NCBI RefSeq assembly: GCF_004209775.1
Contig: NZ_CP035914.1
Span: 2,542,001 to 2,606,000 of the forward strand
Source: Synechococcus sp. WH 8101
GTDB taxonomy: Bacteria > Cyanobacteriota > Cyanobacteriia > PCC-6307 > Cyanobiaceae
Length of the DNA stretch: 64,000 nt
Reading direction: 5' to 3'
Below the pieces are notes generated by a model. That model ran no database searches and was not told the DNA's origin. It was given only the letters and a program-made list of their open reading frames with translations. The stretch's first letter is position 1. Every line of letters starts with the position of its first letter. Shown here piece after piece: positions 1-64,000 of this stretch. Both the position numbers and the translations under genes were made by a program.

Positions 1-2
1 GG

Positions 3-245
3 ATTCCCCTCTATCTCACTGTCGATCTCGACTGGTTTGATCCAGCGGTGATGGCCGGCACCGGAACCCCTGAACCCGGCGGCTTCCTCTGGAGCGACTT
101 CGCCGAGCTGGTGGCGGAACTGCGTCACCACAACCTGGTGGCCGCCGATGTGGTGGAACTGGCTCCCCAGCTGGATCCCTCGGGCGTGAGCAGCGTGCTG
201 GCGAGCAAAGTGGTGCGCAGCTTGCTCATGCTGCTGCATCAGTAG
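3..245 (+). CDS. speB: Agmatinase (arginase/ureohydrolase family), C-terminal part, cut by window start
   Basis: Only the last 80 codons are inside the window; the frame is open from base 3 to a TAG at 243. The visible piece starts in the core of the ureohydrolase fold with the sequence LTVDLDWFDPA, which carries the D-x-D-x-x-D-P metal motif that binds the second Mn ion. The short tail that follows fits the end of the family. Agmatinase hydrolyses agmatine to putrescine and urea in the cytoplasm, so it is a polyamine enzyme that also makes urea, the substrate of the urease encoded further along. The agmatinase subgroup rather than arginase or guanidinobutyrase is inferred from family resemblance and from a speB-gcvT-aspS order I recall for marine Synechococcus. 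It overlaps the convergent next gene by 7 nt. Confidence 0.8.
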   Translation: MPLYLTVDLDWFDPAVMAGTGTPEPGGFLWSDFAELVAELRHHNLVAADVVELAPQLDPSGVSSVLASKVVRSLLMLLHQ

Positions 246-706
246 TAGTGGCAGGCATCGAGCCGCTGCTCCCGCAAGCGGGCGTGCTGCCGCTCCAGCA
301 GGCTGATCACCATGGTGGGGTGGCGGTGAATCAGCTCCAGAAAGGTGTTGCGAGGAAGACGCACCACTGAAATGGGAGTCAGCGCCCTGGCCTCGCGGCT
401 GTGATGCAGCCGCTGGCGAGCCAGATCCTCGAAAAAGAACATCTCGCCGCGGCTGTAACGAAGCCGCCCATCGAGCGGTGCGGACAACTCCACCAGGCCC
501 TGCTCGAGGGCATACACGGACTTGACCATCTCGCCACGACGGAAAAGTACGCCGCCGGTGGGAAAGGTGAGCCGATCGGCGTGATCGTGTTCGGCGATCA
601 ACTCCACCGGCGATGGCAGGGTGCTGGTGGCGATCAACGCGTCAGGGTTCACGGGCGAACCCCTATCCTCACGAACGCGCCGACTGGGCGGGGTCGCATG
701 GAGCAC
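239..706 (-). CDS. Short CRP-like cyclic-nucleotide-binding-fold protein without DNA-binding domain
   Basis: 155 residues. Residues about 45-125 have the pattern of a CRP/FNR effector-binding barrel: a glycine-centred turn followed by FRRGEMVKSVYALEQGLVEL (residues 55-74), and RGEMFFFEDL where CRP proteins have the phosphate-binding cassette region. The C-terminal dimer-helix-like stretch (about 128-150) runs straight into the stop, so the winged helix that binds DNA in true CRP proteins is absent. It may sense a ligand or act as a partner protein rather than as a repressor or activator. The ATG at 706 gives a poorly patterned 20-residue start; a GTG at the VNPDAL position is an alternative. 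It converges on speB. Function unknown. Confidence 0.7.
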   Translation of the reverse strand: MLHATPPSRRVREDRGSPVNPDALIATSTLPSPVELIAEHDHADRLTFPTGGVLFRRGEMVKSVYALEQGLVELSAPLDGRLRYSRGEMFFFEDLARQRLHHSREARALTPISVVRLPRNTFLELIHRHPTMVISLLERQHARLREQRLDACHYY

Positions 707-754
707 AGAGCCCCACGGTCCATCAATTTTTTTGCTTTTCTTCAGAATTCCGAC

Positions 755-1123
755 TCATCCATCCAATCCAGCCGCCACCGGCATGGGGCGTTGGTCGAGT
801 TCCAGCTGCACATCAGCCCGAACACCTGGTGGCTCCAACGCCTGCAACCGGGGCAATTCAGGGGGCCTGGCCGTCCAGTGATGACACCAGGCCACGCGAG
901 CCAATTCCGCATGCACCGGCAACCGCCGCAAGCGACACCAGCCCCCCTCCGCCGCCGCAGCCAACCCGCTGGCGGCGCAATGGAGACAGCTGTGGCAGCA
1001 GACGTCAGCCAAACAGAAGGCTCGGGAGCACCCAGGGTAAGGACGGTCAAAAAAGCGAACCAGCTGAAGCCACAAATCTGCGCCTTTGCTTCCACTTTCA
1101 GTCGCCAGCTTGCGGCGATCCAT
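755..1123 (-). CDS. Cys-rich hypothetical protein (uncertain)
   Basis: A 122-residue reading frame divergent from gcvT, 30 nt from its start. It has a compact Cys/His cluster, SRAFCLADVCCHSCLHC, around residues 35-51, then Arg/Trp/Pro-rich sequence. The clustered cysteines could bind a metal, but no known family is recognised. The opposite strand is also open through this interval in the frame of gcvT (from 401), so openness alone proves little in DNA this GC-rich. There is no clear Shine-Dalgarno sequence before the chosen ATG. I keep it because it fills a gap of more than 400 bases and its Cys pattern does not look random. Confidence 0.4.
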   Translation of the reverse strand: MDRRKLATESGSKGADLWLQLVRFFDRPYPGCSRAFCLADVCCHSCLHCAASGLAAAAEGGWCRLRRLPVHAELARVAWCHHWTARPPELPRLQALEPPGVRADVQLELDQRPMPVAAGLDG

Positions 1124-1153
1124 AGGATCGCCGCACACCGCATCTACGGCTGC

Positions 1154-2254
1154 ATGGACCTGAAGCGCACGCCCCTGCACGACCTCTGTCTGGCGGCCGG
1201 GGCTCGCATGGTTCCCTTCGCGGGCTGGGAGATGCCTCTGCAATTCTCCGGTCTGCTGGCGGAGCACCGGGCTGTCCGCGAGGCGGCGGGCCTCTTCGAC
1301 ATCTCCCATATGGGCGTGGTGCGTCTGGACGGGGCCAACCCCAAAGATGCGCTTCAAGGGCTGGTGCCAAGCGACCTGCATCGGATCGGACCCGGCCAGG
1401 CCTGCTACACCGTGCTGCTGAACGCCAACGGCGGCATTCTCGACGATCTGATTGTGTACGACCTCGAGGATGGCGCCCTTCTCCTGGTAATCAATGCGGC
1501 CTGCGCAGCCAGTGACACCGCCTGGCTACGCGAACACCTAGAACCGGCCGGGATCCACCTCAGCGATGCCAAAGGGGAGGGCCTCCTGCTCGCCCTGCAG
1601 GGACCGGAAGCCCGGGAACATCTCGAAGCACTTTCCGGCAACGATCTGCAGGAACTGCCGCGCTTCGGCCACCGCTGGCTACAGATCAACGGCCTGACAC
1701 CCGAGCCCACCCGGGTGCTGGCAGCGCGCACGGGTTACACCGGTGAAGACGGTTTTGAACTGCTGTTGCCGCGCGAAGCAGGCCGGGCCCTCTGGTCACA
1801 GCTCCTAGAGCGCGGTGTGCGCCCCTGCGGGCTGGGTGCACGCGACAGCCTGCGCCTGGAAGCGGCGATGCATCTCTATGGACAGGACATGGATCAGACC
1901 ACCAGCCCCCTGGAAGCGGGGCTCGGCTGGTTGGTGCACCTGGAGAACCCGGTGCCGTTCATCGGCCGCGATGCCTTGGAGCGAGAGGTTGAACAGGGCA
2001 GCGAGCGACGCCTGGTGGGACTGCGCCTTGAGGGACGGGCGATTCCACGCCATGGCTATCCGATCCTGCACGACGGCCAACCCGTGGGCACCATCACCAG
2101 CGGCGGCTGGTCACCAACGCTGGAAGCGGGCATCGGTCTCGGCTACGTGAGCCGCTCTCTGGCCCGCGTGGGCACCGATCTGGCCGTGGAGATCCGAGGC
2201 CAACATCAACCCGCCACGGTGGTGAAGCGACCCTTCTATCGGCGCCCGGGCTGA
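1154..2254 (+). CDS. gcvT: Glycine cleavage system T protein (aminomethyltransferase)
   Basis: 366 residues, the usual length. GcvT takes the aminomethyl group from lipoylated GcvH, releases ammonia and forms 5,10-methylene-tetrahydrofolate; in cyanobacteria this serves photorespiratory glycine. Visible signatures are PFAGWEMPLQ (21-30), the folate-pocket motif GLFDISHMG (46-54), NGGILDDL near 93-100 with the conserved Asp, and RTGYTGEDGFEL near 193-204. The frame is open far upstream (to 401), but homology begins at the ATG at 1154 (MDLKRTPLHDLC), which sets the start. No glycine riboswitch is visible in the 30 nt before it. aspS follows 60 nt downstream. Confidence 0.96.
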   Translation: MDLKRTPLHDLCLAAGARMVPFAGWEMPLQFSGLLAEHRAVREAAGLFDISHMGVVRLDGANPKDALQGLVPSDLHRIGPGQACYTVLLNANGGILDDLIVYDLEDGALLLVINAACAASDTAWLREHLEPAGIHLSDAKGEGLLLALQGPEAREHLEALSGNDLQELPRFGHRWLQINGLTPEPTRVLAARTGYTGEDGFELLLPREAGRALWSQLLERGVRPCGLGARDSLRLEAAMHLYGQDMDQTTSPLEAGLGWLVHLENPVPFIGRDALEREVEQGSERRLVGLRLEGRAIPRHGYPILHDGQPVGTITSGGWSPTLEAGIGLGYVSRSLARVGTDLAVEIRGQHQPATVVKRPFYRRPG

Positions 2255-2314
2255 GCCAGGACCGGGTGGGGGCCCTGTGGGAAACTCGCTTTTCTCCCAC
2301 CATCAACGGCCCCC

Positions 2315-4135
2315 ATGCGCAGCAACGGATGCGGCGACCTGCGCAAGCAGCAGATCGACGACCAGGTGCAGCTCTGCGGCTGGGTAGACCGTCGTCGTGA
2401 TCACGGTGGTGTGATTTTCATCGACCTGCGCGACCGCAGCGGCACCATTCAGGTGACGGTGGATCCCGACCTTGGCGCGGAAGCCTTTGCCGTGGCGGAA
2501 CATCTGCGCAGCGAATCGGTGCTGCAGGTGGGCGGCACGGTGCGCGCCAGACCAGAAGAGTCGAGGAATGAACGCCTCGCCACCGGTGACGTGGAGGTGC
2601 TGGCCAGCAGCATCACCGTGCTCAATGGTGTGAAAGGCACGCTGCCCTTCCCGGTGTCGATTCACGACGAGGAAAACACCCGCGAGGAGCTGCGCCTGCG
2701 CCATCGCTATCTCGATCTGCGCCGCAAGCGCATGAACGACAACCTGCGCCTACGCGCCCACACCATCCAAACCGCGCGGCGCTTCCTCGAAGACGAGGGG
2801 TTCATCGAGGTGGAGACCCCGGTGTTGACGCGCTCCACCCCGGAGGGCGCTCGCGACTACATCCTGCCGAGTCGGGTGTGTGGCGGTGAGTGGTTCGCCC
2901 TGCCCCAGTCGCCCCAGCTGTTCAAGCAACTGCTGATGGTGGGTGGCATCGAGCGGTACTACCAGGTCGCCCGCTGCTTCCGCGACGAAGACCTGCGCGC
3001 CGATCGGCAGCCGGAATTCACCCAGCTGGATATGGAGATGAGCTTCATGGATCAGGACGAGATCCTCGATTTCAACGAACGCCTGATCTGCAGCATCTGG
3101 AAGGCCGTGAAGGGCGTGGAGCTGCCCCGCCCCTTCCCGCGGATGACCTGGCACGACGCCATGGAGCGCTATGGCACCGACAGGCCCGACACCCGCTACG
3201 GCATGGAGCTCACCAATGTGAGCGACATCGTGGCCAGCATGGGCTTCAAGGTGTTCAGCGGTGCCGTCAAGGCCGGCGGTTCGGTGAAATGCATCGCCGT
3301 GCCCGGTGGCAACGACGCCGTGAGCAATGTGCGCATCAAACCCGGTGGCGATGTGTTCAGTGAGGCCCAGCAAGCGGGCGCCGGCGGTCTCGCCTTCATC
3401 CGAGTGCGCGAAGGCGGCGAGATCGACACGATCGGCGCGATCAAAGACAACCTCTCTGAAGAGCAAAAGCAGGAGCTGCTCCAGCGCACCGGCGCCGAGG
3501 CCGGCACCCTGCTGCTGTTCGGCGCCGGCGACACCGCCACGGTGAACAAAGCCCTGGATCGGGTGCGCCAGTACCTGGCCAGAGAGCTGGGCCTGGTGCC
3601 AGCGGATCGCGACAACGATCAGTGGAATTTCCTCTGGGTCCTGGATTTCCCCATGTTCGAGTTCAACGCCGATGAGAACCGGCTCGAAGCGCTGCATCAC
3701 CCTTTCTGCGCGCCCAACGGCAACGATCTCGGCAGCGATCCGGCCGCCTGGGCCGACACCCTCCCCGGCGCCCGCGCCCAGGCCTACGACCTGGTGCTGA
3801 ACGGCCTCGAACTGGGCGGCGGCTCCTTGCGCATCCACGATTCAGCCCTGCAGCGCCAGGTGCTGCAGACCATCGGCCTGCCGGAAGCCGAGGCGAAGGA
3901 GCAGTTCGGCTTCCTGATCGACGCCCTCGACATGGGGGCGCCACCACACGGAGGCCTGGCCTTCGGCCTGGATCGGATGGTGATGTTGCTCGCTGGCGAG
4001 GAATCGATCCGCGACACCATCGCCTTCCCAAAAACCCAGCAGGCACGGTGCCTGATGACCGCCGCACCCGCCAGCGTCTCCGAGCGCCAGCTCGAGGAGC
4101 TGCACGTGGCCAGCACCTGGGTGGATCCCGAATAG
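2315..4135 (+). CDS. aspS: Aspartyl-tRNA synthetase
   Basis: 606 residues, a bacterial-type class II AspRS that charges tRNA-Asp. Domain order: an N-terminal OB fold that reads the anticodon ([15 protein letters not shown] around 17-32), the class II core beginning near residue 140 with motif 2-type sequence [20 protein letters not shown] (about 213-232), a GAD insertion domain about 285-425 as in bacterial enzymes, and motif 3 [14 protein letters not shown] near 544-557. Nothing is truncated. A second, non-discriminating specificity towards tRNA-Asn cannot be decided from the sequence here. The start ATG gives the expected N-terminus. Confidence 0.97.
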
Positions 4136-4201
4136 ATTCCGCGCATTCCAGTCACTGGCAACAATCCAGCGGAACCCTGAAGGCATTCAGGCGAACGGCT
4201 G

Positions 4202-5332
4202 TTGACCACAAGCGAACGATCGACCGGCGTCAGCCGGAGTCGCGCCGGTGCCGGAAACGACCTGTTGCGCCTGTATCTCCAGGACATCGGCCGGGTGAAC
4301 CTGCTCAGCAATGAGGAGGAGGTGCTGCTGGCCCGGCAGGTGCAACGCCGGGAGCAGCTCTTGCGGCAGGAACGGGAGCTGGCTGAAGCGCATCCGGTTC
4401 TGCGCCGTTTGCTGGAGCTGGAGGAACTGCAGCAGCGGGAAGCCAATCACCACTGCCACTGGCCGACCCGCCAAGAATGGGCCCGGGCGGCAGGGATGAG
4501 CGTCGCCGAGCTGCAAACGATCCTCAACGAGGGCTACGGCACCTGGAGCCGCCTGATCGACCTGGAGCCACGCACGCTCAAAGCCCAGCTGCGCGATGGA
4601 CGCCGCGCGCGCGACCGGATGATCGCCGCCAACCTGCGCCTGGTGGTGACGGTGGCGAAGAAGTATCAGCAGCGGGGTCTTGAGCTCCTGGATCTGGTGC
4701 AGGAGGGCACCCTGGGCCTGGAGCGAGCGGTGGAGAAATTTGATCCCACCCGCGGTTTCCGCTTCAGCACCTATGCCTACTGGTGGATTCGCCAGGGCAT
4801 CACCCGGGCAATTGCCACCCAGAGCCGCACGATCCGCCTGCCGGTTCATGTGACGGAAAAGCTCAACAGGATCAAGCGGGTGCAACAGGAGATCGCCAGT
4901 CAGGAGGGCCGGATCGCCACCCTCACCGACCTGGCCCAGAAGCTGGGGCTCAGCGAGGAGACCGTGCGCCTCACCCTGATGCGTGTGCCGCGCTCGGTGT
5001 CTCTAGAGATGCGGGTGGGCAAGGAACAGGACACCCAGCTGGGTGATCTGCTGGAAGACGGCAAGGCAACCCCGGAGCAGGAACTGACCCGCGCTGCCCT
5101 GCATCACGATCTGGAGCACCTGCTCGATGAACTCACCGACCGGGAAGCGGCGGTGATCCGGCTGCGCTTCGGACTGGAAGACGACACCCCCTGCACCCTG
5201 GCGCAGATCGGTGAAACGATGGCCCTCTCGCGCGAAAGGGTGCGACAGATCGAGACCCGGGCCCTGCTCAAATTGCGCCAGCCCCAGCGGCGCTGCAAGG
5301 TGCGCGATTACATCCAGGGTCTGGATTCCTGA
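4202..5332 (+). CDS. Group 2 RNA polymerase sigma-70 factor
   Basis: 376 residues starting at a TTG. Sigma region 1.2 is at about 21-40 ([20 protein letters not shown]), region 2.1-2.4 about 135-205 with [16 protein letters not shown] and the -10-reading [15 protein letters not shown], region 3 about 215-280, and region 4.2 helix-turn-helix about 330-365 ([19 protein letters not shown]). No long acidic region 1.1 is present, so this is not the primary sigma. Between regions 1.2 and 2.1 there is an about 90-residue Glu/Arg-rich spacer. Group 2 sigma factors in cyanobacteria adjust transcription to nutrient or light stress; which promoters this one serves cannot be read from sequence. A second group 2 sigma lies at 51188. 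Confidence 0.93.
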
Positions 5333-5382
5333 GCGGAAGCGGCCCAGCGGCGCTAACAAGGACTCAGACCGTCGCACCCGAC

Positions 5383-5865
5383 ATGGCCAGCGCTCCCTCG
5401 ATCGACATCGGCATTGCCGCCAGCCAGCGTGAAGAGATTGCCGCCGGGCTCAGCCGCCTGCTGGCCGACACCTATGTGCTGTATGGCAAGACCCACGGCT
5501 TTCACTGGAACGTGACCGGGCCGATGTTCAACACGCTCCACCTGATGTTCATGGAGCAATACACCGAGCTCTGGAACGCCCTCGACGAAATCGCCGAACG
5601 GATCCGCGCCCTCGGCGTGGTCGCTCCCCATGGCGGCAGCACCCTGGCCGGGCTGGCCTCAATCCAGGAAGCGGATCAGCAGCCGGCAGCGCTCGATATG
5701 GTGCGCGAACTGGTGGCAGGCCATGAAGCGGTGGCCCGCACGGCCCGCAGTGTGTTTCCCCTGGCCGATGCTGCCAGCGATGAACCCACGGCCGATCTGC
5801 TCACGCAGCGGCTGCAGATTCACGAGAAAACGGCCTGGATGCTGCGCAGCCTTCTGGAAGCGTGA
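5383..5865 (+). CDS. dps: Dps family ferritin-like DNA-protection protein
   Basis: 160 residues, full length for a Dps mini-ferritin. The family's ferroxidase-centre pattern is clear: [14 protein letters not shown] at 35-48 with the His ligand, and [21 protein letters not shown] at about 51-71 with the Asp/Glu ligands from the neighbouring subunit. Dps dodecamers oxidise Fe(II) with hydrogen peroxide, store the mineral and limit Fenton damage in the cytoplasm. There is no Lys-rich N-terminal tail of the E. coli kind, so DNA binding is doubtful. It stands alone between the sigma factor gene and pyrG with its own 50-nt upstream spacer. Confidence 0.92.
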
Positions 5866-5891
5866 TCCCCAGAGGGCGCTCGGTACATTGA

Positions 5892-8116
<2,225 letters not shown>

Positions 8117-8127
8117 ATCGACCCAGA

Positions 8128-8676
8128 TCACAGCTGCACCGCTGGCTGCTGGAGGGTCTCGGCCTTCCAGAGACGCCAGCGCAGATCCAGATTGGCCGGC
8201 AGATCCACCACGATCGGCCAGGAGGCGTTGTAAGGCACCAGATAGGGCTGCTTGCCGAGGGAGAGGAAGGAAGGCTCGGGCTTCTGATCCGGCGGGCAGG
8301 CCTTGCGGGTGCTGACCACCATCACAGGACCTTTTACTTCAAACAGGGCCCGTCCGGACGCCTGCGGCAGGCGGCGCATCGTTAGGCCAGGCCCCGACAG
8401 ACGCTGCAGGTTGCAATCCAGCATCACCTCCCGGCCCACGATCAGCTGGATGCGCCAATCGATCGGGTTGGCAGAAATCCTGGGATCCGAGCTCTTCGGC
8501 AGCAGGCCGGAGGGCTGAATCACCCAACGCTTCAGACCAGGTGCCGGTGCGGGATACCCACTCAGATCGAGGCGGGGGATCGCCTTGGTGGGAGCAGCAG
8601 CGCCCAGGGCGCTGATCAACAATGCTGCCGCCCATGCTCGCCGCCCCACCGTCTGGCTCCACGTTCTGGTCATCAC
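8128..8676 (-). CDS. Ecotin-type periplasmic serine protease inhibitor
   Basis: 182 residues with an N-terminal signal peptide (hydrophobic stretch about 14-28, cleavage around the Ala/Thr/Lys run at 26-32), so it should be exported. The rest aligns by eye with ecotin: [16 protein letters not shown] (74-89), [11 protein letters not shown] (118-128), then [11 protein letters not shown] (148-158) and LRWRLWKAE (165-173). The two cysteines (88 and 127) correspond to the single ecotin disulfide. In E. coli ecotin the reactive loop reads STMMAC with Met at P1; here it is STRKAC, so P1 would be Arg124 and P1' Lys125. That suggests preference for trypsin-like proteases. It sits between queE and queC on the other strand, 23 nt from queC. 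Confidence 0.85.
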
Positions 8677-8699
8677 CCCGCGGCAACAGAATGCCCAGC

Positions 8700-9380
8700 A
8701 TGACCGATTCCCTCGCGATTGCCCTGCTCTCGGGCGGGCTTGATTCCGCCACCGCCGCGGCCCTGGCGCTGGAAGCCGGCCATCGAGTGATCGGCCTCTC
8801 CTTCGACTACGGCCAGCGCCATCGCCGGGAGCTGGAGGCCGCCCGCCATCTGGCCGACAGCCTCGGCCTGGATGAGCACCACACGATCGCCGTCAACCTG
8901 GCCAGCTGGGGCGGCTCCTCGCTGACCGATCGCCGCCAGGAGCTGCCCAAGGAGGGGGTGCAGCAGGGTGTGATTCCCAGCACCTATGTGCCAGGACGCA
9001 ACACCGTGTTCATTGCCATCGGCCTCAGCCTGGCCGAAGCCCGTGGAGCTGATCAGCTTGTGCTGGGCGTGAATGCCGTGGATTACTCCGGCTATCCCGA
9101 TTGCCGGCCCGACTATCTCAGCGCCTATCAGACCCTGGCCGATCTGAGCAGTCGCGCCGGGCGGGAAGGCCACGGCCCCCGCCTCTGGGCACCGCTGGTG
9201 GAGTGGAGCAAGCAACGGATCGTGGCGGAAGCCCTCCGCCTCGGGGTCCCGATCGCGCAAACCTGGAGTTGCTATAGCGGCGGCGCCCAACCCTGCGGAG
9301 TGTGTGACAGCTGCCGAATCCGCGATGAAGCCCTGAGGGCCGCCGGCCGCCCCGATCTGTGCAGCCCCGGCACACCATGA
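8700..9380 (+). CDS. queC: 7-cyano-7-deazaguanine (preQ0) synthase
   Basis: 226 residues. QueC uses ATP and ammonia to turn 7-carboxy-7-deazaguanine into preQ0. It carries the PP-loop SGGLDS at 11-16, FDYGQRH near 37-43, YVPGRNTVF around 101-109 and the C-terminal zinc site [16 protein letters not shown] (about 191-206). An ATG 9 nt upstream (8691) is also possible; I chose 8700 because homology begins at MTDSLAIAL. The stop overlaps the ATG of the next gene by 4 nt. Together with queE this gives two steps of preQ0 synthesis in the window; queD and queF are not here. Confidence 0.95.
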
Positions 9381-10708
9381 GCAGCAGCATGGCCAGCTGC
9401 CCAGGGCTGATCCGCAAGGCCTGCCCATGGCGGGAACCGGATCAGCTTGCCCAGGCCCTGGCCTGCGACCACGGCGACGAGGGGCTGATCTGGCTCGATG
9501 GCGACGGCAGCGCACTGGGGCGCTGGCTCACCCTGGCGGTGCAACCGCTGGAGCAACGTTGCTGCCGCGGCCTTCCTGGTGATCCAGACGCCCGGAACCC
9601 GTTTGAAAGCCTGCGCAATCTGCCCCCGGGCCACTGGACCGGCTGGCTCAGCTACGACGCGGCCGCCTGGCTCGAACCGGGCCAACCCTGGCGGCCCGAT
9701 GCGATGGCCAGCCTCTGGATCGCCCGGCACGACCCGGTGCTGCGCTTCGATCTGCAGGAACAGGAGCTGTGGCTCGAGGGCCTCGATCCGGTCCGCCATG
9801 CCGCCATGGCGCACTGGCTAGAGACCCTGCCCCGCTCCGCTGCATCAGCCCAGGCCACAACCCCGATCCACAGCCCCTGGCAACGCCACAGCGATCGCCA
9901 TGGCTTCATGGCCGGAGTGCAGCGCATCCGCGAACTGATCAGCGCCGGCGATCTGTTTCAGGCCAATCTCACCGCCTGCAGCAGCACCCAACTGCTGAAG
10001 CCGATCAGCAACCTGGCCCTGTTCACACGCCTGCGCCAGCGCTGCCCCGCCCCCTTCGCCGGCCTGGTGGTGGGGGCGGGCGACGCCGCCGGTGAGGCGA
10101 TTCTGTCGACATCACCCGAGCGGTTCCTCTCCGTGGGGCCCGACGGTTGGGTGGAGACTCGCCCGATCAAAGGCACCAGGCCCAGGCATCCCGATCCGGA
10201 ACGAGATGCGGATCTGGCGGCTGAACTGATCTGCAGCAGCAAGGACCGGGCCGAGAACGTGATGATCGTGGACCTGTTGCGCAATGACCTCGGCCGGGTG
10301 TGCCGACCGGGATCGGTGCAGGTGCCGCAGCTGGTGGGGCTGGAGAGCTACGCGAGCGTGCATCACCTCACCTCCGTTGTTACCGGTCAGCTCCAGGACG
10401 GCGCCGACTGGGTGGATCTGCTGGAAGCCTGCTGGCCGGGCGGCTCGATCAGCGGCGCCCCAAAACTGCGCGCCTGCCAGCGCCTCGGCGAACTGGAGCC
10501 GGTGGGGCGCGGTCCTTACTGCGGCTCACTACTACGCCTCGATTGGGATGGTCGGCTCGACAGCAACATCCTCATCCGCACCGTATTGCGCCGCCACGAC
10601 CAGCTCCGGGTGCATGCCGGCTGCGGCATCGTTGCCGATTCCGATCCAGCCACGGAAGCCGACGAACTGGATTGGAAGCTGCTGCCCCTGCTGGAGGCCC
10701 TGGGATGA
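9377..10708 (+). CDS. pabB: Aminodeoxychorismate synthase component I (chorismate-binding)
   Basis: 443 residues of the chorismate-utilising TrpE/PabB family. The motif PIKGT near residue 263 has Lys where anthranilate synthases have Ala (PIAGT); that Lys is the covalent nucleophile in PabB, so aminodeoxychorismate is the likely product and folate the pathway. Other family blocks are [11 protein letters not shown] (about 297-307), GGSISGAPK (355-363) and the C-terminal [16 protein letters not shown]. The start overlaps the queC stop and the end overlaps the pabC start, both as ATGA, so queC-pabB-pabC form one tight operon. The glutaminase partner is not in this window. Confidence 0.92.
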
Positions 10709-11571
10709 GCTTCCCCCCCCAACCCCCCGGGCAAGTTGGCGCCATCAGCTGGTGCAACGGCGCCTGGGGCGGCACCCAGCAGCTGATGCTGCCGCTCAGT
10801 GACCGGGGCCTGCAGCTGGCGGATGGCCTGTTTGAAACGGTGCTCATACAGGGCGGCCGCCCCAGGCTTCTGGACGCGCACCTGCAGCGCTGGCAAACCA
10901 GTGCCGCCCAGCTCGGCATGGCGGCACCCCCGAAGGCGGAATGGCTGAAAGGCCTGATCGCAGAAGCGGTGGCCCGCAGCGGAATCGGCAGCGGCTGCGG
11001 CGCCCTGCGGCTCAACTGGAGCCGAGGGGATGGCCCGGAACGCGGCATCGACCTACCGCAAGGCGATCCCTCAGCCGACTCCCACCGCTTCTGGTTGAGC
11101 CTGCACCCCCACACACCACACTTCAGCGCCGTGGCCGCCTGGATCAGTCGCCACGAACGCCGGAACGCCTCCAGCCGCTTGAGCAGCTGCAAAAGCTTCG
11201 CCTACGGCCAGGCGATCCAGGCGCGGCGAGAAGCCAGGCAGCAGGGTGCCGATGAGGCCTTGCTGCTGAGCACCTCAGGAGAGCTCTGCTGCGGCAGCAC
11301 GGCCAATCTGCTGGTGCAACGCAAGGGAACCTGGTGGACGCCACCCCTCAGCAGCGGCTGTTTGCCGGGGGTGATGCGCGGCCGGGCACTGGCACTGGGA
11401 CTCGCGCGCGAACAACGCCTGGACCCCCAGCCCGATCCCAACGACTCCTGGCTGCTGATCAACAGCCTGGGCTGCCGCCCCCTGCGCAGCGTTGATGGCC
11501 ATCCCCTGAACGCCCAGGTGGAAGCGCACGCCCTCTGGACCAGCCTTCTCGATCAGGACGATCAGGGATGA
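10705..11571 (+). CDS. pabC: Class IV PLP aminotransferase, probable 4-amino-4-deoxychorismate lyase
   Basis: 288 residues of the branched-chain aminotransferase/ADC lyase fold. The catalytic PLP Lys is in SCKSFAYGQ near residue 163, with SRLSSCK as in lyases of this group; RGLQLADGLFETV (33-45) and STSGELCCGSTANLL (about 190-204) are the usual fold-type IV blocks. ADC lyase releases p-aminobenzoate and pyruvate, the step directly after PabB, and the ATGA overlap with pabB supports that role over D-amino-acid transaminase. The stop is followed after 4 nt by a possible GTG of the permease gene. Confidence 0.87.
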   Translation: MSFPPQPPGQVGAISWCNGAWGGTQQLMLPLSDRGLQLADGLFETVLIQGGRPRLLDAHLQRWQTSAAQLGMAAPPKAEWLKGLIAEAVARSGIGSGCGALRLNWSRGDGPERGIDLPQGDPSADSHRFWLSLHPHTPHFSAVAAWISRHERRNASSRLSSCKSFAYGQAIQARREARQQGADEALLLSTSGELCCGSTANLLVQRKGTWWTPPLSSGCLPGVMRGRALALGLAREQRLDPQPDPNDSWLLINSLGCRPLRSVDGHPLNAQVEAHALWTSLLDQDDQG

Positions 11572-11626
11572 CCCTGTGGCGCGATCCGCCAGTTCTGTCA
11601 ATCCTGGGGGGACGCCAACGACACCC

Positions 11627-13189
11627 ATGGAACTGAAGCGGGATCTGGGGGTCAGCACCCTCATCCTGGCGGTGGTGACCAGCACGATCGGATCGGGCTG
11701 GCTCTTCGCGCCGTATTTCTCCGCCCGCAGCGCCGGGCCGGCCAGTCTGGTGGCCTGGGTCGCCGGTGGCGCCATGGCCTTCGTGCTGGCTCTGGTGTTC
11801 GCCGAACTCGGCGCCCTGGTCAACAGTTCCGGAGCCCTGGCCCAGATCCCCCTGCTCAGCCATGGACGCCTTTCCGGCTTCATTGGCGGCTGGAGCGCCT
11901 GGATTTCCTATGTGTCCCTCCCCACGATCGAGGTGCTCGCCCTACTCCAGTACCTGGCCAGCAGCCTGCCCTGGCTCACCCGCGACCAGGGCACCCTGCA
12001 GGTGCTCAGCGGCGCCGGTCAACTGGTGGCTGTGGTCCTGCTGGTGCTGTTCACGTGGATCAACCTGGCGGGCGTCAGCCGACTCGCCCGCTGGATCGAC
12101 AGCCTCACGATCTGGAAACTGATCGTGCCGATTCTGGTGTCGGTAACCCTGATGCTGCTCTCGGGCCATTGGGGCAATCTGGGCGTGAAAGTGACGATGG
12201 GGCAAGGTGCCCTGGTGGATGCGATCGGCAGCGGCGGCATTCTCTTCAGCCTGTTGGGCTTCCGTACGGCGATGGATCTGGCCGGTGAAGCGCGCCGCCC
12301 CCAGCGCGATGTGCCCCTGGCGATGGGGGTTGGCCTGGGCCTGTGCCTGGTGATCTACCTGATCCTGCAACTGGCCTTCCTGGTGAGCGTGCCCCCGGCC
12401 GATCTCCACAGCGGCTGGACCGCACTGACCCTCACAGCCCATGGCGGCCCGATGGTGGCCCTCGCCCTCGGGCTTGGCCTGGGCTGGGTGGCCACCCTGC
12501 TGCTGATCGACGCGGTGATCTCACCAGGCGCCACGGCCCTCACCTTTGTGGGGGTGTCAGCGCGGGTGAGCTGGATGATGGGGGAGTGCGGCCTGTTGCC
12601 AAAGGGGCTCGGACGACTCAACAGTCGCGGCGTTCCCCACTGGGCTCTGATCAGCAGCCTGGTGGTGGGCTACGCCCTGCTCTGGATCGGGCCGAGCTGG
12701 CAGACCGTGGTGAGCTTTCTCACCTCCACCCTGGTGATTGCCCTGGCGATGGGGCCGGTAAGCCTGCTCAGCCTGAGGCGGCAACTGCCCGCGGAACAGC
12801 GGCCGTTCCGGATTCCCCAGGCCACCCTGCTGTGCAGCATCGCCTTTGTGATGGCCACCTGGGCCACCAGCTGGTGCGGTCGCCAGGCGCTCGAAGGCGC
12901 GGTGACCGTGATCCTGATCCCCACCCTGATCTATGCCATCAATCGCTGGCGCCAGCGCCAACCGATCGACCTGCGCTCCGGTCTGTGGTGGGCGCTCTAT
13001 CTGGGGGTGCTTCTGCTCGACATGGAGCTCTTCAGCAATGGGCAGCCGCTAGAGCTGCCGGCGCTGTTGCACATGCTCGTTCTGGCGGGCCTGTCGCTGC
13101 TGATCCTGCCCCTGGCGGTGAACAGTGCCCTGCCCGAAATCTCGCCCCATGCCCTTACCGATCTCGGACAAACCGAGCCCGCAACCTGA
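11627..13189 (+). CDS. APC-superfamily amino acid permease
   Basis: 520 residues from the ATG at 11627, about 12 predicted membrane segments, inner membrane. The first helix has STIGSGWLFAPYFSARSAGP, which contains the glycine-rich unwound segment that binds the substrate amine and carboxylate in APC transporters. ARRPQRDVP after helix 6 is the conserved loop of the family. A GTG at 11576 would add 17 residues of low-complexity sequence; the ATG is preferred because the membrane domain begins just after it. Substrate is not predictable; an amino acid or polyamine is likely. It follows pabC closely and may be read from the same transcript. Confidence 0.85.
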   Translation: MELKRDLGVSTLILAVVTSTIGSGWLFAPYFSARSAGPASLVAWVAGGAMAFVLALVFAELGALVNSSGALAQIPLLSHGRLSGFIGGWSAWISYVSLPTIEVLALLQYLASSLPWLTRDQGTLQVLSGAGQLVAVVLLVLFTWINLAGVSRLARWIDSLTIWKLIVPILVSVTLMLLSGHWGNLGVKVTMGQGALVDAIGSGGILFSLLGFRTAMDLAGEARRPQRDVPLAMGVGLGLCLVIYLILQLAFLVSVPPADLHSGWTALTLTAHGGPMVALALGLGLGWVATLLLIDAVISPGATALTFVGVSARVSWMMGECGLLPKGLGRLNSRGVPHWALISSLVVGYALLWIGPSWQTVVSFLTSTLVIALAMGPVSLLSLRRQLPAEQRPFRIPQATLLCSIAFVMATWATSWCGRQALEGAVTVILIPTLIYAINRWRQRQPIDLRSGLWWALYLGVLLLDMELFSNGQPLELPALLHMLVLAGLSLLILPLAVNSALPEISPHALTDLGQTEPAT

Positions 13190-13201
13190 TCCTCAAGACT
13201 G

Positions 13202-13945
13202 GTGAGCCGTCGCCGCAACGGTTTGCTCCTCGATCGACGCTCCTTTTTGCTGGGGGCCGGCCTCAGCGGCATCGGTCTGTGGGGGGCAGGGCGCACTACC
13301 GCGGCTCAAGCGGCCGCTCCGGCCTCACCCCGCAGCTGCCGGCCTACCAACCCGCTCCAGGCCCTGCGCGACGGCAACGCCCGCTTCGCCGCCGCCTGGC
13401 AGCAAGCGGACGAGGCCCGCAGCGCCGACGCCCGCGCCCAGCGGATGGCTGCACTCTGGAGCGGGCACTGTTTTCTGCCGGCCAGCGTGCTGACGCAGGG
13501 CCAGGCCCCCTGGGCCTGCGTCCTCACCTGCGCCGATTCACGGGTGGCACCGGAATGGATCTTTGATGCCGCCCCCGCCGACCTGTTTGTGATCCGCAGC
13601 GCCGGCAACACCGCCTTCGCCGCCGCGATCGCCTCGGTGGAATTCAGTGTGCTGGAACTGGCCACACCCCTGGTGATGGTGATGGGCCACAGCGGTTGTG
13701 GTGCCGTCACGGCGGCACGCTCCGGCGATGCCCCCACCCCGCTGCTCACGGAACTGCTCACGCCGATCCGCGCCGCGATCAGCCCCGATCAGAATCTGGA
13801 AGCGGCGATCAAAGCCAACGCCCGCGAGGCGGCCCAGCAGCTGATCAGCCGCAGCAACGTGATCGAGGCTGCTGTCAACAATGGCAACCTCGAGATCGTG
13901 GTGGGCTACTTCGACATCGGCAGCGGCACGGTGACCTTGGTCTGA
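13202..13945 (+). CDS. Beta-class carbonic anhydrase with Tat signal
   Basis: 247 residues with a GTG start. The zinc site is complete: CADSRV (Cys110 with the Asp-Arg dyad) and GHSGCG (His163, Cys166), with RSAGN between. The N-terminus reads RRSFLLGAGLSG at 12-23, a twin-arginine motif followed by a short hydrophobic segment and an AQA-type cleavage site, so the enzyme should be exported folded to the periplasm. It therefore is not the carboxysomal carbonic anhydrase. It interconverts CO2 and bicarbonate, perhaps supplying surface carbon or handling CO2 released from urea. It is convergent with the urt operon. Confidence 0.92.
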   Translation: MSRRRNGLLLDRRSFLLGAGLSGIGLWGAGRTTAAQAAAPASPRSCRPTNPLQALRDGNARFAAAWQQADEARSADARAQRMAALWSGHCFLPASVLTQGQAPWACVLTCADSRVAPEWIFDAAPADLFVIRSAGNTAFAAAIASVEFSVLELATPLVMVMGHSGCGAVTAARSGDAPTPLLTELLTPIRAAISPDQNLEAAIKANAREAAQQLISRSNVIEAAVNNGNLEIVVGYFDIGSGTVTLV

Positions 13946-13947
13946 CG

Positions 13948-13963
13948 CTCAGACACGTCTGAG
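13948..13963. terminator. Hairpin between convergent carbonic anhydrase and urtE
   Basis: CTCAGA-CACG-TCTGAG forms a 6-bp stem with a 4-nt loop exactly in the 20-nt gap between the two stop codons. No T-run follows on either strand, so this is only a possible bidirectional terminator. Confidence 0.35.
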
Positions 13964-13965
13964 AT

Positions 13966-14673
13966 TCACACGCTGAGGAAACGATCCACCACCGCCTGGC
14001 TGAGTTCGGCGGTGGGGCCACTGGCAACGATGCCACCCCGTTGCATGGCGTAGTAGCGGTCGGCCTGGCGCACGAAATGCAGATGCTGCTCCACCAGGAG
14101 CACACCGATGCCTGTTTCGGCAATGATGCGCCGCACGGCAGCCTCGATGTCTTGCACGATGTTGGGCTGAATCCCCTCGGTGGGTTCATCAAGCAACAGC
14201 AATTTGGGGCGACCGAGTAGGGCACGGGCGATGGCCAGCTGCTGCTGCTGCCCCCCGGAGAGATCCCCACCCTTGCGCGGCAGAAACTCCCGCAGAATCG
14301 GAAACAACTCATACACCAGGGGATCGATCCGGCGATTGCGCGCCAGGCCACCCGGCAGGGCTTCCATGCCGAGCATCAGGTTCTCCTCCACCGTGAGCTG
14401 GGGAATGATCTCCCGCCCCTGAGGGACGTAACCAATCCCGGCCCGGGCCCGTTGGTGGGGCGACAGGCGCTGCAAGGACCGCTCTTCCAACAGCAGATCA
14501 CCGCTGCGGGGTTTCAGCAAACCGATCAACGACTTGAGCAAGGTGGTCTTGCCAACGCCGTTGCGTCCGATCAGGCAGACCATCTCTCCGGCCTGCACCG
14601 ACAGGTCCACATCCCGGAGGATATGGCTCTCGCCGTAATAGGTGTTCAAGCCCTGAATCTCCAGCAGTGTCAT
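13966..14673 (-). CDS. urtE: Urea ABC transporter ATP-binding protein UrtE
   Basis: 235 residues of the LivF type. Walker A is GRNGVGKTT (about 37-45), the signature LSGGQQQQLA near 138-147, Walker B LLLLDEP just after, and IGYVPQGREIIPQLTVEENL (80-99) is the typical LivF/UrtE Q-loop region with PQGRE. It is the last gene of urtABCDE and overlaps urtD by 4 nt. With UrtD it powers uptake of urea through UrtB/UrtC. Assignment to urea rather than branched amino acids rests on the adjacent urease genes and on the UrtA sequence. Confidence 0.94.
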   Translation of the reverse strand: MTLLEIQGLNTYYGESHILRDVDLSVQAGEMVCLIGRNGVGKTTLLKSLIGLLKPRSGDLLLEERSLQRLSPHQRARAGIGYVPQGREIIPQLTVEENLMLGMEALPGGLARNRRIDPLVYELFPILREFLPRKGGDLSGGQQQQLAIARALLGRPKLLLLDEPTEGIQPNIVQDIEAAVRRIIAETGIGVLLVEQHLHFVRQADRYYAMQRGGIVASGPTAELSQAVVDRFLSV

Positions 14674-15431
14674 GCGTGCTCCTCATCAGCGCTGCCCAGA
14701 TACACCTCGATCACCTTGGGATCGCTCTGAATCACATCCATCGAGCCTTCACAGAGCACATGGCCCTGATGCAGCACCGTGACCGGGCTGTCGAGCCGAC
14801 GGATGAATTCCATGTCATGTTCAATCACCAGAACGGTGTGATCACCCGCCAGTGACCTGAGCAAATCGGCGGTGAGTTCCGTCTCCTCATCGGTGAGACC
14901 CGCCACCGGCTCATCGACTAACAGCAAATCGGGATCCTGTCCCACGAGCATGGCGATCTCCAGCCACTGCTTTTGACCATGCGACAAGGAGCCAGCAGCC
15001 TGCTGGGCCCGGCTCTGCAGGTTCACGATCGCCATCAACTGGTTGATTTTCTCGTCCTGCGTCGTCGACAACCCAGACATCAACAAAGGCCAGGGACGCT
15101 TCGGACGGCTCACCGCCAGGGCGAGATTCTCATGCACCGTGAGCTGCTCAAACACCCGGGGGCTCTGAAATTTGCGACCGATGCCCAAACGGGCAATGCG
15201 GTGTTCGGGCAGTCCCCGCAGGCTGCACCCCTTGAACAGCACCTCGCCACGGGTTGGCTGCACCTTGCCGGTGATCACATCCAGGAAGGTGGTTTTCCCG
15301 GCCCCGTTCGGGCCGATCACGGCGCGCAGCTCACCGGGCTTGAGGCAGAGGTTGAGATCATTGAGGGCGAGAAAACCATCAAAACTGACGCTGATCGCCC
15401 GCAACTCGATCAAATGGGTCGAGGCCGTCAT
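14670..15431 (-). CDS. urtD: Urea ABC transporter ATP-binding protein UrtD
   Basis: 253 residues of the LivG type. Walker A GPNGAGKTTFLDVITGK (about 40-56), IGRKFQSPRVFEQLTVHENL (Q-loop, about 82-101), signature LSHGQKQWLEIAM and Walker B LLLVDEPVAG are all intact. LivG-type ATPases pair with LivF-type partners, here UrtE. The end overlaps urtE by 4 nt and the start overlaps the urtC stop by 4 nt, both ATGA, so translation is coupled along the operon. Confidence 0.94.
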   Translation of the reverse strand: MTASTHLIELRAISVSFDGFLALNDLNLCLKPGELRAVIGPNGAGKTTFLDVITGKVQPTRGEVLFKGCSLRGLPEHRIARLGIGRKFQSPRVFEQLTVHENLALAVSRPKRPWPLLMSGLSTTQDEKINQLMAIVNLQSRAQQAAGSLSHGQKQWLEIAMLVGQDPDLLLVDEPVAGLTDEETELTADLLRSLAGDHTVLVIEHDMEFIRRLDSPVTVLHQGHVLCEGSMDVIQSDPKVIEVYLGSADEEHA

Positions 15432-16549
15432 GGCTGCACCTCCTCATCACCATCCAGCTCCAAACGCGGATAGGTGGCCAAACGTCTCGGCACACCGAGC
15501 CGGAGCAGGAGATTGCGCGGACCATCGCTACGCCACCACCCCAGCAGTCCCTCCGGCAACACAGTCACCACCAGGATGAAGAGACCGCCCTGAATGAACA
15601 TCCAGGATTCGGGAATCGCTTCACTCACCAGGCTCTTGGCGTAGTTGATCAACACGGCCCCCAACACGGCCCCGAGCAGGGTGCCCCGTCCACCCACGGC
15701 GACCCAGATCACCATCTCGATCGAAAAGGGCACCGTCATGTATTGGGGCGAGACAATGCCCGATTGCACCGTGTAGAGAGCACCCGACACACCGGCGAGA
15801 GCGCCGGCCAAGGCAAACACGATCGTTTTGAACTGGGTCGGGTTGTAACCCGTGAACCTCAGGCGCGGTTCATCGTCGCGAATCGCAATCAGTACATCAC
15901 CGAAGCGACCACGCACCAGCCAGCGCACAAACAACCAGCTCACGATCACCAGAGCAGCCGTGAGCCAGAAAAAGCCCCGCTGCATGCCTTCGGAGCCCAC
16001 CATCTGACCGAACAGCATGGTGACATCGGTCTTGAGACCGTTGGTGCCATTGATCAGCTTCTGCTGGCCGTTGAAGAAATTGAAGAACACCAGCAGGGCT
16101 GCCTGGGTCAGGATCGAGAAATACACCCCCTTGATCCGGTTGCGGAACACGAGATACCCGAGGCCTGCCGCCACCAGCGCAGGAATCAGGGCGATGGCGA
16201 TGAGCGTGAACAAGGGCGATCGAAAGGGCTCCCAGAACAGGGGCAGCTGATCAACGCCATAGAGACTGAAGAACTCCGGCAGCCCATGGGCCGCCTCCGA
16301 TGCACTGCCGAGCTGCAGAAACATGGCCGCGGCATAACCACCGAGGGCGAAGAAAATCCCCTGGCCCAGACTGAGCAAACCAGTGAACCCCCAGATCAGG
16401 TCAATCCCAAGGGCCACGATCGCCAGGGCCAGATAGCGGCCGAGAAGGTTGAGGCGAAACACAGGCAACACCGATGGCGCCAGCAGCACCGCCACGATCA
16501 CGACGGCCCAGAGCAGCCATGACCAAGGAAAACGAGGACGGGTCATCAT
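15428..16549 (-). CDS. urtC: Urea ABC transporter permease UrtC
   Basis: 373 residues, LivM-type permease with about 9-10 membrane helices. LGIDLIWGFTGLLSLGQGIF (about 47-66) is the characteristic LivM block, and AIRDDEPRLRFTGYN in the C-terminal half is the cytoplasmic loop that contacts the ATPase. The gene abuts urtB directly (16549/16550) and overlaps urtD by 4 nt. It forms the translocation path with UrtB. Confidence 0.93.
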   Translation of the reverse strand: MMTRPRFPWSWLLWAVVIVAVLLAPSVLPVFRLNLLGRYLALAIVALGIDLIWGFTGLLSLGQGIFFALGGYAAAMFLQLGSASEAAHGLPEFFSLYGVDQLPLFWEPFRSPLFTLIAIALIPALVAAGLGYLVFRNRIKGVYFSILTQAALLVFFNFFNGQQKLINGTNGLKTDVTMLFGQMVGSEGMQRGFFWLTAALVIVSWLFVRWLVRGRFGDVLIAIRDDEPRLRFTGYNPTQFKTIVFALAGALAGVSGALYTVQSGIVSPQYMTVPFSIEMVIWVAVGGRGTLLGAVLGAVLINYAKSLVSEAIPESWMFIQGGLFILVVTVLPEGLLGWWRSDGPRNLLLRLGVPRRLATYPRLELDGDEEVQP

Positions 16550-17710
16550 TCAGGCCTCCACCATCCGGCCCTTCTGAGGGAAGAGACCGGCGGGTCGGAA
16601 CTGCAGGAACACGACAATCAGGGCGAACACCAGCACCCGCGCCATGCTCGTAGTGGCAAAGAACTGCACGGTGGATTCCAATGGCGCTGGCATCTCGGGC
16701 CAGAGCGTGAGCAGACGGCCGGCGCCGATCAGATCGGTGAGCACACCGATGGCCAGGGAGGCGATCACGGTGCCGAGCAGGTTGCCGACACCACCAAGCA
16801 CCACCACCATGAAACAGGCCACGATGTAAGACGAACCCACGTTCGGGCCGACCGAACCCAGCATCGACACCGCCACACCGGCAATGCCTGCCAGGCCGGA
16901 ACCGATGCCGAAGGTGAGCACATCCACGGTGTCGGTGGAGATTCCCAGACAATCACTCATGGAGCGGTTCTGCGTAACGGCCCGAATGCGCAGGCCCCAA
17001 ACGCTGCGATTGAGGAACCAGGCGATCGCCACCAGGGCCAGCACGGTGATCACGATGATCACCAAACGGGGCACGGGAAAGGTGACATCCATCCACTCGA
17101 TCCCGCCACGCATCCAGGCAGGCGCGGTGACATCCACATTGCGTGCATCCGGGCGAGAGAGTTTGCGGATGGCTGCGGCCAATCCACCGGCCGACAACGC
17201 ACCAACGAGGGCGCCAATGGCCCAACTGCCTAGTCGAAGCCAACGCGAAGTCGCTTGCAGCTGCAGCCGCTCCGGCAGCAACGCCGGTAGCAGAAAACCG
17301 ATCAGCAGGGCTAGCACAAGTCCGGCGCCGTAGGCGAGGGGCACACTGCGAACGAACTGCTGCAAAATCAAACTCACACCCCAGGTGGCGAGCAACGTCT
17401 CCAAAGGGTTGCCGTAAAGACGGCGGATGATCGTGCGCTCCAGCAAAATGCCAACAACGCCACTCACCACAAAGGCAATCGGCAGAGCAACAATCAAGTA
17501 GATGCCGTAGACGGGTTGAAGCGCAGGCTGCTTAAAAATCAGCTGCACCACATAGGTGGTGTAAGCACCAAGCATGATCAGCTCACCGTGGGCGAGATTG
17601 ATCACACCCATCAGACCGAACACAATGGCCAGGCCAAGTGCTGCAATCAACAGCACAGAACCAATCGCCAGACCATTGAAGAGGCTTTCAAGAAGAAGCT
17701 CCACTGGCAA
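16550..17710 (-). CDS. urtB: Urea ABC transporter permease UrtB
   Basis: 386 residues, LivH-type permease. IVFGLMGVINLAHGELIMLG (about 29-48) is the LivH signature, and RAVTQNRSMSDCLGIST near 242-258 is the ATPase-coupling loop. A longer insert about 150-215, with an additional hydrophobic segment and a charged periplasmic-type stretch, matches UrtB proteins rather than short LivH. It is separated from urtA by 62 nt that include a strong hairpin. Confidence 0.93.
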   Translation of the reverse strand: MPVELLLESLFNGLAIGSVLLIAALGLAIVFGLMGVINLAHGELIMLGAYTTYVVQLIFKQPALQPVYGIYLIVALPIAFVVSGVVGILLERTIIRRLYGNPLETLLATWGVSLILQQFVRSVPLAYGAGLVLALLIGFLLPALLPERLQLQATSRWLRLGSWAIGALVGALSAGGLAAAIRKLSRPDARNVDVTAPAWMRGGIEWMDVTFPVPRLVIIVITVLALVAIAWFLNRSVWGLRIRAVTQNRSMSDCLGISTDTVDVLTFGIGSGLAGIAGVAVSMLGSVGPNVGSSYIVACFMVVVLGGVGNLLGTVIASLAIGVLTDLIGAGRLLTLWPEMPAPLESTVQFFATTSMARVLVFALIVVFLQFRPAGLFPQKGRMVEA

Positions 17711-17731
17711 TTATCAGAGAGTGAAAAAGAA

Positions 17732-17755
17732 GCGGGAGTGTCGATCCACTCCCGC
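17732..17755 (-). terminator. Terminator-like hairpin between urtA and urtB
   Basis: On the minus strand GCGGGAGTG-GATCGA-CACTCCCGC makes a 9-bp perfect stem with a 6-nt loop, followed by TTCTTTTTC. It lies 17 nt after the urtA stop and 21 nt before urtB. Such a leaky terminator or 3'-end-stabilising hairpin would explain more binding protein than permease. Confidence 0.65.
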
Positions 17756-17772
17756 AGTATTAAAGCCAGTGA

Positions 17773-19071
17773 TCAGAGCTTGTATTTCTCGCCCTTACTG
17801 GGATCGCTCCAGTCGCAGGCGAAGCCTTTAGAGGAAGGATCAAACTGGTTCCAGGCCTGGGGATCGATCGGGTTATCCGACTGAGCCACAATCTCAAACT
17901 GACCTGCGGGAGTGATCTTACCGATCCTGGCAATCTGAGAGATGTGGTGATTGGGACGCACTTCGATCGGCCCTTGAGGAGCATCAAACTTGACACCGAT
18001 CAAAGCTTCCCGCACCTTGTCGTCATCGAAGCTGCCGGCTTTTTCAACCGCCTTCTTCCAGAGATAGACCATGTTGTAGGCCGACTCCTGGGGATCAGCC
18101 ACCACGGCATCGGGATCATCTGTGAACTTCTTGTAGTTGGCAGCGAAGGTCTTGGATGCCGGCGTATCGATCGACATCATGTAGTTCCAGGCGCCGTAAT
18201 GGCCCTTGAGGAACTCGGGTCCAATCGTTTTGATTTCCTCCTCAGCAATGGAGTAGCTCATCACGTAATAGCCATTCTCGGGCGTGATGCCAGCATCCTG
18301 AATCTGCTTGAAGAAAGCTACGTTCTGGTCGCCATTCAAAGTGTTGATGATCACACCACCATCAGGGAGAGCCTCTTTGATCTTGGCGATGATTGGCGCC
18401 ACCTCGGTGTTGCCGAGAGGGAGATAGTCTTCACCCACCACCTTGCCACCAAGCACGGCCAGTTGTGCCTTGGTGATCGTATTCGAAGTGCGGGGGAAGA
18501 CGTAATCAGAGCCCACGAGGAAGAAGGGTTTCCCGGCAGCCGGCGACTTCAGATACATGAACTCGGTGGCTGGCTCCGATTGCTGATTCGGAGTCGCACC
18601 GGTGTAGAAGATGTTCTTGGAACACTCCTGCCCCTCATATTGAATCGGGTAATAGAGGAAAGCATCCTTCGACTCATAGACCGGCAGCATCGCCTTGCGG
18701 CTTGCTGAAGTCCAGCCGCCGAACACAACCGCAACCTTGTCGGAATCAATCAGCTTCTTGGACTTTTCGGCAAAGGTGGGCCAATCCGACGCCCCATCCT
18801 CAACGATGTAATCGATTTTATATTTCTTGCCATCCACTTCAATGCCACCCGCGGCATTGATTTCCTCAATGGCCATCTTCTCAGTATCCACCAAGGTGGT
18901 TTCCGAGATCGCCATGGTGCCACTCAGAGAGTGAAGGATGCCCACCTTGACGGAATCATCAAACTGGCCGCTATCTGCCGTTTTTTCACCACCGCCACAG
19001 GCCGTGACCGACACACCGAGGGAAACAGCTGCGAGCCCAATTAGGAACCGCTTTGACAATGGTTGAGTCAT
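17773..19071 (-). CDS. urtA: Urea ABC transporter substrate-binding lipoprotein UrtA
   Basis: 432 residues. The signal ends in SVTACGGG, a lipobox with Cys at about 25, so the mature protein is anchored at the membrane facing the periplasm. The body is a type I periplasmic-binding fold of the amide/urea subgroup: VGILHSLSGTMAISE near 43-57, then VFGGWTSASRKAMLPVYE and PIQYEGQECSKNIFYTGA (about 120-165), which are typical of UrtA and FmdD rather than LivJ. It is the first gene of urtABCDE and has its own 120-nt upstream region. In cyanobacteria urtA is normally under NtcA control; only an imperfect site is visible here. Confidence 0.95.
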   Translation of the reverse strand: MTQPLSKRFLIGLAAVSLGVSVTACGGGEKTADSGQFDDSVKVGILHSLSGTMAISETTLVDTEKMAIEEINAAGGIEVDGKKYKIDYIVEDGASDWPTFAEKSKKLIDSDKVAVVFGGWTSASRKAMLPVYESKDAFLYYPIQYEGQECSKNIFYTGATPNQQSEPATEFMYLKSPAAGKPFFLVGSDYVFPRTSNTITKAQLAVLGGKVVGEDYLPLGNTEVAPIIAKIKEALPDGGVIINTLNGDQNVAFFKQIQDAGITPENGYYVMSYSIAEEEIKTIGPEFLKGHYGAWNYMMSIDTPASKTFAANYKKFTDDPDAVVADPQESAYNMVYLWKKAVEKAGSFDDDKVREALIGVKFDAPQGPIEVRPNHHISQIARIGKITPAGQFEIVAQSDNPIDPQAWNQFDPSSKGFACDWSDPSKGEKYKL

Positions 19072-19191
19072 TGTGCATCTGGAAATTCGTGAGTCGCGCG
19101 CTTGTCAAAGCGGCACATTTACCCTCCCAGCGCCTGTGCCCAGCGCGGGTATCAATGGCAACGCTTTTGCAGGCGCCTGGCGATCAACTCC

Positions 19192-19797
19192 TCAATTCGG
19201 TAGTTGTTGCAACACAAACGCCTCCACCTCATCCAGACCTTCGCCGCTGTTGAGGTTGGTGAAGCACCAAGGACGCGCACCTCGCATCCGTACGGTGTCC
19301 CGTTCCATTACCTGCAGATCCGCCCCGACCAGCGGCGCCAGATCGATCTTGTTGATCACCAACAGATCAGAGCGGGTGATTCCCGGCCCCCCTTTACGAG
19401 GAATCTTGTCGCCGGCCGCCACATCGATCACATACAGACAGAGATCCACCAGTTCCGGGCTGAAACTGGCCGCCAGATTGTCGCCACCGCTTTCCACCAT
19501 CACGAGATCCAGATCGGGGAACGCCGCCTCCAGCTCCGCCACAGCCGCCCGGTTGATCGAACAGTCCTCCCGAATCGCGGTGTGCGGGCAACCGCCGGTT
19601 TCCACCCCCCGGATCCGTTCCGGCTCCAGCGCACCGGCGCGGGTCAGGAACTGGGCGTCCTCCTGGGTGTAGATGTCATTGGTGACCACCGCCAGCTGAA
19701 GGCGATCACGCAGGCGGCGGCAGAGCGCTTCCACCAGAGCCGTTTTTCCAGACCCCACCGGCCCGGCAACGCCAAGCCTCAATTTGCTGCCGGCCAT
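19192..19797 (-). CDS. ureG: Urease accessory GTPase UreG
   Basis: 201 residues. UreG hydrolyses GTP to drive nickel delivery to apo-urease. The P-loop [11 protein letters not shown] is at 9-19, the metal-binding CPH triad is in [13 protein letters not shown] (about 68-80), [15 protein letters not shown] follows, and the base-specificity NKID is at about 150-153. Complete and typical length. Its ATG shares one base with the ureF stop (TGATG), and ureE-ureF-ureG form an operon transcribed away from ureDABC. Confidence 0.97.
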
Positions 19798-20504
19798 CAG
19801 CTTCGGAACAGTTTTGAATACAGCTCAGCATGCAAGAGCTGGGCCATCGAAGCACCCACCCCGGAGCTCCAGAGCTGGCGCGGATCCTGATTCTGCAACG
19901 ACGCGGCCTGGGCAGCGATCAGGGGCAGTAGCCGGCGCTGCAGCAGCTGAGCCCGGCTGGGGCCCAGAGGCACCAACCGAACGGCGGCGCTGAGCTGATT
20001 GGCAACCCAGCTGTAGAGATAGCCCTCGGCCAACTCCAGCGGGCCCAACTCCCAGACCAGCCCCGCCCAGGCGAAGGCAGCCGGATATGCAAGCGCGGGC
20101 TCCACCCTGTCGCCGTAGGGCGAAGGCAACGGATGGCCGAGGTCGGCCAGCAACTGCTGCAGGGAGCGACCCATCTGCCGCTGCTGGACCCGCATCGCCG
20201 GCGCCTCCCGCTGGGCCAGCAACCAGCGATCGAGGTCGAGCAGGCGCTGGCGGGCTTCGTCATCAGCAACGCCATGGGACGACTGATCTCTCCATTGCTG
20301 CAAGGCCAGGCGCAGTGGTGCCAGGGCGGCGGTGTCGATCCGCACGGCACCACGCTCGAGTTCGGCCCGCAGCCAGGCTTCCAGCGCCTGCTGATCCGGC
20401 AGGGCCCCCTGTTGCTGCTGCTGTTCCAGCCCCTCGGAATAACTGAATGCGCCCACCGGCAACGCCGGACTGACCAACTGCAGCAGGGCGAGCGATCGGC
20501 TCAT
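19797..20504 (-). CDS. ureF: Urease accessory protein UreF
   Basis: 235 residues, all-helical. UreF binds UreD and UreG and gates GTP hydrolysis during nickel insertion. The opening [21 protein letters not shown] (first residues 7-26) is the family's signature, and the Gln-rich loop after it and the conserved AR...R pattern further on agree. The start overlaps the ureE stop by 4 nt (ATGA). Confidence 0.94.
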
Positions 20505-20986
20505 GGCCGGGGGTCAGCATGGGAATGGCCATGGGCCGCCGCATAGGCGCCCCCCTCGGGATGAAAGGGCAGGCAACCGGTCTCCACCTGCAGACCTCGA
20601 CGCCGCAACATCTCCGCCAGCACCGAATCCTCCAACAAGCGCAGCTCCCCCTCCTGCAGTTCCAGGGCAACGTGGCGGTTGCCCAGGTGATAAGCCGCCC
20701 GAAGCAGGGCCAACGGCGAGGGCGCACGCACCACCAGCAGGGGTTCCGGTGCCGCCACCACCTTCACCTCCAGGCTGTGGCAAGCATCGCTGAGCACCTC
20801 GCCCGGCTGCAGCGGCTCGGTGCGGGGCAGTTGAAGCAACACCGCACGGCCACAGGCGGTGCGACGCCGTCCGCGCAGACGGGTGCGCTCCTCGGCGCTG
20901 AGGGGCAGCAGCAAAGCGGAGCCTGCAGCGCCGCCCTCAACGGGATGACGAGAACAGAGCTCCACCAACTCCCCTGCCCCATCCAT
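20501..20986 (-). CDS. ureE: Urease accessory nickel chaperone UreE
   Basis: 161 residues from the ATG at 20986 (MDGAGELVELCS). The N-terminal domain contains RTRLRGRRRTACGRAVLLQL (about 33-52), matching the family motif with L-R-GRR-. The C-terminal domain has YHLGNRHVALEL around 98-109, whose His binds nickel, and a short His-rich tail HGHSH at the end rather than the long poly-His tail of some species. The open frame extends upstream to 21160 but that part is low-complexity and overlaps the ureD promoter region, so I reject it. Confidence 0.9.
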   Translation of the reverse strand: MDGAGELVELCSRHPVEGGAAGSALLLPLSAEERTRLRGRRRTACGRAVLLQLPRTEPLQPGEVLSDACHSLEVKVVAAPEPLLVVRAPSPLALLRAAYHLGNRHVALELQEGELRLLEDSVLAEMLRRRGLQVETGCLPFHPEGGAYAAAHGHSHADPRP

Positions 20987-21044
20987 CGCGGTGCCTTTGC
21001 TGTGCGTTGGGATCCAGCCTGCCCAGGGGAGCGGAGCGGCTTTG

Positions 21045-21058
21045 GTGTGAACCGCTAC
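21045..21058. promoter_or_regulatory. Weak NtcA-like site between ureE and ureD
   Basis: GTG-N8-TAC is one base from the NtcA consensus GTA-N8-TAC and lies in the 107-nt divergent spacer. No -10 is found at the usual 22-23 nt spacing on either strand, so support is weak. Confidence 0.2.
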
Positions 21059-21093
21059 AGAGTGATCAGACCGATGCGGCGCAGGGTGAGGCG

Positions 21094-22050
21094 ATGCAAG
21101 CCTCAGAGCAGCCTCCGTACCAACAGGCTCCGTCCCAACAGACTCTTTGCCAACAGCCAACCGAACCGTGGCATGGCCATTGCGACCTCCATCTGCTGCA
21201 CCGCCGGGGGGTCACCATCCATCAGGGCGGCTGCAGCGCTCCGCTGAAACTGATGCGCGCCGAACGGGGCGCCGATGGTCGCTGCCAACTCCCTCTGCTG
21301 CACACCGCCGGAGGTCTGGTGGGCGGTGATGCCCTGACCATCCAGCTGGAGGCCGACAGGGGCAGCCGCGGCCTGATCACGAGCGTGGCCGCCCAGAAGG
21401 TGTATGGAAGCGTCGGGCGCAGCCGGCTGCATCCCGCTGGCGCCTGGGCCCGGCAGACCTGCCGCTTCAAGCTCGCGCCCGGCAGCGATCTGGAATGGCT
21501 GCCCCAGGAGCTGGTGCTGTTTGAAGGCGGGCTCTATGAACAAACCATGCAGGTGGAGCTCGGCCCAGGCGCCTCCTATCTCGGCGGAGAACTGGTGCGC
21601 CTGGGCCGCACCGCCGCCGGAGAAACGGTGGGGGCGGGGTGCTGGCGCTCCAGCCTGGAGATTCATCGATCGGATGGCAGCAACAGCCGCTGGGAACTGG
21701 TGGACCGGCTGGAACTGGGCGGCCATGACCTCAGCTCAGCCCATGGCATGCAACAGCAACCAGTGTTCGGATCACTGGTTTGGGCTGCACCGGAGCCATC
21801 AGACGCCGACACGCTCGTCGCCTTGCTGGCGCAGGGCCGGGAGGCCCGCAACGGCCTGACGGGAACGATGGCCTGCGATGCGCTCGATCAGGGCCTGGTC
21901 GCCCGATACCTCGGCCCATCCAGCCGGGACGCCCGGATCTGGTTCAGTCGGGTGTGGTGGCTGATCCGCCGGGCGCGCAGGCTGTCAGCACCGCAATGGC
22001 CCCGGGTGTGGCCATTGCAGGAAGACCCACTGGTGGGCTGGAACCACTGA
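21094..22050 (+). CDS. ureD: Urease accessory protein UreD
   Basis: 318 residues from ATG 21094. UreD is the scaffold that binds apo-urease and channels nickel from UreG. Typical blocks: PLLHTAGGLVGGDALTIQLE (about 68-87), SVAAQKVYGS (about 98-107), EWLPQELVLFEGGLYEQ (about 136-152) and GASYLGGELVRLGR. The frame continues open to 21007, but the extra residues are not family-like; the first about 28 residues after 21094 are Gln-rich and poorly conserved. It heads the ureDABC transcript and is divergent from ureEFG. Confidence 0.92.
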   Translation: MQASEQPPYQQAPSQQTLCQQPTEPWHGHCDLHLLHRRGVTIHQGGCSAPLKLMRAERGADGRCQLPLLHTAGGLVGGDALTIQLEADRGSRGLITSVAAQKVYGSVGRSRLHPAGAWARQTCRFKLAPGSDLEWLPQELVLFEGGLYEQTMQVELGPGASYLGGELVRLGRTAAGETVGAGCWRSSLEIHRSDGSNSRWELVDRLELGGHDLSSAHGMQQQPVFGSLVWAAPEPSDADTLVALLAQGREARNGLTGTMACDALDQGLVARYLGPSSRDARIWFSRVWWLIRRARRLSAPQWPRVWPLQEDPLVGWNH

Positions 22051-22124
22051 GCACCTGCTGGATGGAGCGATGAAGTGTTCACCACGAACCAGAACAGTGC
22101 CGGCCCGCTGCAAAGGTTGAGGCT

Positions 22125-22145
22125 GGGTGTGCAGGCGTCACACCC
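22125..22145 (+). promoter_or_regulatory. Hairpin in the ureD-ureA spacer
   Basis: GGGTGTG-CAGGCGT-CACACCC makes a 7-bp perfect stem with a 7-nt loop, ending 15 nt before the ureA ATG at 22161. No T-run follows, so RNA processing or translation control is more likely than termination. Confidence 0.4.
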
Positions 22146-22160
22146 ATCACCATGCCCGCC

Positions 22161-22463
22161 ATGCATCTCTCCCCCCAGGAGAAAGACAAACTCCTGATCG
22201 TGACCGCAGCGCTGCTGGCGGAACGGCGGCTCCAACGGGGCCTCAAGCTCAACCATCCCGAAGCCGTGGCCTGGCTCAGCTTCCTGGTGCTGGAAGGAGC
22301 CCGCGACGGCAAAAGCGTGGCCGAACTGATGCAGGAGGGCAGCACCTGGCTGGGCCGCGATCAGGTGATGGAGGGTGTGCCGGAACTGGTGCATGAGGTG
22401 CAGATCGAAGCGGTGTTTCCCGATGGCACCAAGCTCGTGACCCTGCACGACCCGATTCGCTGA
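22161..22463 (+). CDS. ureA: Urease gamma subunit
   Basis: 100 residues, the standard length. [20 protein letters not shown] and [20 protein letters not shown] are hallmark stretches, and the C-terminal [20 protein letters not shown] is nearly invariant in the family. A start 9 nt upstream would add MPA; the ATG at 22161 matches the family. It forms the urease (UreABC)3 complex in the cytoplasm. ureB starts 22 nt after its stop. Confidence 0.97.
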
Positions 22464-22485
22464 CCCACCCCTTCCCATCCCTGCC

Positions 22486-22821
22486 ATGGCCCCCTCCATC
22501 CCCGGCAACCTCATTCCCGGCGAACTGCTGCCCGAACCGGGGGAGATCGAACTCAACGCCGGTCGCCCCGTCACCACGATTTCGGTGGCCAACAGCGGCG
22601 ACAGGCCGGTGCAGGTGGGCTCCCACTTCCACTTCGCCGAAGCCAACGCCGCCCTGCAGTTCAACCGCGAGGCCGCCAGAGGCCAGCGCCTCGACATCCC
22701 CGCCGGCACGGCAATCCGGTTTGAACCGGGCGACAGCCGCGACGTGAACCTGATCCCCTTCGCCGGTGCCCGGCGGGTGATCGGCTTCAACGGCCAGATC
22801 AACGGACCCCTCGACGCCTGA
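22486..22821 (+). CDS. ureB: Urease beta subunit
   Basis: 111 residues. [19 protein letters not shown] near 10-28, [19 protein letters not shown] (about 46-64) and [16 protein letters not shown] at the end are the conserved blocks of UreB. It ends 4 nt before the ureC ATG. The length is close to the usual 101-110 residues with a slightly longer N-terminus. Confidence 0.97.
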
Positions 22822-22825
22822 CGCC

Positions 22826-24535
22826 ATGCCGACTCACCTCTCCCGCCAGGCCTACGCCGAGACCTACGGACCCACCACGGGCGACCGCCTGCGACTTGCT
22901 GACACCGACCTGATCCTCGAGGTGGAGCAGGACTTCACCGTGTATGGCGACGAGGTGAAGTTCGGCGGCGGCAAGGTGATCCGGGACGGCATGGGCCAGG
23001 CCCAAACCAGCCGGGCTGATGGCGCGGTGGACACGGTGATCACTAATGCCCTGATCCTCGACTGGTGGGGCATCGTCAAGGCGGATGTGGGCCTGAAAGA
23101 CGGCCGCATCGTGGCGATCGGCAAAGCCGGCAATCCCGACATCCAGGACGGGGTGACGATCGTGGTGGGCCCCGGCACCGAAGCGATCGCCGGGGAAGGG
23201 CACATCCTCACCGCAGGTGGCATCGACACCCACATCCACTTCATCTGCCCTCAACAGATCGAGACCGCCCTGGCCAGCGGCGTCACCACCCTGCTCGGAG
23301 GTGGCACCGGCCCCGCCACCGGCACCAACGCCACCACTTGCACCCCCGGCGCCTTCCACATCGGCCGCATGCTCCAGGCCGCCGAAGGCCTGCCGGTGAA
23401 CCTCGGTTTCTTCGGCAAGGGCAACGCCAGCACACCCGAAGCCCTGGAGGAACAGGTGCGGGCCGGCGCCTGCGGCCTCAAGCTGCATGAAGACTGGGGC
23501 ACCACACCGGCTGCGATCGATACCTGCCTGTCGGTCGCCGACCGCATGGATGTGCAGGTGTGCATCCACACCGACACCCTCAACGAGGCGGGCTTCGTGG
23601 AAGACACGATCCGCGCCATCGGCGGCCGCACGATCCACACCTTCCACACCGAAGGGGCCGGTGGCGGCCACGCCCCCGACATCATCAGGATCTGCGGTGA
23701 GGCGAACGTGCTGCCCAGCAGCACCAACCCCACCCGGCCCTACACCCGCAACACGCTCGAGGAGCACCTCGACATGCTGATGGTGTGCCACCACCTCGAT
23801 CCGAAGATCCCGGAAGATGTGGCCTTTGCCGAATCGCGCATCCGTCGCGAAACGATCGCCGCGGAAGACATCCTGCACGACCTCGGCGCCTTCTCGATCA
23901 TCGCCAGCGACTCCCAGGCGATGGGTCGTGTTGGAGAAGTGATCACCCGCACCTTCCAGACGGCCCACAAGATGAAGGTGCAACGGGGTGCCCTGCCGGA
24001 AGACTCGAGCCGCAACGACAACCACCGGCTGAAGCGCTACATCGCCAAGGTGACGATCAACCCGGCCTTGGCGCACGGCATCAGCCGCCAGGTGGGGTCG
24101 ATCGAAACCGGCAAACTCGCCGATCTGGTGCTCTGGAAACCCGGCTTTTTCGGGATCCGGCCGGAGCTGGTGCTCAAGGGTGGTTCGATCGTCTGGGCCC
24201 AGATGGGCGATGCCAACGCCTCGATCCCCACGCCCGGGCCGGTGCACGGCCGGCCGATGTTCGGCGCTTACGGCAAAGCCCTCGCCCCCAGTTGTCTCAC
24301 CTTCGTGAGCGAAGCGGCGATGGACGCCGGCATCCCCCAGGAGCTAGGCCTCGAACGGCCCTGCGTGCCGGTGCAGGAGACACGCAGTGTGGGGAAAGGC
24401 GCCCTCAAGCTCAACGCCGCCCTGCCCAAGGTGAGCGTCGACCCGCAGACCTACGAAGTGTTTGCCGATGGTGAGCTGCTCACCTGCGAGCCCGCCGAGG
24501 TGCTGCCCCTGGCCCAGCGCTACCTGCTGCTTTAG
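22826..24535 (+). CDS. ureC: Urease alpha (catalytic) subunit
   Basis: 569 residues. Urease hydrolyses urea to ammonia and carbamate at a dinickel site. The bridging Lys is in [10 protein letters not shown] near residue 220; nickel His ligands are in [12 protein letters not shown] (about 131-142) and [13 protein letters not shown] (about 246-258), and the flap with the active-site His is [19 protein letters not shown] (about 319-337). The N-terminus [20 protein letters not shown] is diagnostic. Everything required is present. The stop overlaps the convergent hydrolase gene by 4 nt, leaving no room for an intergenic terminator. Confidence 0.98.
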
Positions 24536-26130
24536 GGGAACTGCTTCAGGCCGGGATCCACCTGGTTGAGCTGGTCGCGGCTGAAGCGGGGGCTGATCAG
24601 CAACCGCAGCGGCTCGCTGCCACTGAACACTCCGGATGTGGCCGTCGGTGCTAGCAACGGCGGCGCGGATGGGGTGTTGCGGAGGTGTTGATCGAAGAAA
24701 GCGCGGGCCATCCCCTTCAATTCCTCTCGCGCCAGGGGCTGATCCGGGCCGATCACGAAGGGGGGCAGCTTGGCGCTGCCATCGAGAAAGGACAGATGGG
24801 TGCCGTTGTGTTGCAAGGCCAACAACGACCCGGGCTGCTGAATCGAGGTGAAGGGAATCAGCTGCTGGGAGATGGGCGGCGCGAAAATATCGTCGGTGCC
24901 GGAGACGAACAGAATCGGTGCGGCGATCGCCTTCAGCGACGTGGGGCTGAAGATCGGATTGGTCACCGGATTCACGGCCACCGCCGCCTTCACGCGCGGA
25001 TCGCGGAAACTCTTGCGTTGCACCACCTGGCCGGGCGCCACGCATTGCCACACCACCGCGGCATTGAGCACCACCTTGTCGGGGTCATTCAGCTCAGCAC
25101 ATCCCTTGATGAGATGGGGCCAATCCAGTTCGGCACCGGCCAGAGCCGTCACGGTGTACCCACCCAACGACTGACCGAGCACGCCCACCTCGCGGGTGTT
25201 CACCCGATTGCCGTAGCGCTGCTGCATCTGATCAATCAGGTCACTGACGCTGAGCGGTTGGCTGTACCAGGCATTCGGGGGCGGAATCGTGCCCGTGCCC
25301 TGAATCACCGCCTTGATCGTGTTGGCGCTGGTGAAGGGGAAATCCAGCGACGCCACCGCATACCCATGGCTCGCCAGCTGCTTGCCCACATACAGAAGGG
25401 CATTCATGTCGGTGTTGAGGCCGGGAGCGATCACCACAAGCCGGGCCGGGCGGGCGCTGGTGGCACTACTGGGGAGATAGGCGATCGCGCTGATCGTGGT
25501 ACCGAGGCGGCCCTGAAATTGAAACGGGGTCTGCGTGAAACGCTCCTCGCCCTTGGCGGCCAGCGTCGCCAGATCAGGACCCTGGGCCGGTGCTCCCTGA
25601 ATGGAAGCGATGCGAGGAAACAGCTTGTTCTGCAGGTTGAACTGCTGGGTGAGCGAATCAGCGAGAGACAACACTGCGGCAACATTGACCGGCAGGATCT
25701 GGGTGGGATAGGCCTCCAACACATCGATGAGGCGCAACTCACCCGACTTGGCCGCACCGAGAATTAAGGCGGACGACAGAGCGGGCTCAGCGATCGCGGC
25801 GGGCTGAACCAGCACCTTGACCAGCTGCTGCAGGGAGCGTTGACCGAGGGGGGTGCTCAGGAAGTTCGATGCCATCACATCGGTGACTGGCAGGCTCTGA
25901 TTGAGCAGCTTGCGCAGCGACTGCTGCTGTTGTGGGTTGAGGAGATCGAGATAGGTCTGCAGGTCTTCATTCACCTGACCCGTTTCCGTGAAGGTGACCA
26001 GCGATGGCACCGAAACATCACGGGAAAACTCACCGAACTGAAAGCGAATGCGCTCTGCCGCGTCTGCCGCCGGCGCAAGAGCGAGGGCGCCCGTGACGGC
26101 GGTCATCAGCTTCAGAAGCAGCGCACGCAT
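24532..26130 (-). CDS. Cyanobacterial DUF1400 alpha/beta hydrolase, secreted
   Basis: 532 residues. A signal peptide (about 1-24, ending ADAAE) is followed by a domain of about 130 residues that starts [18 protein letters not shown] and carries the DUF1400 pattern seen almost only in cyanobacteria. The second half (about 210-500) is an alpha/beta hydrolase: LVVIAPGLN for the oxyanion region, the nucleophile elbow [10 protein letters not shown] (Ser near 321), a GTDDIFAPP loop for the acid (about 409-417) and NGTHLSF for the His. Probably a periplasmic esterase or lipase; substrate unknown. It is divergent from the ATP-grasp gene. Confidence 0.85.
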
Positions 26131-26212
26131 AAAGAACTCGTTTCACTCGCAGCACCTTCTCCGATTCCCGCCCGCTTGACAACATCCGGACAGGGCCGAT
26201 CCAGGATTTTGG

Positions 26213-26226
26213 ATTCGGTAACGAAT
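26213..26226. repeat. Short inverted repeat ATTCGGTAACGAAT
   Basis: ATTCG-GTAA-CGAAT lies in the 151-nt spacer between the divergent hydrolase and ATP-grasp genes, 56 nt before the latter. An almost identical copy is at 36582. Role unknown. Nothing else convincing was seen in this spacer apart from a TTGACA at 26176 without a matching -10. Confidence 0.3.
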
Positions 26227-26281
26227 GCGACCTGCCCCGGCAGGACGGAAGCCTTGGATGGGCCCAGCCTGTTCACGGCTC

Positions 26282-27781
26282 ATGTTCACGGATTACAGAC
26301 CCAGCCGCGGCTACGACGAATATTTCTGCAGCGAGCAGGCCGAACCGCGCAGCGCCCTGCTGCCCCTGCTCTCCTCCCTGGGTCGGATCGGGCTCGATGA
26401 ACTGAATCGCTCCCATGCCTCCGCCAGCAACCTGCTCCGGCGCCTCGGAGCCACCTTCCGCCTCAATGACTCCGGTCAACAGGGCGGCGAACGGATTCTT
26501 CCCTTCGACCCCCTGCCGCGCCTGATCAGCCGCTCGGAATGGAGCACCCTCGAGCGCGGTCTGCTGCAGCGCCTGGAGGCGATCGACTGTTTCCTGGCCG
26601 ATGTGTATGGCGACCAGGCGATCCTCCGGGATGGGGTGATCCCCCGAGACGACGTGGAAAGTTCCCAGGGCTGGCGCCCCCAGATGCAGGGGATGACCAT
26701 GCCGCTCAACCGTTGGTGCCACATCTCCGGTCTGGATCTGATCCGTGATGGACAGGGCAACTGGCGCGTCCTGGAAGACAACCTGCGCTGCCCGTCCGGT
26801 GTTGCCTACTTCCTGGAAAACAGGCGCGTGATGAAACGCCTGTTCCCCAGCCTGTTCGAGGGACGCACGGTGCAACCGATCGATGACTATCCCTCCCACC
26901 TGCTTCGCACCCTCAAGGAACTCGCCCCCTGGACCGACACACCCCGGGTGGTGCTGCTGACACCAGGCGTGTTCAACAGCGCCTACTTCGAGCACAGCTA
27001 TCTGGCCCAGCAGATGGGAATCGGCCTGGTGGAAGGTCGGGATCTGGTGTGTGAGAACGGGCGCGTGTGGATGCGCAGCACCCGCGGCCTCGAACCGGTG
27101 GATGTCATTTATCGGCGCATTGATGATGACTTCCTCGATCCCCAGGTGTTCCGGCGTGATTCGATGCTGGGTGTTCCCGGCTTGATCGAGGTGATGCGTC
27201 AGGGGCGGGTGGCGATCGCCAATGCCCCTGGCACCGGCGTCGCCGACGACAAATTGATCTATGCCTACGTGCCGGAGATGATCCGGTATTACCTCAACGA
27301 GGAGCCGGTGATCGCCAATGTGCCCACCTACCTCTGCTCCCGACCCGACGATCTGAGGTATGTGCTGGAGCATCTGGAGGAGCTGGTGGTGAAGTCGGTG
27401 GCGGAAGCGGGCGGCTACGGCATGCTCATCGGCCCCCACGCCAGCCGGGAGGAGATCGAGGCCTTTGCCGTGCGCATTCAGGCCAACCCCCGCAACTACA
27501 TCGCCCAACCCACCCTTGAACTCTCCACCGTGCCTTCCCTCAGTGAAGGTGTGCTCTACCCCTGCCATGTGGATCTGCGTCCCTATGTGTTACGCGGGCG
27601 GAGCAATTGGGTGAGTCCGGGAGGCCTCACGCGCGTGGCCCTGAAGCGGGGATCCTTGGTGGTGAATTCCTCCCAGGGCGGCGGCTGCAAGGACACCTGG
27701 GTGGTGAGCGACAGCCAGGTGGTGAGCGACAGCCAGGTGGTGAGCGACAGCCAGGTGGTGAGCGACAACACGCCATGTTGA
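26282..27781 (+). CDS. Circularly permuted ATP-grasp protein (DUF404/DUF407)
   Basis: 499 residues from ATG 26282. The family has a permuted ATP-grasp fold: DVYGDQAILRDGVIP (about 103-117), GMTMPLNRWCHISGLDLIRD (about 138-157), WRVLEDNLRCPSGVAYFLEN (about 161-180) and KSVAEAGGYGMLIGP near 371-385 are its conserved blocks. ATP-grasp ligases join a carboxylate to an amine, and comparative genomics has proposed this group makes peptide-like products or tags together with the alpha-E and transglutaminase proteins encoded next. No product is known. The C-terminus departs from the family: after GGGCKDTW it has the hexapeptide VVSDSQ repeated, coded by an 18-bp tandem repeat. Overlaps the next gene by 7 nt. 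Confidence 0.88.
   Translation: MFTDYRPSRGYDEYFCSEQAEPRSALLPLLSSLGRIGLDELNRSHASASNLLRRLGATFRLNDSGQQGGERILPFDPLPRLISRSEWSTLERGLLQRLEAIDCFLADVYGDQAILRDGVIPRDDVESSQGWRPQMQGMTMPLNRWCHISGLDLIRDGQGNWRVLEDNLRCPSGVAYFLENRRVMKRLFPSLFEGRTVQPIDDYPSHLLRTLKELAPWTDTPRVVLLTPGVFNSAYFEHSYLAQQMGIGLVEGRDLVCENGRVWMRSTRGLEPVDVIYRRIDDDFLDPQVFRRDSMLGVPGLIEVMRQGRVAIANAPGTGVADDKLIYAYVPEMIRYYLNEEPVIANVPTYLCSRPDDLRYVLEHLEELVVKSVAEAGGYGMLIGPHASREEIEAFAVRIQANPRNYIAQPTLELSTVPSLSEGVLYPCHVDLRPYVLRGRSNWVSPGGLTRVALKRGSLVVNSSQGGGCKDTWVVSDSQVVSDSQVVSDSQVVSDNTPC
27701..27767 (+). repeat. 18-bp tandem repeat, 3.7 copies, in a gene 3' end
   Basis: GTGGTGAGCGACAGCCAG is repeated perfectly at 27701, 27719 and 27737, with a 13-base partial copy at 27755. 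It encodes VVSDSQ three times plus VVSD. Being a multiple of three, copy changes keep the frame, so the length may vary between strains by slippage. Confidence 0.95.
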
Positions 27782-28758
27782 GCCGCGTTGCCGATTCGCT
27801 CTACTGGATCAATCGCTACGTGGAGCGGGCCGAGAACATCTCCCGTTTTGTGGAGGTGAGTGAAGCGATGGCCCTCGACTGCCCGCCAGGCAGCGCTGAG
27901 CCCTGGCTGCCCCTGGTGGATGCCAGTGGTGATCGCGACCTATTCGATCGTCAGGCGGGCGGCCAGAACCCGAAGGATGTGATCCGCTTCCTCGTGTCGG
28001 ATCACGAGAACCCCAACAGCATCGTGAGCTGCATCGCCATGGCGCGGGAAAACGCGCGCCAGATCCGCGATGTGATCACCACCGAGATGTGGGAGCAGAT
28101 CAACGGTCTCTACTGGAGCCTGCAGGATGGCGAAGCGATCTGGCAGGAGCCGGAACAGGAACAGTTGCGCGACATCCGGCGAGGTTGCCAGCTCTTCTAT
28201 GGCATCACCGATGCCACCCTCAGCCGCGACCTCTCCTGGCTGTTCAGCCGGCTGGGTCGCCTGATCGAACGGGCCGACAAAACCTCCCGGATCCTCGATG
28301 TGAAGTATTTCCTGCTGCTGCCCTCACCAGAGGAGGTGGGGGGCGTGCTGGATGAACTGCAATGGATTGCCCTGCTGCGATCCGCCGGTGCCTATCAGAT
28401 GTTCCGCCAGAGCATGCAGGAGGCGATCGCCCCCAGCGCCGTAGCCTCCTTCCTGCTGCTCGATCCGATCTTTCCCCGCTCGGTGCGCTGCTGTCTGCAG
28501 GGCATCAGCGACACCCTGCAACAGATCCAGCGCCAGCCGGTGCCAGGCCCACCGGATGATCTGGAGTGTCTTCGGGGCCAGTTGCTGGCGCGCTGGAGTT
28601 ATGTGCGCATCGACGCCCTGATTGGCAGCGGCCTGCATGAAGCGATCGACCAGCTCCAATCCGACCTGAACCGCTTGCATCAACTGATCCACGAGCGCTA
28701 TTTCACCCTCGCCGATCTCCGTTCCATTCCCGCCGATCCCGCATGCGCGCTCAGCTGA
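27775..28758 (+). CDS. Alpha-E domain protein (DUF403)
   Basis: 327 residues, almost entirely helical. MLSRVADSLYWINRYVERAENISR (first 18 or so residues shown by MLSRVADSLYWINRYVER) is the signature start of the alpha-E family; SIVSCIAMARENARQIRDVI near 82-101 and LSRDLSWLFSRLGRLIERAD near 152-171 are its repeated helices rich in Glu/Arg. It has no recognised catalytic residues. The family is found nearly always between a permuted ATP-grasp gene and a transglutaminase gene, as here. The start ATG lies inside the last codons of the ATP-grasp gene. Confidence 0.9.
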   Translation: MLSRVADSLYWINRYVERAENISRFVEVSEAMALDCPPGSAEPWLPLVDASGDRDLFDRQAGGQNPKDVIRFLVSDHENPNSIVSCIAMARENARQIRDVITTEMWEQINGLYWSLQDGEAIWQEPEQEQLRDIRRGCQLFYGITDATLSRDLSWLFSRLGRLIERADKTSRILDVKYFLLLPSPEEVGGVLDELQWIALLRSAGAYQMFRQSMQEAIAPSAVASFLLLDPIFPRSVRCCLQGISDTLQQIQRQPVPGPPDDLECLRGQLLARWSYVRIDALIGSGLHEAIDQLQSDLNRLHQLIHERYFTLADLRSIPADPACALS

Positions 28759-29663
28759 TCCATCGCCTCTCCTACCGGTATGCGGCGCCGGTGAACCTGG
28801 GCGAGCATCGCCTCTGTTTGCGGCCGCGCGGCCAGGGATTTCAGCGCCTGATCAGCCATCAGCTTGAAATCACCCCTGACCCGCTCCATCGCCACGAACT
28901 GGTGGCCTCCAGTGGCGATGAAATCTGTCGGGTGCGCTTTCTCGGCGCCACCGACCGACTCAGCTTCGTGGCGCGCAGCCTGGTGGAAACGCGCCAGGCA
29001 CCACCGCTGGAAGACTGTTTCAGCGGCATGGAACCCTCCTTGCCCTATCCGCGCGGCCTGTTGAACCGAGACTTGCAGGGCGCCCTTGAGGGCTGGCTGC
29101 CGGATGGACAGCACGACCCCTCAGCGGTGGAACTGGCCCAGGACGCCCTGATGGGCAGCAATCAGCAGGCCCTGCCCTTCCTGCGCCAACTGGTGGAGAT
29201 GATCCAGGATCGGGTCAAGTACACCCAACGCCACATCGGCCCGGCCTGGCCTGCCGGTCGCACCCTGCGGGAGCGGGTCGGCTCCTGTCGCGACCTGGCG
29301 ATGCTGATGATCGAATGCTGCCGCTGCGTGGGACTGCCGGCTCGTTTCGTGAGCGGATACCACCTGGTGGATCCGGCGCCGGAGCAGTACGACCTGCATG
29401 CCTGGGCGGAGGTGTATCTGCCGGGGGCCGGCTGGCGGGGCTTTGATCCGAGCGGCTGCGGCGCCATCGATGATCGCTACATCGTGGTGGCCAGCTCCTC
29501 CAGGCCTGAGCTCACAGCCGCGGTAACCGGCAGCTTCAGCGGCCCGCCGAACACCGCCAGTGAACTGCACTGGAGCATCGAGGCGGAGATTGATGGCGAC
29601 GGCCTGCTGCTCCGAGGCGACCAGGGAAAGGACTCTGTCTCCAAGCAGGTTCAGGCGGCCTGA
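28743..29663 (+). CDS. Transglutaminase-like cysteine protease fold protein
   Basis: 306 residues. An N-terminal beta domain (about 1-90, starting QLIHRLSYRYAAPVNLGEH) precedes a transglutaminase core. The catalytic triad is visible: Cys in VGSCRDLAM near 181, His in DLHAWAEVYLPG near 218 and Asp in FDPSGCG near 234. In bacteria such proteins mostly cleave isopeptide or peptide bonds. The gene overlaps the alpha-E gene by 16 nt. No signal peptide, so cytoplasmic. In the proposed system it would process or remove what the ATP-grasp ligase attaches; that is inference. Confidence 0.9.
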   Translation: MRAQLIHRLSYRYAAPVNLGEHRLCLRPRGQGFQRLISHQLEITPDPLHRHELVASSGDEICRVRFLGATDRLSFVARSLVETRQAPPLEDCFSGMEPSLPYPRGLLNRDLQGALEGWLPDGQHDPSAVELAQDALMGSNQQALPFLRQLVEMIQDRVKYTQRHIGPAWPAGRTLRERVGSCRDLAMLMIECCRCVGLPARFVSGYHLVDPAPEQYDLHAWAEVYLPGAGWRGFDPSGCGAIDDRYIVVASSSRPELTAAVTGSFSGPPNTASELHWSIEAEIDGDGLLLRGDQGKDSVSKQVQAA

Positions 29664-30223
29664 ACCAGCGGCGCCAGGCCATGCAACCTGGGGCGTGGCG
29701 CCGCCGTGGAGGTGACGGCATAGAGCCGCGGAATCCGCTCACTGTTGTAAACGCGGAATTCACGCACGAGAGAAGCACCTGGATCACGAAGGGCCTGGTT
29801 GAGCACCACCGAACCCTCCGGATCGGACACGGAGCGATGAAAGGTGCCCCTGGGAATGCGCAGGATGTCGCCGCCGCTCTCCAGCCGCACGATGTGAAAC
29901 GGCTCTGTCCAGCTGAGATTGACCAGGTAAAACGTGCGTCCGCCGCTGGCGGCGAGCAGGTTGTCTTCCTGATGGGGATGCAGATAGAACTGCCAGGCGC
30001 CGGTGTCGGGGGCATTGGGGGGGCTGACCGCCGGACCGCTGTGGATCACCAGATCGCGGGCATTGGAGCCGTTGACCGTGACATCAAAAAAGCGCACAGA
30101 GGGCGTATCCCGAAAGCGTTCATAAGAGAGCAGTTCGAACACTGAGACGGCATCCTGTCCGTGGCAACCACCGTTGTACGAGTCAGCCCTGGCAGCGTCG
30201 GTGACCGATGCGACCGAATCCAC
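29651..30223 (-). CDS. Cupin-like conserved protein
   Basis: About 190 residues if the GTG at 30223 is used; an ATG at 30274 gives 207 residues but overlaps moaA by 41 nt. The middle reads GAWQFYLHPHQEDNLLAASG then RTFYLVNL and IPRGTFHRSVSDPEGSVVLN, the two-motif pattern of a small cupin barrel with His pairs (HPHQ and FHR). Metal binding is likely, but the substrate is unknown. It lies just downstream of moaA on the same strand and converges with the transglutaminase gene, overlapping it by 13 nt. Confidence 0.65.
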   Translation of the reverse strand: MDSVASVTDAARADSYNGGCHGQDAVSVFELLSYERFRDTPSVRFFDVTVNGSNARDLVIHSGPAVSPPNAPDTGAWQFYLHPHQEDNLLAASGGRTFYLVNLSWTEPFHIVRLESGGDILRIPRGTFHRSVSDPEGSVVLNQALRDPGASLVREFRVYNSERIPRLYAVTSTAAPRPRLHGLAPLVQAA

Positions 30224-30233
30224 CAACCGGCGT

Positions 30234-31289
30234 TCAGCCACCGAGATAGGCCATCTCCGCACGCTCAGGCACAAGTCCCGATTTCAGGCCGCGTTCCTCG
30301 CTGTAACGGTCGGTTCGTGCTCTCCAGTGCTGACGGAGCACTGCGCAGAGAGCCTCAGGGTCGTTGCATGGCTCGAGCCACGGCCGAAGGTTGAGACCCG
30401 TCGAGGCAAAGAGGCAGGTGAACAGCTGGCCATCAGCGGTGATCCGGGCCCGATTGCAATCAGAGCAAAACGGCTCGCTCACAGAGGCGATCATCGCCAC
30501 CACGCCGGCTCCATCTCGGTAACGCCACCGCCGGGCCGTACCCCCCACTGGCCGACCCAGGGGCTCCAGGGGCCAAACCGTTTGCAGTTGACGGAGCATC
30601 TCCGCCGCCGGCATGACCTGATCGCCGCTCCAGCCGTTCCGATGCCCCACATCCATGAACTCGATCAGGCGTAGTTCCAGCCCCTGGTCACGGGCAAAGG
30701 CCGCCAAGGGCAGCAGCTGATCCTCATTGCGACCCCGTTGGATCACGCTGTTGAGCTTGAGTGCACCCAAACGAGGGTCAAAGCCAGCCTCACGAGCCAC
30801 CACAATCGCCTCCCTCACCGCAGCAAGAGCACGGGCACCCGCCTCGCCCACCTCCGGCAATCCAGCCATGGCGGCCACCACGGCGGCATCGAGGCCATCG
30901 AGGCTGAGGGTGATCCGATCCAGACCAGCTCGCCGAAGACGCTCAGCCCTGGCTTGATCCAGGAGCAAGCCATTGCTGGTGAGAGCCACCTCCTCCAGTT
31001 GCGACAGTGGATCGCCTGGCTGTTGTCGCCGCAGGCGAATCGCCTCAAGCAAGGGCTCCAGCTGGTCACTGAGCAAGGGTTCACCACCGGTGAGGCGCAG
31101 GGAGCGAACACCAAGGCGACAGCAGGCCTCGATCAGCGCCAGGCGCTGCGACTGACTCAGCAACCCGCTCACCTCCCTGTGGTCGGGCTGGCAATAGGAA
31201 CAGGCGAGATTGCAACGGGCCGTCAACGACAGACGCAACACCTGAAGAGGGCGCTGCCTGCGGTCCGTCACCAACTCAGAACTCACCAT
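30234..31289 (-). CDS. moaA: GTP 3',8-cyclase (molybdenum cofactor biosynthesis)
   Basis: 351 residues. MoaA is the radical SAM enzyme that starts Moco synthesis from GTP. The N-terminal 4Fe-4S cluster motif is CNLACSYC (Cys 26, 30, 33), SLRLTGGEPLL follows, and the C-terminal cluster motif is FCSDCNRARITADGQLFTCL. The chain ends in a double glycine (YLGG), which is needed for activity in other MoaA proteins. The start overlaps mobA by 14 nt; mobA-moaA form one transcript divergent from nrtP. Moco made here serves NarB. Confidence 0.96.
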   Translation of the reverse strand: MVSSELVTDRRQRPLQVLRLSLTARCNLACSYCQPDHREVSGLLSQSQRLALIEACCRLGVRSLRLTGGEPLLSDQLEPLLEAIRLRRQQPGDPLSQLEEVALTSNGLLLDQARAERLRRAGLDRITLSLDGLDAAVVAAMAGLPEVGEAGARALAAVREAIVVAREAGFDPRLGALKLNSVIQRGRNEDQLLPLAAFARDQGLELRLIEFMDVGHRNGWSGDQVMPAAEMLRQLQTVWPLEPLGRPVGGTARRWRYRDGAGVVAMIASVSEPFCSDCNRARITADGQLFTCLFASTGLNLRPWLEPCNDPEALCAVLRQHWRARTDRYSEERGLKSGLVPERAEMAYLGG

Positions 31290-31896
31290 CAGTCAACGCT
31301 GCCAGATCAGCGGAATGGTTGGCATTGAGCAGCAGCTCTGGAGGCAGAAAAAAGGATCGGTGGGGAATCTGGTGCAACCAATCGTGCCAGCGATGGCAGC
31401 CGCGACCTAACTGCCGCTCGAGGGCAGCGTGGGAGCAAGCCATACCGGGATAAATCCCAAGCAGGGGCTGCTGCCGTTCGCCGTCATGCGCCACCAAGGC
31501 CGCGTGCTCCTGTTCCCGCCAGGCGGCCAACAGCGTGTCCAGCGCAGGGGAGGTGAGGCAAGGCAAATCGATCGGCAGCACCAACCAGGCCTCATCGCTC
31601 CGAGCCGAGAACACAGCGGCGAAAGCCTGCAGAGGCCCGGCAGGCGGCCAAGGCTCAGACAGCACACGCAACTGCGGGGACCGGGAAGCTAAATACTCCT
31701 GATGACTGGCATGACCAGAAAGCACCAGCACCGGCAACTCGAGGGCCATCGCCAAGGCCACGGTGTTGTCCAGCCAGGTGCCGCCTCTGGGATGGGGCAG
31801 CAGAGCTTTGTCAGAACCCATGCGACGACTGGCGCCACCGGCAAGCACACAGGCACGTAGCAGTCGCGGCACAGCACTGACCCGGAACTTCATCAC
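31276..31896 (-). CDS. mobA: Molybdenum cofactor guanylyltransferase
   Basis: 206 residues. MobA couples GMP to molybdopterin to give the bis-MGD cofactor that NarB requires. The nucleotide-binding start VLAGGASRRMGSDKALL (17-33) and LPIDLPCL (about 104-111, with the metal-binding Asp) are the family motifs. It is the first gene of mobA-moaA, 157 nt from the divergent nrtP. Confidence 0.93.
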   Translation of the reverse strand: MMKFRVSAVPRLLRACVLAGGASRRMGSDKALLPHPRGGTWLDNTVALAMALELPVLVLSGHASHQEYLASRSPQLRVLSEPWPPAGPLQAFAAVFSARSDEAWLVLPIDLPCLTSPALDTLLAAWREQEHAALVAHDGERQQPLLGIYPGMACSHAALERQLGRGCHRWHDWLHQIPHRSFFLPPELLLNANHSADLAALTDGEF

Positions 31897-31923
31897 TTAG
31901 CACCACAGCAGAGGGGAGATTCC

Positions 31924-31965
31924 GTAACAACAGCGACCAAAGAGGTGGCCAGGAAGTGGTGAAAT
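31924..31965 (+). promoter_or_regulatory. Probable NtcA-activated promoter of nrtP
   Basis: GTA-N8-GAC at 31924-31937 resembles the NtcA box GTA-N8-TAC with one mismatch. Exactly 22 nt later comes TGAAAT (31960-31965), a one-mismatch match to the TAN3T -10. This is the classic class II NtcA layout. A start near 31972 would leave a leader of about 80 nt before nrtP. The same variant box and spacing occur before nirA. Confidence 0.55.
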
Positions 31966-32053
31966 AAAACTGCGGTCAGCATTCGCGCCGCAACGGAAAT
32001 CCTGGACGCTGCTTTTTGAAGCCGGGGTTTGATCCCTCCTCATTCATCACCCC

Positions 32054-33610
32054 ATGCTTGGCGATCTCTGGTCGTTCCAAGGGAGATATCGAACGCTCCA
32101 TCTTACTTGGTTCGCCTTTTTTCTCACTTTTGTTGTCTGGTTCAATCTGGCTCCTCTGGCCACCACAGTGAAAGCAGATTTCGGCCTCAGTGTTCCCCAG
32201 ATCCGAACCCTGGCGATCTGCAACGTGGCACTGACCGTGCCTGCTCGCATCCTGATCGGGATGTTGCTCGACAAATTCGGACCGCGGATCACCTACTCCA
32301 CTCTGCTGGTGTTTTCGGCCGTTCCCTGCCTGATGTTTGCCGCTGCCCAAGACTTCAATCAGCTGGTCGTCGCTCGCCTGCTGCTTTCCATTGTGGGCGC
32401 TGGCTTCGTGATCGGGATCCGCATGGTGGCCGAATGGTTCCCTCCCAAGGAAATCGGTCTAGCGGAGGGGATCTATGGTGGTTGGGGCAACTTTGGCTCC
32501 GCCTTTTCCGCCCTCACACTCGTCCTTGTGGCCGGCTGGCTTTCCTTCTCCGGTGGCTTTGAGCTTCCCAATGGCGAAATCCTGAACTGGCGTGGCGCCA
32601 TTGCACTCACGGGCATCATTTCGGCTGTTTACGGTTTCATCTATTACGCAAGCGTCAGCGACACACCTCCTGGCAAGACCTACCAGAAGCCTGTCAAATC
32701 AGCCGGCCTGGAAGTGACCTCGATGAAGGACTTTTGGGGTCTGCTTGGCATGAATGTGCCCTTCGCCGCCATCCTCTCAGTGCTCTGCTGGCGCCTCAAA
32801 AAAGTCGGTTTTCTGAATGACGACACCTATCCCCTGGCCTTGCTTGCGGTGCTGATCTGGTTCGCCTTTCAGACCTGGGGAATCATCCGCACCAACCGTG
32901 AGCTGATCCTAGGCACCCAAACTTATCCCAAAGAAGATCGCTACGAATTCAAGCAAGTCGCCATCCTCGAACTCACCTACATCGTCAACTTCGGTTCCGA
33001 GCTGGCCGTGGTGTCGATGCTGCCTGCATTCTTCGAAAGCACCTTCGATCTGCCCAAGGCCACTGCTGGCATCCTGGCCTCCTGTTTTGCCTTCGTGAAC
33101 CTCGTCGCCCGTCCAGGCGGCGGTCTGATCTCCGATCGCCTTGGAAGCCGCAAAGGCACGATGGGTTTCCTCACCATCGGCCTGGGCATTGGCTATCTGG
33201 TGATGAGTCTGATCAAACCGGGCACCTTCAGCGGCAGTGCCGGCATTGCCATCGCTGTCTTGCTCACCATGGCCTGCTCCTTCTTTGTGCAAGCCGGTGA
33301 GGGTGCCACCTTCGCCATGGTGCCACTTGTGAAAAAGCGGGTCACCGGCCAGGTTGCCGGCATGGTTGGGGCTTACGGCAACGTTGGAGCTGTGGCCTAT
33401 CTGACCATCTTCAGCCTTCTGCCCATCTGGATGGGTGGCGATGCCAAGGATCCCTCACCCGAAATCGTGGCAGCCTCCAACAGTGCCTTCTTCCAGGTGC
33501 TGGGGATCGCCGGCCTGATCGTGGGCTTCCTCTGCTTCTTCTTTCTGAAGGAACCGAAGGGATCTTTTGCTGAAGAGCATGCCGATGAGGTCGCGCTGGC
33601 AAGGATCTGA
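32054..33610 (+). CDS. nrtP: Nitrate/nitrite transporter, major facilitator superfamily (NrtP/NarK type)
   Basis: 518 residues, 12 predicted membrane helices. The two nitrate-signature glycine motifs are present: IYGGWGNFGSAFSAL in helix 5 (about 140-154) and MVGAYGNVGAVAYL in helix 11 (about 437-450). The binding Arg is in RILIGMLLDKFGPR (about 65-78), which also carries the MFS loop 2-3 signature. A long cytoplasmic loop separates the two halves, as in cyanobacterial NrtP. It imports nitrate and nitrite at low concentration and is followed by narB after 51 nt. Confidence 0.95.
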   Translation: MLGDLWSFQGRYRTLHLTWFAFFLTFVVWFNLAPLATTVKADFGLSVPQIRTLAICNVALTVPARILIGMLLDKFGPRITYSTLLVFSAVPCLMFAAAQDFNQLVVARLLLSIVGAGFVIGIRMVAEWFPPKEIGLAEGIYGGWGNFGSAFSALTLVLVAGWLSFSGGFELPNGEILNWRGAIALTGIISAVYGFIYYASVSDTPPGKTYQKPVKSAGLEVTSMKDFWGLLGMNVPFAAILSVLCWRLKKVGFLNDDTYPLALLAVLIWFAFQTWGIIRTNRELILGTQTYPKEDRYEFKQVAILELTYIVNFGSELAVVSMLPAFFESTFDLPKATAGILASCFAFVNLVARPGGGLISDRLGSRKGTMGFLTIGLGIGYLVMSLIKPGTFSGSAGIAIAVLLTMACSFFVQAGEGATFAMVPLVKKRVTGQVAGMVGAYGNVGAVAYLTIFSLLPIWMGGDAKDPSPEIVAASNSAFFQVLGIAGLIVGFLCFFFLKEPKGSFAEEHADEVALARI

Positions 33611-33661
33611 ATCACCCTTTTCCAGCGCTGATGCTCCCTGCGCCAATCTCCCTCTCTCGCC

Positions 33662-35890
33662 ATGGCCGAGCCGTTAACAAGCCAACACAGCCAGTGTCCC
33701 TACTGCGGTGTTGGCTGCGGTCTTGAGCTTCTACCTCCCGGGGAAGCCGGCAAGGCCGTCAAGCGTGATGCCGATGGAACACCGATGTGGAGCTCCCGCG
33801 GTGATCGAGACCATCCCTCCAGCCTCGGGCAGGTTTGCATCAAAGGGGCCACGGTCGGGGAGACCCTGGCCCGAGGTCGACTCAATCAACCTCTCTATCG
33901 CGCCAGTCTCGACCAGGATTTTCAGCCGATCGACTGGGATCAGGCCCTGGATCTGCTTGAAGGTCGAATTCGTAGCAGCCTCGCTGGCAAGGGGCCCCAG
34001 GCGATCGCCATGTATGGCTCAGGCCAGTTCCACACCGAGGACTACTACCTCGCGCAGAAACTGCTGAAGGGGGCCCTGGGCACCAACAACTTTGATGCCA
34101 ACTCCCGTCTCTGCATGAGTTCAGCGGTAGCCGGCTACAGCCGCAGCCTCGGCTCAGATGGCCCCCCCTGCTGTTACGACGATCTCGACCACTGCTCGGT
34201 CGCCGTCCTGATCGGCACCAACACGGCTGAGTGCCATCCAGTGCTGTTTCAGCGTCTGCTCAAGCGCAAGAAACGGGACCCCAAGGGCCTCACGATCGTG
34301 GTGGTCGATCCCCGGGCGACTGATACAAGCAGGATCGCCGATTACCATCTGGCGATTGCCCCCGGCACCGATCTTGCCCTGCTGCATGGTCTTGCCCGAC
34401 TGATCGTTCAGGACAACGGCTTCGACAGCGACTTCATTGATGAAGCCACCGAAGGCTTCGCCGCCTACGCGAAGACCATCAGGGCCTGGACTCCCGCCAA
34501 GGTGGCCGCACTCTGCGGCATCAGCGAGAAGGAACTGCGACAGGTCGCCAGGCTCTGGAGTCGCAGTCAGGGGGTGCTCAGCCTTTGGTCGATGGGTGTC
34601 AACCAACGGCGGGAGGGCACCGCCGTTGTGAGCGGCATCATCAACCTGCACCTGCTCACCGGGCAGATCGGCAAGCCAGGGGCCGGACCCTTCTCGCTCA
34701 CTGGCCAACCGAACGCGATGGGGGGGCGAGAGGCCGGCGGCCTGGCCCATCTGCTTCCGGGATATCGCCTGGTGAGCAATTCCGAACACAGAACCGAACT
34801 GGAGCGGGCCTGGGGTCTTCCGGAGGGCTCGATCCACCCGACCCCGGGCCTGACCGCCTGGCAGCAGGTGGAGGCGATGGAACGGGGCGAGCTGGATCTC
34901 TGGTGGGTAGCTGCCACCAATCCCCTGGTGAGCATGCCCAACCTGAAGCGGGTGAAGGCAGCCATGCAGCGCTGCCCCCTCGTGGTGGTGAGTGAGGCCT
35001 ACGCCGACACGGAGACCTCCCACTACGCCCACTTACTCCTGCCCGCAGCGCAGTGGAGTGAGAAGGCTGGAGCGATGACCAATTCAGAGCGACGCGTGAC
35101 CTTTTGCCCCGCCTTCCGGCCCCGCCACGGTGCGAGCCGTCCCGACTGGGAGGTGTTTGCCGAGCTGGGGCGACGCCTGGGATTCATCGAGCAGTTCAGC
35201 TACGCCTCCTCTGCGGAGGTGTATGCGGAATTCACCGCGCTCACCGCAGGCCGGGTGTGCGACATGTCGGGGCTCAGCCATCAACTCCTGGCGCAGCATG
35301 GGCCGCAGCAGTGGCCCTTCGAAGCCGGACGCTTACCGAGCAACAGCTCCCGACGGCTCTACAGCGACCATCGCTTCCCCACCAGCAGTGGACGGGCCCG
35401 GTTTCACGCCGAAGATCCCCTTGGCCTGGCCGAACCCCCCTGCGAGATGTACCCGCTGGTGCTCAGCGTGGGCCGCTACCTCGGTCAGTGGCACACCATG
35501 ACGCGCACCGGCAAGGTGGAGCGCTTGCGGGCGATGCATCCGGAACCGCGCCTGGAAATCCATCCGGAAGACGCAGCCCGCTTCCGCCTGGAAGCCGATG
35601 ACCTGGCGGCGATCAGTTCACGGCGGGGCACCCTCACCGCCCGCGTCACGATCACAGAGCAGATTCGCAGGGGGTCGGTGTTTCTGCCGATGCACTGGGG
35701 ATTCAGTCAGGACCATGCCTGTGAAGCCAACGCTCTGATGCATGAGCTGGCCTGCCCAATCTCCAAACAACCGGAACTGAAGGCGACTGCCGTCGTGGTG
35801 GCCCCTGCCGTGTCGGTGGTCCAACCGATCGAACAGAACAGCCAACGTCTGGAGCCATTGCGACGCTGGCTCAGGCCAGCACTTCGCTGA
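33662..35890 (+). CDS. narB: Ferredoxin-nitrate reductase
   Basis: 742 residues, the usual size of cyanobacterial NarB, which reduces nitrate to nitrite with ferredoxin. The N-terminal 4Fe-4S cluster has CPYCGVGC (Cys 12, 15, 19) and a fourth Cys in QVCIKGAT near 59. The Mo ligand is probably the Cys in SRLCMSSA near 151. GQPNAMGGREAGG (about 354-366) and LFFLPMHWG-type VFLPMHWGF near the end are cofactor-binding blocks of the bis-MGD oxidoreductases. No signal peptide, so cytoplasmic. Downstream, its last 20 nt overlap the convergent narM. Confidence 0.97.
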   Translation: MAEPLTSQHSQCPYCGVGCGLELLPPGEAGKAVKRDADGTPMWSSRGDRDHPSSLGQVCIKGATVGETLARGRLNQPLYRASLDQDFQPIDWDQALDLLEGRIRSSLAGKGPQAIAMYGSGQFHTEDYYLAQKLLKGALGTNNFDANSRLCMSSAVAGYSRSLGSDGPPCCYDDLDHCSVAVLIGTNTAECHPVLFQRLLKRKKRDPKGLTIVVVDPRATDTSRIADYHLAIAPGTDLALLHGLARLIVQDNGFDSDFIDEATEGFAAYAKTIRAWTPAKVAALCGISEKELRQVARLWSRSQGVLSLWSMGVNQRREGTAVVSGIINLHLLTGQIGKPGAGPFSLTGQPNAMGGREAGGLAHLLPGYRLVSNSEHRTELERAWGLPEGSIHPTPGLTAWQQVEAMERGELDLWWVAATNPLVSMPNLKRVKAAMQRCPLVVVSEAYADTETSHYAHLLLPAAQWSEKAGAMTNSERRVTFCPAFRPRHGASRPDWEVFAELGRRLGFIEQFSYASSAEVYAEFTALTAGRVCDMSGLSHQLLAQHGPQQWPFEAGRLPSNSSRRLYSDHRFPTSSGRARFHAEDPLGLAEPPCEMYPLVLSVGRYLGQWHTMTRTGKVERLRAMHPEPRLEIHPEDAARFRLEADDLAAISSRRGTLTARVTITEQIRRGSVFLPMHWGFSQDHACEANALMHELACPISKQPELKATAVVVAPAVSVVQPIEQNSQRLEPLRRWLRPALR

Positions 35891-36341
35891 AGGCTGCCTC
35901 CAGGTTGTGATGATCGTGGCCGGGCCGGGCCAGCTTGCAAAGCGCGAAGCGCTCCAGTTCACTCAGCCCAGCCCAACGGTCGAGCACGAGGGGAATCCGC
36001 CTCCGCTGGGCAGCCTCCAACAACAGGTCCGGCAGCTGGTCAGGGCATTGCCAGGGCTCAGCAATGGCGACAGGCAGGTCGGTCACCATGCCGTCGGCCA
36101 TCGCAGCGGTGCAGAGGCGCAAATGATCCCGAAACAGGTCAAGAGCCTTGGGATCATCGGCCCAATCCACCAGCTCCTGACGTTGCTGCTGACTGAGGCC
36201 AAGCCAGTGGTTGAGCTTCAGCTTCACACCGCTCAAATCGAGTTTGCGCCGAACACACAGAGGAATGCAGCGCCAGTTGCCGATGAAATCCTGCTCAAAG
36301 GCAAAGCAATGGCGGGCCTGATCGATAACGCGTTCCGACAT
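35871..36341 (-). CDS. narM: Nitrate-reductase-associated protein NarM
   Basis: 156 residues from the ATG at 36341. CFAFEQDFIGNWRCIPLCVR (about 12-31) and KLDLSGVKLKLNHW (33-46) are the defining stretches of this cyanobacterial family, and the C-terminal part about AFSEVLA completes it. In other cyanobacteria NarM is needed for active nitrate reductase although its molecular task is unclear. The open frame extends to 36491 but the added residues are not family-like. It converges on narB with a 20-nt overlap, an arrangement that could allow antisense interplay. Confidence 0.9.
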   Translation of the reverse strand: MSERVIDQARHCFAFEQDFIGNWRCIPLCVRRKLDLSGVKLKLNHWLGLSQQQRQELVDWADDPKALDLFRDHLRLCTAAMADGMVTDLPVAIAEPWQCPDQLPDLLLEAAQRRRIPLVLDRWAGLSELERFALCKLARPGHDHHNLEAAFSEVLA

Positions 36342-36450
36342 TGGTATCAACAACAACCCTGCTTTCTTCTTTAGCCGAAAACGGTGTATCTGATCACCAA
36401 CTGGGCCGGCGGCCGCCTGCAAGCTCTGTGCGATCGTCGCACAAGTGATC

Positions 36451-36615
36451 ATGCGTCTCGCTCTCTGTCTTGGCATGCTGATGGGCGTCACTCATGGCTG
36501 GCTGGTCTCGGAGGGTCACGCCTCCGACTGGTTCACCATCAATCCGGAAAGAACCATGACATTTCCGGGGCTGAATCGGTCATTCGGTAGCGAATCATTC
36601 AGTGCTTTTCCATAG
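36451..36615 (+). CDS. Candidate small secreted protein, 54 residues
   Basis: MRLALCLGMLMGVTHGWLVS is a plausible signal peptide ending near GHAS, followed by DWFTINPERTMTF and a Ser/Phe-rich end. It lies between the divergent narM and the next small membrane protein gene. No family is recognised and no strong ribosome site is seen, so it could be chance. The inverted repeat at 36582 is inside it. Confidence 0.4.
   Translation: MRLALCLGMLMGVTHGWLVSEGHASDWFTINPERTMTFPGLNRSFGSESFSAFP
36582..36595. repeat. Short inverted repeat ATTCGGTAGCGAAT
   Basis: Differs in one central base from the copy at 26213. Located near the end of the candidate small ORF and 49 nt before the next one. Confidence 0.3.
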
Positions 36616-36643
36616 TGGGATCTTCATCCCTTGCACTGCCTCC

Positions 36644-36859
36644 ATGGCAACCAGCAACGTTTCGGCAACGAGCACCCGCAGCCCGATCAGCATCGCCGCC
36701 GGTTTCATCGGTGCCTTCATCGTCGGCTCCCTGGCCGTTCAGATGGTACTCAGCCAGATCGCGATCCATCCTGTGAATGCCGAGGGATCCAGGTCGACGG
36801 CCGTGAAACCCGTGATTCCTTCCCAGGCCAGCCTTTGGTCGGTGCTCGGCGAGCGCTGA
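36644..36859 (+). CDS. Small single-span membrane protein, hypothetical
   Basis: 71 residues from ATG 36644. After a Ser/Thr-rich start, residues about 13-34 ([21 protein letters not shown]) form one membrane helix; the remainder is soluble. An upstream start at 36602 adds 14 residues. It lies 34 nt before moaC on the same strand and could be in its transcript. No family recognised; a link to nitrate assimilation is only positional. Confidence 0.55.
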
Positions 36860-36893
36860 ATCCAAAGCGTTGGACCCAGACGCAGACAAGCCG

Positions 36894-37406
36894 ATGGCTG
36901 ATGGTCTCACCCACCTCTCCGGCCAAGGAGAGGTGCACATGGTCGATGTGGGCGATCGAGCCGTCAGCCGAAGGGAGGCTGTCGCAGAAGGGTGCCTGCG
37001 CATGAAGTCCAGCACCCTGCAGCGGGTCATCCAGGGAAACACTCCCAAGGGTGATCTGCTGGCCGTGGCCAGAGTCGCCGCGATCCAGGCCGCCAAACGC
37101 ACCGCCGAGCTGATTCCCCTCTGCCATCCCCTGCCCCTGAGCGGCATCGAGGTTGCGATCAAGCCTGACCAAGAGCTGCCTGGGCTACGCCTGCGGGTGT
37201 GTTGCCGAACCACTGGGCAGACCGGTGTGGAAATGGAGGCACTCACCGCCGTCTCGATCGGGCTTATCACTCTCTACGACATGCTCAAGTCTGTGGACCC
37301 CGGCATGACCATCGAGTCGATTGGTCTGATCGAAAAGCATGGCGGGCGCCATGGCAGCTGGCACCGCGAGGCTGAACCTGTCGCATCGGCAGGCCATGAC
37401 GGCTGA
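36894..37406 (+). CDS. moaC: Cyclic pyranopterin monophosphate synthase
   Basis: 170 residues from ATG 36894 (a TTG at 36870 is possible). MoaC completes the MoaA reaction to cPMP. The start [35 protein letters not shown] (about 65-81) with the catalytic-region His, and [20 protein letters not shown] (about 109-128) are diagnostic. The C-terminal ILIEKHGG-type motif appears as [11 protein letters not shown] with the active-site Lys. Its stop overlaps the moeA start by 11 nt. Confidence 0.95.
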
Positions 37407-38634
37407 ACCTTACGGCCGCGAAGGGCTGCCGCTGGAGCAGGCGCGCGAGCAGATCCTCGAAGCGTTGCAACCCCTTGGCCGCACCGAAGTTCTACCCCTG
37501 ATGCAGGCCCTCGGTCGCACCACCGCCAGCCCGGTGCAGGCGCTGGCCGCAGTGCCGGGGTTTCGCGCCTCGATCATGGACGGTTACGCGATCGCCGGTG
37601 CGGAACAACCGGAGCCAGGTGCCCGCTGGCGTCTGGTGGGGACTTCGGCAGCCGGTGCGCCCTATGGCGCCAAGCTTGCAGCTGGTGAGGCAGTGCGCAT
37701 CCTCACAGGTGCGGTGGTGCCGGAAGGGAGCAAACGCGTGCTGCCCCAGGAGCTGGTGGCTGCCGCGGGTGATCAGATGGAGTTACTGAAACCCTGCGGG
37801 ACCAACCCCTGGATCCGGCCGCCGGAGGAGGAAGCCGCTCCTGACCAGATCCTGGTGCCATCGGGCTGGCGCCTGGGGGTGGCCGACCTCGGGCGATTGG
37901 CCAGTTGCGGGGTGCAGACGCTTCAGCTGACGAATCGCGCACGCATTGGTCTTCTCATCAGCGGCGATGAGCTGGTGCCACCTGGGCAGGAGCGGGGAGC
38001 AGGGCAGATCTGGGAGAGCAATTCCACACTGCTGTCCGCTCTGCTCCAGCGCCTTGGCTACCCGGTGACCAAACAGCTGGTAGTGGCTGACGCGCCGGAA
38101 CCACTGCGCGAAGCCCTGCTGGAACTGGCAGCGACCTGTGATGTGGTGGTGAGCACCGGTGGCGTGTCGGCGGGAGACAGCGACTGGATCCGGCCCCTCG
38201 TGGACGAGCTGGGGGAGGTGGCCTTCTGGAAGCTGTTCCTCAAACCCGGACGCCCCTTTGCCTGGGGGCAGGTGGCGGGGGTGCCTTTCTTCGGACTGCC
38301 GGGCAATCCGGTGGCGGCAGCGATCACGGCGCTGCAACTGCTGTGGCCGGCGCTGCAACGCCTGGAAGGAGCTGAGGTTGAGCTGCTGCCACGGCTGAAG
38401 GTAAGGCTGGAGGCACCCCTGCGCCGTGGTTCCGGCCGGCCGGAGCTGGCGCGGGCTCGACTGAGGGTGGCGGCTGATGGCACCTTGCAAGCCAGGGTGG
38501 AGGGGTCCCAAGCCTCCTCACGGATCGGTTCACTGACAGGGGCAGATCTGCTCCTGGAAATTCCGGCTGAACCAGGAGCCCTCGAAGCGGGCACAGAGCT
38601 ATGGGCTCAGCTGCTGCGTCTACCACTGCTGTGA
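37396..38634 (+). CDS. moeA: Molybdopterin molybdenumtransferase
   Basis: 412 residues from ATG 37396. MoeA inserts molybdate into adenylylated molybdopterin. [11 protein letters not shown] (about 56-66) is the family's SxMDGYA motif, [11 protein letters not shown] near 192-202 and [14 protein letters not shown] (about 251-264) and [12 protein letters not shown] (about 296-307) mark the catalytic domain. Complete, with the C-terminal beta domain. The moaC overlap suggests coupled translation. Confidence 0.95.
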
Positions 38635-38636
38635 GC

Positions 38637-39134
38637 TCAGAGCGGTGTATTCCCCGTGATCCAGTTGCTGCTGCCGTCGACGTGCCATTCCCTTTTCCAG
38701 AACGGAGCGTCATGCTTCAGCGCCTCCAGTACCTCCTGACAGCACCGCTGGGCAGGGCCGCGGCGGTCGGCACCGATCGCCACGAGCACAATCGGCTCGC
38801 CTGGGAGCACGCGCCCGACGCGGTGCTGAATCAGGCAGCTGCGTGCTTGATGGCGCCTGCCACAGGCTTGAGCCAGTTGCTCGAGAGAGCGCTCGGTCAT
38901 GCCGGGGTAATGCTCCAGCTCCAGAGCCTCCAGATCACTGCCATCAGCGGCTTCTCCTCGCACGCGGCCAATGAATAGGGCCTCGGCAGCGCTACCGGAA
39001 TGACCTTGATCGTGGAGCTGTCGGTGCCATTGCTCGAGGCAGCTGAATGGGTAAAAAGGTTGATCACGCAGTGCGATCCTGAGGTGCATGGGTCCAGCGT
39101 CAGCGATCTGAGTCAGTCGGAACACTCGGATCAC
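38637..39134 (-). CDS. moaE: Molybdopterin synthase large subunit
   Basis: 165 residues from ATG 39134, or 150 from the ATG at 39089 (MHLRIALRDQPF). LFIGRVRGEAADGSDLEALE (about 54-73) and LEHYPGMTERSLEQL follow the family, and ALKHDAPFWKREW near the end has the two active-site lysines. MoaE with thiocarboxylated MoaD converts cPMP to molybdopterin. The start overlaps the moaD stop region by 4 nt, and both face moeA convergently with a 2-nt gap. Confidence 0.93.
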   Translation of the reverse strand: MIRVFRLTQIADAGPMHLRIALRDQPFYPFSCLEQWHRQLHDQGHSGSAAEALFIGRVRGEAADGSDLEALELEHYPGMTERSLEQLAQACGRRHQARSCLIQHRVGRVLPGEPIVLVAIGADRRGPAQRCCQEVLEALKHDAPFWKREWHVDGSSNWITGNTPL

Positions 39135-39376
39135 CCCCCGGTGAAAGGAGGCAGGAAGGCCAGCTCATCACCGGCATGCACCCGTTGCTGAGGCTCCACC
39201 AGATTTTGGTTGATCGCAACCCGAAGGCTGGCACTCCAGGGACCGAGATTCAGCCGATTCCACACATCAAGGGCCGAGAGGCAAGAATCTGCCGGCAGCG
39301 GCAACTCCCTTGCAGACCAACCGGCCCGATCCTGCAGCAGCGCGAAGAGCCGCACCTGCACGGTTTCGGAAGCCAC
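39131..39376 (-). CDS. moaD: Molybdopterin synthase sulfur carrier subunit
   Basis: 81 residues starting at GTG 39376. The ubiquitin-like fold pattern VRLFALLQDRAGWS and LRVAINQNLVEP is clear, and the chain ends in PPFTGG, the C-terminal Gly-Gly that is thiocarboxylated. The frame is open to 39502, but an AGGAGG stands 10 nt before this GTG and homology begins here. It forms a moaD-moaE pair with a 4-nt overlap. Confidence 0.9.
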   Translation of the reverse strand: MASETVQVRLFALLQDRAGWSARELPLPADSCLSALDVWNRLNLGPWSASLRVAINQNLVEPQQRVHAGDELAFLPPFTGG

Positions 39377-39386
39377 TTGCTCAGAA

Positions 39387-39392
39387 CCTCCT
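39387..39392 (-). promoter_or_regulatory. Shine-Dalgarno AGGAGG deciding the moaD start
   Basis: A perfect AGGAGG on the minus strand, 10 nt before the GTG at 39376. Few genes in this window have so good a site, and it selects the GTG over longer starts. Confidence 0.7.
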
Positions 39393-39419
39393 TGCGACAC
39401 CTTGTCCACCACGACGACT

Positions 39420-40004
39420 GTGCAGGTTTTAGCGTCAACGCCTGCAAAGCATGTTGCACTGACTCTTTCGATTGCCCTGCTGACGGTTTCCGATACCCGC
39501 ACCCTGGCGGAGGATCGTGCTGGTGATGCCCTGCAGAGGCGGCTGGAGGCTGCTGGTCATTGCCTTGCGGAGCGCCGGATCTGCCCCGACGATCGCTACA
39601 AGATCCGTGCCTGCGTCAGCGCCTGGATCGCCGATGACACTGTGCAGGTGGTCATCACCAGCGGCGGCACCGGACTGACGGGGAGAGACGGCACCCCGGA
39701 AGCGATTGAGCCGCTGCTCGACAAATGCATCGACGGTTTCGGCGAACTGTTCCGGGTGCTCTCGTTTGAAACGATCGGCACAAGCAGCCTTCAGAGTCGC
39801 TGCCTGGCGGGCGTGGCCAATGGATCGATCGTGTTTGTTCTTCCTGGCTCCCTCGATGCAGTCGAAACCGCCTGGGATCGCTTGATCCAGGCTCAACTCG
39901 ATGCAACGACCCAACCCTGCAATCTCGTGCAGCTCATCCCCCGGTTGCGAGAGGCAGCTGACCGTCAGGCGCCGAAGCAGCTCAAAAGGGAATCGGCATC
40001 GTGA
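39420..40004 (+). CDS. moaB: MogA/MoaB-family molybdopterin adenylyltransferase
   Basis: About 194 residues from GTG 39420; a TTG at 39402 would also work, and the true start is uncertain because the frame is open much further upstream. [19 protein letters not shown] near 18-36 and [19 protein letters not shown] (about 79-97) are the molybdopterin-binding motifs. It adenylylates molybdopterin before MoeA acts, or is the poorly active MoaB paralogue. Divergent from moaD; its 3' end overlaps the convergent cobA by 23 nt. Confidence 0.88.
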
Positions 40005-40797
40005 CCGCCGCCGGCTGAGGCGCACAAGCCTCGATCTGCTCTGCCACCACATCACCCACCACCACAATCGAAGGCGAAGCCAACGCCTCATCGCGAGTCC
40101 GGTCGGCCACCGTGGCCAGCGTGGCCTTGAGACAGCGCTGGCCGGAGACCGTGCCCTGCTGGATGACGGCGACGGGCGTCTCTGCAGGTCGACCACCCTG
40201 AATCAGCTCAGCGGCGATACGAGGCAGGTTATGGAGGCCCATGTAGATCACCAGCCCATCGCTCGCCAGCGCAAGCGCCTGCCAATTGACACTGGGTCGG
40301 ACTTTGTCGATCTCCTCATGACCGGTGACGAACGTCACCGACGATCCTGCTCGCCGGTGAGTGACGGGAATGCCGGCGTAGGCCGGTGCGGCAATCCCTG
40401 ATGTGATGCCTGGCACCACCTGCACGGAAACCCCATGGCTGACGAGATGGGCCGCTTCCTCACCGCCTCGGCCAAACAGGAAGGGGTCGCCCCCTTTGAG
40501 ACGCACCACACAGCGATGCCGCTGGGCCAACTCCACGAGCACCGCATTGGTGCTGGGCTGAGGCACGGAGTGATGCCCTCGGCGCTTGCCGACGAAATAG
40601 CGCTCAGAACCCTCGGGGACGAGGTCAAGCACCTCCCGCGGCACCAGAGAGTCATAGACGACCGCATCACAGCCCTGGAGCAGCCGATGCGCTTTCACCG
40701 TGAGCAGGTCGGGATCCCCCGGACCGGCACCGACGAGATACACAGTTCCCACCGTTGCGTCTCCCACATTGGATTCGTGCGCAGTTGCAATGGTCAC
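39982..40797 (-). CDS. cobA: Uroporphyrinogen-III C-methyltransferase
   Basis: 271 residues. It methylates uroporphyrinogen III twice to give precorrin-2, the branch to siroheme and cobalamin. YLVGAGPGDPDLLTVKA (20-36), VVRLKGGDPFLFGRGGEE (about 96-113), VVPGITSGIAAPAYAGIPVTHR and GLVIYMGLHNLP are the SAM methyltransferase blocks of this family. There is no fused CysG-type dehydrogenase domain. Its ATG overlaps the stop of the upstream chelatase-like gene by 4 nt. The neighbouring nirA needs siroheme. Confidence 0.95.
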   Translation of the reverse strand: MTIATAHESNVGDATVGTVYLVGAGPGDPDLLTVKAHRLLQGCDAVVYDSLVPREVLDLVPEGSERYFVGKRRGHHSVPQPSTNAVLVELAQRHRCVVRLKGGDPFLFGRGGEEAAHLVSHGVSVQVVPGITSGIAAPAYAGIPVTHRRAGSSVTFVTGHEEIDKVRPSVNWQALALASDGLVIYMGLHNLPRIAAELIQGGRPAETPVAVIQQGTVSGQRCLKATLATVADRTRDEALASPSIVVVGDVVAEQIEACAPQPAAVTMPIPF

Positions 40798-41507
40798 GGC
40801 AGGGCAGCAAGGAGATCGATCAGACCAGAGCGCACCAGAGGAACCTCCAGCAGAGCAGGCGATCCTCCAGCCTGCCGCAGGGCCTCCGCCATCCGGTTCG
40901 GCGCAAGCGCCAGTGGCCGAGGCTGATACCCCGGATGTTCGGTCTCAAAAACCTCCCACTGATCCGCCGGCACCAACGGACAACCCAGTTGAGTTGCCAG
41001 AAGGTTCAAGTAGCGATCGGCAGGCCCCGGTCGCACGGGGTGATGCACCACAGCCTGAGATGCCGCAGCCAGATCATCCGCAGATGTCAGCCAGCGACCC
41101 AGCAAGTCACGCCAGTGGGGCCAGGCACCGAGGAAGGGCAGCAGAGTGGTGGATGTCCCGGTCTCGCGTAGACGCTGACGAATCTGTGGCAGATCGGAAC
41201 GCACATGACTGCCGGGCAGAAGTAGTAAGGGAACAAGCCACTGGTGCTCGGGGTTGGATCCCGGAACCATCACCCCGGCCGGGACTGGTTCAGCCGCTGT
41301 CAGCGCCTCCAGCAGAACTGGCGCCTGGCGACGCCTCGCCACAACATCGGCCAACTCGAGCCAACACGATGGAATCACGCCGCCACTGCGGCCATGGACC
41401 ACCAAGCGAAGTGCAGAGAGCTGGCAGGAACCGGATTTCCGTAACAACCGCCACGGATCAAAACGAGCAAGCGCTGATGAAGTCAGATTGAACTGATCGA
41501 GAGCCAT
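40794..41507 (-). CDS. CbiX/SirB-like sirohydrochlorin chelatase
   Basis: 237 residues from ATG 41507. LRLVVHGRSGG near 33-43 and LVPLLLLPGSHVRSDLPQIRQRL (about 89-108 in part: PLLLLPGSHVRSDLP) carry the two histidine-containing motifs of the small chelatases that put Fe or Co into sirohydrochlorin. The rest is divergent, so the metal is not certain, but cobA coupling and the adjacent siroheme enzyme nirA favour ferrochelation for siroheme. The frame is open to 41738, where the residues look non-coding. No Shine-Dalgarno sequence is obvious. Confidence 0.7.
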   Translation of the reverse strand: MALDQFNLTSSALARFDPWRLLRKSGSCQLSALRLVVHGRSGGVIPSCWLELADVVARRRQAPVLLEALTAAEPVPAGVMVPGSNPEHQWLVPLLLLPGSHVRSDLPQIRQRLRETGTSTTLLPFLGAWPHWRDLLGRWLTSADDLAAASQAVVHHPVRPGPADRYLNLLATQLGCPLVPADQWEVFETEHPGYQPRPLALAPNRMAEALRQAGGSPALLEVPLVRSGLIDLLAALP

Positions 41508-41744
41508 CGCATCATGACCAGACAACGCCCACGGCCGAGCGTCAAATCCCACCGCAGGCGGCACGAACGGATGCCAACCAAGAGTCGGTCGGAGCTCGAT
41601 CGTGACCTGGCGGCGATGGCAAGAGTCTGGTGGATGATCCGGCAGGGCGCCGTGCGAATGCTGGGTGAAATCGGTCGTCAATACTGACCAGGACTCCCAT
41701 GGATCAAGATGCTGCCATGCAGCCAGAAGGCGTCGCACTCACTT

Positions 41745-41786
41745 GTAGCGAAACAGACAAAATCGCGGGCTCGCATCCCTTAGCCG
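41745..41786 (+). promoter_or_regulatory. Probable NtcA-activated promoter of nirA
   Basis: GTA-N8-GAC at 41745-41758, then exactly 22 nt, then TAGCCG (41781-41786), which keeps only the TA of the TAN3T -10. Box variant and spacing are the same as before nrtP. A transcript starting near 41793 would have a leader of about 120 nt. Confidence 0.5.
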
Positions 41787-41858
41787 TTTGGTTCCAACCG
41801 CTACCGATGGATCCCCGGGCCAACCGCTAAACAACTCCTGCAGCGCGCCTTTCGTTCT

Positions 41859-41900
41859 GAAGTGCTGCACCGACGCTCCGGATTGGAGCGACCGCACTTC
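41859..41900 (+). promoter_or_regulatory. Nested hairpin in the nirA leader
   Basis: Outer stem GAAGTGC (41859-41865) with GCACTTC (41894-41900), inner stem CGCTCC (41874-41879) with GGAGCG (41885-41890) around a GGATT loop. It ends 11 nt before the nirA ATG, which has no Shine-Dalgarno sequence. A cis-regulatory RNA is possible. It does not match the glutamine riboswitch consensus as I know it. Confidence 0.5.
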
Positions 41901-41911
41901 ACAACACAATC

Positions 41912-43453
41912 ATGCACGCAAGCTCACCTTCCAGGCCATACCTGGAAGGCAAAAAGCTCAACAAAATTGAGCAGAACAAAGCCGCCAAGGATGGCCTCCT
42001 GGTGGGATCAGAACTTGAGCACTTCGCCAGGATCGGTTGGGAAGAGGTTGATGAAACCGATCTTCAACTGCGCCTGAAGTGGTATGGCATGTTCTGGCGA
42101 CCGAAAACGCCGGGGCTGTTCATGTTGCGCCTGCGCATCCCCAATGGCGTGCTCACAAGCGCGCAGCTGCGGGTGGTCGCCTCGATCGTGGAGCGCTACG
42201 GCGACCATGGCAGTTGCGACATCACCACCCGGCAGAACCTGCAACTGCGCGGTGTTGTGTTGTGTGACCTGCCGGACATTCTCAAGCGCCTCAAGCTTGC
42301 CGGCCTGAGCACAATCCAATCAGGGTTTGACAATCCCCGCAACGTCACTGGCAATCCCCTTGCCGGCATCGATCCCCACGAAATCGTCGACACCCGCCCC
42401 TACACCCAAGCTCTCAACGATTTCCTCACCAACAACGCCGAAGGCAACAGCGACTATTCCAACCTGCCGCGCAAATGGAACACGGCTGTCGCCGGCTCGA
42501 AGGATCACTTCCTACTTCACAACGACATCGTGTTTCATCCGGTCGAGCACAATGGCGAGCTCGGGTTCGGTGTGTGGATCGGTGGCATTCTCTCCTCCCA
42601 GATGAATGCCTATGCGCTGCCGCTCAATGCCTGGGTGAAGCCTGATCAACTCTGCGCCATCACCGATGCCGTGATCAGCATCTGGCGCGACAACGGTGAA
42701 CGCGACAAGCGACCAAAAGGACGGTTCCGCCTCTATCTCGATCAGGTGGGGCTGGAGCCGTTCCGGGCCATGGTGGAGGAGCGCTTCGGGCCACTCACCC
42801 CCGATCCGGGCTCAACCTTTGACGCCGAACCCCGTTCCCATTACGGCATCCATCCGCAGAAACAACACGGCCTCCATTTCGCCGGCCTCCACATTCCGGT
42901 CGGACGACTCACGGCGGAGGACCTGCACGATCTGGCGAACGCCAGCCTCGAGCATGGCTGCGGAGAAGTTCGCTTCACCGAAGATCAGAACGTGATCCTT
43001 CCAGGGATCCCGACCGATCGCCTCAGCGCCCTGGAAGCGGATCCGCTGCTGGAACGCTTCCCCCTCGCTCCCGGAAGTGTCGCCGCTGGGACCGTGTCCT
43101 GCACCGGCAGCACCTATTGCGGTTTTGCCCTCACCAACACCAAGGATCAGGCCCTGCAAGCTGCCCGAGCTCTGGATGCCGAGCTGGAGCTCCCCGAAGA
43201 GCTGAAGATCCACTGGACCGGTTGCCCGAACAGCTGCGGCCAGGCCTACATGGGGGCGATCGGTCTCACCGGCACCAAGGCCAAGAACGCCGACGGCGCA
43301 ATGGGTGAGGGCTACACCCTCACCCTGGGGGGATCCCAGGGTGCTGACCCACAGATCGGCTCCGTTGCCGAAAAAGCCATTCCCGCCGAGCAGATCCAGT
43401 CGGTTCTGCGCCAGGTGCTGATCGAGCGCTTCGGCGCCCGGCCCCGTCACTGA
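41912..43453 (+). CDS. nirA: Ferredoxin-nitrite reductase
   Basis: 513 residues. NirA reduces nitrite to ammonium with six electrons from ferredoxin. The two half domains each have the sulfite/nitrite reductase fold; RQNLQLRGV near 106-114 is in the first. Siroheme and 4Fe-4S ligands are the four cysteines in VSCTGSTYCGF (about 395-405) and TGCPNSCGQAY (about 436-446). Length is the plain cyanobacterial one with no C-terminal ferredoxin extension. Siroheme genes lie upstream and a nitrite channel gene downstream, as expected for nitrite assimilation. Confidence 0.97.
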   Translation: MHASSPSRPYLEGKKLNKIEQNKAAKDGLLVGSELEHFARIGWEEVDETDLQLRLKWYGMFWRPKTPGLFMLRLRIPNGVLTSAQLRVVASIVERYGDHGSCDITTRQNLQLRGVVLCDLPDILKRLKLAGLSTIQSGFDNPRNVTGNPLAGIDPHEIVDTRPYTQALNDFLTNNAEGNSDYSNLPRKWNTAVAGSKDHFLLHNDIVFHPVEHNGELGFGVWIGGILSSQMNAYALPLNAWVKPDQLCAITDAVISIWRDNGERDKRPKGRFRLYLDQVGLEPFRAMVEERFGPLTPDPGSTFDAEPRSHYGIHPQKQHGLHFAGLHIPVGRLTAEDLHDLANASLEHGCGEVRFTEDQNVILPGIPTDRLSALEADPLLERFPLAPGSVAAGTVSCTGSTYCGFALTNTKDQALQAARALDAELELPEELKIHWTGCPNSCGQAYMGAIGLTGTKAKNADGAMGEGYTLTLGGSQGADPQIGSVAEKAIPAEQIQSVLRQVLIERFGARPRH

Positions 43454-43541
43454 CCCACTCCGGCGCGGGAGCGTGGCGCTGACCTTCTGAAGCCATGGCC
43501 CCTCACAACTTGATTCCAACAACCTCCTGCCAACGATTGCG

Positions 43542-43676
43542 ATGCGCCCCTCCAACGATCTCTTCTCCCGACTGATCAACTGGTTCAGCCATTGCGGTGC
43601 GGATCAAGCACCGATTTCACGCCCCCAAGAGCAACAGGATCTGTTCTCCAGGTTGATGAACCGCATCAGCGGTTGA
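43542..43676 (+). CDS. Candidate 44-residue protein with a duplicated DLFSRL motif
   Basis: Begins MRPSNDLFSRLINWFSHCG and ends DLFSRLMNRISG, so an amphipathic segment of about 8-10 residues occurs twice around a Gln/Pro linker. The two copies are coded with different bases (for example CGACTG and AGGTTG), which argues for selection on the protein rather than a recent DNA duplication. It sits in the nirA-focA spacer on the same strand. No family recognised and no ribosome site is clear. Confidence 0.5.
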   Translation: MRPSNDLFSRLINWFSHCGADQAPISRPQEQQDLFSRLMNRISG

Positions 43677-43734
43677 AAGTCGATCCAAATCCGTTCCGTT
43701 CTCTCCTCCACCCACCCTTGCCTGCCCCGATTCC

Positions 43735-44637
43735 ATGAGTGCCTCCGCCTCCCAGATGGACTACGTCCTGCCCAATGAGCTGGTCGACGGCATGATCGCC
43801 GCTGGCGGCAAGAAAGCCACCGTCAGCGTGAAAAATCTGCTGCTGCGTGGTTTTTATTCCGGCGCCATCCTTGGACTCGCCGTGATCCTCGCCCTCACCG
43901 TGGCGATTCAGAGCAAACTGCCCTTCCTCGGCTCCGTTCTCTTCCCTTTCGGGTTCGCCAGCATCGTGCTCTTTGGCATGGAACTGGTCACCGGTAATTT
44001 CGCCCTGCTGCCCATGGCCACCTGGGCAGGGAAAAGCTCCTGGAGTGCCACATTCCGCAACTGGAGCTGGGTGTGGATCGGCAACTTCATCGGCACCCTG
44101 CTGGTGGCCGTGATCATGGCCATCAGCCTCACCAGCGGTGGCACGGTGGATCCTTCAGCCGATGGTGGCGTGTGGCAGAAAGTAGCCCAGAAGATCATCA
44201 GCCTCAACATCGCCAATGTCGAGAAAAAATACGAAGCGCTGGGAAGTCTTGGCTTTTTCCTGGCCATCCTGCGCGGCATGGTGGCGAACTGGCTGGTGTG
44301 CCTGGGCGTCACCATGGCCCTGGTGAGCAAGAGTGTTCCCGGCAAACTGCTGGCCTGCTGGCTGCCGATCACGGCGTTCCAAACCATGGGCATGGAACAC
44401 ATCGTGGTGAACCAGTTTCTGCACACGGCAGGGCCGATCCTGGGCTCCGGCGTTCCCTTCTACAAGGTGATTTTCTGGAACTTCCTGCCCGTCACGATCG
44501 GCAACATCATCGGTGGCATGGTGTTCATCGGCATGCTCTTCTACAGCACCCATCGCACCAAGATCGAAAACGTGCTGCCCCAAGAGCATGATGAGAAACT
44601 GGAGCGTGAACTGGCTGCCGAGCTCGGCGCCCGCTGA
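43735..44637 (+). CDS. focA: Formate/nitrite transporter family channel, probably nitrite
   Basis: 300 residues with six membrane helices and a 45-residue cytoplasmic N-terminus. FGMELVTGNFALLP near 81-94, NWSWVWIGNFIGTL (about 110-123) and ILRGMVANWLVCLGV (about 180-194) are FNT-family blocks, including the L-V-T-G-N and N-W-L-V-C selectivity loops. Position directly after nirA suggests nitrite uptake or retention. Formate transport is the other family function but is unlikely in this setting. Confidence 0.92.
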   Translation: MSASASQMDYVLPNELVDGMIAAGGKKATVSVKNLLLRGFYSGAILGLAVILALTVAIQSKLPFLGSVLFPFGFASIVLFGMELVTGNFALLPMATWAGKSSWSATFRNWSWVWIGNFIGTLLVAVIMAISLTSGGTVDPSADGGVWQKVAQKIISLNIANVEKKYEALGSLGFFLAILRGMVANWLVCLGVTMALVSKSVPGKLLACWLPITAFQTMGMEHIVVNQFLHTAGPILGSGVPFYKVIFWNFLPVTIGNIIGGMVFIGMLFYSTHRTKIENVLPQEHDEKLERELAAELGAR

Positions 44638-44648
44638 ATCTACGCGTT

Positions 44649-45380
44649 GTGTCTGTGATCGATGAGGCCGCTCTCTGGGAGCGGCTCTCGCAATCCCGCC
44701 GGAATCCACTCGATCCATCCTGGCTGGGGGAGACCTACTCCCCCAGCCTTTCTGCTGAACTGCGGGCAGCCATCAGCGAACAACTCGGGCTCATGGCAGG
44801 CCGCGGCTGGCCCGTGATCGCCACCCTGATCGAACGCTTTGGCCCTAGCCCGGATCTGGTACATGCCGCCGGCCTCTGCCATCAGGAGCCGGCTCGCGAC
44901 TGGTTGCTGACTCAACTGCGGCAGAACGAGGCCGCAAGCCACCATGCCGATCCCGCCCTGCTCGATGCCCTGCAGTGCTGGGGTGCCGCCTTGACGCTGA
45001 GCGAACTCACCCCAATCCTGCAGGCACCATCCCAGTCCATGCGCCTCACGGGGCTGCGATTGCTCCGCTTCAAGGCCCATCAACTGGATGCACCAACGCT
45101 GCTGAGCCTCTGTGCCCCTTGCCTGGAGGATTGGCGTGATCCGGTCACGGTTGCGGCGATTCGCCTGCTGCAACGCCGCGATGACCCCAGCATCAGTGAG
45201 GCCCTGGCCCAGATCGGCAGGCACGGATCGGAAGCCAGTGCCCAGGCTGCCCTGAAAGCCCTGGGCTGCATCGCCACACCCCACAGCCGAGCCTTGCTGC
45301 AGGCGCTTGCCGATGAGCTTCCGCCAGGGGAAAGACAGCGCCAGGCAATGCGCCAGCTTGAGCAGCAGTTGGACATGTGA
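44649..45380 (+). CDS. HEAT-like helical repeat protein
   Basis: 243 residues with a GTG start, 11 nt after focA. The second half has repeating Leu/Ala helices such as MRLTGLRLLRFKAHQL, DPVTVAAIRLLQRRDD and SAQAALKALGCIATPHSR with about 30-residue spacing, as in HEAT or phycobilisome-lyase-like repeats. No catalytic motif. Being last in the nirA-focA row it may assist nitrite reductase assembly or the channel, similar to accessory nir genes in other cyanobacteria; that is inference from position. Confidence 0.7.
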   Translation: MSVIDEAALWERLSQSRRNPLDPSWLGETYSPSLSAELRAAISEQLGLMAGRGWPVIATLIERFGPSPDLVHAAGLCHQEPARDWLLTQLRQNEAASHHADPALLDALQCWGAALTLSELTPILQAPSQSMRLTGLRLLRFKAHQLDAPTLLSLCAPCLEDWRDPVTVAAIRLLQRRDDPSISEALAQIGRHGSEASAQAALKALGCIATPHSRALLQALADELPPGERQRQAMRQLEQQLDM

Positions 45381-45396
45381 ACACTGGCCAACAAAA

Positions 45397-45419
45397 AAGC
45401 CCGGCATGATGCCGGGCTT
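45397..45419 (-). terminator. Rho-independent terminator of cynS
   Basis: On the minus strand AAGCCCGGC-ATCAT-GCCGGGCTT is a 9-bp GC-rich stem followed by TTTTGT, continuing the T-run to six. It begins 63 nt beyond the cynS stop. The plus strand has no T-run, so it serves cynS rather than the helical repeat gene. Confidence 0.85.
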
Positions 45420-45445
45420 GACCATGTTCCGCCTGTTCACCCAAG

Positions 45446-45474
45446 CACTGCTGGTCAGCACCACTGCTGGTCAG
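45446..45474 (+). repeat. 13-bp direct repeat between terminator and cynS stop
   Basis: CACTGCTGGTCAG occurs at 45446-45458 and again at 45462-45474, separated by CAC. Probably a small duplication; no role suggested. Confidence 0.6.
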
Positions 45475-45481
45475 TGGCAAC

Positions 45482-45961
45482 TCACCATTTCTTGTAAGGA
45501 AGAAACTTGCCACACATGGTGATCTTTACCCGATCGCCCTTGGGATCCTCCACCTTGTCGACATCCAGGGTAAAGTCAATCGCGCTCATGATGCCATCAC
45601 CAAATTTCTCCTGAATCACATCCTTCAGGGGCATGCCATACACCTGCATGATTTCATAAAACCGATAAATCAAGGGATCCGTCGGGATCACTGGATCCAG
45701 GCTTCCCTTGGTGGGAAACTCCTGAATGGCGGCCGTGATGGCCGGATCGAGATCCAGCAGGGAGGCCAGCTTTTCAGCCTCCTGTGCCGATGCGGTGGCC
45801 TGGCCATAAAACAGTGAAGCGATCCAGACCTCGTCAAGCCCCATCGCTGCTTCCAGGTCTGCAAAGCTCATGCCTTTGGCTTTTTTTGCAGCCATCAACG
45901 TGGCGGTAATGGTGGCCTGCGAAGGAGCCGCCAATGTGGGGGTCAATGTGGAAGCCGTCAT
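45482..45961 (-). CDS. cynS: Cyanate hydratase (cyanase)
   Basis: 159 residues from ATG 45961. Cyanase turns cyanate and bicarbonate into ammonia and CO2. The catalytic Arg and Glu are in [13 protein letters not shown] (about 97-109), the Ser is in [10 protein letters not shown] (about 122-131), and [14 protein letters not shown] at the end is family-typical. The N-terminal helical domain is normal except for about 15 extra residues. An ATG at 46000 is possible but would span a strong palindrome. Cyanate is a product of urea and carbamoyl-phosphate decay, so the gene fits the nitrogen region. Confidence 0.96.
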
Positions 45962-45997
45962 GCTGAAACGTGAGGGTGTGCACTGCCTCAAAATCAG

Positions 45998-46013
45998 CAT
46001 CTCGCGAGAGATG
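45998..46013. promoter_or_regulatory. Palindrome upstream of cynS
   Basis: CATCTC-GCGA-GAGATG, 36 nt before the cynS start. Could be an operator or a leader hairpin. No NtcA box was found in the 209-nt spacer. Confidence 0.3.
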
Positions 46014-46090
46014 TCTCAGCAGTGAAGTCACCCTCTCGCGCCACGCCTGGCCCGACTGAAGCATCGGCTACCAAACATCAAGATCGCGTT

Positions 46091-46122
46091 GATGATTCCG
46101 CAGTCGATGCGACGGAATCATC
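46091..46122. repeat. 10-bp inverted repeat in the cynS upstream spacer
   Basis: GATGATTCCG and CGGAATCATC flank 12 nt. Located 130 nt upstream of cynS and 49 nt before the next small ORF. Role unknown. Confidence 0.45.
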
Positions 46123-46170
46123 ACCAGCAGACCCTCAAACTGAATTCGATGTAGGACGTTCTGCTTCACC

Positions 46171-46350
46171 ATGATGTCCAGAATCCGAAACGCACTCAAA
46201 GCGTGGCAACAGGGCCGTCCCTCCGCCCCATCACCCTCAGCGCCGCGCCCTTTCCCCAACCTGATCATGGAGCGGCTGTACTACGCCGAAGGTCGCCACC
46301 ACCCCGACCATCCCCTGCATGGGCAACAAACCGGCCTGGCCCATTGGTAA
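46171..46350 (+). CDS. Candidate 59-residue protein with ERLYYAEGRHHPDHPLHG motif
   Basis: Starts MMSRIRNALKAWQQ, has a Ser/Pro-rich middle, then ERLYYAEGRHHPDHPLHG and ends QQTGLAHW. The C-terminal third, rich in His and aromatic residues, looks constrained, and I have an impression of similar short picocyanobacterial proteins but cannot verify it. An inner ATG at 46267 would give just this part. It stands between cynS and the TrpD2-like gene. The opposite strand is also open here (46068-46268) but looks random. Confidence 0.45.
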   Translation: MMSRIRNALKAWQQGRPSAPSPSAPRPFPNLIMERLYYAEGRHHPDHPLHGQQTGLAHW

Positions 46351-46414
46351 CCATTGCTACCTCCAAGGGGTGAAGCGATGAAGAACGATCGGCTCCATTC
46401 GATTCACTTTCCCC

Positions 46415-47488
46415 TTGCCTGAACTGGCGTCTCCACCCACCGACCCCCGCAGCCGTTTCAAAGCATTGCTGCGCAAAGTGGGCAGCGGCGAACACACCAG
46501 CCGGGGGCTGAGTCGAGCGGAGGCGGCCGAAGCTCTGGAACTGATGCTCACCGGCGGTGCCAGCGACACCCAGATCGGTGCCTTCCTGATCGCCCATCGC
46601 ATTCGTCGCCCGGAGCCCCAGGAACTGGCAGGCATGGTGGATGTCTACCGAGATCGGGGGCCAAGCCTGCGGAGTGGCGCTGGCCAGCGCCGCCCCCTGT
46701 GTGTCGGCATGCCCTACGACGGACGCACCCGCACGGCCCCCCTCTATCCCCTCACGGCTCTGGTGCTGCTCGCAGCCGGCCAACCGGTGCTGCTTCAGGG
46801 AGGTGCGCGCATGCCGGTGAAATACGGCGTCACCGCCGTGGAGCTGTTCGGATCCCTTGGCCTTGCCCTGGAAGGGCTCGACCTATCAACGCTGGAGAGC
46901 GGTTTCCAGACCCATGGCCTCGCCCTGATCCATCAACCCGATCACTTTCCCCTCGCCGACAACCTGATCCGCCATCGCGATGACCTGGGAAAACGCCCAC
47001 CGGTGGCCAGCGCTGAACTGCTCTGGACCGCCCATCGCGGCGACCATCTGCTGGTGAGCGGATTCGTGCATCCCCCCACCGAAAGCCGCGCCTGGGAAAC
47101 CCTGCGCCTGCTGCAGGAAAAGGATGTGATCACGGTGAAGGGGCTGGAGGGCAGCACCGACCTGCCGATCGGCCGGGCCTGCATCACGGCCCGGATGGCA
47201 AACGGCATGAGCGCTGAGCGATTGATCCTCCACCCGCGTGACCACGGCTGTTTCGGGCCGGATCCGGAATGGCAGACCCTGGACATCTGGACCCTGCAGG
47301 CCCGAGAAGCGCTTCAGGGCCAGGGCCCCCTGGCGGCTTCCCTCCGCTGGAATGCCGGCACCTACCTCTGGCTCGCCGGCATCAGCGCCAGCCTCGAAGC
47401 CGGCCTCGAGCAGGCGACAGCGTGTCTGCAGAACGGTGAAGCCGACGCCAAGCTCCAGGAGCTGATCGCCTGGCGCGCTGCGGTATGA
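46415..47488 (+). CDS. TrpD2/YbiB-like glycosyltransferase-fold protein
   Basis: 357 residues from TTG 46415. It shares the anthranilate phosphoribosyltransferase fold: LSRAEAAEALELMLTGGASD near 31-50, AFLIAHRIRRPEPQELAG (about 55-72) and LLQGGARMPVKYGVTAVELF (about 127-146). The strict TrpD motif KHGNRAVS around the phosphoribosyl site is missing, replaced by GGARMPVKYGV. Such proteins (TrpD2/YbiB) bind nucleic acid in some bacteria instead of acting in tryptophan synthesis. Function is therefore left open. Confidence 0.8.
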   Translation: MPELASPPTDPRSRFKALLRKVGSGEHTSRGLSRAEAAEALELMLTGGASDTQIGAFLIAHRIRRPEPQELAGMVDVYRDRGPSLRSGAGQRRPLCVGMPYDGRTRTAPLYPLTALVLLAAGQPVLLQGGARMPVKYGVTAVELFGSLGLALEGLDLSTLESGFQTHGLALIHQPDHFPLADNLIRHRDDLGKRPPVASAELLWTAHRGDHLLVSGFVHPPTESRAWETLRLLQEKDVITVKGLEGSTDLPIGRACITARMANGMSAERLILHPRDHGCFGPDPEWQTLDIWTLQAREALQGQGPLAASLRWNAGTYLWLAGISASLEAGLEQATACLQNGEADAKLQELIAWRAAV

Positions 47489-47515
47489 GGGGGGAATCTC
47501 CCTGGCGTTCCCGCC

Positions 47516-48763
47516 TTGCGACGGTTTCACGTACCCACCCTGTTCAGCGCCTTTCTGACGCTGCTCAATGATCGGCTGGGCGAAAGCATCGTCTTTCCCT
47601 TGCTGCCTTTTTTGCTGGCGGGGTTTAATGCCGATGGCCGCACCCTCGGCCTGCTCGCCGGCAGTTATGCCCTGGCCCAGTTCACGGTCACACCCCTGAT
47701 CGGCGCGCTCAGCGACCGCTACGGGCGCAGGCCAGTGATCGCCACCTGCGTGAGCGGCTCTGTGCTGGGACTCGGATTGTTTGCCGTCACGGTGAGCCTG
47801 GATTGGCCGGCCGGGTCCGGCCTGCCCCTGGTCCTGCTGTTTGGAGCCAGGCTGATCGACGGTGTCAGTGGGGGCACCGCAGCCACAGCCGGCGCCGTTC
47901 TGGCGGATGTGACGCCGCCGGAACGGCGCGCCCAGGCCTTCGGCCTGATCGGCGTCGCCTTCGGTCTGGGCTTCATCATCGGCCCCTTCCTGGGGGGACA
48001 GCTGGCGCGACTGACCGTAACCCTGCCGGTGTGGGTCGCCACGGGGTTCGCCCTGCTCAACCTGGTGGTCGTGCTGCTACTGCTGCCAGAAACCCACCCC
48101 CAAGACGCCCGCCGGCAGATGCCGCGCAAACGGGACCTCAATCCCTTCGCACAAATCGCCCGCGTCATGGGCAACCCGGCGGTGGGTCGACTCTGCCTGG
48201 GTTTCTTTCTCTTTTTCCTGGCCTTCAACGGTTTCACCGCCATCCTGGTGCTCTATTTCAAGCAGCGGTTCAACTGGGGGCCGGAACTCGCCACCACGGC
48301 TTTCCTGATCGTGGGCGTGGTCGCCACCCTGGTGCAGGGCGGTTTGATCGGTCCCCTGGTGAAACGCTTCGGAGAGTGGCGCCTCACCCTGATCGGCCTG
48401 GGACTGGTGATCGCCGGTTGCCTGCTCATCCCCGCCACCGATCCGGAGCGGGCCCGCCTGGGGGTGTTCAGCGCCGTCGCCATCCTGGCCACCGGCACTG
48501 GCCTGGTCACCCCCAGCCTGCGCAGCCTCGTGTCCCGTCGTCTCGATGGCGAAGGGCAGGGTGCCGCCCTCGGCAGCCTGCAGGCACTGCAGAGTCTGGG
48601 CAGTTTTCTCGGACCACCGCTGGCCGGCCTCAGCTACGACCTGATTGGCGCCTCAAGCCCCTTTGTGGGCGGGGGCCTGCTACTCGCTCTGGTGATCCTG
48701 CTGGTGACGGCGGGAGGCTCGCCCGAAGCCGGACATCCAGAACACCGTCGGGCCGGACTGTGA
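47516..48763 (+). CDS. Major facilitator transporter, TetA-like exporter
   Basis: 415 residues from TTG 47516, 12 membrane helices. FLTLLNDRLGESIVFPLLPF (11-30), the loop 2-3 signature GALSDRYGRRPV (about 62-73), and the helix 5 antiporter motif GVAFGLGFIIGPFLGG (about 145-160) mark a drug:H+ antiporter of the DHA1/TetA kind. Substrate unknown. It starts 27 nt after the TrpD2-like gene and ends 40 nt before ppk, so these may form one transcript. Confidence 0.85.
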   Translation: MRRFHVPTLFSAFLTLLNDRLGESIVFPLLPFLLAGFNADGRTLGLLAGSYALAQFTVTPLIGALSDRYGRRPVIATCVSGSVLGLGLFAVTVSLDWPAGSGLPLVLLFGARLIDGVSGGTAATAGAVLADVTPPERRAQAFGLIGVAFGLGFIIGPFLGGQLARLTVTLPVWVATGFALLNLVVVLLLLPETHPQDARRQMPRKRDLNPFAQIARVMGNPAVGRLCLGFFLFFLAFNGFTAILVLYFKQRFNWGPELATTAFLIVGVVATLVQGGLIGPLVKRFGEWRLTLIGLGLVIAGCLLIPATDPERARLGVFSAVAILATGTGLVTPSLRSLVSRRLDGEGQGAALGSLQALQSLGSFLGPPLAGLSYDLIGASSPFVGGGLLLALVILLVTAGGSPEAGHPEHRRAGL

Positions 48764-48803
48764 TTGCTACGTTGCGCGGGCATCAGCCCACCAGGCTTTT
48801 CCA

Positions 48804-50939
48804 ATGTCTGCGCACCACCTGGCCCCGGAGCTCTACATCAATCGGGAGCTGAGTTGGATCGCGTTCAACGAACGGGTTCTGGAGCTGGCGCTCGACCCAC
48901 GCACCCCGTTGCTGGAACAGGCCAAATTCAGCGCCATCTTCAGCAACAACCTCGATGAATTCTTCATGGTCAGGGTCGCCTCGCTGAAGAGTCAGGTGGA
49001 GGCTGGGATCAGCCGCCGCAGCGAAGACGGGCTGACCCCGATGGAGCAACTGCATGCGATCCGCGATCGGTTGACCCCGGTGCTGGAACAACAGCAGGAG
49101 CACTACCGGAACCGGCTGAAATTCCAGCTGCTCGATCACGGCGCCCACCTGCTCGACTATGAGCAACTGAACGAAAAACAGCGCCTCTGGATCGACAACT
49201 ACTTCCAGACCGCGATCTTCCCCGTTCTCACCCCCCTGGCGGTGGACCCGGCCCACCCGTTTCCGTTCGTCAGCAACCTCAGCCTCAACGTCGCTGCCCT
49301 GATCCTTGACCCACAGACCGGACAACGCCAGCTAGCACGGGTGAAGGTTCCCCAGAAGATCCTGCCCCGTTTTGTGGCGATCCCCACCGATCTGAGTGGC
49401 ATGGACAGCGAGCCGCTCTACACCGCAGTGCCCCTGGAGCAGGTGGTGGCCTTCAACCTCAGCCTGCTCTTCCCAGGCATGAAGATCGAAGGGCATTATT
49501 TCTTCCGCGTCACCCGCGACGCCGACCTGGAACTGCGTGATCTCGAAGCCGACGATCTGATGATCGCGATCGAGCAGGGCCTGCGCAAACGCCGCATGGG
49601 CGGTGAGGTGGTGCGCCTCGAGGTGGCCGACGAAATGCCTCAGGACGTGATCGAGATGCTGATGGAAGGCATGTCGGTGGAAGAAGAAGATCTTTATCGA
49701 ATCGGCGGGCCCCTGGGCCTCGACGATCTCTTCGGTCTGCTGGCGATTCCCCTGCCCCAGCTCAAGGATCCGAGCCACAACGGGCAGACCCCGGCCCTGC
49801 TGACCCGAGCTCAGCGCAGCATGCTGGAGGACGGCTCGATCAAAGAAGAGGAGTTCGAAAGCATCTTCTCGGTGATTCGCCGCCGGGATGTGCTGTTGCA
49901 CCATCCCTACGACCTGTTCTCCACCTCCGTGGAGGAATTCATCAACCAGGCAGCCGATGATCCCCTGGTGATGGGGATCAAGATGACCCTCTATCGCACC
50001 TCAAAGGATTCACCGATCATCGCTGCCCTGATTCGAGCGGCCGAAAACGGCAAGCAGGTGATGGCCCTGGTGGAACTGAAGGCCCGCTTCGATGAAGACA
50101 ACAACATTCAGTGGGCCAAGCACCTGGAACGGTCCGGGGTGCACGTGGTGTATGGCGTGCTCGGCCTGAAGACCCACACAAAAATTGTGCTGGTGGTGCG
50201 CAGGGAGAAAGAGCGGCTGCGCAGCTATGTGCATATCGGCACCGGCAATTACAACTCAAAAACCTCGCGGCTCTACACCGACGTTGGCCTCCTCTCGGCC
50301 CGCCCCGAACTCGGGCAGGACCTGGTGGAATTGTTCAACTACCTCACCGGTTTCTCCAAGCAGCAGAGTTTCCGACGGCTTCTGGTGGCACCCGTGTCGC
50401 TGCGCAAGGGAATGGAACAACTGATCCGCCGCGAGATTCAGCACGCCCAGGAAGGTCGTGGTGGTCACATCCGCGCCAAGATGAATTCCTTGGTGGATCC
50501 CGGCATCGTCGCCCTGCTCTACGAGGCCTCCCAGGCTGGCGTGACGATCGAGCTGATCATTCGAGGCATGTGCTGTCTCTATCCAGGACGCAAAGGACTC
50601 AGCGAGACCATCAGCGTGGTGAGCATTCTGGGACGGTTTCTGGAGCACTCCCGGATCTTCTGGTTCGCCAACGCCAGCCAGCCGGAGGTGTTCATCGGCA
50701 GTGCCGACTGGATGCCCCGCAACCTCGACCGCAGGGTGGAGGCCGTCACTCCAGTGGAAGAACCGGCCCTGCGCCAGCAACTGGAACGGCTGCTGGAGCT
50801 CTACCTTGCTGATGATGCGGGTTCCTGGGATATGCAGAGCGACGGCAGCTTCCGCCGCCGCTGCAGCGAGGGTGAGCCACGCAGCTCCCAATTGCAGCTG
50901 ATCGACCTCTGGCGCAACGGCATCACGGAACAAAGCTGA
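48804..50939 (+). CDS. ppk: Polyphosphate kinase 1
   Basis: 711 residues. PPK1 reversibly moves the terminal phosphate of ATP onto polyphosphate. The N-terminal domain opens with YINRELSWIAFNERVLELA (about 10-28). The autophosphorylated His is in YVHIGTGNYNSKTSRLYTD near 475, VYGVLGLKTHTKI (about 449-461) has the second catalytic His region, and IRGMCCLYPG and FIGSADWMPRNLDRRVE close the C-terminal phospholipase-D-like domains. Complete. Polyphosphate is the cyanobacterial phosphorus store. Confidence 0.97.
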   Translation: MSAHHLAPELYINRELSWIAFNERVLELALDPRTPLLEQAKFSAIFSNNLDEFFMVRVASLKSQVEAGISRRSEDGLTPMEQLHAIRDRLTPVLEQQQEHYRNRLKFQLLDHGAHLLDYEQLNEKQRLWIDNYFQTAIFPVLTPLAVDPAHPFPFVSNLSLNVAALILDPQTGQRQLARVKVPQKILPRFVAIPTDLSGMDSEPLYTAVPLEQVVAFNLSLLFPGMKIEGHYFFRVTRDADLELRDLEADDLMIAIEQGLRKRRMGGEVVRLEVADEMPQDVIEMLMEGMSVEEEDLYRIGGPLGLDDLFGLLAIPLPQLKDPSHNGQTPALLTRAQRSMLEDGSIKEEEFESIFSVIRRRDVLLHHPYDLFSTSVEEFINQAADDPLVMGIKMTLYRTSKDSPIIAALIRAAENGKQVMALVELKARFDEDNNIQWAKHLERSGVHVVYGVLGLKTHTKIVLVVRREKERLRSYVHIGTGNYNSKTSRLYTDVGLLSARPELGQDLVELFNYLTGFSKQQSFRRLLVAPVSLRKGMEQLIRREIQHAQEGRGGHIRAKMNSLVDPGIVALLYEASQAGVTIELIIRGMCCLYPGRKGLSETISVVSILGRFLEHSRIFWFANASQPEVFIGSADWMPRNLDRRVEAVTPVEEPALRQQLERLLELYLADDAGSWDMQSDGSFRRRCSEGEPRSSQLQLIDLWRNGITEQS

Positions 50940-51146
50940 AAATCACTGAGACAACAAGAGAGTGGGATTAAAAAACGTCGCGTTGGCTACATCTTGACCC
51001 TTGCGATTGCTCCTTAAAACCCAGTAACCGCGACTCACAAAAATTCCTGAATCCGCAAACTTTCTCCATGACAGGCCAGCACTGAATCGCAACGATTGGA
51101 GCTCCTGAAAGACTTCCGATTCAGCGCCACCACCCCCGAGCGGCGG

Positions 51147-51155
51147 TGCTAAATT
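51147..51155 (+). promoter_or_regulatory. Possible extended -10 before the sigma factor gene
   Basis: TG-C-TAAATT in the 248-nt spacer after ppk, 32 nt before the start. No clear -35 precedes it. Apart from this and the ribosome site nothing else stands out in the spacer. Confidence 0.3.
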
Positions 51156-51173
51156 TCGCCCAAATCTAATTTC

Positions 51174-51179
51174 AGGAGG
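51174..51179 (+). promoter_or_regulatory. Shine-Dalgarno AGGAGG of the sigma factor gene
   Basis: AGGAGG ends 8 nt before ATG 51188, favouring that ATG over the GTG at 51185. Confidence 0.7.
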
Positions 51180-51187
51180 CCAGGGTG

Positions 51188-52210
51188 ATGGGGATCCCTC
51201 TGGAATCCACGGGGGGAGCCAAAAACTCCACTTCGATGGAACCTGCGTTGCCGAACACATCCAGTGCTCGCGGCAACACACGTGCACGACTGTCGCCATC
51301 CAATCGCTCCACGCGATCCAGTGGGCGTCTTTCCACCGACTCGATCGGCTATTACCTAAGCAGCATTGGCAGGGTGCCCCTGCTCACTGCGGCTGAAGAG
51401 ATCGAGCTGGCCCACCATGTGCAGGCCATGAAGCAGCTGCTAGAGCTGCCCGAAGCTGAGCGCACCCCTCGGCAGCGCCACCAAATCCGGATGGGCAAAC
51501 GGGCGCGCGACCGGATGATGGCCGCCAACCTCCGGCTGGTGGTGAGCGTTGCCAAGAAGTATCAGAACCAGGGCCTGGAACTGCTGGACCTCGTGCAGGA
51601 AGGGGCGATCGGCCTGGAGCGAGCTGTCGACAAGTTTGACCCCGCCATGGGTTACAAGTTCTCGACCTATGCCTACTGGTGGATTCGCCAGGGCATGACC
51701 CGGGCGATCGACAACAGCGCCCGGACGATTCGACTGCCGATTCACATCAGCGAAAAGCTCTCCAAGATGCGGCGCATCTCCCGGGAGTTGTCGCACCGGT
51801 TCGGCCGCCAGCCGAACCGGCTCGAACTGGCCCATGCGATGGGGATCGAACCCAAGGATCTCGAGGATCTGATCTCCCAAAGCGCCCCCTGCGCCTCCCT
51901 CGATGCCCACGCCCGCGGGGAAGAAGACCGCAGCACCCTCGGCGAACTGATCCCAGATCCCAACGGTGATGAACCGATGGAAGGGATGGACCGCAGCATC
52001 CAGAAGGAACACCTCGGCGGCTGGCTGGCCCAGCTGAATGACCGGGAGCAGAAAATCCTGCGCCTGCGCTTCGGCCTCGACGGCGAAGAGCCACTGACCC
52101 TGGCGGAAATCGGACGCCAGATCAACGTGTCCCGTGAACGGGTGCGACAGCTGGAAGCGAAAGCGATCCTGAAGCTGCGCATGATGAGCAACCACCAACA
52201 AGCGGCCTGA
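51188..52210 (+). CDS. Group 2 RNA polymerase sigma-70 factor
   Basis: 340 residues. A Ser/Arg-rich N-terminal 50 residues lead into region 1.2 (TDSIGYYLSSIGRVPLLTAA, about 49-68). Regions 2.1-2.4 run about 100-180 with [20 protein letters not shown] and [15 protein letters not shown], region 3 about 190-250, and region 4.2 about 295-325 (LAEIGRQINVSRERVRQLE). Without region 1.1 it is an alternative, non-essential sigma. The region 1.2-2.1 spacer is shorter than in the sigma at 4202, so the two belong to different cyanobacterial subgroups. The phytol-kinase-like gene starts 8 nt after its stop. Confidence 0.94.
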   Translation: MGIPLESTGGAKNSTSMEPALPNTSSARGNTRARLSPSNRSTRSSGRLSTDSIGYYLSSIGRVPLLTAAEEIELAHHVQAMKQLLELPEAERTPRQRHQIRMGKRARDRMMAANLRLVVSVAKKYQNQGLELLDLVQEGAIGLERAVDKFDPAMGYKFSTYAYWWIRQGMTRAIDNSARTIRLPIHISEKLSKMRRISRELSHRFGRQPNRLELAHAMGIEPKDLEDLISQSAPCASLDAHARGEEDRSTLGELIPDPNGDEPMEGMDRSIQKEHLGGWLAQLNDREQKILRLRFGLDGEEPLTLAEIGRQINVSRERVRQLEAKAILKLRMMSNHQQAA

Positions 52211-52218
52211 TCGCGCCG

Positions 52219-52857
52219 GTGCCCTCCCTGCTGCTGATTGCCGCCTGGATGGCGCTGGTGCTGATCGGTGCCGTGCTGACGTCCCAACGCTGGCCCGAAC
52301 GCAAGGAGCTCAGCCGCAAAATCGTGCACATCGGCACAGGTCCGGTGGTGCTCCTGGCCTGGTGGCTGCAGATTCCAGCCATGCTGGCCGTGCCCACGGC
52401 CCTGTTGGCCACCCTGATCGCCCTGATCAACCACCGCTGGCGCCTGCTGCCAGGAGTGGAAGATGTGCAGCGCTTCAGCTATGGAACCGTGGCCTACGGA
52501 CTGGCGATCAGCCTGCTGCTGATCATGTTCTGGCCAGACCACGCTGCGGTGGTGTGCAGTGGCGTGCTGGTGATGGCCTTCGGGGATGGCCTCGCCGGAC
52601 TGATGGGTCGGGCTGTTCCCTCCGCCAGCTGGAGCCTGTGGGGTCAACGAAAATCAGTGGTGGGCACGCTCACGATGGCTCTGGTGAGCCTGATCGTGCT
52701 GAGCAGCCTCGCCGCACTGACGGCTCAGCCGGTGGCGTGGATCACCCTGGTGAGCATCAGCCTGCTGGCAACAGCGCTGGAACAGCTGAGTGGCTGGGGG
52801 CTGGACAATCTCAGTGTGCCGATCGGCGTGGCCCTCTGCTGGCGCTGGCTGACCTAA
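52219..52857 (+). CDS. Phytol kinase / CTP-dependent dolichol-kinase-like membrane protein
   Basis: 212 residues from GTG 52219, six or seven membrane helices. RKELSRKIVHIGTGPVVLLA (about 28-47) and VMAFGDGLAGLMGRAVP (about 117-133), then WGQRKSVVGTLTM, match the CTP-using polyprenol/phytol kinase family, including the FGDGLAGLMG nucleotide loop and K-S motif. In cyanobacteria and plastids such kinases (VTE5 type) phosphorylate phytol salvaged from chlorophyll for tocopherol and chlorophyll. Which alcohol is used is inferred. Converges with the next gene by 4 nt. Confidence 0.82.
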   Translation: MPSLLLIAAWMALVLIGAVLTSQRWPERKELSRKIVHIGTGPVVLLAWWLQIPAMLAVPTALLATLIALINHRWRLLPGVEDVQRFSYGTVAYGLAISLLLIMFWPDHAAVVCSGVLVMAFGDGLAGLMGRAVPSASWSLWGQRKSVVGTLTMALVSLIVLSSLAALTAQPVAWITLVSISLLATALEQLSGWGLDNLSVPIGVALCWRWLT

Positions 52858-53174
52858 ACCCGCAACAGATGCTCCCAGTGCCGGCCCCAGTCGCCGTGGC
52901 TGCCAAGACCGGCGACGAGGACCTGCTCCTGGGGCAGCTGACGCAACCGTGCTTGCCAGACACGGATCTGTTCCGCCTTCTCCATCCAGAGACGCATCAC
53001 CTGCTGCTGAAGCAGCTCGCCATCCCAATGCTGCTGGGCCGCCGCCGCCTGACTCCACTGCAACACCCCATCCAGCTGGAGGGGGCGGAAGCCCTGCAAG
53101 ACAAGCCCGGTTTGCCGCTCGAGTTCAAACAAGCGCAGCGAATCTCCGAATCCAAAGAAATGCAAAAACACCAT
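52854..53174 (-). CDS. Conserved hypothetical protein, 106 residues
   Basis: MVFLHFFGFGDSLRLFELERQ begins a short protein with Gln/Trp-rich helices and ends SHGDWGRHWEHLLRV. No known domain, signal peptide or cluster of catalytic residues. Coding bias and the position between convergent and same-strand genes support a real gene. It is downstream of aroG on the same strand across a 124-nt spacer that contains the CIRCE-like repeat. Confidence 0.65.
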   Translation of the reverse strand: MVFLHFFGFGDSLRLFELERQTGLVLQGFRPLQLDGVLQWSQAAAAQQHWDGELLQQQVMRLWMEKAEQIRVWQARLRQLPQEQVLVAGLGSHGDWGRHWEHLLRV

Positions 53175-53289
53175 CAGCGCCCTACCTCCTGAACAGATGG
53201 CGCCAATGTAGGCATTAACAAAGAGGAAGAAGTTCAGATTGAACGCATCTCTTAAGCCTCACACTTTTAGATGCTGCGCCTCAAGCAAG

Positions 53290-53316
53290 CTGGCACTCTT
53301 ACCGCGAGAGTGCCAA
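53290..53316. promoter_or_regulatory. CIRCE-like inverted repeat / possible aroG terminator
   Basis: On the plus strand CTGGCACTC-N9-GAGTGCCAA differs at three of 18 positions from the HrcA-binding CIRCE element TTAGCACTC-N9-GAGTGCTAA, with the exact 9-nt spacer. It spans the aroG stop. It may instead be a terminator hairpin for aroG (9-bp stem TGGCACTCT/AGAGTGCCA) but no T-run follows. Confidence 0.4.
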
Positions 53317-54369
53317 CGGCCGGCCCGCCGCCACCGCCGCTGCCAACTGCTCCAGCAGGGTTTCGGTGGTGTCGATGCTGATGCAGGCATCGGTGATGCT
53401 CTGGCCGTAGGTCATCGCCGTGCGATCGGCATTGAGCTTCTGATTGCCTTCCACCAGATGGCTCTCCAGCATCACGCCCATCACATGATCAGAACCCTGC
53501 CGCACCTGGGCGGCGACCGCCTCCAGCACCTCACCCTGGCGACGGTAATCCTTATTGGAATTGCCATGGCTGCAATCCACCATCAAACGATCGGGCAGGC
53601 CTGCCGCCGCCAGGGCCGCCGCCGACTCCTGCACCGCATCCAGGTGATAGTTGGCTCCCCGGCTGCCGCCTCGCAGCACTAAGTGGCCATCCGGGTTGCC
53701 GGTGGTGCTCACGATCGAGGCAATGCCCTGCCCGTTGATACCCAGAAAATGATGGGGCCTGGAGGCCGCCTGGATCGCGTGAATGGCGATAGTGACACTG
53801 CCATCGGTGCTGTTTTTGTAGCCGACCGGCATCGACAGGCCTGAGGCCATCTCGCGGTGGGTCTGGCTTTCGGTGGTCCGGGCGCCGATGGCCGTCCAGC
53901 TGATCAGATCGGCGATGTATTGAGGCACCACCGGATCGAGCAGCTCCGTGGCCGCCGGCATGCCGACGCGGGCCAGGTCGAGCAGCAAAGAGCGCGCCAG
54001 ACGCAGGCCGGTGTTGATGTCGTAAGAGCCATCGAGATGCGGATCATTGATCAGCCCTTTCCAACCCACGGTGGTGCGCGGTTTCTCGAAGTACACCCGC
54101 ATCACCACTTCCAGTTCGGCGGCATGCCGCTCACGCAGCGGCGCCAGACGACGCGCGTACTCCCGCGCCGCCTCTACATCGTGCACCGAGCAAGGGCCGA
54201 CGATCACCAGCAGACGCTGATCGTCGCCGCGAAGGATGGACTGAATTTTCCTGCGGGTGCCCACCACCGTGGCTGTAGCCGCCGCATCGGTTCTGAGATC
54301 CGCGTGCAAGAGAGCTGGAGCCACCAGTGGGCGGTTCTCCACCACATGCAGATCGGAGGTGGTGGTCAT
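53299..54369 (-). CDS. aroG: 3-deoxy-7-phosphoheptulonate (DAHP) synthase, type I
   Basis: 356 residues from ATG 54369 (another ATG at 54378). It joins phosphoenolpyruvate and erythrose 4-phosphate at the head of the shikimate pathway. LLVIVGPCSVHDVEAA (about 51-66), VMRVYFEKPRTTVGWKGLIN (about 88-107), RGGSRGANY and VDCSHGNSNKD (about 264-274) include the PEP, metal and phosphate ligands. It belongs to the aromatic-amino-acid-regulated AroF/AroG/AroH class. Divergent from acnB with a 112-nt spacer. Confidence 0.96.
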   Translation of the reverse strand: MTTTSDLHVVENRPLVAPALLHADLRTDAAATATVVGTRRKIQSILRGDDQRLLVIVGPCSVHDVEAAREYARRLAPLRERHAAELEVVMRVYFEKPRTTVGWKGLINDPHLDGSYDINTGLRLARSLLLDLARVGMPAATELLDPVVPQYIADLISWTAIGARTTESQTHREMASGLSMPVGYKNSTDGSVTIAIHAIQAASRPHHFLGINGQGIASIVSTTGNPDGHLVLRGGSRGANYHLDAVQESAAALAAAGLPDRLMVDCSHGNSNKDYRRQGEVLEAVAAQVRQGSDHVMGVMLESHLVEGNQKLNADRTAMTYGQSITDACISIDTTETLLEQLAAAVAAGRPLALSR

Positions 54370-54481
54370 GCCCCTCAACCGGAAAAACCCAGATTACGGA
54401 CAATCCCGGCAGCAACCGACACCCGGCCGGTGCGCTCCAACAAGAAGAATGGATGTCAAGACCGCTGCCTGAGCCATCGTC

Positions 54482-57082
54482 ATGCTGAGTGCCTATCGCG
54501 CCGCCGCCGCCGAACGGACTGCCCAGGGGATCCCGCCCCTGCCCCTCACCGCGGAGCAGACGCAGGCCCTCACCCAGTTGCTCGAACAGCCTCCTGCCGG
54601 TGAAGAACAGGAGCTGCTGCACCTCCTCAGCGAACGCATCCCGCCCGGGGTGGATGAAGCGGCCTATGTGAAAGCCACCTGGCTGAGCGCCGTTGCCCAG
54701 GGCAGTACCACCAGCCCGTTGGTATCGCCCCTGGACGCCGTGCGTCTGCTGGGAACGATGGTGGGCGGATACAACGTGGCCGCCCTGATCGAGCTGCTGC
54801 AACACCACGACGACGCACTGGCCAAGGCTGCCGCCGAAGGGCTCAGCCGCACGCTGCTGGTGTACGACGCCTTCCACGATGTGATGGAGCTCTCCAGCTC
54901 CAACCGCTTTGCCAAGCAGGTGGTCGACAGCTGGGCGGGCGCCGAGTGGTTCACCGCCAAGCCGGAGCTGCCCGCGGAGATCACCGTGACGGTGTTCAAG
55001 GTGGAGGGCGAAACCAACACCGACGACCTCTCCCCGGCCACCCACGCCACCACGCGCCCCGACATCCCCCTGCACGCCCTGGCCATGCTGGAAAGCCGCA
55101 TGCCCGGCGGCCTGGAGCTGATCGCTGAGCTGAAGCAAAAGGGCCATCCCGTCGCCTATGTGGGCGATGTGGTGGGCACCGGCAGCTCGCGCAAATCAGC
55201 GATCAATTCCGTGCTCTGGCACACGGGGGACGACATTCCCCATGTGCCCAACAAACAGGCCGGGGGCGTGATCCTGGGCGGCAAAATCGCACCGATCTTT
55301 TTCAACACGGCGGAAGACTCCGGCGCCCTGCCGATCGAATGCGACGTCTCCGCCCTGCACACCGGCGACGTGATCACGATCCGTCCCCACAACGGCACGA
55401 TCGAAAGGGCGGCGGGGGAGACCGACGCCGGCGAGGTGATCGCCCGTTTCGAACTCAAGCCCGACACGATCCAAGACGAGGTCAGGGCCGGCGGACGCAT
55501 CCCCCTGATGATCGGGCGCGCCCTCACCGACAAGGTGCGCGCCCAGCTCGGACTGCCCCCCTCCGATCTGTTCATCCGTCCCGCTGCGCCGGCGGACAGC
55601 GGCAAGGGTTTCACCCTGGCCCAGAAGATGGTGGGGAAAGCCTGCGGTCTGCCGGGAGTGCGACCCGGCACCAGTTGTGAGCCGTTGATGACCACGGTCG
55701 GCAGCCAGGACACCACCGGGCCGATGACCCGCGACGAGATGAAGGAGCTGGCCTGCCTCGGCTTCTCCGCCGATCTGGTGATGCAGAGCTTCTGCCACAC
55801 CGCCGCCTATCCCAAGCCGGTGGACCTGCAGACCCAGAAGGAGCTCCCCGATTTCTTCGCTGAGCGGGGAGGCGTCGCCCTCCGTCCCGGTGACGGCATC
55901 ATTCACAGCTGGCTCAACCGCATGCTGCTGCCCGACACCGTGGGGACTGGCGGTGACAGCCACACCCGCTTCCCCCTGGGCATCTCCTTCCCCGGTGGCT
56001 CGGGCATCGTCGCCTTCGCCGCCGCCATCGGCGCCATGCCCCTCGACATGCCCGAATCGGTGCTGGTGCGCTTCAGCGGCTCGCTTCAACCGGGCGTCAC
56101 GCTCCGGGATGTGGTGAACGCCATCCCCTGGGTGGCCATCCAGCGCGGTCTGCTGACCGTGGAGAAAGCGAACAAGAAAAATGTGTTCAACGGCCGGATC
56201 ATGGAGATCGAAGGGCTGCCAGACCTGAAGCTGGAGCAGGCCTTCGAGCTCACCGATGCCTCCGCCGAACGTTCCTGCGCCGGCTGCACGATCAAACTCT
56301 CGGAAGCAACCGTGAGCGAGTACCTGCGCAGCAACGTGGCGCTGATGAAGAACATGATTGCTCGCGGCTACACCGACGCCCGCACCCTGGCGCGCCGGAT
56401 CAAGGCCATGGAAGCCTGGCTGGCCAAACCAAGCCTGCTCAGCGCCGATGCCGATGCCGAGTATGCGGAGGTGATCGAGATCAACCTCGATGAACTCACC
56501 GAACCGGTGCTGGCCTGCCCCAACGACCCCGACAACGTGAAACGGCTCAGCGAAGTGGCCGGTGATCCGGTGCAGGAGGTGTTCATCGGCTCCTGCATGA
56601 CCAACATCGGCCATTACCGGGCCGCGGCCAAGGTGCTGGAAGGGGCTGGCAGCAACCAGGCCCGCCTCTGGGTCTGCCCGCCCACGCGCATGGATGAGGA
56701 CAAACTGAAGGAAGAGGGCTACTACGCCATCTTCGAGGCGGCGGGCAGTCGGATGGAAATGCCGGGCTGCTCCCTCTGCATGGGCAATCAGGCGCGCGTG
56801 GAGGACAACACCACCGTGTTCTCCACCAGCACCCGCAACTTCAACAACCGCCTGGGCAAGGGTGCCCAGGTGTATCTGGGCAGTGCCGAGCTGGCTGCCG
56901 TGTGTGCCCTGCTCGGCCGGATCCCCACAGCGGAGGAGTATCGACGCATCGCTGCGGAGAAGATCGATCCCCTCTCCGATGAGCTCTACCGCTATCTCAA
57001 CTTCGATCAGATCGAAGGCTTTGCTGATGCGGGACGGGTCGTGAGCGCCAGTGACCAGGCGGAGGTGATGGCCGGGGTCTGA
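54482..57082 (+). CDS. acnB: Aconitate hydratase B
   Basis: 866 residues. AcnB interconverts citrate and isocitrate with a 4Fe-4S cluster. The N-terminal HEAT-like helical domain (about 1-160) is followed by the swivelling domain ([20 protein letters not shown], about 229-248) and the catalytic domains. Cluster cysteines are in [17 protein letters not shown] near 704 and [14 protein letters not shown] near 762-765. Cyanobacteria use the B-type enzyme. Complete and typical, ending 20 nt before the ClC gene. Confidence 0.97.
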
Positions 57083-57102
57083 CGCCGACCCCGATCACCT
57101 CC

Positions 57103-58596
57103 ATGGTTGTTCTGAGTGAACTGAAACAACGCCGCCACCAACTCGGTTCCAGTCGCAGCATCCGCCGGCTGCTGGAACGGCGCTGGTGGGTGGTGGTGCT
57201 GGCCCTGATGCTCACCGGTCTTGGGGCCGCCCTCACCGGGGTGCTGTTCAAAGCCGGCATCAAGCTTCTGGGCAGCTGGCGCCTGGATCTGCTGGCAGGC
57301 CTGCCGGCGTGGGCCGTCCTCCCCGCCCTTGGCGCCCTGGGGGGGCTGATCTCAGGCCTGATGGTGTCCAACCTGGCGCCCGCCGCTGGCGGCTCCGGCA
57401 TCACCCACATCATGGGCTTTCTCAAACACAGAGCCGTGCCCATGGGCCTCCAGGTGGGCCTGGTGAAACTGGTGGCGGGCATCGTGGCCATCGGCAGCGG
57501 CTTTCCCCTCGGCCCGGAAGGTCCTGCCGTCCAGATGGGTGGCTCGGTGGCGTGGCAGATGGCGCGCTGGTTGAAGGCCCCGGTGGCGTTCCGCCGAGTG
57601 ATCGTGGCTGCCGGCGGTGGCGCCGGCATCGCCGCGGTGTTCAGTGCACCGATCGGTGGCTTTGTGTATGCGGTGGAGGAACTGTTGCATTCCGCCCGGC
57701 CGGTGGTGTTGCTGCTGGTGATCGTCACCACCTTCTGGGCCGATGCCTGGGCCGACGTCCTGGGCCTGGCCGGCCTCAGTCCCAGCAGCGGCGGACTTGA
57801 CGCCACCGAAGGCTTTCAACTCGAAAGGGAATACACACCGCTGGTGAATTTTCTACCGATCGATCTCGGCTATCTGATCGCGCTAGGCATGGTCGTCGGA
57901 GTGCTCGCAGAGCTCTACTGCCGCTATGTGCTGGCCATGCAGCGCCGCGGCAATGCCTGGTTCGGAGACCGACTCGTGCTGCGCATGGTGATCAGTGGTG
58001 GCGTGCTGGGAGGGGTCTATGCCTTCCTGCCCGAACCGTTTCACAACCTCGAAGGCCTCCAGCATCTGATCGCCGACGGCAAGGCCGACATCCCGATGGC
58101 CCTGGGCACCTTTGCCGTCTTGTTCTTCAGCACGGGGCTGGCGGCCTCATCCGGAGCGCCGGGCGGGCTCTTCTTTCCCATGCTCACCCTGGGAGGAGCC
58201 ATCGGCCTGGCCTGCGGCATCTGGGTGGAGGCGCTCACCGGCCACGTGCCCAGCACCTATGTGTTTGCCGGCATGGGCGCCTTTGTGGCCAGCTGTTCCC
58301 GCACGCCGATCACAGCGATGTTTCTGGCCTTTGCCCTCACCAAGGATCTGCTGATCCTCAAACCGATCCTGGTGGCGTGCCTGGCCAGTTTTCTCGTGGC
58401 ACGGCTGTTTGATCACCGTTCAATCTATGAACGCCAGATGGGGATGGAGCTGCTGGTGGAGAGCCATCTGCAGGCCCAACGGGAACGGCGCGGCGGCATT
58501 CACCATGCCTGGGATGGTTCGGTGCGCCGTCGTGCCTTTCAGCCCCCCCAGCCCCCTGGCCGGACCGCCCGATCGCCGGACGACCCTGCAGGATGA
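57103..58596 (+). CDS. ClC-family chloride channel or Cl-/H+ antiporter
   Basis: 497 residues with about 10-12 membrane-embedded helices. The anion-selectivity sequences are GGSGITHIMGF (about 97-107; usually GSGIP), GPEGPAVQMGG (about 139-149, with the gating Glu of GxEGP retained) and GGLFFPMLTLGG (about 349-360). The C-terminus has no CBS domain pair. The gating Glu suggests exchange activity is possible. Ends with TGA at 58594, directly before the open frame of the radical SAM gene in the same phase. Confidence 0.92.
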   Translation: MVVLSELKQRRHQLGSSRSIRRLLERRWWVVVLALMLTGLGAALTGVLFKAGIKLLGSWRLDLLAGLPAWAVLPALGALGGLISGLMVSNLAPAAGGSGITHIMGFLKHRAVPMGLQVGLVKLVAGIVAIGSGFPLGPEGPAVQMGGSVAWQMARWLKAPVAFRRVIVAAGGGAGIAAVFSAPIGGFVYAVEELLHSARPVVLLLVIVTTFWADAWADVLGLAGLSPSSGGLDATEGFQLEREYTPLVNFLPIDLGYLIALGMVVGVLAELYCRYVLAMQRRGNAWFGDRLVLRMVISGGVLGGVYAFLPEPFHNLEGLQHLIADGKADIPMALGTFAVLFFSTGLAASSGAPGGLFFPMLTLGGAIGLACGIWVEALTGHVPSTYVFAGMGAFVASCSRTPITAMFLAFALTKDLLILKPILVACLASFLVARLFDHRSIYERQMGMELLVESHLQAQRERRGGIHHAWDGSVRRRAFQPPQPPGRTARSPDDPAG

Positions 58597-58650
58597 CAGG
58601 GTGATGCCATTGTCCTGCTGAACCAGGAAACCCTGCTGTTTGAGCCCGCG

Positions 58651-60252
58651 GTGCCGGAGGCCGGTGCCCTGAAGGTGGTGCTTGCCTTTCCCAGCACGTA
58701 CACCGTGGGCATCACCAGCCTCGGCTTCCAACTCGTGTGGGCCAGCCTGGCGATGCGCGCCGATCTGGATGTGCGCCGCCTCTTCACCGATCAGGGCGAC
58801 CCCCAGCATCGCCACTGCGATCTGTTCGGTCTCTCCCTGAGCTGGGAGCTGGATGGTCCGGTGCTGCTCGATCTGCTGGAGCAGCAGAACATTCCGATCT
58901 GGAGTGCCGATCGCGGCGACACCGATCCGCTGGTGTTCGGTGGTGGGCCGGTGCTCACCGCCAACCCGGAGCCGTTGGCTCCCTTCTTCGATGTGATCCT
59001 GCTCGGCGACGGCGAAGAGCTCCTGCCCCGCTTCATCGATGCTCTCCAGGCCTGTCGGGATGGCCGCCGCAGCGAACGCCTGCAGCATCTGGCCTCGGTG
59101 CCAGGGGTCTACGTGCCGGCTCTCTATGCCCCCCGCTACGACAGCAACGGCCACTTGCGCGCCATCGAAGCCACCCAGGCGTCGCTTCCGCCGCGGATCG
59201 CGAAACAAACCTGGCGCGGCAACAGCCTCAGCCACTCCACCGTGATCACACCCGAGGCGGCCTGGCCCAACATCCACATGGTGGAAGTGGTGCGCAGCTG
59301 CCCGGAGCTTTGCCGTTTCTGTTTGGCCAGCTACCTCACCCTTCCCTTCCGCACCCCCTCACTGGAGGACGGCCTGATCCCGGCGGTGGAACAGGGTTTA
59401 ACCGCCACGCGCCGCCTGGGACTGCTGGGGGCATCGGTGACCCAGCACCCCCAGTTCGAGGCGCTACTGCAATGGCTGAACCAAGATCGCTTCAACGACC
59501 TGCGGGTCAGCGTCAGTTCGGTGCGCGCGGCCACGGTCACCCCTGAGCTGGCCAGCACCCTGTCCCGGCGCGGCAGCAAATCCCTCACGATCGCGATCGA
59601 GAGCGGCAGCGAACGGATGCGCCAGCTGGTGAACAAGAAGCTCAGCACGGCGGAGATTGAAGCGGCGGCTCGCCATGCCAAGGAGGGGGGGCTGAGCGGG
59701 CTGAAGCTCTACGGCATGGTGGGACTGCCGCAGGAGGAGAACGACGATGTGGAGGCAACGGCCAAGCTCCTGCTGGAGTTGAAACAGCACACACCGGGTC
59801 TGCGCCTGACGCTGGGCGTGAGCACCTTCGTGCCCAAGGCCCAGACCCCATTCCAGTGGCAGGGGGTGAGGCCGGAAGCGGAGAAGCGGCTGAAACTGCT
59901 GGCCAAGCGTCTGAAACCGAAGGGCATCGACCTGCGCCCGGAAAGCTATGGCTGGAGTGTGATCCAGGCCCTGCTGTCACGCAGCGATCGCCGCCTCGCC
60001 CCCGTGATCGCAGCCGTGCGGGGCTCCCAGGACAGCCTGGGGGGGTGGAAAAAGGCCTACCGCCAAGCCCGCGCCGGTGAACTGGCACCAGCCCGGAGTG
60101 CCGGCGTGGAGCTGCCCCTGCCACCGCCCTGGGAGGAGGTGGTGCATGACACCTGGAGCGAGGAGCGGACCTTGCCCTGGAGCCATCTCGACGGCCCCCT
60201 CAACCAAGAGACGCTGCAGGGGCATCGCCGGCAGGCTCTCGGCCTGACCTGA
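58651..60252 (+). CDS. B12-binding-type radical SAM protein
   Basis: 533 residues from GTG 58651. The N-terminal part (about 8-180) looks like a Rossmann B12-binding domain of the YgiQ/radical SAM type, with FPSTYTVGITSLGFQLVWAS and VFGGGPVLTANPEP. The radical SAM cluster motif is VRSCPELCRFC (Cys about 217, 221, 224), and AIESGSERMRQLVNKK (about 312-327) and GLKLYGMVGLPQEENDD follow. The frame is open back to the ClC stop without ATG, GTG or TTG before 58651, yet the residues LLFEPAVPEAGA just upstream look coding, so a rare ATT or CTG start is possible. Reaction unknown; RNA or protein modification is typical. The 3' end overlaps the convergent gene by 53 nt. Confidence 0.85.
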   Translation: MPEAGALKVVLAFPSTYTVGITSLGFQLVWASLAMRADLDVRRLFTDQGDPQHRHCDLFGLSLSWELDGPVLLDLLEQQNIPIWSADRGDTDPLVFGGGPVLTANPEPLAPFFDVILLGDGEELLPRFIDALQACRDGRRSERLQHLASVPGVYVPALYAPRYDSNGHLRAIEATQASLPPRIAKQTWRGNSLSHSTVITPEAAWPNIHMVEVVRSCPELCRFCLASYLTLPFRTPSLEDGLIPAVEQGLTATRRLGLLGASVTQHPQFEALLQWLNQDRFNDLRVSVSSVRAATVTPELASTLSRRGSKSLTIAIESGSERMRQLVNKKLSTAEIEAAARHAKEGGLSGLKLYGMVGLPQEENDDVEATAKLLLELKQHTPGLRLTLGVSTFVPKAQTPFQWQGVRPEAEKRLKLLAKRLKPKGIDLRPESYGWSVIQALLSRSDRRLAPVIAAVRGSQDSLGGWKKAYRQARAGELAPARSAGVELPLPPPWEEVVHDTWSEERTLPWSHLDGPLNQETLQGHRRQALGLT

Positions 60253-61444
60253 TCTGACAGCGCAGACCGGCCAGCAGGATCCAGCCGGCGATGTTGAGAC
60301 GACTGTCGAAAAAAGGCATGTCGGTGCCATGGAGCACCACGAGGATCAACACCGCTGCCCACCAGGCCCGCTCGAACAGTCCGCGCAGGCCCAGGCGCAG
60401 GGACGTGATCAACAACGCCAACACCAGGCCGATCACGGCCAGGGCCACCGGCAGGCCATGGCTCACGGCCAGCTCGAGGGGAAGATTGTGGGCATGGCCA
60501 TGCCACTTGCCGGTGCGCAGGGGATAGAGCACGGAGAACGCAGCGGCGCCCCAACCGAGCCAGGGGCGTTCACTGATCAGCTGCAGAGCCACCCCCCACT
60601 GACTGAGGCGCGTCGACGCGACGGCCCGCTCCGCCCCGTAGCGGCTGTCGGTGAGCCTCGACCAGATGCCGTCGGGCACCAGGGCACGGGCCGGCTGTTG
60701 CAAGAGCAACGGCACACCGGGAAGCACCGCCAACAGCACGGGGAGCAGGGCGAGCAACAGCAGCGGCAACAACCAGGGCCAGCTCGGAGGGCCCAGCACC
60801 ACCGGCACCGTCAGCACCAGGGCCCCCCAGGCGTTACGGGAATCGGTGAGCAGGAGCGCCGCCACCTGCGCCGCCGCCAACATCACCACCACGGCACGCC
60901 GACGAACGCTGAGACCGGGCTGCACCAAGGCAGCGAGGGCGAACGGCCAGACCATCGCCAACCAGGCCCCGGCGATGTTGGCGTAATCAAACAGCCCCGA
61001 AAGACGACCGCTCGGCTCACCGCCGGGGGTCACAAACCAGATGATCAGCCCACCGAACAACTGCCAGGGGCCCTGCCACCCCCACCACAGCTGACCCAAC
61101 CCCGTGACCAGCACCGGCACGGTGCCGGCCACCAGACAGAGTCCGGCACGGCGACGGGCGCGAGCATCGGCGACAAAGGGCTGAAACCCCCAGAACCCCC
61201 AGAAGAAGGGCAACCAGTTGGCGAGACCGGCCCAGGCGAGGGAACCGGAATAGGCACCGAAGCACCCCAGCAGCATCGCCGTTGCGGCGAACAGGAGTGG
61301 GGCATTCCAGGGATCCGCCCAGAAGGGACCTTCACGACGGACGCTGCCGACCAGCAGGGCTGGGAACAACAGCAGGCTCGCCAGCAGCGCCGAAGAAGGC
61401 AACAGAAACAGACCCAGCTGGAACAGCACCCAAGCGATCGTCAT
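60200..61444 (-). CDS. O-antigen-ligase-like (Wzy_C) membrane protein
   Basis: 414 residues, about 10-12 membrane helices. GRLSGLFDYANIAGAWLAMV (about 146-165), SRNAWGALVLTVP and the large loop with RLTDSRYGAERAVASTRLSQW and ERPWLGWGAAAFSVLYPL match the Wzy_C/O-antigen ligase fold, with HGHAHNLPLELAVSHGL (about 316-332) holding the conserved His. Such proteins ligate or polymerise lipid-linked sugars; the cyanobacterial IctB relatives were once linked to inorganic carbon uptake. Overlaps the radical SAM gene by 53 nt. Confidence 0.83.
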   Translation of the reverse strand: MTIAWVLFQLGLFLLPSSALLASLLLFPALLVGSVRREGPFWADPWNAPLLFAATAMLLGCFGAYSGSLAWAGLANWLPFFWGFWGFQPFVADARARRRAGLCLVAGTVPVLVTGLGQLWWGWQGPWQLFGGLIIWFVTPGGEPSGRLSGLFDYANIAGAWLAMVWPFALAALVQPGLSVRRRAVVVMLAAAQVAALLLTDSRNAWGALVLTVPVVLGPPSWPWLLPLLLLALLPVLLAVLPGVPLLLQQPARALVPDGIWSRLTDSRYGAERAVASTRLSQWGVALQLISERPWLGWGAAAFSVLYPLRTGKWHGHAHNLPLELAVSHGLPVALAVIGLVLALLITSLRLGLRGLFERAWWAAVLILVVLHGTDMPFFDSRLNIAGWILLAGLRCQIRSGREPAGDAPAASLG

Positions 61445-61457
61445 GGCAGCCCGGCCA

Positions 61458-62312
61458 TCAGGCGAACACGGCTGTTCGGCCGCGATAGACCATCACCTGG
61501 CGACGCAGATGCAGTCGCAGCGCCCGGGCCAGAGCGAGACGCTCCGTATCGCGCCCTTTCCGGATCAGATCCTCCACCTCATCGCGATGGCTCACGTGGG
61601 CAATCGTCTGCTCGATGATCGGTCCGGCATCCAGGTCCTCCGTCACATAGTGGGCGGTGGCACCGATCAATTTGACGCCCCGCTCCCAGGCCCGGTGGTA
61701 GGGCTGCGCGCCCTTGAAGGCGGGCAGGAAGGAGTGGTGAATGTTGATCACGGTGGGGAACTGCTCCAGAAAATCGGCGCTCAGCACCTGCATGTATTTG
61801 GCGAGCACCGCGAGTTCCACGTCGTGCTCCCGGAGCAGTTGCAGCATGGTCTGCTCCGCTTCCGCCTTGCGATTGCGCTCCACAGGCACACACACAAACG
61901 GAATGTTGAAATCGGCACAGATCGGCTCGAGATCAGGGTGATTGGCGATCACCAACGGCACCTGCATCGGCAGTTCGCCGCTGCGCGCTCGCCAGAGCAG
62001 ATCAAGCAGACAGTGGCTCTGCTTGCTGGCGAGAATCGCCACCCGGGGATGTTCATCGGAGAAATGGAGCTGGGCCTCGCCGTCGAGCCGTTGGGCCAGG
62101 GCCGCTGCGGAGGGGGCAATCGCCTCGCGGGGCAGCCCGAACCCCTCCAGACCCCATTCGATCCGGCTGAGGAACAAGCCGGCGCCAGCGTCGGTGTGGT
62201 GATCGGCATGGCGGATGTTGCCGCCGTTCGCCGCCACCCAGCCCGCCAGCTCACTCACCAAGGCGGGCCGATCCGGACAGATCAGCTGAAGAATCACCGA
62301 AGCGGACAACAC
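61458..62312 (-). CDS. purU: Formyltetrahydrofolate deformylase
   Basis: 284 residues from GTG 62312, the family length; an ATG at 62393 would add 27 weak residues. The ACT domain opens with ILQLICPDRPALVSELAGWV (about 6-25). The catalytic domain is formyltransferase-like: VAILASKQSHCLLDLL, then NIHHSFLPAFKGAQPYHRA (with the Asn-His pair) and GATAHYVTEDLDAGPIIEQ. PurU releases formate from 10-formyl-THF and balances one-carbon units with the glycine cleavage system (gcvT is in this window). Divergent from psbQ. Confidence 0.93.
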   Translation of the reverse strand: MLSASVILQLICPDRPALVSELAGWVAANGGNIRHADHHTDAGAGLFLSRIEWGLEGFGLPREAIAPSAAALAQRLDGEAQLHFSDEHPRVAILASKQSHCLLDLLWRARSGELPMQVPLVIANHPDLEPICADFNIPFVCVPVERNRKAEAEQTMLQLLREHDVELAVLAKYMQVLSADFLEQFPTVINIHHSFLPAFKGAQPYHRAWERGVKLIGATAHYVTEDLDAGPIIEQTIAHVSHRDEVEDLIRKGRDTERLALARALRLHLRRQVMVYRGRTAVFA

Positions 62313-62410
62313 GGCTGGAGCGTGGGGACGCTTCGATTCTGACCCTGCAGGATCCAGAGGAAGGCCTCCGCGGAACGCAGCTAAAGTCGCCAAACCTTGT
62401 CTCGAATCCC

Positions 62411-62869
62411 ATGCTGAGCGCTCTGCGTCGCCTCGCTGCGTTCTGCCTCTGTCTGGTCCTCTGCTTCGGCCTCGCGGCCTGCAGCGGCAATGCCAAAGCC
62501 AAGCCCATCACGATCAGCCCCGACGACATGGCCGTGATCCGCCGCCAGGCGGAGGGATTCCTGAGTGCTCAGGAGCGACTGCCGGAATTGGCCACGCTGG
62601 TGAACCAGCGCGACTGGACCTTCACCCGCAACCTGATTCATGGCCCCATGCAGGAGGTGGGCCGCGAGATGCTTTACATCAACCAGCGCCTGCTCCCCCA
62701 GGATCGCGCCAATGCTGAGGCGCTCGCCGCAAGCCTGAAGAGTTCCCTGGCCGAACTCGATGAAGCAGCCCGTCTTCAGGACGGCACCAAACTGCAGAAG
62801 GCCTATGTGGACGTGGCCACCGGCTTCTCCAATTACGCCAAGGTGATTCCGGCGCAGGCGCTCAGCTGA
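62411..62869 (+). CDS. psbQ: Photosystem II lipoprotein PsbQ (CyanoQ)
   Basis: 152 residues. The signal peptide ends in GLAACSG, a lipobox with Cys at about 24, so the mature protein is anchored to the lumenal side of the thylakoid. The rest is a four-helix bundle with NQRDWTFTRNLIHGPMQEVG (about 67-86), typical of cyanobacterial PsbQ, which stabilises the oxygen-evolving complex. This gene is the strongest cyanobacterial marker of the window. 98 nt separate it from purU upstream and 14 nt from the FAD gene downstream. Confidence 0.93.
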   Translation: MLSALRRLAAFCLCLVLCFGLAACSGNAKAKPITISPDDMAVIRRQAEGFLSAQERLPELATLVNQRDWTFTRNLIHGPMQEVGREMLYINQRLLPQDRANAEALAASLKSSLAELDEAARLQDGTKLQKAYVDVATGFSNYAKVIPAQALS

Positions 62870-62883
62870 CCGGATCGATTGCT

Positions 62884-63978
62884 GTGATCGGAGCCGGCGC
62901 CGTCGGTGCCGGCTGTGCCTGGCGCCTGGTGCGCGAGGGATTCGAGGTCACCCTGATCGATCCCGGCCTTCAGGCGCCCCTCTCACGCCAACCGGAGAGT
63001 GGCGGCCCTGCCCCAGCCAGACATGGTCTGAACGGCACGATGGCCTCCCTCGGCATCCTGATGGGGCTGGTGTTCCGTCGCTCCAGCGGCAGGGCCTGGC
63101 GCTTGCGCCAAAGAAGCATGGCGCTCTGGCCCGAGTGGGCCGAGGAGCTGAACCGGCCCGAGAGTCCGCTGCAACTCGAGACGTCTTTGGTGCAGATGGC
63201 CGCCAGTGCCGAAGAAGGCCAACGCCAGCAGCAGCTGGCGGCGGAGCGAGCTGACCTGGGCCTGCGCTTCCTGAGCCCCCAGACCTTGAAACGTCAGCAT
63301 CCGCACTGGCCCGGTGCTGACCACGGCGCCCTGCAATCCGAGCGTGATGGTCGGATCGATCCGCTCGCCCTGCTGGGAGCCCTCAGGCACGCGCTGCATC
63401 AACGCGGTGTGCGCCAGATCGCCGCCTCGGTGTCCGCAATCGAACGACCGACAGCGGGCCGAACCCAACCCTGGCAGCTACAGCTCGACACGGGTGAGAG
63501 CCTGCAGGTGGAGCAACTGCTGATCTGCGCGGCTCTCGCCAGCCAGACCCTGTTGCGGCAACTCAACCACGATCTGCCGATGGAGCCGGTGCTGGGGCAG
63601 GTGCTCGATCTGCAACTGCCGGATGGGATCAGGCCAGGAGCCGACTGGCCAGCGGTGCTCGTCTGCCAGGGCTTCAATCTGGTGCGCCACAGCCACAACC
63701 GACTCTGGCTCGGGGCCACACTCGAACCCGGCGCAGAGGCGGACCCTGCCCGGCTCAACGCCATGCAAACCCTGCAAGGCCAAGCCCCCGACTGGTTGCA
63801 AGCCGCTGAAGTGATCCAGTGCTGGCAGGGCCTGAGAGCGCGACCGCTGAACCGGCCGGCACCACTGCTGGAGGTGCTCGAACCCGGTCTAATGGTGGCG
63901 ACCGGTCACTACCGCAATGGTGTGCTGCTCGCACCGGCCACAGCGGAATGGGCCTGCACCCAGGCCAAGCGGCTGTGA
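62884..63978 (+). CDS. FAD-dependent DAO-type oxidoreductase
   Basis: 364 residues from GTG 62884. The FAD-binding start is VIGAGAVGAGCAWRLVREGF (GxGxxG), followed by VTLIDPG with the ribose-binding Asp. GRIDPLALLGALRHALHQRG (about 158-177) and the C-terminal GLMVATGHYRNGVLLAPATA are typical of glycine/D-amino-acid oxidases such as ThiO. The substrate is probably a primary or secondary amino acid; a role in thiamine synthesis is possible but no thi gene is near. It may be co-transcribed with psbQ. Confidence 0.88.
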   Translation: MIGAGAVGAGCAWRLVREGFEVTLIDPGLQAPLSRQPESGGPAPARHGLNGTMASLGILMGLVFRRSSGRAWRLRQRSMALWPEWAEELNRPESPLQLETSLVQMAASAEEGQRQQQLAAERADLGLRFLSPQTLKRQHPHWPGADHGALQSERDGRIDPLALLGALRHALHQRGVRQIAASVSAIERPTAGRTQPWQLQLDTGESLQVEQLLICAALASQTLLRQLNHDLPMEPVLGQVLDLQLPDGIRPGADWPAVLVCQGFNLVRHSHNRLWLGATLEPGAEADPARLNAMQTLQGQAPDWLQAAEVIQCWQGLRARPLNRPAPLLEVLEPGLMVATGHYRNGVLLAPATAEWACTQAKRL

Positions 63979-64000
63979 AGCGCGAGCCTTACGTCGTCTT

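Follow-up and report, generated by a model that had tools for sequence, protein, structure and literature searches.

We found that Synechococcus sp. WH 8101 encodes a genuine member of the ecotin family of protease inhibitors, and that this protein belongs to a distinct picocyanobacterial type. Its predicted reactive site has Arg at P1, and it lacks key residues of the second protease-binding site that is known from the ecotin of Escherichia coli. We think it fairly probable that the protein is an exported, canonical inhibitor of trypsin-type S1 proteases whose binding depends mostly on the 80s and 50s loops and is narrower than that of E. coli ecotin, and that its targets are mostly exogenous. 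We infer export, dimer formation, inhibition, the preference for trypsin and the kind of target. All coordinates refer to the window, which is the whole stretch of DNA analysed (64,000 nt; NZ_CP035914.1, 2,542,001-2,606,000).

Table 1. Features of the ecotin gene and its neighbours, with positions in the window.
Feature	Position	Strand	Basis or remark
queE, 7-carboxy-7-deazaguanine synthase	7508..8116	+	TIGR04322 best model, 116 bits, below cut-off of 200
Ecotin gene	8128..8676	-	182 aa from GTG 8676; alternative start ATG 8673, directly next codon
Mature ecotin domain, 150 residues	8131..8580	-	AlphaFold2 model, structural matches
100s loop VPYNASWP, replacing E. coli LRYNSKLP	8215..8238	-	alignment
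Reactive 80s loop S122-T123-R124-K125-A126-C127	8296..8313	-	alignment
P1 codon CGC, Arg124 (E. coli Met84)	8305..8307	-	alignment
60s loop, 10 residues replacing E. coli LEGWGYDYYV (part of second protease-binding site)	8341..8370	-	alignment
10-residue insert, residues 58-67, near domain N-terminus	8476..8505	-	alignment
Probable signal peptide, residues 2-32, ending A-P-T-K-A before I33	8581..8673	-	by-eye reading
queC, 7-cyano-7-deazaguanine synthase	8691..9380 (start 8691 or 8700)	+	TIGR00364, 211 bits, above cut-off of 150.3

An ecotin of a picocyanobacterial type

The protein matched the Pfam family Ecotin (PF03974) with 101.8 bits (E = 3.3e-29; cut-off 22.2). The family is I11 in the MEROPS nomenclature (PMC9904509). 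Over 142 aligned columns, 35% of residues were identical to those of E. coli K-12 ecotin (eco, b2209), with which the protein shares the fold, both cysteines, the S-T-P1-x-A-C loop and the W-K-A-E motif before the C-terminal arm. The arm has the length found in E. coli and a variable sequence. C88 and C127 align with the E. coli disulfide cysteines C50 and C87, in agreement with the earlier note, and are predicted to form the same bond; both are present in 101 of 101 picocyanobacterial ecotins (102 of 102 sequences with E. coli included). The protein scored below the cut-off of the NCBIfam equivalog model for ecotin (NF002987; 67 bits, cut-off 162).

The predicted structure agreed with this assignment. 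We modelled the mature domain with AlphaFold2 as a monomer, using the window protein and 52 relatives (79 loci, 71 of them complete enough and 52 left after thinning). The model had a mean pLDDT of 88.8 and a pTM of 0.81, and exposure of the reactive loop was taken from homology. In a Foldseek search it matched 29 PDB chains with E values of 0.001 or less, all of them titled as ecotin or ecotin complexes. A structural aligner placed 19 PDB ecotin entries at Z 13.5-14.9, and the next entry was at 2.7. The earlier identification as ecotin was borne out by both the family profile and the comparison of the predicted fold with ecotins in the PDB, structure prediction having been proposed as a check.

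A match over the whole mature length had also been claimed. The extent of the match held (profile positions 2-122 of 122), but collinearity was imperfect due to the 10-residue insert. An insert of identical length was found in 101 of 101 picocyanobacterial ecotins, and it was missing from E. coli ecotin and six other proteobacterial ecotins. The N-terminus of the window protein is hydrophobic and, by eye only, has an A-x-A-like end; A32 and P34 were invariant among 16 sequences. Relatives have an ATG near the matching start place, which is a weak guide given that their starts were picked by a script.

The reactive loop and the second binding site

The earlier note had pointed to Arg at P1, with STRKAC in place of STMMAC, and the alignment agreed: STRKAC lies in the canonical 80s loop before Cys87, opposite E. 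coli S82-T-M-M-A-C87. A survey of picocyanobacterial genomes for the gene and its P1 residue, suggested at the same time, found further carriers and indicated that Arg is the usual P1 residue of picocyanobacterial ecotins. Among 101 distinct mature sequences (from part of the 119 matching genomes of the family), P1 was Arg in 72, Leu in 16, Lys in 12, Ala in 1 and Met in none, so that 84 of the 101 had Arg or Lys. These counts leave out five fragments (L043, L119, L120, L121 and L127) and three divergent second ecotin-like genes (L042, L123 and L124). In the 30-sequence clade that contains the window protein, P1 was Arg in 17, Lys in 12 and Ala in 1; that is, it was basic in 29 of 30. The ecotin of Synechococcus WH7803 (L030/L044) is a form with Lys at P1. 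Since Leu and Ala also occur at P1, a trypsin-type tip is evidently unnecessary for retention of the gene.

Within the STxMAC frame P1 varies most, and P2 was Thr in 101 of 102 sequences, E. coli counted. When the contact columns were left out of the tree, P1 changed at least 13 times, and crossed between basic and non-basic at least 11 times with the E. coli row included, several of these crossings being among close relatives in the Cyanobium part; these counts are rough, as the tree rests on few columns and leaves many forks unresolved. We considered whether P1 is an unusually fast site and rejected this: its 12 changes compare with a median of 10, and 61 of 148 columns changed more.

A basic P1 residue is not new among ecotins and has already been published. 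In animal pathogens the contact loop commonly has Met or Leu, and Arg or Lys is found in Tatumella citrea, Burkholderia glumae and all Rhizobium (PMC9904509). These are natural cases of a cationic contact-loop residue, like that of the window protein. ISP2 of Trypanosoma brucei likewise has Arg at P1, and trypsin inhibition is little affected by changes at P1 (PMC8248637).

The missing second site, as read from the alignment, is a more telling feature than the Arg at P1. E. coli ecotin has a second grip on its target, formed by residues 67-70 (WGYD) and 108-113 (PMC7773321, PMC9136129). The window protein differs from E. coli ecotin in having lost GWGYD and Arg108. Within the 100s loop, Arg108 is replaced by Pro, Lys112 by Ser and Leu113 by Trp. 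In the window's clade, position 67 was Ser or Ala, never Trp, in 30 of 30 sequences, and position 108 was Pro in all 30. Outside this clade, Trp67 was kept in 20 of 71 sequences and Arg108 in 4 of 71. In Cyanobium, GWGY is found together with Leu at P1, for example in L002/L105. The proteobacterial ecotins in our comparison (E. coli and 6 of the 22 matches from a plasmid collection) had GWGY in 7 of 7 and Arg108 in 6 of 7. With the second-site residues gone from the window's clade, P1 should matter more than usual.

P1 class may itself be tied to loss of the second site. A basic P1 was found in 12 of the 20 sequences with Trp67 vs 72 of the 81 without it (naive Fisher p = 0.005). This association is suggestive; there were too few independent pairs for a tree-based test.

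Other ecotins share some of these features. The Rhizobium ecotin that we examined has Arg at P1, as here, but keeps GWGYD and LRYNSRLP. Ecotins of Campylobacter rectus and Campylobacter showae have a second site unlike that of E. coli, and in C. rectus P1 is Leu instead of Met (PMC7773321), but they differ from the window protein in that P1 is not basic, and in phylum and gene neighbourhood. The best of 17 PDB sequence matches was the engineered 1ezs (60.6 bits, a small margin over the next at 59), titled as ecotin M84R/W67A/G68A/Y69A/D70A bound to trypsin. This variant combines Arg at P1 with a disabled 60s loop. It was made in the laboratory, and the 100s loop and the insert of the window protein differ from it. 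Judged by these residues, the laboratory design has a natural counterpart in the window ecotin.

It could be argued that the protein is a broad inhibitor like that of E. coli, in which Arg at P1 is of little consequence and other contacts carry the binding. ISP2 of T. brucei, with its Arg at P1, and the Rhizobium ecotin, in which Arg at P1 goes together with an intact second site, both speak for this. In addition, a 1994 paper reportedly found, according to its title, that the P1 Met is not crucial to ecotin specificity. However, the contacts that would have to carry the binding are those that are missing, as the key second-site residues are gone in all 30 sequences of the clade. We consider this reading unlikely. 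The claim that Arg at P1 predicts trypsin-like targets was reasonable as a first guess and gains support by another route, the lost second site, but was too strong as worded, P1 alone being said not to be crucial.

Work on engineered ecotin bears on this point. The substitution M84R raised the affinity for the trypsin-like MASP proteases and, in inhibition of the lectin pathway, largely compensated for a weakened second site (PMC9136129). Based on the Arg at P1 together with the lost second site, the likeness to 1ezs and the M84R data, we infer that the window protein works as a one-site, trypsin-type inhibitor. The exported ecotin would act on trypsin-type S1 proteases in a substrate-like (canonical) manner. 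Arg124, on the 80s loop beside the predicted C88-C127 disulfide, would be inserted into the target's acidic S1 pocket. The clamp-like second site, the source of the broad reach of E. coli ecotin, is eroded in the window's clade, and binding would then be mostly through the 80s and 50s loops and hence narrower.

Gene neighbourhood, distribution and selection

The gene lies antisense between queE and queC, in agreement with the earlier description of a reverse placement between two preQ0 genes. It is convergent with queE, the stop codons being separated by 11 bp, and divergent from queC, with 17-26 bp between ATG 8673 and the two possible queC starts. We found no promoter or terminator consensus sites in 8050-8900.

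This arrangement is widely conserved. One scan of genome contigs yielded 79 loci, and 74 of these had queC on the 5' side of ecotin and in the opposite orientation (more than 1 kb away in L070, L074, L077 and L104). In the remaining five queC was not seen; the contig ended in two and three were without it (L076, L100 and L105). The place of queE was less constant: 61 of the 79 loci had it beyond the 3' end of ecotin and in the opposite orientation, at a distance of no more than 150 bp in 40 of them and of up to 3879 bp in the others. Of the other 18 loci, seven had less than 4 kb of sequence on the 3' side, and 11 had at least 4 kb and were without queE; Synechococcus WH7803 (L044), which carries ecotin, is among these 11. 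In 42 further loci, partly from the same organisms, queC was in the same place in 41 and queE was present in the short flanks in 21. In Synechococcus sp. GFB01, two contigs carry an ecotin match (L076 and L100), neither with queC in the sequence examined.

We also looked at the interval in 20 comparison genomes. Eighteen of these had no ecotin match, G039 had only a divergent ecotin-like gene elsewhere, and the copy in G059 is broken. The spacing between queE and queC was at most 170 bp in 14 of these 20 genomes without an intact ecotin there, and in three queE was not seen in the sequence examined. In two (G300 and G338, both of genus g5), a gene of approximately 285 codons that resembles hydroxyacid dehydrogenases lies between queE and queC (L132:2226-3083, minus strand, and L130:650-1504); the one tested had matches below all cut-offs. 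The queE-queC interval accepts genes.

The earlier note had described the ecotin gene as if inserted. We ruled out a recent mobile insertion by the conserved place beside queC (74 of 79 loci), and this conserved divergent arrangement, together with the basic P1 in 29 of 30 sequences of the clade, led us to drop the description. The presence of ecotin beside queC in many genera is as expected of an old gain followed by later losses.

Ecotin was limited to the window's family in our samples. Of 386 genomes sampled evenly across the phylum, 22 matched, all within the family, and 38 genomes of the same class but outside the family had no match. A sample of 400 family genomes from 59 genera gave matches in 119 genomes and 17 genera. 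The other 281 genomes had no match, including 163 of the 251 with at least 90% completeness. Divergent, broken and fragmentary copies are included in these counts (G039 and G059 in both samples; G492, G514, G610 and G687 in the family sample). In the window's own genus, 30 of 31 searched genomes matched, that of WH 8101 included, and the sole miss (G015) is 63% complete.

Some copies are broken. G059 (genus g30) has a copy with an in-frame stop beside queC (L127:1700-2360, minus strand), stops were also found in the copy of G514 of the same genus, and G336, also of g30, has an open copy. Based on the stop-bearing copies in two genomes of g30 and the 281 of 400 genomes without a match, the gene is dispensable. 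One might go further and regard it as a passenger that was acquired long ago and is now on its way to being lost, and these same two facts would fit. But 30 of the 31 searched genomes of the window's genus carry ecotin, both cysteines are kept throughout the 101 sequences, and four close pairs (dS 0.12-0.19) had dN/dS of 0.03-0.12. These are simple Nei-Gojobori estimates. There is purifying selection in the close pairs, and we regard the passenger reading as very improbable. Over long times constraint looks loose, as the median dN/dS was 0.45 and the highest 1.0 in 3043 pairs with dS of 0.05-1.2.

Several other ecotin-like sequences turned up. The ORF that comes after the broken copy of G059 looks, by eye, like that of a Nif11-like leader peptide. 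The divergent second genes are L042:1330-1941 (G039), L123:1489-2139, minus strand (G021) and L124:1034-2089, minus strand (G019), none with queC in the sequence examined. Two matched PF03974 with 38 and 27 bits; the protein encoded by the third matched no Pfam family and, judged by eye, seems to be made up of two ecotin-like halves. These genes may be a separate inhibitor family. Among IMG/VR viral contigs there were 22 pattern matches, but not one was confirmed. The only match in a phage collection was in an unannotated Salmonella phage record of 1676 bp (OR851562.1:1190-1600; 31% identity), and this stretch may be host DNA. A role in anti-phage defence was rejected, as no PADLOC family matched at E values of 0.001 or less.

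Candidate targets and what the inhibitor may do

Exogenous proteases are the favoured targets. They would most likely come from protist grazers, as digestive proteases, or from neighbouring bacteria, as exoproteases, and would meet the ecotin after reaching the periplasm or the cell surface. By analogy, Leishmania has ecotin-like inhibitors yet no trypsin-family peptidases (PMC3440592). Ecotin probably shields the cell from the digestive enzymes of other organisms.

The cell's own periplasmic proteases, suggested earlier as one possible target, look the weakest candidate. Deg proteases prefer small aliphatic residues at P1. The genome of WH 8101 has only three matches to PF00089, each of which, in a check made in this genome, carries a PDZ domain as in Deg/HtrA. 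We compared PF00089 matches in 38 other genomes. The 23 with ecotin had 3-5 matches and the 15 without had 2-5. With these counts overlapping between carriers and non-carriers, there is no clear extra protease that travels with ecotin.

It is conceivable that ecotin regulates or restrains the Deg/HtrA proteases of the periplasm. Deg proteases have the S1 fold, and at least three PF00089 matches were found in 23 of 23 ecotin-positive genomes vs 8 of 15 ecotin-negative genomes (exactly two matches in 0 of 23 vs 7 of 15). However, this difference partly tracks the size of the genome, as all but one of the seven with two matches are smaller than 2 Mb, and among the ecotin-negative genomes seven had three matches and one had five. 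The PDZ domains on all three matches in WH 8101 also weigh against it. In addition, E. coli ecotin reportedly does not target endogenous proteases (PMC9904509). Regulation of the cell's own proteases thus seems quite improbable to us.

Among exogenous targets, the proteases that ecotin wards off might be those of competing bacteria and not those of grazers. Loss of ecotin reportedly increases the susceptibility of E. coli to type VI killing by Vibrio cholerae (PMC9904509). Sequence cannot separate grazers from bacterial competitors. Protection mainly against competitors is possible, and we hold it tentatively.

In the literature searched, with subscription papers and database annotations outside its scope, we found no study of a cyanobacterial ecotin. 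The main text of a 2023 review of ecotins (PMC9904509) has no word starting with "cyano" or "Synechoco", and PMC6944378 has none starting with "cyanobact". Public databases may already list picocyanobacterial ecotin-like proteins.

Grazing is a main cause of death of Synechococcus. If the window protein is an envelope inhibitor of trypsin-type proteases, then resistance to digestion could be tested in a model prey by one knock-out. The picocyanobacterial ecotins are also a natural experiment on the two-site mechanism, as they include hydrophobic and basic P1 residues, with or without the second-site residues, and these variants sit mostly in one conserved gene neighbourhood. A more speculative notion, to which we give little credence at present, is that picocyanobacteria made a broad ecotin into a single-site inhibitor whose tip can be exchanged. 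The second site would have been lost and the STxMAC frame largely kept, and P1 would change mostly between Arg, Lys and Leu, tracking the proteases of local grazers or competitors. If true, these ecotins would be to an abundant group of aquatic prey, in the form of a protein, what peptide trypsin inhibitors are to bloom-forming cyanobacteria.
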